From contig NC_135176.1 of assembly GCF_041146795.1 (NCBI RefSeq), positions 12,954,286-13,018,285 of the forward strand: a stretch of DNA of 64,000 nt. Direction: 5' to 3'. This document shows, piece after piece, positions 1 through 64,000 of this stretch. Position 1 is the first letter of the stretch. The number at the start of each line of letters is the position of its first letter. Under the pieces are notes generated by a model. It had not been told where the DNA came from, made no database searches, and saw only the letters and a program-made list of their open reading frames with translations. The DNA comes from Maylandia zebra (lineage: Eukaryota > Chordata > Actinopteri > Cichliformes > Cichlidae). Position numbers and translations under genes: made by a program.

Positions 1-354
1 AGAAAGACATTGTGGACAAAACAAGACACCCCCCATAATCTTTAGTGACAATATTGTAGTTAGTTAAATGGTCTGATTGTTCAAATCTGTATTTTCTTTG
101 ATTGTGGTAAAATAATGTGTGCCCCAGTCTCCAAAAATGACATAGTGCAGGAAGCGTAGTTATTCCTCCGTTACACCACAAGAGGGAGTATCCCCTAAAA
201 TGAGCAGCTCTAGCGGGAGTAAAGAAGCCAGCCACTACCCATAAGGCAGTGCGCCTATAAGCGTTATGTGAGACTGCAAAAGTGTGTAACGCTGTGCTAT
301 GTCCATGTATATATTTGCAGATGCAGTAAAGGCGAACTCACAAAGCCACACTGG
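1..354. other. Intergenic, no gene seen
   Basis: No open frame of useful length and no repeat family I recognise. The stretch is moderately AT-rich and ends where a Tc1-like repeat begins. Confidence 0.4.
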
Positions 355-1420
355 TTTCAATTCATTTTAATTCAAGTGTGCAACACCTCTCAAGCTCCAT
401 CATGTTTGATGGGGAGTGTTGTTCCACAGCTATTTTGAGATCTCTCCAAAGATGTTCAGTCGGGTTCAAATCTTGGCTCTGGTTGCAAAGTCACTCCTTT
501 GTTATTATTTCTGTGTTTAAGGTGGTTTGAAGATTAACTTTGACCCAGTCTGTGGTCTTTTCCCTTCCTTTTTCCAACCTTGATATTTTTCTCACAGTTC
601 CTGTGGCTAAAAAACAAAAACATACCCACAGAATGATGCTACCATCATTGTAGATGGAGATGTGGTGCTGGGATGATATTGGCCAGGAAAAAGAATTTGA
701 TCCTTGTTTCGTCCGACCAGATTTTGTTTATTGTGGTCTGAGAGTCCATCAGTTGCCTTGCAAGGTTCTCCACAGAGCAATGCTGGAGCTCTGTGAGAGT
801 GACCATGAGGTTCTTAGTTGCCTCCCCAATACAGGTCCTTCCTAAAGTCAAAGTCAGCTTTACTGTTAAAAACCATTTGTTCAGGTCATACACAGGAATT
901 TGAAACTGCAGTGCTCCCACAGCCCCCAGTCTTACACTAAAACAACAGAAATCAATCTCAGAGCAATCTACCTCAATTGCTCAGTTTGGCTGGGAGGCCA
1001 GTTCTAGAAAAAGACCTAGTGGTTCCAAATTTCTTTCATTTGTGGATGATAGAGGCTACTGTGCTCATTGGGACTTTCGGTGCTGCAGGGTTTTTTTTAT
1101 ACAGTTCCCCAGATTAAGGCCTCTATACAATCTTGTCTCTGAGGTCTACAGGCAATTCCTTGGACGTCATGGCTTGGTTGGTGCTCTAACATACACTGTC
1201 AATGATAGGACCCCATATAGACAGGTATGTGCATTTACCAACTAATGTTCAACCAACTGAATTTACCACAAGTGGACTCCAGTTAGCTTGTAGAAATAAT
1301 TGTCAGATGATCCGTATAAACAGGATACATCTAAGTATCATGGCAAAGGCTGTGAACACTTGTGTATGTGTTATATTATTGGCAATAAATCTAAGAACTT
1401 CAGGCCAACTTTTTTGACTT
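355..1420 (-). mobile_element. Tc1-like DNA transposon fossil
   Basis: On the minus strand, near position 400-470, the sequence reads like the C-terminal part of a Tc1 transposase (NP-EHLWRDLK type followed by S-N-MELERCC). The rest follows the layout of a very common teleost Tc1 repeat. It is full of stops and indels, so it is a dead copy. The ends are approximate because I could not define the inverted repeats. Short open frames here are fragments of this element, not genes. Confidence 0.6.
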
Positions 1421-1539
1421 TATCCTAATGCTTCTTCAAATAGTGTCTATAACTAAGGTCATTGCTCTGGTTAATATCCATGTCTTCAGAACTCAGAAGG
1501 TTTATCATACTATAGTATGTCAGATACACCAAACTGAAA

Positions 1540-1695
1540 GCTGTTTCCCTGAACAGCTACCCTGAGGTACCCCTGAGCAAGGTACCGTCCCTACACACTG
1601 CTCCCTGGGCGCCCAGTGGCTGCCCACTGCTTCACTGAGTGAATAGGTTAAATGCAGAGAGGAATTTCCCCACGGGGATCAATAAAGTATAAAAA
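1540..1695 (+). repeat. SINE-like interspersed repeat fragment
   Basis: The stretch matches a fish interspersed repeat remembered for its phrases on 'gagcaaggtaccg', 'cactgctccc' and 'gggttaaatgcagag', and it ends in a short A-rich tail at about 1690-1700. The family name is not certain. No coding potential. Confidence 0.45.
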
Positions 1696-2256
1696 AAAAA
1701 CAACTACAAGAAAGGTTTCCATCCATTCTAAATGTACTCTATATTTCCAAAAGTACTTGCTTGTCTGCCTTCACATGCATATAAACTTGAGTGGCATCCC
1801 ATTGTTAATCTATAGGTTCTATAGGGTTTAATAAGATGTGCCCCACTCTTTGCAGGCATAACAGCTTCAAGTCTTTCTTTCACAAGGTTTAGGAGTGTGT
1901 TTATGGGAATTTTTCTGGGAGCATGAAATTATCCAAAATGTCTTGTGAAAGAGTTCCTTTCACTAAAACTAAGGGGCTGAGCCCAACTCCTGAAAAACAA
2001 TCCTACACCATAATCTCCCCTCCACCAAACTTTACACTCGGCATAATGCATTCTGACAAGTACCGTTCTTATTGCAAACGCTAAACACAGACCTATCCAT
2101 CAGATTGCTAGACGAAGAAGCATGATTAATCACTCCAGAGAACACATCTCCACTGCTCTAGAGGCCTTTGGCGGCATGCTTTACACCACTGCATCTGAAA
2201 CGTTGCATTGTGCTTGGTGATATAGCTGCTTCACTATATCACCAGATCTCTTAGAT

Positions 2257-2562
2257 CAGGGGTGTCAAACTCAAACACACATTGGGCCAAAATTCAAAAC
2301 TGGAACAAAGTCGCGGGCTAACGTTAATATTTATTGAAATATATTTATTCCTCCAGATATGAGAATGAATCTTTTCTTATGGACTCAAACAAGTTTTGCT
2401 GAAAATGGAACAAGCAAAGCTTAATACTAAACAATATATATATATATTAGCTGTATAATACCAGTAGGCCAGCTCTAATAGTAATTTGTTATGGCTTTGC
2501 GGGCCAAATGTAATTAGGCTGCGGGCCAAATTTGGCCCGCGGGCCAGAGTTTGACACCTATG
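2257..2562. mobile_element. Short non-autonomous hAT element (MITE)
   Basis: Terminal inverted repeats CAGGGGTGTCAAACTC on the left and its near complement on the right (14 of 16 matching), flanked on both sides by the 8-bp duplication TCTTAGAT (2249-2256 and 2563-2570). An 8-bp duplication and a CAGGG-type end are typical of the hAT superfamily. At 306 bp it encodes nothing. It sits inside a Tc1 fossil. Confidence 0.85.
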
Positions 2563-2589
2563 TCTTAGATCAAGAGATCTTTTGCTTTT

Positions 2590-2890
2590 AGCCATACCAA
2601 GGTCGAGGCTGGTTCATAGGGGCGATCGAGCATTTGCAGTTGTAGCGCCTAAGCTGTGCAATAGTTTACCCCTACACGTCAGACAGGCTCCTACTGTCAA
2701 TCTTTTTAAATCTTATCTTAATTTGTATTTACTGGCTTTTAATACAGCATCGGAGTTATTTGTTAATTCATATTTGATGTTTGGTATCAATATTATAGGT
2801 TATTTTACTAGGTATTTTTTATTCTTGTACAGCACTTTGGTCAACGTTCCTGTTGTAATTAAATGTGCTATATAAATAAATAAATAAATA
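2590..2890 (+). mobile_element. L2-like LINE 3' end (truncated)
   Basis: A plus-strand open frame reads RSRLVHRGDRAFAVVAPKL, then CNSLPLHVRQAPTVNLFKSYL, which is the conserved C-terminal end of the reverse transcriptase in fish L2/Rex-type LINEs. It is followed by the usual 3' tail (a 'gtacagcactttggtc' phrase, then 'tgctatataaataaa' and AAAT repeats at about 2867-2890). The copy is 5'-truncated, as LINE insertions usually are. Confidence 0.65.
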
Positions 2891-4492
2891 CGGTACTAAT
2901 GGAAACAGACTCCATGAAGCTCTCTATGCACTGTTCTTGAGCTCATCTGAAGGTTACATAAAGTTTGAAGGTCTGTAGTGATTGACTCTTCAGATAGTTA
3001 GTGACTTCTACACAGTATGCACCTCAGCATTCACTGATCCTGCACTGTGATTTTACATGGCCTACCACTTTGTGGCTGAGTTGATGTTTATGCCGATCAC
3101 ATCCACTTTGTTATACCACTAACAGTTGACTGTGGAATATTTAGTAGTGAGGAAATTTTACAACTGGACTTGTTGGACATGTGGCATCCTGTCATGGTAT
3201 CCCCGCTGGAATTCACTGAGGTCCTGAGAGTGACCCATTTTTTTTAACAAATGCTTTCAGGAGCAGTCTGCACGCCTACGTGACTGATGGAAGGGATTGG
3301 AACTCCTGAATTCAATGATTTGGATGGCTGAGTGAACACTTTAGGCAACATATTTAATGACATTAAAGGATGTAAATCCTCTTTTGACTTATATGTTTAC
3401 ATTTTAGAATTTTTGCAGCAAACACAGATTTACCTTTCTGTTAAGGACACTGACCTCACTGTGTGACAAATGTGTGTCATTGAGTTAAAGTTAGAAACAC
3501 CAGGTAACCAGGGCAGCTCCGCTGAGCTCAATTAGAGATTACTGCGTGAGATAGAACAGTGACTTCCACTGCTGTTTTTAATCACATCTCTGTTTAATCA
3601 GATGAAGAACACTTACTGCTCAGCTGCGTGAGGATCACGAATATTCTAACAGCTCCAAAGTGTGTGCACTGCAAATATAATGAGATCTTAACACAAAATT
3701 AATTAAATGGTCTTAGTGTAGTATTGAATATTGAATATATAGTAGTTGATCAAATTGTCTCGTGACAGGACAATGGAAGATTGAGCATAAAACCCGGATA
3801 AGACGGATGTTTTTCCAGACGATTATCATTTCTGTGACATCAACTTTGATTTCACAGATGAAAACATAGTGGTCAGATCCTCTAGATTGTCACGGTCTTT
3901 GGACTAATTTGATTAACCTCCCCGTCTGGGTCGGTGGGTTTGTTTGTTTTTCATCACAGAGCTGGATTAGACGTGACAGTAAAAACGGTTTCACCTCAAA
4001 CCCTTTTAAATAGGATTTGTGCCGAGGGCGTTTTGATGCACACAGTGAGACTTAAAACAGCCAAACAGGCCCAGAATTTCTGTTATTACTGTTATTTCTT
4101 TATCGAGCCACTATATAGTCGTACAGAACTAGTGCTGTGGTGGCTGCACTATGCCACCACATCAGATCGTGAACTGTAAAAATTCCTCTCTGCTTATCTC
4201 ATCAAATAAAGGGATAAAGGGCCATTCCCATATAATGCAAAAAATTAACAATTAAAAAATTAAGCTTTTGGAAGGCTGAATGCATTTATTTGTTCTTGGC
4301 ACAAAGATCAATAGGATAACAGTTTTTATATTGATATTAAATACTTTTGTAATAAAAGAAATGCAACTGCTTGCAGTCCCATAATGTAGTGAATGTGTAG
4401 TTAAGTCAACATTACAAGAATAGTATTACAACACACTAACTTTTCTGCTCAATCAAAGGCGATATTCCCAACAGCTACACTGTGCAAGCAAC

Positions 4493-4810
4493 TCATTTAT
4501 TTATTCTGTCGTCTTTAGGTAGATGATCTAAATCCTTCTTCTCCATTTCCTCAACAACCTGCCAAATCCTATCACCTGCCATGTGCCCACATAATCTCTT
4601 TCTCACCTGTTCGAGCGCATTAAAATGCTTCTGCAAAGATCTGAATTCACATACATAATGAGTATAAATCCCGCTTACTGATGAAGCTAAGGTCATACAG
4701 AAATAACATTCCTCAAAGTTTGTACTAACAAATGCTGCGGTGTTTTGCTCTCGCATACACCCCGAGGAGATAATCCATTTTATTTCTCTCCAGCCTGCTT
4801 CTTCTGCCAA
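4493..4810 (-). other. Unassigned 105-codon open frame
   Basis: An ATG-initiated frame that begins MAEEAGWREIKWIISS and ends in a charged stretch (EEMEKKDLDHLPKDDR). The composition looks more protein-like than most chance frames here, with several Cys, Trp and charged residues and a helical-looking second half. I recognise no family. It could be a single exon, a piece of an old repeat or chance. There are no neighbouring exons to support it. Confidence 0.15.
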
Positions 4811-7214
4811 TCAATACACCGTGTTGTTGTTGTGAAATTTGTAATGATGCTATTCACTAATTCTCATTGGTATGATTCACATATGAAAATGTACCTTGGA
4901 CAAGGAAAATAGGACAGTTATAAATAACAATATAGTCTGAAATGCTCACCCCAATACTCACCAGTGGCTTCTGCCAAGTTGCTCACTCCAATAATGTCAG
5001 GGTGTAATCCTCACCAGGAAGGAGGATTTCAGGTGCAAAGTAAACCTTAACCTGAAACAATGACCTGTCCAACACATCACACAGTGACGAGAGGAGGAGA
5101 GAGCAGGTTTATTCAAGACACCGACAGGCCAGAGCTGTACGTTAGTGCTTATATTCTAATTAATAGAAGGCAAACAGGTAAAATAGTAGGAAAATATAAG
5201 TTGGATGGCGTTCAATTGGATTTAATTTGTTGGCCTCAAGCTCTGATTTAATTTGCTGCTTTAAAACAAGGTAAGTTGGAGTTCATCATGTACCTAGGTA
5301 TAAAGTAAAATCTTTTTTTTAATTAACCATTGTGCATTTTTTGATTGTGACAATAGCCTAATGAGATTTGTTCAACTGTCACATGATACATTAAAATTAC
5401 TTGCTTCCAGTTTTTTTCTTCTACAAGCTAAGTTGCGGCGTACATCTGTGTCGTTTCAAGAAATTTACCAGGTAAGCACCAAATATTTGTAACATCAATT
5501 CAACTTTTGACCAAATTTGAAATACTGTCATGACTTCCTCTCCCGTCTCTGAGTTATCGTGTTAATACATTTGCTTTTGCAGTACATTAAAAAGTCAGTG
5601 CTGGTGACACTGAAGCATAAAAATAATTAAAACCTGAAAAGTAATTATAAATAGCACTGAAAGAGCTACATTCAAAATTAAATGGGCCAGAAATATTATT
5701 CAGTGGCTGTACAGAATCATCAGATAAAAGTTTGTATTGGCACCATCGGGGTTTCTTCCTCATATGCATAGCTACATACATTTACTTAACAGAACTGTTT
5801 AAGAGCAAGGAGGTCATGCATAAGTAAATCCCCTGTATCAACAACCAAGATTAAGGAGGCAGACATCTGATACACCCGGGGCTTAGTCCTAAAGGGTAGT
5901 ATGTATGTGGGATTGGGATTGGGGGGGTTAGAAATGACAAAGATTAATAGGCTCTGTTTTGAGTTTTGTTCAATAGGGAAAAATATATATCACATGTGCA
6001 GGACACCTTAAACTACGTAGTTTTTTAATTAAGCAGCAAGGCAGAACAAGGTCAGGGCTGTATCAAGACACGAGGACTACACACCAATTCAACCAGACCC
6101 AGAACTGATCCGGAATTAAAACAGGACTACAACAGTTCAAAATCAGGACTACTTAGGACTTAACCAAGACAGAATCAGAAACAGAACTAGATGATAGTAG
6201 CACTAAAAATCATCATAGACCTGCACTACACTTATTGTTTAATTCTACCAAAGTACACTATTTAGATTGAGAAAAGTTTATATAATTATTTAGCCTTGTT
6301 GTGCAAACAAGCCTGCAAAACTTAATAAATATAGAATTTGAAAAATAACAAACCTAAAAAGAAACACTTGGTACGAGATACATGAGGACCTATGATACGG
6401 TGATACTTTTGGTAAACAACCATTTGACTAACATGTGTGTCTCACCTGCTCTTGTTCCCACTCAGTTCTGTCCTCATTCTCCTCTCTCTGTTTCTCTCTT
6501 TTGATGTTGTACAGTAAAAAAAATGTTTTTTGTTTTCCATAAAGTGTATGTAAGTATCTGGTTTAAACTGTGACTATACTGCTGTATATTGAAATTTCTC
6601 TTGTTTTGCATAGGAATATACTGAACAACATACAAAGCATAATATATAAAATAACATCTACCAGAGTTATTTATTTGAAAGAAGCACCTCATGTCCATTC
6701 TTGTATATCAGTGCATTACTGAAACCGATTTATTTAGCCGTGGAGGGTAACAACTGAAAATATGAAATAAACACACATGTAAGCTAAGAAACAGCATTGT
6801 TGTTGTTCGGCTTTTCATTTCGCCATTTGTTGATTCACTTGAAGAGCAAGTAACGTAATATGGGTCAAGTGATCAGTTTGATATCAATCTTTTGTGATGC
6901 ACCGTCATATTTACATTATTTGTACAGTACGAATGATTTTCTTTGGTACCTGGTCAAACTTTTGTTTTATACAGTTGTCAGCCAGGCATCTAACTATGAA
7001 AAAATTACACCCCAAAAGACCCCGGGCTTCTGAAAAAGCAACCCGGGCTTAAGCCCAGTAAGCCCCCCCCCCCCGCTCCGCCACTGCTGTAGAGTGAATA
7101 CATCTAATGCATTTAGAGCTCAATTTATTAACAAGCTGATATTACTGATTGATGTTAGTTATCTGCCGCCGATGTACTGTTATCAGCATTTATGATAGCC
7201 GTTAAATAAAAAAT

Positions 7215-7310
7215 AATAAAGGAAGAAAGGCCCTGCGACAGACTGGCGACCTGTCCAGGGTGTACCCCGCCTCTCGCCCTATGACTGCTGGGATAGGCTC
7301 CAGCAGTCAT
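7215..7310 (+). repeat. Interspersed repeat fragment
   Basis: Contains the phrase 'tggcgacctgtccagggtg' followed by 'accccgcctctcgccc' and 'tgggataggctccagc', a hallmark of a very common retroposon 3' region in teleosts. Only about 95 bp remain. Family not assigned further. Confidence 0.6.
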
Positions 7311-7964
7311 AGATTTATTCATTGATAGAGTAAAAAATCTATTGAATGTTTGGAATAATAATGTCATACTTTTAATATGACATTTTAATATCTGCATCCA
7401 TAAAGCATATTTTGCAGTTCATGTTACCCCTAACATAAATCTACACCATCTACATCACTCTATAATATATAGAGATTTATGTCTATATAAAATGCAGGTC
7501 CCCGAAATCCTTTGCCTGTGTGACTGTATCGTCATGCAGCTGTAGCGCCCCAAGTTTAGCACTGTCAGAAGTCCTCATCATTCACTTTTGTCATTTGAAC
7601 AGCAGGGAGCAGCATATAACAGCATTTTAATATTTTCACCATCAATGATTCTTACCTACATACAACATACCTAAATTAATATAGAAACAGATAATACATT
7701 TTTAGGATCATTGTTTAGCGTTTACTTAAATTTAAGATGGCACACAGCTACTCCGACACTACCCCGGCAGCTTACAAAGGAATAAGATAACTTATTCTGA
7801 TTCGCTTCAACCTTATCGTGATGAGTTAGGACGAGAACAACAAAATGCTGAAGCATTAAGTGGTAGTAAAAAGAAACAGCTGACTAAACACTGAAAAACT
7901 AATTAGGTTAACTGGCAACAGGTCAGTAACTTGATTGGATATAAAAAGTACATCTTAGGCAGAG

Positions 7965-8630
7965 TTTTTCAGAAGTAAATATGGGCATAGGTTCCAAGAT
8001 TTGCAAGAGACTACAGATTGTGTATCAATTTCAGAATAATGTTCCTCAATGAAAAATTGTGAAGATTCAAAATCTAGAGATATGTCTGTATGCCAGGAAC
8101 AAGGCCAAAAACAAATATTGGATTACTGTGATCTGCAGGCCCATAGCAGCATAGCATTAAAAAAAGGCATTACCACTGACTGGGTTCAGAAACACTTTCA
8201 GAAATCACTGTCTGTGAACACACTTCAAGTTAAAGCTCCATCACTCAAAAAAGAAGCCATTCGTGAACATGATCCAGAAAAGTAACCTTCTTCTCTGAGC
8301 CAATGCTCATTTAAAATGGACCAAGGAAAATGCAAAACTGTTCTGTGGTCAGAGAAATTGAAATTTGAAATGATCTTTTGGAAAACATGGATGTCACATT
8401 CTCTGGAGTGAACAGGGGAGGCACCATCCAGCTTGTATTCAGCTCTCAGTTTAAAGGCGAGCACTTCTGATGGTCTGGGGTGCATTAGTGCTTATGGAAT
8501 TAACAGCTTGAAAATGTGGAAAGGCACCACAAATGCTTCCATCCAAACGGTGTCCTTTCAGGGGAAGGTCTTGCATATTTCAGTAGGACAGTCCTAAACT
8601 GCATACTGCATCTATTACAGCGTTACAATA
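7965..8630 (+). mobile_element. Tc1/mariner-like transposon relic
   Basis: Follows the plus-strand order of a common fish Tc1-like transposase gene: phrases corresponding to AQKHFQKSLSVNT, then AHLKWT with VLWSE, then SDGLGCISAYGI and an end near PCIFQ. Several internal pieces are missing and the frame is lost, so it is a dead, deleted copy. It ends less than 400 bp before the grk1 start codon. Confidence 0.65.
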
Positions 8631-8964
8631 GAGGTGTGCCATCAAATCTATATCTGCCTCAGTTTTTTTTTCTTAAACTGTACATTTTCTCAGTTTAAAC
8701 ATTTGATGTTTTATTTGGTCTATTGTGAATGCATATTGGTTTATGAATGTATGAAAATCATTGCATTGTTTTATTTGTATTTTAAACATTGTTGCAACTT
8801 GCAATATGGGTTCTATTTTTTGTTAGAATATTTATTTAAAATTGTGCAGAATTGTAATATAGTCTAGTGAATGATATGAGAGTTTTCAAGACAGTGTTAC
8901 AAAAGAGACTGATCTTCATTAGCTACCCCTTTAATGTAGTAAAATCTTATTATCAGCACTTTTA

Positions 8965-8990
8965 ATGACATTTTTGGTTTCATTTGCCAG
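8965..8990 (+). promoter_or_regulatory. Probable 5' UTR splice acceptor of grk1
   Basis: A T-rich tract ends in TTTGCCAG at 8983-8990, 14 bases before the grk1 ATG at 9005. It looks like a 3' splice site, so the true first exon and promoter would lie further upstream, probably beyond the Tc1 relic. Confidence 0.45.
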
Positions 8991-9004
8991 ACAAAGGTGT
9001 AGCC

Positions 9005-12078
<3,074 letters not shown>

Positions 12079-12424
12079 ATTTAGATGGATGCAAAACAGA
12101 TATACTTCTAATTTTTAAGATCAGTCATTTGTACAACAATCTGTTGTTGATGTATTTAATTTATATTATATTGTTATTATTTATGTAGAATTTGCATGCA
12201 AATATTTTATCTACTTATGATGTAATATCTATAGTATTTATAGAATATATAGAAAAGTACAGCATGGTGAAATAACACATAGCTGAAATATAAAGTTGTC
12301 AAAACATATGTTGCACTAATTGCATTGGTAAGATTTTTATTCAGTAATTATAGAAAAGCTAACTGTATAGAAATCACATGCAATGTAATCTGTATTGACA
12401 CTGTAGTAATATGTTTTTATTCTG
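12079..12424. other. grk1 3' flank
   Basis: AT-rich sequence that is likely the grk1 3' UTR and downstream flank. No clear AATAAA was found before the SINE; one occurs at 12826-12831 beyond it. Confidence 0.4.
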
Positions 12425-12750
12425 GGGTGGCTGTAGCTCAGGTGGCAGAGCAGGTCAGTCACTAATCAGAAAGTCGGTGGTTCGATCCCAGGCTGCCTCC
12501 TGGCTGCATGCCAAATATCCTTGGGCAAGATACTAACCCCATGTTTGCCTACTGGTGGTGGTCAGAGGGCCCGGTGGCGCCAGTGTCCGGCAGCCTCGCC
12601 TCTGTCAGTGCGCCCCAGGGCAGCTGTGGCTACAATGTAGCTTGCCATCGCCAGTGTGTGAATGGGTGAATGACTGAATGTAGTGTGAAGCGCTTTGGGG
12701 TCCTTAGGGACTAGAAAAGCGCTATACAAATGCAGGCCATTTACCATTTA
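12425..12750 (+). repeat. tRNA-derived SINE
   Basis: The head resembles a tRNA gene with an A-box-like TGTAGCTCAGGTGGCAGAGC and a B-box-like GGTTCGATCCC. A unique body and a LINE-like tail follow (phrases 'gtgtgaatgggtgaatgactg', 'aagcgctttgggg', 'gctatacaaatgcaggcc'). This structure marks a percomorph SINE rather than a functional tRNA gene. It looks close to full length. Confidence 0.8.
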
Positions 12751-13019
12751 TGTATTTATTATTAAGAAACAGGATTTAAGTAATTATTACAGGAAACATT
12801 TTAGATAGAAGAGTTAAAAGCAATCAATAAAACCTTCGGAAGGGCAAGAGTTGGTTCTTTTCATTTGTAACTTTCTGGCCTGCATTTGAATTTATATGAA
12901 TATACATGGTGATAAAATATATAGCAAATGTCCAGCTTGTGCTTATGACAAAATGTGGAAGAGCCAAAAAAATTACTTTGTTTGCCAATGTGAATGCAAC
13001 ACCAAATCTTCTATCCATC

Positions 13020-13185
13020 AGTGTGTCTTTGGACTGTGGGAGGGAAGCCAGAGCATCCAGAGTGAACCCATCTAGTCAGAGGTAGAAGGTGCAAACTCCA
13101 CATAGAAAGGCCCCAGCCTGCAATCAAACCCAGGACCTTCCTCCTCTAAGGTTACATTGTTAACCAACACAACAGTACTGACGAG
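13020..13185 (-). repeat. Second SINE-type repeat relic
   Basis: On the minus strand this reads like the common vertebrate repeat with 'ggtcctgggtttgat', then 'ggggcctttctatgtggag', then 'cccacagtccaaagac'. The tRNA-like head is eroded. Confidence 0.5.
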
Positions 13186-16100
13186 ACCAAATCAGCAGAT
13201 TAAATTTCATTGCACGTTTACCAGCTGCAGCAAAACTGTGTTGACATTTCACTGATTATTTATTCACTTCTACAAAGAGGCGGCTTGTTCTTACTGAGAA
13301 AAGAAAGACAAGGATTTTCTAGAATAGTTGAAAAAAGTGAATGACTCACTGTTGGTCAGAACAGTATGTTATTGAAGGACATTTATCTTGTTTGTCTCGA
13401 GTTGAACACGTTTCTTACTGATACTGACCTTAATTACACCATTCTGCGTAATTATTGAAATAAATTATTAACCATCTGATAATGATGAAAATCATGACAT
13501 GATGACGTGTTCCCCGAACAAACCTGCAATAAATCTGTTTTCTTTTTGATGTTTTAATCAAACCCTACAGCAACAGATTATCAATTATTTTATCTACATT
13601 TCTGAAACTCAAATGCTTTTTTCCTGTTGCATTTACCTTGATTAACGCAGGATACGAATAATTGATTTTCCTTCTAATGAAAATCCATGCTTATCCATCC
13701 AATTAACCAAACTCGCATGTTTTCGGTCAAGAGGACACCGATGAAGATGAAGAAGAAAAAAAACAAAACACAAAACAGAGAGAGAACATGCAAAAGCTAA
13801 CAGTTAATGCAGCTTACCATTTATTGAGGACAAGTAACTATCAAAAATGTAAAAAAAAAACAAAACAATTGTTTGTGAACAATTCAATATAAAAGAGAAA
13901 GACCAGAAGTACTCAGAGAGTGCAGATCTCCACTAGAGCCACTCATTGTCTGGGCAGTACTTTTAAGGCAATAGTACTGTATTTGTATCTCAGTTTTTCT
14001 TTGTTCTTTATAAACTATTTAACTATGTTACTTTAAAATTTCACAACTGGAACATTCTATTCTTTTGTACAAAATTAAAAACTATGGTATTGAGAAGGTA
14101 TATTTTAAAAACCGCTGCCATAACTTTCCTTTCTAATTAAGCCTCGTGAAAAGTTCTTGTTTCATTAAAAAACAAAAACAAACAAACAAACAAACAAACA
14201 GGTATGTTCTGCTTTTGATTACTTCAACGATGTGATATTTTACAAGATAATTGGAAATTCATGTATTATTAATTGTTGTTCTATCTTGCAATGTAATGCT
14301 CCTGAAATGGATTGCGTGTTACCTTAACATGCAAATTTTCCACAATTTTTGCTATAAGTTTTGGAATATACGTATTTCAGAGGCAATTTAACCTTGTACA
14401 GAGAAAGAAATTTAAAATCAATCACCCTGTAACTTTAATTTTACATAGCAAATGTTGCTTGACAGGACGATGAACCTACCACTATGTTGGAAGTTTTGTG
14501 CTGTCATAAGTTTAGCAATTAATCAACAAACAAGTGCACCCACACGCAGACACACATGCTGTCTGGTTATGGTGATTGCCTGTGGAAAAAAAAAAAAATG
14601 TGCGAGAGAGAAAGAGAAAGAGAGGGATGGGGAAATGTCGAGTACCGTACTAGTAAAACCAGTACTGACGCAGTTACTTCATCAAATTTCTGCTACCTTC
14701 AGCACACAAAACCTGACCGAGGTTTAAATATGCTGCATTGTTAAATGGCTTTTGCTGAATTTACTACATTACCAAACCACATATGAATCATCCTCTAAAA
14801 TTGAAACAGGGGATATTTTCAAAAGTTTCTTCAGTTAAGTAATATTTTCAATTATGAAAGTCATTTAAATAGACAATCAAAGAAAATCAGATCGTCTCAA
14901 GCGAATTTTGTGCAGAAGCTACTGTTACAGTCACATCTTCTATGCAAAATTTCTTTATAAATGAATTTACTTCCTTACCTACTAGTTTACTTGAAGCAAA
15001 GCAAACCGTTTCAGAGCAGATTCATCCATATGTCAGTATATTACTAATAGTAGATGGTGGCTGGCGCGGCTAGCTATGGAGAAGCATGGAACAATCTGTG
15101 CAATGCAGCTTATTAATTACAGGTCAATTAATCATTAGATAACCACAATGTACCAGATATAAATCACCACACACCCATACACAAGTCAGAAACAATGACT
15201 ATGCTTTGATTTTTGCTATATTTAGATGTAAAATAATCATCCAGAAATAAAGTTAAGGAATGTCTCGTTTACACCTTATCAGTAGTTTTGTCATTAACTG
15301 AATGGTTGTGCTGCTCCTCATTGACTACTTCTTTATGACATTTGGAGCAGAGTTGAAAGCCAGGGGTACAAAAGCGTGGCACATATCCAGTAATTACAGC
15401 TGAAACGTGAAAGGGATATGCAACGCTTGCAGTAAATTAACTTGCTATAACTAGGTGAAATTTAACACCTTCACTTAAAATCGTTGAAATAATAAAAATA
15501 AAATTGTATCTTGAATTATTTTGTCTTGAATAAGAAAATGAAGGGATTAGAGTTAGGGTTGATTTTAAACATCAAGTCCGGCTACTTGTCTAATTCAGTT
15601 CATTTTTCCCTTTAAGCAAAGAGGTCAGTGCGGACACAAGTAAATCAGTATTTAAATTTATAGAGAGGAGGGCAGGGAGATAAAAGATTAACAAAACATT
15701 AAAAGTGTAATTCCTCTTCAGTACTGTAAGTATATGACAGTACTTTGAACTATGCTTTTGATTGCTGGCAGCAAAAGAGAATTCCCATTTGATAAGATAC
15801 AGACTTTAAGGGGTGATTTGAAGTTTCTTAGAAACTAAGAATTGCTTGAGTCAGAGATGGTAAACACATCACCATTCATTCTGAGGGACAGTCGGGGAGA
15901 TTTGCACGTGCAAAAAATTAATTTAAAACAAACATACATTTCATATATATTGTACAGTATAGATAAATTCTGGACTTTTTTACATTTCCATACATTTTTT
16001 CTCATGTGTAGACACTAATGAATTACAAGGTTGAGTTGTAGCAGTCAGGCCTTTGTGCAGATTCTTTTAGGTGACAGCTCTGCACTTTTTCAAGCTAATC

Positions 16101-16729
16101 TTTCAACAGAACAGACATTGTTGGATCGATATGCTGTATCACTTAAAAAAAGTATTTACAAATGTTAGGAATTTAAACAGGTCTTTTTTCCTGCTGCAAA
16201 ATTGTTAATGTTTAACTAGTGCCGCAAAAAGATACTTTTCTGTCCTTTATAAATCACCTAAGCAGCTTCAAGTGTTTGCTTTACTGTTAATTCAGCATTT
16301 ACCCCCTAAGTATTTGCCCATGGAACTTGAAATAGCCTCATTAAAATTGAAAGTTACCAACTCCTCAGAAACAGGACACAGACAGAAAGACAAGATTCAG
16401 AGATTAACAAAAAACTGGAACTGCTGCAAAACATTCTTAATAATACAAACAGTTAATGTTTTATGAACATGCTCCTTGTTTACTCACATTTCTATGGCAA
16501 CTTGCCTACCATGTGTAATGTCATGTATTTTGGGCGGGATTAGCACACTTATATTGTAGCTACAGGCTATAAAGCAATGCGGATATTAGTCCAGGTACTA
16601 GTGCATGAGGAAAAAAAATCCTGAATCAGTTCTCACATTCCCAAAATGTGTATCAGATACTGAAGTCGCAACTAGAGCTCCTCCAATTATTATTACTTCT
16701 ACTAATTATTAATAAAAATTACTGCCAAG
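13186..16729. other. Intergenic between grk1 and claudin gene
   Basis: AT-rich sequence with an (AAAC)n tract near 14170-14200 and purine-rich stretches near 14590-14630. No exon chain or recognised repeat beyond these. The claudin promoter must lie in its last part, but I see no decisive element. Confidence 0.4.
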
Positions 16730-19700
16730 ATGAACACGCTCATTGAAGTCGTAGCACTTTTTCTAGGTTTTGTTAGTTGGATATTGACTCTTATAACACT
16801 AGAAGATCAGCACTGGAGGGAATCCAGTCAAGACGGCAGTGTTATATTAACTTCTAATCTCTATGAGAACCTATGGATGTCTTGTGCAAGTGATTCAACG
16901 GGGAACTATAACTGTCGTGACTTTCCATCCCTTTTTGCTCTTCCAGGTAAGTAAAGTTTTAATTTTTTACATAATATTTTTTTCATCTTCCAAAATACGC
17001 CGTTTACAATAATTTAATTAGGTAACTAATATAAAAGTACTTGGGATTATATGCATAGCTTGCATATTCTCATATATGTATTTTTATTCTCTTGATGATT
17101 TAGCAAATTTTACAGTCATACTGAAAGAAATGCTTTAAACTTAATATGAAATAATAATCAAATAATCTTCATAAAAGCCAAAAATAAATAAATAAATACA
17201 ATATCTGCCACAGGCTGTAATCTGAAGGCGTGACAGAAAAAATAAACAGCATCTGTTCAATCTAAACAAACCTTTTGCCAAATTTCTCATGTAAGTCTAT
17301 TTTTGTCATGTGTGTAAACGCAATGTTCAAAACCATTTTAGGGTTGGTGGTACTTCACTCCATTACAGAACGAGTAAAACTTGTTTTTAGCAATGCTCAG
17401 AGATAACATGTTCATTTTAGGCAATTTAGTTTAAAACTGTTTGGAAGAGAGTACATTTTGAAGTTAAATGCTTCTTTTATTCATTACCAAATGCTGGGAT
17501 CCTAAAAGACTAATAATGAATCTGTCTGATTTGCAGACAGGCAAGCAGACTCGACTTAGGGTCATAATGCAACTATGCATCCTCATCACCTATTACCACA
17601 GCTGTTACCATCATCCCTTGTAGAGAGAGTGAAATGAGGAGCCAAAGCATGGCTTGAATCCCATCAATAAATAGTTAATAACATTGGCACAGGACTTAAA
17701 GCAAATGGCAAAAGGTGACATGTAGCTTTAAATCTATAGACATTGGTAAGCACCTCTCTGTGGCCCCGTAAGTTGGGTAACATTTTGAGTCTTTGAAAAG
17801 TTTGAATAGAACTCAGAATAAAGGGAATGTTGAGTGGGTGAGCTGGAATTAATTATTAATTTGTACTTTTTGTAGTATCTTAGCAGGAAAATTTTCTGAC
17901 ACATTGAGGCTCAGTGGCTAACAACTTCAAGATTGTGTGGGAACATAGTTTGGAGATGAACGTTTACGTCTATTTTTCGTTATAAACCCAATAGTGGAAG
18001 CTTTTGCTTCATTTCTGGGCTTTCACAGTTGGATAATGATCAGGGTCGCCCTTCCAAATCGATACTGGAAGGAATTTACAGTTGATGGTAATGTTATCTC
18101 ACCCCATCAACAATGAAAACCTCTGGATGTCCTGCGCAACTGACTCTACAGGCGTTAATTATTGCCGTGATTTCCCATCTTTGCTTGGTATGTGGTCAAC
18201 ACATAAATGTTCTTGTTTTGTTTTTTAGTTTTATTAAGTTAAGTACTTATTAATTAATCAATTAAGGATTCATCTGGCTTAGCTACTCAAGCCCAAGACT
18301 TTCCAAGTAAGATTTTATCTGAAACCATCTTAAACTATGTTGTAAAAATCAGCTCTTATAACAGAGGACTTTAAAAAAATCCTTAATAACAAATAATTAA
18401 ACAGTCTTTACAACGGTAAAAAAGGTTGATCCTTTTTATGAATGTTTTCATCAACATTTTACTTGTTCAGGGTGTGTCGATTGTTTACTTGTCTGGAAAT
18501 TTCTACTGTACTAAGTACTGGTGAACAGAGTAACTGCAATAGAAAATCCAGAAAAAAACAAATGCAATAAAAACTTTGACTGAATTATAATTAATCAATG
18601 CCCATTTAGCAATTAGCATCTACTTTGGTTTGTATTTCTTAAGTTACTGTTTAAGAATCAAGTTATGCGAAGTGACATATAAATATTCACCATATCAAAG
18701 TGATCCAAAGAGAAAGAGTTTTGTAGTACTCAAACAGTTATCAGTCTTGCCTACAATCCTGAGGCACACATTTCTATACTATGTATTCTGGTTGATTGGT
18801 ACTAAAAAAAGACCCAAGATGGGCTGTACAGCCCGGTCACAAGATCTGCCTAGACCTGAAAGGATAAACATTTCCTGTTCTCTGAAACAACAGATACTTT
18901 TACAATTTGCTGACTATTTTATCAGTTGTGAAATGTGGAATAATTTGAAAATATTTGTGGTCTGCCTGAACTTAATCAACTCATATCATTGTCTGTCCTG
19001 TGAGATTCAAGGTGGAGCCTCTCACTGAAATGTGAAACAAATGAAAATCTGAGGGCAAGAATTTTTTATATGAAGCTTAATAGAAACAAACAAAAAAAGC
19101 TTTTTCTAAAGTTCTTACCAACTTACTGCTTAAATCTTTGTTACTTATTTAGATATAACCATATGGTACACAAACGTATAAATCAATATGTTATTCTGTC
19201 TTTTATTTGCACACAGGCTACATTCAGGCCTCTCGAGCACTGATGATTGGTTCAATTGTGTTTGGGTCGTTTGGCCTGGTGGCTACGCTTGTAGGAATGA
19301 AGTGCTCGAAAATAGGTGGAGAAAACTATGTTCTAAAGGGGAAGATTGCTGCAGTTGGAGGAGTGTTTTTTTTACTGCAAGGTAAAGACTTGGGGGTGGA
19401 TGAAAGATCTATGAAAAAAAGGAATGAAAAAAAAACTTTCATTTAAAACAAGCATTTTAGTGTTTACATGTGAAATTTTTGCCTGATTATTTGAACCAGA
19501 CTTACAATTTGAGAAATGCAACCTAGCCTCCATAAAGTCATGTGACAGATTTAAGACAGTTCACACTCCCAAATGAATGTTTGCACAGAACACCTGGTTA
19601 AATATAAGCATGCCTGGTTCGATTTCTACTTTTCACAAGACATGCTATCATATCACCATTATATAATGGTTTACTAGTTCAAAAGGTTATCCTTACGCTA

Positions 19701-20576
19701 ACAAACCTGCTGATATAGGACCGTCATTAATAAGAGTTTATGCATTTCAACAGCACTATTGGTTACCCCATTTAAAAAAACAGTGTGTGAACCCAGTTAT
19801 AGGATCATCTCATTGACCAAAAAGTATTTTCCCCTGTATTTGAAAAAGCTATATTTGATATATACATTTTTCATTTAACAACATATTTTTAATTTACATA
19901 ATTAATATGATTTACTGAACTACAACTTGTAAAGTTTTTAAAAAGGAATATAAAAAATCTTATGCAACATTTAGATAGCATTTTTGTTGCACAACTGGCC
20001 TAATGTTTTTAAACTTGACTTTTTTTTAATAAAGATATGTGCACTACTCTGTGAATTTAACTTGTTTTTGCATTTTGTAGGGCTTTGCACCATGATTGCC
20101 GTGTCTTGGTACGCAGCAAACATCACCCAGCAGTTCTTTGACATTCTTTACCAAGGGACAAAGTAAGTCAATATAATCTGCATCAGCTGAAAGCACATAA
20201 CATAGATTAAAAATTGTTAATATTAAATAAATATCACAATCAAAATGTCATATAAATAAATCTTATTGTCTTGCAGGTATGAGCTTGGAGAGGCGCTTTA
20301 TATTGGCTGGGCTTCAGGCACGCTTGCCATTTGTGGAGGCTCGTGCCTGCTGTGTTCCTGCGGAATTATGACTGACAGTGAAAAAATGTAACTGTTGCTG
20401 AAAAGTTTAATTCGCCAGATATTATACATATAACAGGTGTATAATTAATATAATAAAATTAAACGTGCCTTTTGTATTTTAGACCGTATCCACTCCAACC
20501 ATCCTCCAGAGGACACGTGCGATCAACTGTGGCACCCTCTCAGTCTGTCAACTATGACAGAAACGCATATGTCTAA
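16730..20576 (+). CDS. cldn10: Claudin-10-like tight junction protein, 5 exons
   Basis: Four-span tight junction protein that shapes paracellular ion flow. Exons: 16730-16946, 19217-19381, 20081-20162, 20277-20387 and 20483-20576, closing to 222 residues. The five-exon plan and the residues match the claudin-10 group. Exon 1 gives the first membrane span and first extracellular loop with the claudin signature NLWMSC followed by NYNC. Exon 2 gives [10 protein letters not shown] with GMKCSKIGG. Exon 3 gives [11 protein letters not shown]. Exon 4 gives [16 protein letters not shown]. The C terminus NAYV is a PDZ-binding end. The fourth exon would run into a stop just after EKM if unspliced, so the GT at 20388 is needed. 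Teleosts have several cldn10 copies and the exact paralog is not assigned. A dead copy of exon 1 lies in intron 1. Confidence 0.88.
17982..18187 (+). pseudogene. Decayed alternative first exon of the claudin-10-like gene
   Basis: About 1.25 kb downstream of exon 1, in the same orientation, the sequence aligns residue by residue with it: [13 protein letters not shown], then [36 protein letters not shown] and CRDFPSLL, ending at a GT donor (18188, gtatgt) in the same phase. The position of the start ATG reads ATA, and the only upstream in-frame codons run into a stop without an ATG. One extra base in a C run near 18100 shifts the frame before NNENLW. Three residues before the donor (ALP in the live exon) are missing. 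In mammals claudin-10 has alternative first exons (10a/10b) that set ion selectivity, so this is best read as a lost alternative exon 1. Confidence 0.82.
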
Positions 20577-22042
20577 GAAGTTAATGTGTAGACGGAAAAG
20601 TAAGAATCTTTTCAGAATCTTTCTGAAAGAGACAATGAGTAAAAAAAATAAATCTGGTATCATTTATAGGGGACATAATGAAAACTGTGACAGTATAATA
20701 TCAATTACGGTCATAGGTTCCAGGACAAAATCTGTTACAGTAAGTAAATTTTGATGCAAAAGTCACACTTCCAACTAAGCACACAGTTGGTATATTTTGT
20801 TTTCTAATGGTCCCATACATAATTTATCACAATAACAGGACACGTGTGGTTTCAGCCAGTGCGGTTTTTGTTTGTTTTGGGTTTTTTATTTTTTCTGCAG
20901 GAGCCACTTGAGTAAAAAGAATGAAACAATCATAAGCACAGAGTATATTTACATGTCACTTTGTTGATTTTATACATTTCTCAAGATTTTTGCATGGTTT
21001 TTTACTATATATTTACCAGTTATTTACCATTTCACAGTAATCGAATGCCCTAAATTATGAGAATGTTAACATGTTTATGATTTCTGCTAGTGATGCTCAG
21101 CGGTGTTTAGCACAGGTGACATTGTTGTTGTCATTATTAACTACTTTACACAGTCAAATAAAAAAGGACATTCACAGAACTTGCTTGCACAGCAGCTTTT
21201 CATTTGAATGTTTAAATCAACAACAACAACAAAAAAAAAAAAGCTCAGAGCTCAAATCTTGTCATATAACCCACTTAACAACAGTACTTTCTCAGGGCCC
21301 ACTTTATTCTTTAATGCCCATTTTAGTTTGGTGACACATTGTGTTTTACATTCTCACATAATACAGATTCAACACTTTAAAAATGCCATCTTCCAGGAAC
21401 AAAAAATCACCTTTGGAGTATCTCACAGTTGCAACCTGCTGGAAAGCTGTGATGTCACATCTGGGATTTGGTTTACCCAATGAGAGTCAAGAAACATTTT
21501 GCTGATTGGTGATAAATAATTTAAATGTAAGGAAGAGTTTAAAATATAACATTTAAAGCATAAAGTCATGTACAGCACTTTAAAAATTCGCATTCTTAAC
21601 ATTCTTAAAAGCCTCATTCTTAACAGGTTGTTTTAATATCTCTTCCTTTTCATTACTTAATTGGTCACAGTAGCTGCATCACTGTAAGAGTGAAAGTAAT
21701 ACACTGGGTTTTCAGTTCCTCAGAAACGTACATGAAAACATAAAAATGTACCGAACCACTGATTTATGCTACTCAGTGTTTTATTTAGCAGGGGTCTGTG
21801 TTTATGGGACTTTGAGCGATACTATTTCAAGTCTATAGAAGAAGAAATCAAAAGGGATAGCCGTATCACATCAAAAATACTAAATTCATATGTATTTCAC
21901 ATCCTTCGCCCCCTGTAAATTAATTTGTTAAATCAAGGACACACACAAGATATAATTAAGGCTGTTTTATGGAGAAAAATACCAAAAACGTTTTAAAACA
22001 AGCACCATTTTGCACAGAAGGGTAAAGAGCATAGTTTTCTTG
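20577..22042. other. Convergent 3' regions of claudin gene and sat2
   Basis: The two genes end facing each other about 1.5 kb apart. AATAAA occurs on the plus strand at 20647-20652, in reach of the claudin stop. On the minus strand an AATAAA complement lies near 21780-21785 for sat2. No further gene is seen; short frames here are chance. Confidence 0.4.
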
Positions 22043-28652
<6,610 letters not shown>

Positions 28653-30670
28653 GTCTACAGTAATTGCAGAGTTTCAGGTTTTTTTTGCCAGTTTTCAGCT
28701 CTAAAAAAGCTACGCGGTAAAAAAAAAAAAAAAAAAAAGTCTGTACAGGAAGCGGCTACGCCTTGATACTTCCGCCTTCAAAATAAAGGTCAAAATAATT
28801 TTGGAACTTTAAAAAATGTATTATTTATTTATTGATTGATTGATTGATTTTTATTATTATTACCGTTTTGTATGCCTTTCGATTTGGATAAGGCAATAAG
28901 TCTTTATATGAGCCCCATTTTACAACTACCAACAACAAAATTTCGCACAATTAGGAGCACTTACGTGCATTTAAAATAGTACAAGTACAAAAATATCCGC
29001 CTGCTCCTTTTCAAACAAAACGCACACAAAGACAGTAAAAAGTAAACCTCCAAAGTTGCAGTAAGTGTTGAACCACATAAATGAGCAAATTGCTTAAATA
29101 TGAACAAATTTCATAAGTTCGTACTTATACTTTTGTTTGTTTGTTTTTAGGGTGCTTAGTCATTTTTCTTGAATATCATTTTTAAAAAGTTAAACTACTG
29201 GTTTTTCTTGTTCTTTAGTTGACAGATATTGGATTTTTAACCTGTCAACTTATATGACACGTCAGAACACAACAGGCTTTATGGGGCCCTAAAAAAACAA
29301 ACAAACAAAAAAAAAAACCCTGAAATTAAAAGTTTGTGAAAACAGCTAATGGGAGTGAGCTCCCACTATTTTTTCTATATACACTGAGCCCCCTTTAAAG
29401 GCTCAACAAAAAGGTTATGGATAACCCATGGACAATTACAACCATTCAGCCATACATGGCTTTCCAACTAAAACAACAAATGTTAATGTTCTTATTTTAT
29501 TTATGGTACAGTTAAAAGCTTCAAGAAATTTAAATATTGAACTTTTTTCTCCTATTGTGATAATAGTCACCCGAAGTGACAAGTGAGCTCTGTCAAAAAC
29601 ATTAAAAAAAAACAACCCCAAAAACAAACAAAAAAAGATTATGTATATGTACACGTGAATCACAACCCTCATCACACAACACAGGAGACTAGCTGTGTGA
29701 AAGTAATAGAAAGATATGAAAAGTGTCCAGTATTTAAACTACTGTATTTGCTTGTGTATGTGGTTCAGCTCTTAAATTTACTGAAAGAATTCCAATAGGT
29801 GCAGCTTTTACTTTGGGGGTGAACTGCCTCAACGTTTCATTTTCACTGTATTTGAAAACTTTAACAGCTGCAAAAGAATTGTACTTCTTTCACCGTTTTT
29901 ACTTTCAAAGGTCTAATAAAAGTAAAACAACGCAGTTGTGGCCTCTATTTTTCTTTATTGACTTAAGCAAAGAAAAGCCTTTAAAATTCATATTTACCAC
30001 AAAGTAACACTATATGTCATCTCTATAAATATTGCAGTATATAAAACAAAAGGCATTATTCTGCAGTTTTCACTTGCTGACAGAAATCATTCTGCATTCA
30101 GTGACCTTTCGCTCAACATTTCAAATGCAGGATTGAATCTTTTTTTAAAAACTTTTTTATGGGTACTTTGAATTCAAACTAAGTTTTGTTGAGGCTGAGT
30201 CTTTTTTTGCAGGTTATCTTATAACCTTTGGGCTTAAAGCTGCCTTTCATTACACATTAGACCCATTTACACACAACAATGTAGCAGCAAACTTGATTTA
30301 TACAAATTCATACATATTTTCCTCAAATTTAATGCAAGTTTGGAGTTATATATTTAAATTTCATCTGAAAATATAAAGAGTACAAAAAAATTGGCAAGCT
30401 GTAATTAAAATAGCCAAGTTTTTATGTGACTAGAGCAGAATCCCTCTACTGTAGCATTTCTGTTGTTTGTCCTCACTGTACTGCACCTTTTTCATTTATT
30501 GCACTGACTTGGTGCCCATGTGGATTGTTTTGCAAGCTCAGATATTGGATGTTGGCAGCAATTTACAAACTCAGAGAGCCATCCATACCAAAAATGACAA
30601 TACCAAAGAATCACTTAAAATGACAACAGAAATGTAAAAATCACATACAGTTGAAAGATTTCATAAAAAA
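28653..30670. other. Intergenic: sat2 promoter side and taf6 3' side
   Basis: The sat2 start codon is followed upstream by an A run (about 28719-28738) and ATTG repeats (about 28832-28852). The rest is AT-rich with no gene or named repeat. The sat2 promoter should lie in the first few hundred bases, but no CpG-rich core or TATA box stands out. Confidence 0.4.
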
Positions 30671-30673
30671 TCA

Positions 30674-30679
30674 TTTATT
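30674..30679 (-). terminator. Likely taf6 poly(A) signal
   Basis: AATAAA on the minus strand, about 250 bp past the taf6 stop codon, which is a plausible 3' UTR length. Confidence 0.5.
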
Positions 30680-30929
30680 TTAGGGTAAAAAAGAAACATG
30701 AAATCAATTTGAATATAAGCTGAAACAGTGAAGATGTCACAGATTGGTCGGTTTTCATCGGGCATCAACATATTTACCTCTGGTCACATTTTCTCTCAAT
30801 CAGTCAAGAGTTCAGATATTGCCCCCTCATATCACCTCAGAGGTTGCCCCATTAAGTTCAGCCCAAACAAATCTCCTTGTGTGCTCAGGTGCTCCAACTT
30901 GATAGGAATCTCCACTACTCATACAAGTC

Positions 30930-38276
<7,347 letters not shown>

Positions 38277-38449
38277 GGCTGACATAAGAAAGCACACAGG
38301 TCTGTAAATATAACCTCTCGTAGACACACACACAAAGTCAAGATCACACTTAGAACTAAAACACAAAATTCTAATAGTTCATAGCCAATTGTAGATACTC
38401 AAATGGACTTAAAGTAACAATCACAGTGTGATACTATGTTGTTGACAGA

Positions 38450-39060
38450 GTTCTGATTATAAATAGCTTATAATCAAGTCTTAAAAGCTTCCTTTGAAGG
38501 CAAGTGGACTTGTTCTTGTAGGGTCTTGGGAGACATTTCAGCTCTCATTGAAAAGGCTTCTTCAGTTCTAAAGGCTGATGAGGATTCCCAGGTATTTAAC
38601 TTCTAATGTGTTGCCACCTTGAAGGTGGTCCTGAATGTCACTGACCCACTCTGTCTTCGTGTCATCAGGGTCACAAGTTTCAGGGTGTGACACACTAAGG
38701 TCACATGCCATGCTGTGAATTCTCTGTAACATGTCAGCTAAGCCTGCCCATCATGTGAGCCATTAAGATGACATGGGTCAAGGTGTGAGTGCGAATTGAT
38801 CTCAAGAATGCATTATAGCTGACTGTTATATAGTCCACCACCTCAGTTGCTATAGGTGCACATAGGAAGCATCCTTTACTCATATTTCAAACTTTGTGGC
38901 TTCTCTATCCAAAATGTGAACATTAGTATCTTCAAAAGAGTGTACTTTTTCCTTTAAGTGCAGGTGTACAGCTGAGTCTTGTTCTGATAACCCAGCTCCC
39001 TTACATTGGTTTTATGTGTGATTACTGTGGCTATTGTTGGGCCTGAAGTATATTGGGAAT
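38450..39060 (-). mobile_element. Penelope-like retroelement relic
   Basis: On the minus strand a stretch near 38850-39000 reads like the end of the GIY-YIG endonuclease region of Neptune-type Penelope-like elements (phrases close to AVHLHLKEK, HSFEDTNVHILDREATKFE). It is followed by the familiar downstream motif around 38520-38580 ('gaagccttttcaatgagag'). The relic is short and decayed, and it lies in the taf6 5' UTR intron. Confidence 0.55.
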
Positions 39061-40227
39061 GTTAGAGGTGCTTAGTGAATATTCCTCAGAATACCTGCAC
39101 AGATCTAAGTACAATGTTCTTTCCTCTTTGTTTACATACCCACCAAACCAGGACATTTAGGCTAAATTCACTTACTATAGATATTTCCTTTTGTAGATCA
39201 TTTTTGTAGTGCTTTTAGTTTCCGAGACTCAATGCAATAACTACACAGATTGTCCCATTGCGTTTCACCATAAAAAACCCCTCACAGCTACACATCTCCA
39301 AGGAGACCCTCATCCAAAACCCTTTTCATTAATGATGGGCAGTCCCTACGACAAAACCATTAAGGTGGATAATCACACAAAAGGAACCCCTTCAAGACAC
39401 TGCATACAATAACGGCTTATTATATAGTAGAGATGTGCAACAATGACCCAAACACTGATCTAAAATCTCGTCTGGTGATTGGCAGGGGTTATAAGAGAAT
39501 CTCAAATACATGAAAAACTATTTGGAGGTTTGCTGAAACAACAGTAACTTTCTGGTCAGCAACAAATGTTAAAGCACAACAAAACTTATTCATAATAGAT
39601 CCTGTGGTAGCAACAGCATATTTGCTGTCAGACACATTCTCTAAGTTTCGCATGTATTTGTTAACGTAAATGCAACGATAACAGACCGAACAAAACCTCA
39701 ACAGGAGAGAAGTCGTGTTTTAAAACTACACCAATTACGTCTTTGGAGCTTGTTCTTAAGATGATATACAACGTTATCATGAAAACAAGTCCACGGTATT
39801 TCACAGGACTGGAGGTATTGCAAAGCTAGCGCGTTGTAATTACACCCATCAAATAAAATCTAAAATCTTAAAAAAAAGACTGTGAAACTTAATGTGGAGG
39901 CGAAGACTACACATTTAATATAATGTTAAGTGATTTAAAGATTGTCCAAGTTCCTCTTTTCCAAATACTTTGTAGGTAAACAAACACACTGAGCTCCAAG
40001 GAGCGGGTTTGTTCACACTGACGGAACAACAGCGAACTACAACATGTAACACACAAGCCACACTTTATATATATTCACTGGAACCTAAGATCAGTGAAAA
40101 ATAAAGAAATTATGGTAACTTTACGCTTCTGAATAAATATATACTTATTTCACACTAACTTGCGGTAAGCTAATTTTTAAGCATGTTAGCTTGCATGCTA
40201 ATAACTTAGCTTCCGTTGACGTTTTAC

Positions 40228-40430
40228 CTGTGTGAAGTTGCTTTCTCCTCTCTGAATATAAGCAGGAACTTATGCGAATAAAAACAATCAATGTTTACAA
40301 AAATGCTGATTTTGCGAAGCTATTTCTTCTCTCTGAATATCCATCTCTTGATGCAAATAAGAAACTAATTCGCGGACTGCAGCTGAGACCTCAGTTCGTG
40401 AATGAGCGGTTGTGTTTCGTCGCCATTTTG
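40228..40430 (-). other. taf6: Probable taf6 5' UTR exon
   Basis: Upstream of the first taf6 coding exon (which has an acceptor just before its ATG), the minus strand shows a donor CACAG|GTAAAA at 40228/40227. The exon would begin near the YY1-like motif at about 40421-40430. The joining intron (about 38279-40227) holds the Penelope-like relic. The exact start is inferred. Confidence 0.5.
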
Positions 40431-40460
40431 ACTCACGTTCCGGTTGCGGTCTCGCGAGAC
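40421..40460. promoter_or_regulatory. Shared taf6/mrps31 promoter core motifs
   Basis: Within 40 bp there are a YY1-type site (CGCCATTTTG, 40421-40430, whose complement CAAAATGGCG sits in the right sense just after a taf6 start), an ETS-type TTCCGG (40438-40443) and the palindrome TCTCGCGAGA (40450-40459). All three motifs are known from TATA-less promoters of housekeeping genes, often bidirectional ones. mrps31 begins translation 280 bp further on. Confidence 0.6.
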
Positions 40461-40738
40461 TATACTACTGACAGTAACCGCCTAAAGTTTATTTAAAAAT
40501 CAAATCAACTAAAATGTTAAAGAAATTAATTAAATTTACTTTAATATTGAGATTGCCAATGTTACAAATAAATCCAGACTAAATTAAAACTCGGCACTCT
40601 TACGTTGAAGAGCAAACATCGAGTCTTTGCACATCCTGGAACGGAACTGTCATTCTCTTAAAGTTTACAGGGGTGACCTTATGTGGTAACAACGGAGGTA
40701 AACGACAGGAGCGTGGAAGGACATCACAACAAGCCACA

Positions 40739-43700
40739 ATGTACAGAATTATATTTCGGACTTTGTTGGAGCCTCGAAGTTCTTCAGTCAATGTCTACGA
40801 CTCGTGTGTTTTAGCAGCTAAATGTGACAAGACGGTTTTCAGGTGAGGTAACCATGTGACTGTTAGCTGTGATTGAACGGGCCACACTGTGAAACAGAGT
40901 AACTAATGACCGTGAGACTCAGCTGCCGAGCTTCTTAATGTCAAAGAACAGGTTGCCACAGTACAAACGAAATATGCTGAGTTTTGCTTGTTTCGTTAAA
41001 CAAGAGTAGCATGTGGCTAGCAACTAGTTTATTCTAGCCTAAAGAGGGGGATGGACGTCTTGACTGACAGCTCTTCAGGCGGTTGTTTCCATGGTAATGT
41101 GTATGTGAAGTTAATCGCACGGACCTGAAAAAAAAAAGTTTGATTCACGTATAGATGCACAGACTAATATGTATATTATATAAGATATATGCAAAGCATC
41201 ACAAGTTGTCATGTTGTCTTTAAGCGGTATGCTTGTAAATGGTGTAGATTAAAACTGCATGGAATTGCATACAAATCTATAATGTATAATAATGTTATTT
41301 TTTCCAGACACTGTTTCCCCCTCCTTTGCATTTATTACGTTCAATATTGATGATATTGTGTTAATGTAATAATTATCAAAAGTCTGAATCGTGACCTTTT
41401 CAGATTTGGCTCCTTCTGATGCACAAATCTGTTTATCTCTCGACACAGGGTTACAAATAAATGTGGGGTAAAAACCTTCAGCACAAGTTCAAGCTCGCTC
41501 TGTGAAAAGAAGAATAACCAAGACCAGAAAACACAGGCAGTTAAAGAGGGTGACCAAGCGGAGGTGGTCGAATTGAAGGAGGAGCCAGCGGTGTTAAAGG
41601 CAGATGATGGAGACGCCACACAGCAGCAGACAGATGTTAAAACTGAACAGGCTGCATCAAAGCAGCCAGCGAAAACGAAGAATGATGCAGCTAAGAGTGG
41701 GAAGGAGAGTCTCCTGAATCTTCTTGGAGCCATGAAAGTAGAAGTCACCAACAAAAGGAAGCTCAAAAACCTGAAGGCAAAGCAAAGTTATGAGTCTGTT
41801 ACACAATATAAGCCGAAGGCGGCACCTATGGAGAGCACCATCAGTATGTATCAGAAGGCTACAGGGGATGATTCATCACAGAGGTGAGAGAAGTTGGAGA
41901 AGGGTTGTATTGCCTTATTGAAGTTTTTTGTGTTATTCACACCATTGGCCAATAAAGTTGTAAGATGACAACAGCAGTCACTCCACATGATTCTCTTTCA
42001 AGTTTATTTCATCTATAGTTACTTACATCACATGGAAAGTACTGGGCTACCTAGATGTTAGACCTACACAAGCTGCTCAACTATGGAAACCTATGCCTAG
42101 TGATGGGCAGATGAAGCCCCATGAAGCACTGAAGCTTTTCATCCAATTGGTTCACCCCAATGCGAAGCTTCATGAAGCTTCATTTGCTCTAGCAGGACAC
42201 CTACTGGACGTAAAAATAATAGCTGGCATGAATTTGAAGAGTGTGGCATTTTGCACACAGCCTGTAAATGTCAACAACAAAAGGAGTGTGTAAAACATGT
42301 ATATTGTAGTGATGCAGTATACTGTGTATATTTATAGTGGCAGTATGGAAAATGATTATTTGGAAATGCTTGAAATGGAAATGATCATTTACTGTGAGGT
42401 GAGGTGTGGTTGGGGTGTGGACAGTAGTTGTGCTTTTGTAACGTTGAGGTATGGACAGCTACACACTGAGGCTTTGAGCCTCAGTCCTGCCTGTTCACAT
42501 TTTATTCTGTAAAAACTAAATTTTCACTGCTTTTATGGCCTTTTTAGTGGGGAGAACATAGCTGGGATTTAATGATTTAACAAATCTTTTAAATCCTTTG
42601 TCCTCCACAATGCTAAATAGCTGTGAGTCCTCAATCACCATGCTGACCAGGTCTTCATCTATTTGAGATTGTTCTCCTGAGGAAAGACAATAAAGATAAA
42701 GCACAAATATAAATATCACACACGTAACTTATAACAGTTGTATAATATTGTTATATAATTTAGTAACATTACAGCATGCTATATTATCATTGCATTTGAT
42801 GGCTCACCTGGTCTTGCTCCACAATCGGTGTTCCCCTTATTCTCATGCAAAGCTCTGTAGTGCCTAAGCATGGATGAGGTGTTGTTATATCCCAGCTCCC
42901 TGGCACATAGCAAACACTTCACCTTGTACAAAAGTACAGACAGCTTAACATAAATTGTATTGCACCATCAGTATCATGAAAATACATCTTCTGTAGAAAT
43001 TTACATACCTTGTTGGGAGGAATAAGATCAAAATGTTCCCACACAGGGGAGGACATCCTCCTCTTCTTAGCTGGCTCCATTCTCTCCTGACTTTCTCTCC
43101 TCACTCTCATAAACCTCCAAACTGTCTCCAAACTCTCACTAACCGCAACTCTCCATCAAACACCCACATTTTGATTGAAGTCTGAGGGGTTTATATCTGT
43201 CATATCTCGCGGCAAAGATCGAACCACTTCATGAACCAGTCACGTGGTACAGCCGGGCAGCGAGGCTTCGGACGTCATCATTTTCAGCTCCTCCCATAAA
43301 TGAAGCAAGCCTCGATACGCGCTTCGCGGAAACGCCCCCTCCATTACTCGACACACGCTCCGAAGCCTCGATACAGAACGTCACATCACTACCTATGCCA
43401 TCCAGCACCCAGCACACAGTTTTTGTGCTGATTGTAATGGTTTAGTCTGTGCTATGCACTGTGCGCCTCAGTACTTGGTGACTCAGCTCATGGCTAAGTT
43501 GCTGTAGTTCCAAAATGTTTCTCCCTTGCAACAATACCACATACAGCTGAGTGTGGAATCTCTAGAAGGGAAGAAACTCCACTAATGTGACTTGTTGCAT
43601 ATTATTACAGCTACTTGATTTCAATGAACTCCTTAGAATGACTCATTCATTCACAAATGTTTGTAAAGGTATACTGCATGGATCAGTGGTTGATTGGAGA

Positions 43701-45290
43701 TGAAAACACCTGAATTCAGAGTAGCCCAATACTTATGTCCATACAATTAAAAACCAAACCTTAGGAGCTATACTTTTGTCACATTTCATTCACTCATTTT
43801 GTGCCCCCCTGGGTTGTGTTTTTAGTGAGACTTTGGATCCTGATCTGGTTGCTGCAGCATCTTCTGCTGCCTCCACTCTGCCTAACCACAGCCAGGCTGA
43901 ATCTGAGCTGCTCAGGCAGCTGAGGCAGCACGAGGCAATCGCTGAGGCTCAGAAGAAAGGCGACATTAACAACCTCGGGTATGTCCCCAATAACTGTAGT
44001 TAATGAGATTGTTACTCTCCCCCCCCCCCCCCCCCCCCGTTTTTCTTTTCTGAAAAGCTTATTTAACAAAAAATAATCAAACAATATTTTCTCAGAGTGA
44101 TTATCGCTGAAATGAAAGTAGGCAAGAATCCTAACCGGCAGAATGCCTGGCCAGCCGATCAGATCCGGTTTGATGACGACGGGCGAGGATATACACATTA
44201 CAGAGGAATCACTTCCGAGCTGTCCAGTGTTCGGAAACGGTAATATTTTTATCAGCTCTTCACACTAATTTTGTTGTGTTTTTTTTGTTGTTGTTTTTAA
44301 TGGATCTTGTGTCTAATGTCTTTCTTTTTTTAAGGAGGAACTTGTTGCTAGGGAAAAGACTTAACATCTTCACCTCCTCTGCTGATGAAGATGGAATTGA
44401 ACCAGCAGCAGGTATTGATGGATTTAGATTTTCTTTTCTTTCTTTTTTTTCAATTTGAAGCTTACTGTTCATTTCATATGTTTGCTCACAGAGGCCACTT
44501 TTTGGTGTTACTTGTCTCATTGTTAACGCCTAAAAATAAACATTTTTAAAGTTTGTCTTCAAAATGTATGCACCACACCAGAAGATCACTGACTTAACAG
44601 TGGTCTTCCTCATGAAGACTTCTAGTAAGCAAGTCATGAGTGACAGTTGATTTTTCAAGCTTAAACTGATGAAACATGACACAGTATCAAACATGTTAAG
44701 CATGGTGCTTTAATAATGCTTGTCAAGACTGTGATGCTTTTAATGCCTGTCACTCCGTAAACATATTTCATGTCACATTGCAAAATCTTTTGCTTTTAAC
44801 GTCATTGCATCATATTTTCAGCTAAGCCGACTCTGTGGGACATGGACTTTGCAAATCAGTTGTCTCTATCGACCAATCAGATGCTTCGAAATGGGTTTGA
44901 GGAAATGATCCAGTGGACCAAAGAAGGGAAACTATGGCAGTACCCAGTAAACAATGAAGCTGGTGAGTAACGAAGGTTGACTTCATTATTTTTAAAAGAG
45001 GGGAAAATACATTTTTCTGAGAGAGAAACTGACTGTTCATTCTTGCTGTGTTAGGCCTCGAAGAGGAAGCCAAGGTCCCATTCCATGAGCACATCTTCTT
45101 AGAGAAGCACTTGGAGGAGGGCTTCCCTCGTGAGGGGCCAGTGCGTCACTTCATGGAGCTAGTAGTGACCGGCCTGTCCAGAAACCCCTATCTGACTGTG
45201 CAGCAGAAGAAGGAGCATATATCCTGGTTCAGGGACTACTTCCATCAAAAAGAGGAAGTGCTTAAGGAGGCTGATGTTTACCTTGAATAA
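40739..45290 (+). CDS. mrps31: Mitochondrial small-subunit ribosomal protein mS31 (MRPS31), 7 exons
   Basis: Component of the small subunit of the mitochondrial ribosome. Exons: 40739-40842, 41449-41883, 43826-43978, 44096-44239, 44335-44411, 44822-44962 and 45055-45290. The frame closes to 429 residues (human about 395). The N terminus [16 protein letters not shown] is basic and hydroxylated with no acidic residue before E11, as expected of a mitochondrial presequence. Exon 2 is charged and of low complexity. The conserved C-terminal part includes [79 protein letters not shown] and [20 protein letters not shown]. The stop TAA lies inside an AATAAA (45287-45292). It is head-to-head with taf6, and foxo1 follows about 1.8 kb downstream, as in human. 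Confidence 0.95.
42098..43391 (-). mobile_element. hAT element with an open BED-finger gene
   Basis: Ends TAGTGATG on the left and CATCACTA on the right with perfect 8-bp flanks CCTATGCC (42090-42097 and 43392-43399). The minus strand carries a three-exon open frame, listed separately. At 1294 bp the element is far too short for a full hAT transposase, so it is a deletion derivative that kept its N-terminal coding part. The intact flanking duplication points to a fairly recent insertion. Confidence 0.88.
42516..43110 (-). CDS. BED zinc-finger protein of the hAT element, 3 exons
   Basis: Exons in gene order: 43009-43110, 42808-42922 and 42516-42676, each with GT-AG borders and matching phase, giving 125 residues with an ATG and a stop. 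Residues about 12-65 form a BED-type finger: [15 protein letters not shown], then [20 protein letters not shown] with Cys-x2-Cys, and HYRALH with the two His. The last exon reads [20 protein letters not shown], then [16 protein letters not shown], the usual start of the hAT transposase region, and stops at once afterwards. The RNase H-like core and the C-terminal dimerisation region are absent. It could make a DNA-binding fragment without catalytic function. Whether it is expressed is unknown. Confidence 0.6.
44019..44038. repeat. Poly(C) run
   Basis: About 19 C in a row in mrps31 intron 3, a likely site of length error in sequencing. Confidence 0.85.
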
Positions 45291-47061
45291 ACTTAACACG
45301 GTTTAATATGTCTGCATTTGCTCTTTGTGGTCACATAAAACCAACACTTTAAAGCGAGACTTTGCCACCGTGATCATTACTCATACAGTTTATGCGGCAG
45401 TCAAAACCTTCCTGGTTTCTTGACTCTTGTAGGAGAGAACTTAGTGGAGATATTGGATGTCATGCTATTGAGAAAAATGCCCTGAAAGGAAGTGAAATGT
45501 TGCTGCACACATAGTCAATGCAATATTTTTGTGATTCACAAGTGGTATTAAGTGATGTAAATAAAATGGTTGTGTTGATTTATTCTTGTTACACTGAAAT
45601 ATTGTTATAAAAGGTCATTAGAGTAACTTACTTTAAAAACAAGTAACACTTTAGCTGAATGGATTGTTAATGACCTTTGTGTGACAAAGAAAATGTGCAG
45701 ATGAAAATATTTTTGTATTCTTTAAGTGTCACAGGTCATACAAACACCTTGCAGTCATGAGTGATTGTGTTTTCCCAGACCGGTTGCAAGAACTATAACC
45801 TGTGAGCGGTATTGAGGATCTGAGATCAAGTTTACAGTAGAAAACACAATCAGACCGTGAACCCTGTACCCCTTCTCAGAGGAAGTGCTTTTAAAGTTAA
45901 ACAACCTGTTTAACAACGTGCCACACGGATCCTTTCTGGTCTAAAAACACCCTGCTCGATCTATTGTCTGAGAAAGTGGAAACTGACAGGTTGATGTTTC
46001 AAAGTGCCCCACTTCCACATTTTGTTCACTTTTCCTTAAACAGAGTGATTGGCATGATAAGATGTTGGCAACACTTCCTGGTTTCTGTTTGTCTGGGCCA
46101 TACAGTGCAGTAGAGTTGTTAAGGCTTGGCCACTAGATGGCGCTACTGAACGTTGTGGTTGTGCATTACATTAGGATTCCCCACAGTTTTAAAGATGGCA
46201 TCCAGATACTTCAACTAAAAAAAGTTTAGGAGTACATTAACATTTTTTGCTATATTTGTATGGAAGTAATAAAAAAAACCCTGTACAAATGGCCCTAATA
46301 TATTTCTTTTTTTAAGCTTAGGGCAGTGTTTCGAATCAGCTGAGCCCCCCCTCAGAACGTTTTGAAACTAAAAACATGCCCTCTCAGCTTGTATGGTGCA
46401 TTCAAGTCCCGCCAAAATGTGTTTGAATGACAAGCGAACTGAAAGAGATAGCTGACTAACCAACCCTTTCACTACATATTTTTAAAACTGGTATTGAGTA
46501 ACGACAACTTTTTATTTTTGTCAAGATGACTGTCACTCATAGCACCAAGCACAGAAAATCGTGGAATAAGATTTTAAACTCAAGTGCACCAACAAATACA
46601 TAGATACGATGCTATGAGAAAGTGTGCCCAAACTATTAACTGTAGCATCAAATAGGCAGTTAAATCACCCTTGATGTGGATTTGCAAATTTGAGGGTCCA
46701 TTTGGCGTGATTTGTCAACAGGACAGCACTTGAACGCACCTTCAAGTTGCAAAGCTCGGAGGATGGAGCCTGTGAGTAAGCCGTGAAGGCAGCACCGGAG
46801 TGTGGTACTGTCTACCACTTGTTAGAGCGGCAGACTTGAGAGTTGCTGCTAACTGACACAGTATGGTGTGAACTTCAGTTTTAGATATCTCTTTATTTTA
46901 CATTACAAACGACTCTTTCTCTTTTAGGGTTTGTTTTCGGTCTTGATGACTCATTATTAGCCTCTCGATGTTTATGTCACCGTTTTATATTTTTTACTAA
47001 CAATTTGGCGAATTCTTTTTAAGTGAACATCTATGTGACAGAGGATCGGTGTTACCCTGAC
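45291..47061. other. Intergenic: mrps31 3' flank and foxo1 promoter side
   Basis: No additional gene. It contains a strong CTCF-like match at 46130-46143. The foxo1 5' UTR and promoter should lie in the last few hundred bases. An upstream GTG-started frame (from 47023) runs into the foxo1 frame, but the first in-frame ATG is at 47062. Confidence 0.45.
46130..46143 (+). promoter_or_regulatory. CTCF-like binding motif
   Basis: CCACTAGATGGCGC fits every position of the commonly quoted CTCF core CCASYAGRKGGCRS. It lies between mrps31 and foxo1, where an insulator or promoter-tether site would make sense. Binding is not shown by sequence alone. Confidence 0.5.
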
Positions 47062-50000
47062 ATGGCTGAGTTACTGCCACAACAGCCGCAGCCGGGCGAT
47101 ATAGACCCGGACTTCGAGCCTCTCTCTCGCCCGCGGTCCTGCACCTGGCCGCTGCCCCGGCCGGAGCTCATCGACCCGGCCAGCTCCAACACATCCTCCC
47201 CAGCACCGTCTGTGCAGCAGGAGCCAGCAGCAAACGCCGAGTTCATCAGAAACCTCGACCTGGTGGAGGAGGACTATAAAGAATACTCAGAGCAGAAGCC
47301 GCTTTGCAATGCTTTTCAGTGCCGGGATAGCAACTGTGTGCATCATTACCCCCACCAACATCATCATCAACACCATCATCATCAGCTCCAACAGCAGCAC
47401 CAGGTCCCGGGTCCACAGCTGTCGTCCCAGCAACAGGTGCCAAATCCTGGGGTCCCACCTTTGGGTGGACCCGGGCAAAGGAAGAGCAGCTCGTCCCGGC
47501 GAAACGCCTGGGGGAACATGTCCTACGCAGACCTGATCACCAAAGCCATAGACAGCTCACCTGAGAAGCGGCTGACCCTTTCTCAGATTTACGACTGGAT
47601 GGTTAAGAGCGTGCCTTACTTCAAAGACAAAGGAGACAGCACCAGCTCCGCGGGCTGGAAGGTGAGTGTGTGCGTGCACGTGAACATTCGCTGTCAGTAG
47701 GATGTGTGCGCGTGAGCTGAGATGCATATATGCGCTGTAACCATCTTTACCACCACAGCACAGCAAGCAGCACCAATGAAAAAAGAGCCGCCAGCAGCAA
47801 AGCTGGACAAAATCATGATACCAAGAAAAGTTAGGGAGTGACATTTGAACGTGCTAGACTTTATATGCAGACAGTGGAAACTTGCATAAAACATATCAAG
47901 GCCACATCCTCATTAGCGTCTTATTGCACCGATTGCCACTGTAAGGCGTTTTGCACAATCTGCTGAGCAGGAAATGCAAAGGTTTGATGTGCAATTAATT
48001 GCCTTTGTAGTAAAAAAAAAAACAAAAACCCAGCCCTGTTTCACTCGCATTTAGAGACGTCGTGGCAGGATATTTACACCTTAAATTCTTAAACCTGTGA
48101 TTTTATTTTATCTAGAAAACTTGGTTTGCTTCAGGAAAGTGACAGTATTCACTTTCACTGTGTGCACATAGTGCAACGCATTTGGTTTAGTATATTCACT
48201 CAGCACTCACATTTGTGCTATGCAAAGCAACCCATCACATTTTTTAAATATGATTATAACTTTTAATTCAGGATTTATTAGCAGTTAAGTAATAACAGGA
48301 GTAACCCATTCCTTTTCTCTTTTAACACCATGGTGGGATTTCAAACCTGTCCGATGGTGGTTAGCTTTTAGAGGGGCTGCTGACTTCTGGCTTCTGAGTA
48401 ACCTTTGAAGTTTTGGAGTGGTTTCCTCTGTCAGTGGTAGCACATGCCTCTCTGCTTTGTCACTGAGGACACATGCAGCTCTAAAGCAGCAGAGGACAAA
48501 CCAGCTGGTCTGACTGTAAACATCCCATAGATGCCACCAAGACTGCTTTTCTCTATAAAAAGCAGAAACAAACTTCAGGTTTGTTTGAGAAAAACACCTG
48601 ACTGAGCGATGTGAAATTGGGTTTTGACTGAGGATAAAGATGTGTAGGTATGCTCTGTGGATTCCCCCACCCCCACCCGCAAACACACCTATGTGGGAGC
48701 CAACCTGTATTATCACAAAACACATTGACTTGCGCAGCATTTCCACAGTCATGGAAACCCTGCTACCTCCCTGAAAACTGCAATTTGAATGTGCAGACCT
48801 GGAAATATTAAGTACAGGGGACGAGCTGTGAAAACATTTGCCTAATGCCTGCACAAACATGCTGATCCGGCCAGTGAGGATGTCACTCCACTCGTGATGG
48901 ACAGAAGCCCGCAGACAAAGCCAAAGGTGGACCAACAGAAGACGCCAATTAAAGCCCGCACACGCCCAACAAAACGTATTCTGCTTGAGTTTTCAGTGTC
49001 GCAGCCTTTTCTGTAACCCCCTGCATTCTCTTGAGAGGTGATTTGAAAGTTGTCAGGAAATGCCTTTGGGAAACCTCAGTCATATATAGCTCCCATTGTT
49101 TTAACCCCCCACCACCACCCTACTTGAAAAGCTTTGTCACAGATTATTATATATACAGACTTTGTTAAACCTACTTCTTTTAAAAATCTGCACACTCTTG
49201 AATGTACAGGCACTGACGAATCGGCCTGTTTTTGTTTGAAATAACTGGAAGCTACATAAACAGCTCAATCAGTGCTGGGGAGTGTTTTCGAGGGGAAGGG
49301 ACTGGCAGAAGGGGATGCTGGGAACTACGTCAAACATCCTCCATTCCTGAGTTGTGTGCTCATATCTTTGTGTCCCTGTCTTCTAGAGTTTCCTTAGCGG
49401 ATGCTACGGCCTGGAGAAAGGGATCGCTGCTCTTCATCCTATCTCTTTCTTCTGCTCTCTCTCTCTCTCTTTGGGTTTCTGCTCACAGGGTTTGTGCTTG
49501 TTCAATAGGACCTTGAGATTTCTTTTACTAAAGGCCTTTGCTTTTTTTGTTTGGGGGGGGGGGGGTCTTTAAGACACAAATTCGGGAGATAAATAATTGT
49601 ATTGGTGCACTTTGGCTTTATGAAGAATGTCTTTCCCTTCCTTAGTCATAGAGATAAAGAGAAAGAACAAAGAGAAAGGTTCTGTTACCCTTCAGCGAGG
49701 CAGCGAACGCTTCTCAGTTCTCTATCAAGAGCAAAAGCTCATGATCATTCACATATTTTACGTATAATCAACACATCTTTGCTTCAGCCTCGCCATTCCT
49801 GAATGCTGGCATGCCCACCAGGCCTTGGAACTGCCGGCTTATAGTTATTTTTACACTTTCCTGTTAAAAAAACACGGCGGTTCCCCCACAATGAACTATG
49901 ATGCATTTCCTGCCCGGTGGATGGAAAACAGTGCCATGTGTTAACATCCCCACCCTGCAAAACATGAGGGTCAGGGCAGGGGGGAAAAAAGAGGATGAAT

Positions 50001-53000
50001 CAATAAGAGATCATATACACAGCATTTGTGTGAATCCAAGTCTATGCAAAATCACTTTTATATCATTTCAACATTTGTGCCACTTAAAAACGTAATTGCT
50101 GGTCTACTTGTTATGATTGTGCTTTTTGACATTTTTATTAACAAAGCAGTTTCGTCTCTTGCTGTAGTGATGCACAAAGATAAGCCAGGGATCTAATAGT
50201 GGGTGGAGGGCATTGCGCTTGATTGTAGCAGTACACCTAAAAAAGTATAGATAGGTGGAGCGCAGGGCAAGGGGAAAGGCACTGCCTCAGCAGCTTTCTG
50301 TCTACTGTATGTCATGGAGATTCTTTTGGTTTCCCCTCTAAATATTGTGTGGCAGCTCAGTGATCATGATGCCTTTGGGACAACAGAGGGCCCCTCCGTT
50401 AACTCGGGGAGGACTGGTTTCCCCTGGGATACTGGTGGGTCTGTGAGTAGCAGTGAACAGCTTGCAACGTACTTTTAGCGTTTTACTGGCAGTGCCACTG
50501 TTTTTCTCAATGAACTGTGACATTAGATAATGGAACAGGAAGTGACGCTCTTGAGTTTAACTGCCGCTGAAGTTCCGAGGTGTCACCCAAAAACATGTTG
50601 ATTACAAAAAAGCGTTTCCCCCCCTCCGTTTTTTGAAGTTTTTGAAAACATTGCCCTGCAAATGAAAGAATATTTCGTTGGGTTGCTTTGGTGATAGCCT
50701 GCAGAGTTGAGTCTAGTGACTGTCTCCTGTGAAGAGGTTTATCGCACTATGTTATCTAGCGCGGGGGTCAAAAGGTCACCAAGCCTACAGATCTGCAATG
50801 TGTTGATTTGCCTGTCTCACGCCTGATGTATGCATATGACCATTCTGGAAACCAGTGACAAACAAGACTGAAGGTTTCAGGATGAGCCAAATGGCACAGT
50901 GGTAAAGGTCATCGTCCCTCAACTTACAGCCGATAAGAGCCAATAGCGGGACTGGAGTGATGGCAAAACCCAAACCAAAGTTCTTGGCAGGTTTTGCGGT
51001 GACCCATACACTTGCTTGAGTGCTATAACAAGATTTGTTCGATTTGTTTCCCAGTTTGAGTAGTGAATCTCCTTTTTCCAGCTTCTGTGACTAGAACTGT
51101 CCTGAATGAAAAGCTAGAGCCACGTTAATTTAAGACATTTTTTTAGACATTATAAATTTAAATCTCTTCCCCACTGGCTTCAGTTTTTAACCAAGTTTGT
51201 AATATTCTCCATTAGTGGATCACATAGTAAGGCCACAAAAATGTCTGTGTAGTAAAACCTTTTTACATTTATTGTAGAGATTAAAACAAAAAGAAATGGA
51301 AATTTTCATCCAGAACAAACATTGGTTGGTTTTGTCCACGACAGAATCTACTGGATGGGTTGCTATGAGAGATTTGACTCTGTGAGTGATAACAGGAGGT
51401 TTACATTTGTGGTTTTGAGTGAAATGTTTATTGAACTATTGGATGGAAATGCTGTGGTCAGCGGGCATTCACAGTTCTGCAGTTAAGAAAAAACATCCCT
51501 GATGGCCCCAAATATTATTTCTTCATATACAAACATTAAAGATTAAAATGTTGCTAAACACTGAGATATGAAACCTGGAACTGCAAACAACATCCTTTGT
51601 AAGTGAAACTGAGTAGAAACTTTCACCTGCTGCTTAAAACAACCCAATACTGCTTTCATAGGAATCAGGAGGAAAAGTAGCAGCCAGGTTCTGATAATCA
51701 GTGAATTTGACTAACTGAGCATCAGCAACTGTGAGCACTTCTGTAAAAGCAGTTGCTCTGACAGTTTGCTATTTGCATTCAGGTGTTTATAGCATGTCAG
51801 GAGTGGACGTCCCAGCAAATTCACACCAAGATCAGACTGTGCAATGCTCAGAGAAATTGCTCAAAACCCAGAGCTACATCTCAGACTCTACAGGCCTCAG
51901 TTAGAATGTTAAATGTTAAAACTCTCGACAGAAAAAGCCTCTTCTCTGTAAAATGAAAATAGCAACATTCCTTAGTTTTGCAAAGTTGCATCTGATTAAA
52001 CCACAAGACTTTTGGAATAAAGTCCTTAGGACAGAGGAGACCAAAGTGGACATGTTTGGCCATAATGCAGTACCACATGTGGCAAAAACCAAACACAGCA
52101 TACCAGCACAAACACCTCATACGAACTGTCAAGCACGGTGGTGGAGGGGTGATGATTTGGACTAGTTTTGCAGCCACGGTGCCTAGGCACATTGTAGTCA
52201 TGAAGTTGACCACAAAGTTCTCTGTATACCAAGTATTCTGAGGTCAAACGTGAGGGTGTCTGTCTGACAGTGGGTTCTGAAACAGTACTATGATCCCAAG
52301 CACAGCGGCAAATCTACAATAGAGTGACTAAAGAAAAAAAGGTAAGAATCAAGATGTTGTAATGTCCCAGTTAAAGTCCAGACCTCAACCTGACTAACAT
52401 TCTGTGGTGAGATATTAATAGTGCTGTGCATAAACAAATGACCGCAAACCTGAAAGAACTGAAGCAACACTGTAAAGAAGAGTGAGCCAGAAATTCTCCA
52501 CAGTGAGGTGAGAAGACTGACAAAGTCATACAGAAATTTTTACTTCCAGTTATTGCTGCCAAAGCTGGTTCCACAATCTACTAATGTTTGTGGGGTGTAC
52601 TTAGTTTTACTTTCTTTTTCACATGACTCTATGTGGGCTGCACGAAAACAAACACAATCACAACAAGGAGCATTCACTGCATTAGATGCTAATGGATCAT
52701 CTAATTTATTAATCAACCTTTGTTTCATTGTTGCCTTGTGAACTTTGTTAAGGACACTGACCTGAAAACTGGTAGCAACTATTAAAAGAAGCAAGAGAGA
52801 GAAAAAAAGAGTAACTGCCAGCTATTTGTCTCGGGATCACAAGGTTAAAAAGGGATGTCTGCCTCAAACTTAAGAGGCCCACTAAAAGCTTCAAGTAACC
52901 CCATGAAGAAAAGGAGGCTTGAGGCAGGGGCTTTCAAAGAGGAACGGCCATAGCTTAAGGGAAGGAGGGGAGCAATCAGCTGACTGGTTTGCTGGGGGCT

Positions 53001-56000
53001 GAGGCCTGTGTACTGTCTGCTGTCTACATGTGTGAGCCGCTGGAATCTGTGGCATGTGGATCTTTAATCAGCTCCAAATATATTATGTTCACAAAATGTA
53101 CTTGGCCTCTAATCCATTATGCAAAATACAAAAGACGGGGTCAGAGGATGACAGAAATACATTTTTTTAAAAAGGTGACCTTTTCACCCGATGAAGTGTG
53201 CAAAGAATGCGGTTCATTCACAATAATAGGCTGAGATAGTTTTGTTATTTCTGAATATTCAAATATGATTGAAGTGCAGTGTTTGTGCTTAAATTATTGA
53301 ATTGCAGATCTCTCCATTCGTCTTCATGATGCCATTGCAGAAACAGGTCACTTCCTTTGATGCTCACTGTTAATTAAGTAGTCTGCATACTGTATGTGGA
53401 GCTGTAAAGAGTTGCACTCTCTGCACCAGGCTCGCATGCTCTTCTTCTTCTGCAGGCTTTCTCACCTTTTTGCCGCCTTGTTAAAGCAAACCCAGGCCCT
53501 ATGCTCACAGCTTTGTGCATCATAGGTCATAAGAGAAAGGGGGAGGGGTGCACAGGAAGGCAGCACAGGAAGACCGTAATCTCTGCAAGTGCTCGTTTTT
53601 CCTATTCTCTTATTTCTACCAGATAACTGCTTTGTAGTGGTAGTTACATGTTAGCAGAAAATCACTCCGATTTAGTCAAGTCTGGATTTTAATGTAAATT
53701 AAAGAAGCAGGGTGTTGGCCATGCTCATGAAGTCAAGCAGTATCAAATACATTTTCCAGTAACTTAACCTTTTAGCCTGTATTACCTAAAATCCTGCTTT
53801 GAAATTAAGTTTGACAGCAGTAAAATGGCTTTGCTGAGCTCTTTGTAGTCACTGGCAGCTACATAGATTAGCACACTTCCTAATTTCCCTGCTAATGTGA
53901 TCTTGATTAATAGACAATTGTTCTTCCAGTTTCCTCATTCTCTACAACTTTGTTTGAAAACCTTTTGGCAGACACAGCACAAGCACTTTGTTTGAGTGCA
54001 GCGGAATCTATCACTGAGGTCAGTAAAATGTTGAAATGTATGCCTTAAAAAGACAAAAACACGAGGTACACCTTATGCTGATCCCCTCCCTTTTGCCTTC
54101 AAGCTTTTTATAGAATAGATTTAACAAGCTGTTGAAAACATTTCTTTAGAGATTTTGGTTCATATTGACATGTCAGCATCACACAATTGCTGCACATCCA
54201 TAATGCGACACTCCCATCTTACCACAATTCAAAGGTGCTCCAGTGGATTGCTGTCTTGTGACTGTGTAGGTTATCTGAGAACAGCTGAGCTTCTGCTGGT
54301 ATAACCAGTGTTGGTCAAGTTACTTGAAAAAAGTAATCAGTAACTAATTAATTCAATTCAATTTTATTTATATAGCGCCAAATCACAACATAAGTCGCCT
54401 CAAGGCGCTTCATAGATACAGAGAAAAAAAACCCAACAATCATATGACCCCCTATGAGCAAGCACTTTGGCAACAGTGGGAAGGAAAAACTCCCTTTTAA
54501 CAGGAAGAAACCTCCGGCAGAACCAGGCTCAGGGAGGGGCGGCCATCTGCTGCGACCGGTTGGGGTGAGAGAAGGAAGACAGGATAAAAGACATGCTGTG
54601 GAAGAGAGACAGAGGTTAATAACAGATATGATTCAATGCAGAGAGGTCTATTAATGCATAGTGAGTGAGAAAGGTGACTGGAAAGGAAAAACTCAATGCA
54701 TCATGGGAATCCCCCGGCAGCCTATGTCTATTGCAGCATAACTAAGGGAGGATTCAGGGTCACCTGGTCCAGCCTTAACTATATGCTTTAGCAAAAAGGA
54801 AAGTTTTAAGCCTAATCTTAAAAGTAGAGATAGTGTCTGTCTCCCGAATCCAAACTGGAAGCTGGTTCCACAGAAGAGGGGCCTGAAAACTGAAGGCTCT
54901 GCCTCCCATTCTACTTTTAAATACTCTAGGAACAACAAGTAGGCCTGCAGAGCGAGAGCAAAGTGCTCTAATAGGGTGATATGGTACTACAAGGTCATTA
55001 AGATAAGATGGGGCCTGATTATTTAAGACCTTGTATGTGAGGAGCAGGATTTTGAATTCAATTCTGGATTTAACAGGAAGCCAATGAAGGGAAGCCAAAA
55101 CAGGAGAAATATGCTCTCTCTTTCTAGTCCTACTGATTACTTCCCCAAAAAAGTAATCCAGTTACTTTACTGATTACTTATTTTCAAAAGTAATAATTAC
55201 TTAGTTACGTGTTTTTTAAAAACACGATTTACAACCTGAATAGGTGATAAAGCGATAGATCTTTCAGCCCAATTCTACTTTTTCTACATAATCCATCATA
55301 CAAAATTTTAAAAGTTTTAATGTTGTTTATCTTAAATTCTGACCAAATCATCCAAAAACTGAGACACATCAGACCAGGCAATGTTTTTTCAATCTTCTGT
55401 TGTTCAATTTTGCTCAACCTCTATAACTACTCTATAACAACTATAGCTTCAGACTCCTGTTCTTAGCTGAAAGGAGTGGTTTCTGATGTGGTCTTCTGCT
55501 GCTATAGCCTGTCTTCTTCAAGGTTCACTGTTGTCCATTTAGAGATGCTGTTCTGCATACCTTGATTGTAGCGAAAAATCATTGGAGCTACTATTCCCTT
55601 TCGATCAGATCAAAGCAAGCTGGCCTTTTTTCTGCTGCTCAGTGAATATTTTCTCTTTCTCTGACCATTCTCTGTAAACCCAAGAAATGGTTGTGTGGGA
55701 AAATCCCAGCAGAGCAGCATTTTATAAATCACTTCGACCAGCCTGTCTCGTACAAACAGCCATACAATTTTACTAAATCACTTAAATCAGCTTTCTTCCC
55801 CATGCTCAGTTTAGACTCAGCTGGTCATCTTGACCATATCGACATCACTAAATGCATTGAGTTGTGGCCATTTGATTAGCTGCTTAGTCAGTCGCATTAA
55901 TGAGCAGTTGAACAGGTGTGACTAACAGCATTTATATTTGGTTGAATATATAAAAACAGTTGAATTTGTGAGCAACAAATTGCACCATTATTTACCCGGG

Positions 56001-59000
56001 CATTTTTGCAGCTTATCGTGGCTAGCGTTAGCGAATGTTAGCAAAGATTAGGACAGTACCTCTTGGCTCTCTTACTGGGAAATCAAGCAATCCAATGAGA
56101 AGGACTGAATAACTGTCAGCGATGAGCAAAAAACTGCACTATTTTCCATTTATAGGTTTTGCTGCTAACTGTGTAAAAGATAATGAAAAAATATAGCAGT
56201 GGCACAAATACAAACACAAATGCTTATCTACAGGGTTGCAATATCTAAAGGTTGAAAACCTAAGCTAACATTTAGCATCAAAAGTCACAGTACACTTTAA
56301 CTTTTAAAGCCTTCAAAGAAAAAAATTATATTTATATTTTCTCACGTTCTCCTGCCTGGGAAATTTACTGATGGGAAGACAAGGTCATTCTCCCTTCCCC
56401 CCTCCCCATCACTAACTACATGTAAGCTTTCATCATTGAGATAAAAACCAAGTTACTGATTTGAGAAGCAGCTGGTCTCCAGCAGTCAGCCTCCTGGGAG
56501 ATCCTCTGTCCTGTCTGTGGTTGTAGCTGGCGCTGTATGTAAAATGCATAGACCAATTGCAACTGAGGCCACTTTCACTGAGGCCGCACCTGTTCTTGCA
56601 ACCGAGCCCTGTTTGTTTACTTACCCTGCGACCGTTACTGCAAGCCTCATGCTTCACTACACAAGGAACAGCAGCTGCGTCAATTAGATTGTTTTGAAGT
56701 CCAGTAGGAGGAGTCATTTCATGCTGCATTATGGATGATGGTGATGGATGACTCTCCTTACTCCAGCTCAGGTGTTCTACCGGGTATCTCACCTGAGTTG
56801 TGGCAGGTGCTGTTTTCTCCTTTCATGTGGGAAGCCTAATGACCCATTTCTGAGGACGAACTGAAAGTAGATTTTGTCCCAACTCAGTCTTTCCTGATTT
56901 CAGGATTTCTTGCATAAGCTGTCTAATGTCTCTTCCGTGCTGCACCGGTTTGTTTCAGGGGCAGCACTACTAAATGTCCTCAAGTGTAGAGCAGAAAATG
57001 TTGCAGATTTCTTTGTAATACTCTTCTGCAGACTTGTGTGGCATCACTTCTCTAAGAGGATCTTTGCTCTTAAACATTTATGTTACTTAAGTTTCTCTTT
57101 AATCTGGACCTCGTCACTACCCTGGTTGCCAAAGCAGGTCAGCGGAGGAAAAAATAGATTTCTCATGAAATGTTTTGCAACCACAAAAGCACACATTTTA
57201 CTACTACAAAATATGCCGTAACACAACAGAAAAAAAAAAAGACTGGACCTTAGGCGGCTCTTTCAAAGAAATAATGATTGAGTGGGGCACCTCCTGAACT
57301 AAAAAGGAAGGGGAATTTTTGTTGTCTTTGAGTTGAGTTGAGGTTTGTCAAAGATAAGGCAGAGAAGAAAATTTCCCTTTCCACAGCACTGCCTTGCAGT
57401 GCACAATCTGTAGTAGGTGCTAATCAAAGGCTGTAGAGATTTGCATATCAACAGTGATCTCTGCCATGCGTGAGCGAGACTTCACATTTGGTTAGTGAAA
57501 TAAATGTTGGTTTGCAGGCTTGAGTCTGTGCAGCACACTGCTAAGATGTCCGGTCCTGTCTTTAGTTACAGGAGATCATTTAAAAAAAGGAAAATGGGGA
57601 GAAAAGGGTCATAAATCAAATGAGCATAAAATGCAATGATTGAATTGCATTTTGAAACCATACAACCTCAGGTCTCTTCAGTCTACATGTGCAGGATGTC
57701 CTCTGACACAGGAAGCCTCATTTAAAAGTCACTGGAGGAGAAGGGAGGAGTCTGGTTTTGGTGGTGGGGTGCAGTCCAAAGAAGCTGTTTTGGTGAGTCT
57801 CACGAAGCGGGTCTTACCCAGCGTGTCACATCTGATGATTCTCCTCCTCGCTCTTCCTTTGCCATCCAACCTGTTTGCATGTCCCCGTCAGCTCGTATGA
57901 GCAGCTCGTGTTTAGCACACAGTGAACTCATTGAGTTCACTCATTGAGTTCACTGCCGGCAATAACATCCTACAGTGTCGCCCTCCCCAACTTAGCTTCG
58001 AACTCTGTGACCTCCTCTTAGTTTCTGTTTAACAAAACAAAAAAAAAATCTAACTTGTGTACCACTCTCTGTTTTCACTCTGTCAGTTTACAGTTTGAGG
58101 TTGAACTCATCTTTCAGCACCTTCTTATGACGACGGCACAAAAAATAATACTTGAAAAGCGTCAAAGTTGTTCCAATTTTGCAGTTTTTTCTGGTTTTAT
58201 TCCTTGAATCTACTTTGATAATTTCCACTTTGAAATAATACTTTCACTGAGAGTAGTTTTATAGCTTAGAAGTCATATTCCTGCCAGAAGCTTAACTTTA
58301 ACCCCAAAATGTCAGAGACACACTGAGACAATCCATCTATTGTTTTGGATGAGAACATCTTTATCTCAGTGCTTTGTATATCCCTGCTGAATCCTGCGGT
58401 TGGGAACATCTGGGTTTACTAACTGCAGGGAGCTGCTTTCTTATTCACATGGGTGTTTAGGGGGAAATTCCATACTTGCACGTATTGTGTTACACTTTAG
58501 TCTTTCATTGTCCCCCCCCATCAAGCTCAGCAAGTTGCATATTAGTGTCACAGAAAGACCAGTCTGTACAGTGTGTCTGTGCCATGTCTAACTGTCTTCA
58601 TGACCTCCCGACCGACACTGGTTTTCTTCCTGAGAGCATTACCACAGGAGGAGTCTACTGCATCCTTTTTGGGATACATAACATGGCATTAAAAATCTAC
58701 TGAATAAGGCTTTAGGTGTGTGCATATTTGGACGAGGACAAATTTGACCACATACAAAAAAAGAGAGCAGCTCAGTGATCTCAATGAGCTCTTTCAGAGG
58801 TGTAATTTTCGATGATGGGCACAGGCAAGATTAAGCAGTGATGGTTTTTTTTCTGTAACGTGTCTTCCAAATTACCCTGTTTTTTGTTGTTGTTTTTCTC
58901 CTTGTATTTTCACTGTTGTTTTTCACTTTGGATCCAAAGCGAACGGTGTTGTTGTTGCTGCTGCTGGGCTGCGCTGATTAAAGTCAGTGGAAATCACAGG

Positions 59001-60930
59001 AAACATGATTATAGTCCGCAGTGAGGAAAGATGGACACCCTAGTAAGCTCTCTCGTGGGCCTTCAAAACAATACAAGCAGTTAAAGCATGAGAAAAACTG
59101 ATGAATACAACGTAAAAGTCAGAATGTATTCAGAAAACAGGAAAAATGTAAGGAAAAAAAAAAAAAGCAGACCGAGTGAAGAAACTAACGAGAAATGTTT
59201 CTTTGGTCAAATTTTGCACTATTATACTATAGTGTAATATGAATTGTCATCTATCTTTGTCACACTTGTGTCCAACATTTATCACCGCTTCCCTCTTTCA
59301 TTGAATAGGTCCTGTATTTCTGGAGAAAAGAGTCTCTTAAGTTATGTTGCTGACGATACTTTATTTTGTTCAGTATCATATTCAGTGACAGGCACTGATT
59401 TATTAAACTGACCATGATATTTGTGTGAGGGAAAACTTACAAATGAATCACTTTTCTCCCATTCAGAACTCCATCAGACACAACCTGTCCCTGCACAGTC
59501 GCTTTGTGCGCATACAGAACGAGGGAACAGGAAAAAGCTCCTGGTGGATGCTGAACCCAGAGGGAGGAAAGAATGGAAAGTCACCTCGACGCAGAGCTAC
59601 CTCCATGGACAACAGCAATAAGTTTGTCAAGAGTAGAGGAAGAGCCGCAAAGAAAAAGGTCTCTGCTCCTGAACTGAACCTTCATAGATATTTCAGCCAA
59701 ATGTTTGTTTTTTTAAATTCTGTTGAATCTAGATTACATGTACTCAGTGTTCTTGTGTTCTACTATCTCTAGATGGCTCTACAGGAAGGGCTTGAAGGAG
59801 GAGCAGGCAGCCCCAGTTCCCAGTACTCTACCTGGCTTGGAAGTCCAAACTCCCACAGCAACGAAGATTTTGACAACTGGAAAACCTTTAGGACGCGTAC
59901 CAGCTCTGATGCCAGTACTCTGAGTGGTCGCCGTTCACCTTTCCCTTCTGAACAGGATGATGTGGGCGAGTCCGATGGCCACATAATGTATCCTGGAGTT
60001 GCTGGTGCTAAGATAACCTCTACCCTGCCCAGCCTGTCTGAGGTGTCTGGATCCATGGGCCAGCATCGCTCAGAAAAGGTCATGGATCTGCTGGATAACC
60101 TTAACTTGCTGTCTCCTAAACCCTCCCAGCTCAGCTCTGACTCCTCACACTCCCCGCGCTCCTCAAACGCCGGCATGCTTCAGAGTAGCCCCTATAACTC
60201 CACTGGACTGACCCCACACCAGCAGCAAGACTACCAGAAGTGCTTGTATAGTCAGGTGAGAATGCACTCCCTGTCCCCTGCTCCTATGCAGACACTTCCA
60301 GAGACTAAGCCCAGCTTTGGGGCTTACGAGAACCAGTATATCTTCCCTTCTGGGCTGCTGACAGGAGAACCAGACACCAGAAGGGACATGATGCACTCTG
60401 AAGTTGGGAGGGCAAGTTGTCCAATACCTACTTATAGCAGCCAAAGCCATGTGGGTAGTCATAATGGAGTAAAAATGATGAATCCCTCTCAGAGTCACCC
60501 ACTTCCTCGTGTAAATCCACATACTCTGCATAGCCAGGGTCCAGCTGCCTCACAAGACTTGAATAGCTGTAACATGATACGCCTGACTAGCCATTCAGGG
60601 CCCTCTCTTCGAATGGCTGGTCCAAGGACGTGCATGCAGCTCCCCCTCGGACTCCCTCCACACACTAATGATGCCTCAGTGACCTACGGCAGCAGCAACA
60701 GCTACAGAGAACTCAACTCTGTACACCCACACAGTCATCATCATCAAGAGCACCTACCCAGTGATCTGGACAGTGTGCCTACTGAAAGGTTTGAATGTGA
60801 CTTGGAGTCCGTCCTCCATGACACACTCATGGATGGTGGGGGGCTGGACTTTAATTTTGATCCAGCAGCTGGGCCTCATGGGTTTTCCCAGAGGGTGAAG
60901 ACGACCACACACAACTGGGTGTCAGGGTAG
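47062..60930 (+). CDS. foxo1: Forkhead box protein O1 (FoxO1), 3 coding exons
   Basis: Forkhead transcription factor controlled by insulin/Akt signalling. Coding exons: 47062-47661, 59467-59658 and 59773-60930, 649 residues (human 655). All three Akt sites are present: RPRSCTW (Thr at about 28), RRRATSMDN (Ser at about 246) and RTRTSS (Ser at about 309). A His/Gln-rich stretch lies at about 94-120. The forkhead domain (about 148-247) has [32 protein letters not shown] and [14 protein letters not shown]; intron 1 (11.8 kb) cuts it at GWK|NSIRH as in other FOXO genes. A basic GRAAKKK signal follows. The C-terminal part has DLLDNLNLL and LDFNFD and ends [10 protein letters not shown]. The 114-bp intron after KKK is unexpected: human FOXO1 encodes this part in one exon. 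Teleost a/b paralog not assigned. Confidence 0.95.
51770..52780 (+). mobile_element. Tc1-like transposon relic in foxo1 intron 1
   Basis: A plus-strand reading shows scattered Tc1 transposase landmarks: [29 protein letters not shown], a version of [11 protein letters not shown] and, further on, YYDPKHSG. The frame changes and stops are many, so it is a dead copy with approximate ends. Confidence 0.65.
54310..54349. repeat. Left piece of an interspersed repeat broken by a LINE
   Basis: The phrase 'tacttgaaaaaagtaatcag' followed by 'taactaa' belongs to a common fish repeat rich in AGTAATCAGTAACT-type words. The same theme resumes at about 55125 ('ctactgattacttcccc'), so the LINE at 54350-55124 was inserted into it. 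Class not assigned. Confidence 0.5.
54350..55124 (-). mobile_element. Non-LTR (L2/Rex-type) LINE 3' end
   Basis: The minus strand reads [19 protein letters not shown], then [20 protein letters not shown] and later [19 protein letters not shown] with [10 protein letters not shown], the end of a reverse transcriptase related to but different from those at 2590 and 31955. A long 3' UTR follows and ends in 'ggcgctatataaataaaatt' and 'gaattgaatt' repeats at about 54350. It is 5'-truncated, and the retained 107-codon C-terminal frame is open. Confidence 0.75.
55125..56120. repeat. Continuation of the interrupted interspersed repeat
   Basis: Begins with the GTAATC/GATTAC-rich end continued from 54349, then AT-rich sequence. 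The far end is uncertain. No intact open frame. Confidence 0.35.
59659..59772 (+). other. foxo1: Unexpected 114-bp foxo1 intron
   Basis: Lies between AAAAAG|GTCTCT and CTATCTCTAG|ATG, phase 0. The acceptor with its T-rich tract is good, but the donor GTCTCT is weak. The stretch is a multiple of three and stays open for 37 codons until its last three bases (TAG). Joining the flanks gives [15 protein letters not shown], which aligns with human KKKASLQSGQEGAG, so removal is needed for the full protein. Confidence 0.75.
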
Positions 60931-60942
60931 CATCGCAGAGAG

Positions 60943-61068
60943 GTGAGACTGATCATTAGTCTGCCCTTAATTTCTTATACATATTACATTTTATTACAGA
61001 TAACAAACATAAACACCCTCAGAGTGTTTGTCATCCCTGAACATTTTCCATTTCATTCACCCCCGCAG
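60943..61068 (+). other. Possible 3' UTR intron of foxo1
   Basis: Twelve bases after the stop codon there is a donor AGAG|GTGAGA (60943), and at 61068 a pyrimidine-rich acceptor CACCCCCGCAG. A last intron just behind the stop would fit the human FOXO1 layout with a wholly untranslated last exon. Confidence 0.55.
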
Positions 61069-62850
61069 GTTTTTCTCCACATCACTCTACTGCTCACCTT
61101 CATTCAGAGAGTGGAATCCAAAGAAGCTTTCACCATCATTATCCACAGATCAGAAGAGGTTTATCAGTCATGTCCTGACGCAGAAATAAGACGCAACCAT
61201 CACTGCAGTGAATATAAAACAGAGAGACAAGCCTGCATAAGTGAACTACTTGTGAACTTGCTCTCAGCTACCTATCAAAAACTGTATGTATGTTCAAAAG
61301 TATGTATGTTATAATACATAAGAAGGAACCAGCGTAACACGAATTTGTCTTTGTGCTACAATCACACACGGGGAAACAATGACTGCAGAATGCAGAATGA
61401 CCAAGATTACTGCAACTGTGTACAACGAACGCGTGAATAAGTTCAAGTTTGAATTTGTTGCTTCAGAGACAGGCACCAGGTCTGCAACCACTTGCAGCCA
61501 ATAGCCGTAAATGGCAATAAGATGGAGTCAGTTTGCTATCAGGTTGGAGGAGGTCAAGCTGGCAATTACATGCAATTTGTCTGCGAGAATATGGTAATTA
61601 ACTGTGATAAATCTGTTGCTGTCTACATTAAACAGATTTTTACACAAACTACTTACATTCAGAGTCAAGCCAGAAGCTCGTAGATTTGAAACAGAAATTG
61701 TGATGTAGCTGCTGCAATTTAATTGCGAAATGACATAGGTGCTTGTCAACCTTGCTGTTATATAGGAACATAACAAGACTAGAACCAGTTGGGTTTAGTC
61801 CTCTTTTGCAAAGAAACTGATTTGTGTCTCATCAGTGCAGACTGACTCAAACTGATTATGATATGTTGTCAGTGTGTCTGCATTTATAAATCAGATAACA
61901 ATTATTTGCAAACCTTCTGCAATCCGTGAGAGTAATAGCAGTTAGAGTCCGACAATGGTTGTTTGGTGACAGATTTCCTCCCACCAGGCAAACTGCAAGC
62001 ACCGAGAGGTTGAGTGCTGAACCTCTGAGCAGCCACTTAGTTACCACAAGTACTTGCAATTGGTTTTCAACAGTAAAAAAAAAAATCTGTGTGATCACCA
62101 GGTAATTACCATTCCTTTCTAGTTGCAATGAGGTTGCAGTCTTATTTTTACTCTAGCATGATTAGTGTAAAAGCTGTTTAGAGGCATTTTGTTAAAAGGT
62201 ACACTGGGAACACAATAATTCTATTTTCCAACACACATTACTTTGTAGATCTTGAAAGATGATTTAAAAATAGTTCTTCACTTGCTACCCTGTGGTGCAA
62301 GGAGACAGCATCATGTAGGGTAACTATGAAGGCAAGACAGACAAAGAGGCATCTTCACCAAGATGAATCTTTCCACATTGAAAATAAGTTACATTATCAA
62401 GTAGTGGCATTTGATCAATTTTTTGAAATTAGAAGAACAATTTGGAAAATTAGCACCAGATTCTTCAAAAGAGGACTTGATAGCATGTAATCAGTATAGT
62501 ATATGATTATGACCCAAATTAGTAAAGTATTTCAGCTTTTAGGGATTATATTTAGAAATGTGTTTTAGGAACCAGCCATCAACAGCAAAACAATTACACT
62601 GTCAACCAGGAGAAATCATTACAGTTAACTGATAATCAATAGATAAAGTAGTGTATCGTCTGATCAGTAATACCAATTACATTATAGAGGAAAAGCTGTG
62701 TATTGGAAAAAAGTGTATATCCACAAAAATATACCTCTGCATAATCACCACATACAAGTTTATGAATCAAATGATGTTGTGATACACTTCTGTCAAAACA
62801 GTATCAGCTATATGTTCTCACTATCAGATGTGATTAGACCTTGAAACATG
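61069..62850. other. foxo1 3' UTR and downstream flank
   Basis: The likely final untranslated exon starts at 61069. No strong AATAAA was seen in the first kilobase; an ATTAAA occurs at about 61626. Open frames here are short and show no family. The end of the transcript is not fixed. Confidence 0.4.
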
Positions 62851-62859
62851 AGCTACACC

Positions 62860-63815
62860 AAAATTGTTGCAGACCTACATTTTAGTAGTTGACGAATCTG
62901 CAAATTTTATTTTTTTTGATTAGTCAGCAATTATTTCAATAACTCTCAACTTCACTTCAAGTCTGCCCACCCTGTTGCCTCTACCCAAAGAAAATGAAAG
63001 TAATGACACAGAAAACATATGAATATGATAATAATCCAATTTATTTTTAACATTACTCAGTAGGACAGAATAAAAATGAAGTAAATAAAAATAAAGCAAT
63101 ACAAATTAAAGTGCTAGTAGTATTTAAACAAACAAACAAAAAAAAACAATGCGCAAACTAAAAACGTCTCTCCGTAAGTTCAAATAAAGCTTCAAATTAA
63201 ATCAAAAAGATTTTATTTTCCAGTCCAAAATAACATCTAGAAGAGGTTTACTATTCGAAATAAACGCTAATATTAATGTTAAAGAAAAAAGGGAGAGTGT
63301 TGCTACTCCAGTTTAATGTTTTTACCATCGTATTTCACTCATTAGCTAACACAACTGAAATGGTGTTTGCTTAGCAAGCATCTTCCATGAGAAATTTCCG
63401 ACAGGCAAGCTAACACAAACATTAACATAAACATAAACGAGGTATCAACGCGACGCACTAACGTAACTCTCTAAAACTGACCCGTTCAGAGTTAACGTCA
63501 CCGCACCAGGGTGCTGACGGACATGCTCTTGTGCTGCAGTAGTGCTGTCGTGAAAGGTTTTGCACAGTCTGCAATTAACTTTCACATTTTTTTGCATTTT
63601 CTCCCCTCTTCCCCACGCCAGCTGTTTTACTTTTCGCGCTACGTTCTTCTTCGTTAGTACTAAATGCCGTATTGGCAGCCCATATAGGCGACACTGCCCC
63701 CATAGCTTCCTATAGTGTATTGCAGTTGCAAAAACATATTTACGTGGTTCTAGAATATGACCGTCGACGAATTTTTAAAGTCGATGTTATCGATTATGTC
63801 ATCGTTGTAGCCCCA
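62860..63815 (-). mobile_element. Decayed hAT element with a BED-finger relic
   Basis: Both ends show the 'attagtcgac' type theme of fish hAT elements ('tagtagttgacgaatctgc' on the left, 'gacgaatttttaaagtcgat' and 'atcgttgtagcccca' on the right). On the minus strand near 63500-63600 the sequence reads VNCRLCKTFHDSTTAAQEHV, then RQHPGA, a BED-type zinc finger. No long frame remains, no clean target duplication was found, and the borders are approximate. Confidence 0.55.
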
Positions 63816-64000
63816 CCTGAAACTATAAATAGGAAATTTATATACTGCATGTTTTGCTCTTTATTGTAATCTGTTAATTCTCGATTTTGAACTTTGTGAA
63901 TCATATGTTTTGTATAATATCCTGTATGTATTGTATTGAGATGGCTGCAGTTTCTTAATCTAAATCTAAGAGAAGGCTCATATATAGATCTCCACCAATG

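What the first reader, a model, noticed from the sequence alone, without database searches (positions are those of the whole stretch)
59659..59772. A 114-bp in-frame mini-intron in foxo1 that could make a truncated FoxO1
The sequence shows a stretch between KKK and MALQEG that must be removed for full-length FoxO1. Human FOXO1 has no intron at this place. The donor GTCTCT is weak, the length is a multiple of three, and the frame stays open for 37 codons until the TAG made by the acceptor itself. If the intron is retained, the product would keep the forkhead domain, the first two Akt sites and the basic nuclear signal but lose the whole activation region. Such a protein could act as a natural competitor. 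Either a lineage-specific intron gain or a regulated retained intron would be notable.
Basis: partly seen in the sequence, partly recalled or inferred. Interest (0 to 1): 0.72.

Follow-up and report, generated by a model that had tools for sequence, protein, structure and literature searches.

The report
Old fish-specific intron in foxo1
The 114-base stretch looks like a real small intron of a fish foxo1 gene that its sister copy carries at the same place, so it is old rather than new; nothing here shows that it makes a shortened FoxO1 protein, although its unusually weak start signal makes occasional failure to remove it plausible.

Summary
In detail: window 59659-59772 is a 114-bp GT...AG phase-0 intron between AAKKK and MALQEG of a fish foxo1. 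It is open for 37 codons and closes on its own TAG. Its donor (AAG|GTCTCT) is the weakest of nine FoxO coding donors compared in this genome.

It is not a recent, gene-specific gain. The sister foxo1 (C14) has a 374-bp intron at the same codon boundary and phase, with an ordinary donor. The five other FoxO genes found read straight through. Simplest history: one gain in the FOXO1 lineage before the two copies separated, probably before the teleost genome duplication, then donor decay in this copy.

The truncated-competitor idea is unproven and disfavoured. The open frame is ordinary (7.2% of shuffles), and the sister intron gives a similar 39-codon tail. A predicted 3'UTR intron 12 nt after the normal stop would put the retained stop 1170 nt upstream of a junction, so such mRNA should be destroyed. 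No transcript data were available. The weak donor in only one of two sister genes is the interesting remainder: it predicts copy-specific leakage.

The parts
47062..47661 (+). foxo1 coding exon 1 (MAELLPQQ...SSAGWK), 600 bp, donor AAG|GTGAGT
47662..59466 (+). intron 1, at the FoxO position inside the forkhead domain
   Evidence: donor score 8.30, acceptor 6.06; same junction (TGGAAG| and |AA(C/T)TC) in the other six FoxO genes of this genome
59467..59658 (+). coding exon 2 (NSIRHN...RGRAAKKK), 192 bp: rest of forkhead domain, second Akt motif, basic stretch
59659..59772 (+). 114-bp phase-0 mini-intron, donor AAG|GTCTCT (weak), acceptor TATCTCTAG|A, in-frame TAG at 59770-59772
   Evidence: same position in sister gene C14:32310737-32311110
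59773..60930 (+). coding exon 3 (MALQEG...[11 protein letters not shown] and stop): third Akt motif, KIX-binding and transactivation regions
60943..61068 (+). candidate 126-bp 3'UTR intron (AGAG|GTGAGA ... CCCCGCAG|GT), 12 nt after the stop; predicted, not shown
   Evidence: donor 5.83, acceptor 5.86; weaker acceptors also at 60999 (4.27) and 61107 (3.97) (coordinates checked). A splice site near the stop is in print for sea urchin FoxO

Best explanation
The stretch is an ordinary spliceosomal intron at the AAKKK boundary of the fish foxo1 genes. It was gained once in the FOXO1 lineage before the two foxo1 copies of this genome separated (inferred: before the teleost genome duplication). In the window copy it is now 114 bp long and its donor has drifted to a weak form. 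It is spliced out to give full-length FoxO1. When splicing fails, the TAG at its acceptor stops translation about 1.2 kb upstream of a 3'UTR exon junction, so the faulty mRNA is expected to go to nonsense-mediated decay rather than make a stable protein. Shown: intron signals, protein continuity, same position and phase in the sister gene, absence from five other FoxO genes, weak donor. Inferred: splicing itself, single gain and its date, use of the 3'UTR intron, decay.
For: Protein runs on across the junction and resembles FoxO relatives there (KKK-MALQ, KKK-LSLQ, KKK-AALQ, KKK-ASLQ in four of seven genes; the foxo6- and foxo4-like genes differ). GC drop, GT-AG, acceptor better than 97.9% of 4117 AGs in the window. 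Sister gene C14 split at the same codon. Five of five other FoxO genes uninterrupted. C10 and C14 group apart from the other five with 100% support in a 7-gene tree. In print, rohu FOXO1 has 4 exons against 3 in human and a zebrafish foxo1a morpholino was aimed at an intron 2-exon 3 site; both fit a shared teleost intron but give no position. Stop-to-junction distances 1170 nt (retained) and 12 nt (normal).
Against: No transcript was available. The donor is poor at +3 to +5, and no strict yUnAy branch site lies within 60 nt of the acceptor, while the sister intron has three. The acceptor (4.60) scores below the sister's (6.12) and all seven intron-1 acceptors (6.06 to 11.45). Three of 91 in-frame GT/AG pairs score above this one, one with the same donor and a stronger acceptor in exon 3. 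The two introns share no sequence, so common origin rests on position alone; independent gain at one site is reported for slc26 genes (PMC12357937). The 3'UTR intron is predicted; near-stop donors scoring above 2 were found in 4 of 7 FoxO genes, one overlapping the stop (the sister foxo1) and one 73 bases on. Rohu FOXO3 is also given 4 exons, so that count is weak support.
Confidence: 0.82

Rival explanations
1. Regulated retained intron: in some tissue or state the weak-donor intron is kept, the mRNA escapes decay, and a 301-aa FoxO1 with forkhead domain, two Akt motifs and basic stretch but no activation region competes with full-length FoxO proteins.
For: Donor -2.56 against 4.51 to 8.30 for eight other FoxO coding donors; frame open to a clean stop; [quoted passage not shown]
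Against: Candidate 3'UTR intron predicts decay. Open frame seen in 7.2% of shuffles. The sister intron's tail is unrelated. RNA fold no better than shuffles, z 0.13. Paper search found nothing; one search listed 10 of 185 papers and I saw only that listing, none of it titled on such an isoform.
Confidence: 0.1
2. Leaky splicing as a dosage brake: the weak donor makes a share of window-copy transcripts unproductive, so retention coupled to decay lowers FoxO1 output from this copy compared with its sister.
For: Weak donor seen in the faster-evolving copy only (tree branch 0.58 against 0.24; donors -2.56 and 4.56); retained stop 1170 nt upstream of a predicted junction; weak introns relying on decay as back-up are described in Drosophila (PMC2809761, passages).
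Against: No expression data; short introns can be removed well despite weak donors (recalled).
Confidence: 0.25
3. Two independent insertions at the same site after the two foxo1 copies separated, one per copy.
For: No sequence similarity between the 114-bp and 374-bp introns; convergence of intron sites is reported in slc26 genes.
Against: Same codon boundary and phase, and absent from five other FoxO genes; intron sequence is not expected to stay alignable over such time.
Confidence: 0.08
4. The stretch is not spliced; the window copy is a broken gene with an insertion.
For: In-frame TAG if unspliced; weak donor.
Against: 385 codons downstream stay open with KIX-binding and activation domains; sister gene has an intron at the same place.
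Confidence: 0.03

Closest known systems
[quoted passage not shown] abstract, introduction and discussion read)
   Same: Fish-lineage introns inside coding regions that have fewer introns in tetrapods
   Different: Those arose in Eurypterygii or later, in genes kept as one copy after the teleost duplication; the foxo1 intron sits in both sister copies, so it looks older
delta256Foxo1 laboratory competitor (PMC3072380; passages)
   Same: Lacks the C-terminal activation domain, keeps two Akt sites
   Different: An engineered protein; no natural fish product has been shown
Sea urchin FoxO retained-intron isoform (PMC11353378; passages)
   Same: FoxO gene with a splice site near the stop and a retained-intron transcript
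   Different: That intron lies at the end of the coding region and both isoforms code for the same protein
Weak new introns backed by nonsense-mediated decay in Drosophila (PMC2809761; passages)
   Same: Weak splice sites plus an in-frame stop in the intron
   Different: Here the intron appears old; its donor is weak in only one of two copies

Membership tests
U2-type spliceosomal intron | GT...AG ends and pyrimidine-rich acceptor | tested here: met
   GTCTCT...CTATCTCTAG, acceptor above 97.9% of 4117 window AGs (recalled matrix), though below the other eight FoxO acceptors scored
U2-type spliceosomal intron | Donor near consensus at +3 to +6 | tested here: not met
   C, T, C at +3 to +5, score -2.56; eight other FoxO coding donors 4.51 to 8.30. 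Usual rather than essential for splicing (recalled)
U2-type spliceosomal intron | Branch site upstream of acceptor | tested here: inconclusive
   no strict yUnAy within 60 nt; vertebrate branch sites are loose (recalled)
U2-type spliceosomal intron | Interrupts a conserved reading frame that is continuous when it is removed | tested here: met
U2-type spliceosomal intron | Spliced transcript | not testable with these tools
   no transcript data held
Recent, gene-specific intron gain | Absent from the closest paralogue | tested here: not met
   C14 foxo1 has an intron at the same codon and phase
FOXO1-lineage intron gain | Absent from other FoxO genes | tested here: met
   5 of 5 other FoxO genes found are uninterrupted
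FOXO1-lineage intron gain | Distribution across gar, zebrafish, medaka and other fish | not testable with these tools
   says that the genome has no relatives here
Natural dominant-negative FoxO1 isoform | Keeps DNA-binding domain, loses activation domain | tested here: met
   301-aa conceptual product; Pfam domain positions
Natural dominant-negative FoxO1 isoform | Stable, translated retained-intron mRNA | not testable with these tools
   layout predicts decay

The most novel reading that the evidence does not exclude
After the two foxo1 copies separated, one let the donor of a shared old intron decay, creating a copy-specific retention switch: under some condition the intron is kept and either lowers FoxO1 output through decay or, where decay is weak, yields a 301-aa natural counterpart of delta256Foxo1. 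The ATG that directly follows the retained TAG (TAG-ATG) could even allow a second product with the activation region but no DNA-binding domain.
Probability: 0.1. Interest if true: 0.6.

Novelty: new member of a known kind. Interest (0 to 1): 0.27.

Why it matters
It corrects the picture of a new mini-intron: both foxo1 copies of this fish share an intron that human FOXO1, in print, lacks, a possible marker for dating gene-structure change around the teleost duplication. The contrast between a weak donor here and a normal donor in the sister gene is a natural pair for testing whether splice-site decay splits the output of duplicated FoxO1 genes.

Tried and rejected
Alternative junctions: of 91 in-frame, stop-free GT/AG pairs of at least 65 bp, the proposed pair ranks fourth by summed score. 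All three ahead use the stronger acceptor that ends at 59955 and so lose the first 61 residues of exon 3; one has the same donor (59659), one starts inside the mini-intron, and one also deletes forkhead residues. The proposed pair is the highest that keeps both exon 2 and the LQ...FPSEQ stretch. The 59955 acceptor could be an alternative one; the matching place in the sister gene reads GAG.

RNA structure at 59640-59800: no better than shuffles. Repeats in 59400-60000: only short pairs. Rfam at gathering score and ARAGORN on the window: none. Mobile-element origin: apart from self-matches, no hit better than E 0.09 for the mini-intron or 0.33 for the sister intron in the window and L010-L037; the whole-genome search for it did not complete. 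Viral contigs: 21 pattern matches, no relative. Synteny at the sister gene: in the 30 kb held (L010, L016, L017) only foxo1-region ORFs of the window matched. grk1 paralogue search did not complete. Papers: no paper holds foxo1, intron gain and fish together; searches were seen as listings, with passages or sections of nine papers. A DNA pattern search used a faulty pattern and tells nothing. The FoxO type names of the other genes rest on reading their sequences, not on a search.

Full report
The sequence. On the + strand the window holds a fish foxo1 gene: coding exon 1 at 47062-47661, intron 1 to 59466, exon 2 at 59467-59658, the stretch in question at 59659-59772, and coding exon 3 at 59773-60930. 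The stretch is 114 bp, begins GTCTCT, ends CTCTAG, has 34% GC against 50% and 53% around it, and lies between AAKKK and MALQEG in phase 0. Spliced, the gene encodes 650 aa with Forkhead (E 2.9e-25), FOXO_KIX_bdg and FOXO-TAD; the five best solved-structure matches are FOXO1 DNA-binding domains. Unspliced, it encodes 301 aa ending at the TAG of the acceptor. RxRxx[S/T] motifs end at residues 28, 246 and 309, so the short form would keep the first two.

Is the open frame special? No. In 5000 dinucleotide shuffles of the first 111 bases, 7.2% stay open in frame; the sister intron also stays open, for 39 codons (3.7% of shuffles), with an unrelated tail.

Relatives in the same genome. The window's genome (962 Mb, 63 contigs) was searched once with success. 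Nine matches came from seven FoxO genes. Two are foxo1: the window gene on C10 and a sister on C14. Both are split at the same point. The sister reads GCAAAGAAAAAG|gtaact ... tcccctcag|CTGTCCCTGCAG, a 374-bp intron at C14:32310737-32311110, same codon boundary, phase 0. The other five genes (C15 and C19, C21 and C11, C2; by reading their proteins foxo3-, foxo6- and foxo4-like) run straight through. In a tree of the seven, C10 and C14 group apart from the rest with 100% support, and the C10 branch is longer (0.58 against 0.24). Two foxo1, two foxo3, two foxo6 and one foxo4 match the clades named in PMC12283898 (FoxO1a/1b, 3a/3b, 4, 6a/6b; passages), so I take C10 and C14 as sister copies of the teleost duplication; this is an inference, and synteny could not confirm it.

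Age. One gain in the FOXO1 lineage before that duplication explains the pattern with one event. Print fits but does not prove it: human FOXO1 has 3 exons, 2 coding (PMC10611805, passages); sea urchin FoxO has 2 coding exons with the first junction at the same GGAAG site (PMC11353378, passages); rohu FOXO1 has 4 exons, but so does rohu FOXO3, and positions are not given (PMC12370200, passages and section 2.3); a zebrafish foxo1a morpholino targeted an intron 2-exon 3 site, described as exon-skipping in the text and as giving a larger product in the legend (PMC4602192, passages). The two introns share no sequence. Convergent gain is possible, as reported for slc26 genes (PMC12357937), but less likely. 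High intron turnover in teleosts (PMC12357937) and a tendency to short introns there (PMC11649378, passages) are on record, so neither the gain nor the 114-bp length is strange.

The splice sites. With a recalled vertebrate matrix (GT itself not scored) the mini-intron donor scores -2.56. Seven FoxO intron-1 donors of this genome score 8.30, 4.56, 7.08, 6.74, 4.51, 7.08 and 7.20, and the sister intron's donor 4.56. It is lowest of nine. It exceeds 73% of 3569 GTs in the window, which is unremarkable. The acceptor scores 4.60, above 97.9% of 4117 window AGs, but below 6.12 in the sister and 6.06 to 11.45 for the seven intron-1 acceptors. No strict yUnAy branch site was found within 60 nt of the acceptor; the sister has three. 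A stronger in-frame acceptor (6.46) lies 183 bp into exon 3, and three of 91 frame-keeping pairs, all using it, outscore the proposed one; they would drop 61 residues that the paralogues partly conserve. Splicing of this copy may therefore be less efficient or more variable than that of its sister.

Fate of a retained transcript. A candidate 126-bp 3'UTR intron (60943-61068) starts 12 nt after the normal stop (AGAG|GTGAGA, score 5.83). Of the seven FoxO genes, donors scoring above 2 near the stop were found in four: this one at +13, one foxo3-like gene at +20, the other at +73, and the sister foxo1 with one overlapping its stop; three have none. If it is used, the normal stop is too close to the junction to trigger decay, while the retained stop lies 1170 nt upstream and should trigger it (exon-junction rule, established knowledge). 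This speaks against a stable truncated protein, and fits the model in which in-frame stops back up weak introns (PMC2809761, passages). The truncated product would resemble the laboratory competitor delta256Foxo1 (PMC3072380, passages), so the idea is sensible, but there is no evidence that it is made.

Verdict. An ordinary, old fish foxo1 intron, read from sequence and from its sister gene rather than from transcripts. The unusual part is the weak donor in one of two sister genes. Transcript data would settle the rest.

Noticed in passing
window 59955/59956: A stronger in-frame acceptor (score 6.46 against 4.60) lies 183 bp inside exon 3 (GAACAG|GATGATG). Using it with the same donor would drop 61 residues including the third Akt motif; the matching place in the sister gene reads GAG.
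   Followed up: partly
window 59770-59775: The retained-intron stop is followed directly by an in-frame ATG (TAGATG) that opens exon 3; the sister gene has CTG there.
   Followed up: no
window 8969-12075 and 41420-41884: Upstream neighbours look like grk1 (Pfam RGS domain; name recalled) and mrps31 (name recalled, no Pfam match), fitting a FOXO1-MRPS31 neighbourhood known in human (recalled).
   Followed up: partly
window 54778-55161 (-) and 31895-32242 (+): ORFs that share a HWLP-like stretch resembling the tail of a LINE reverse transcriptase, judged by eye.
   Followed up: no
window 63448-63774 (-): 109-aa ORF that looks by eye like a BED-type zinc finger of a hAT element; no Pfam match at 0.001.
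   Followed up: partly
L010:8291-8300: In the sister foxo1 the only near-stop donor scoring above 2 (TCAG|GTTAGA) overlaps the stop codon, so its 3'UTR intron may be lost or changed.
   Followed up: no
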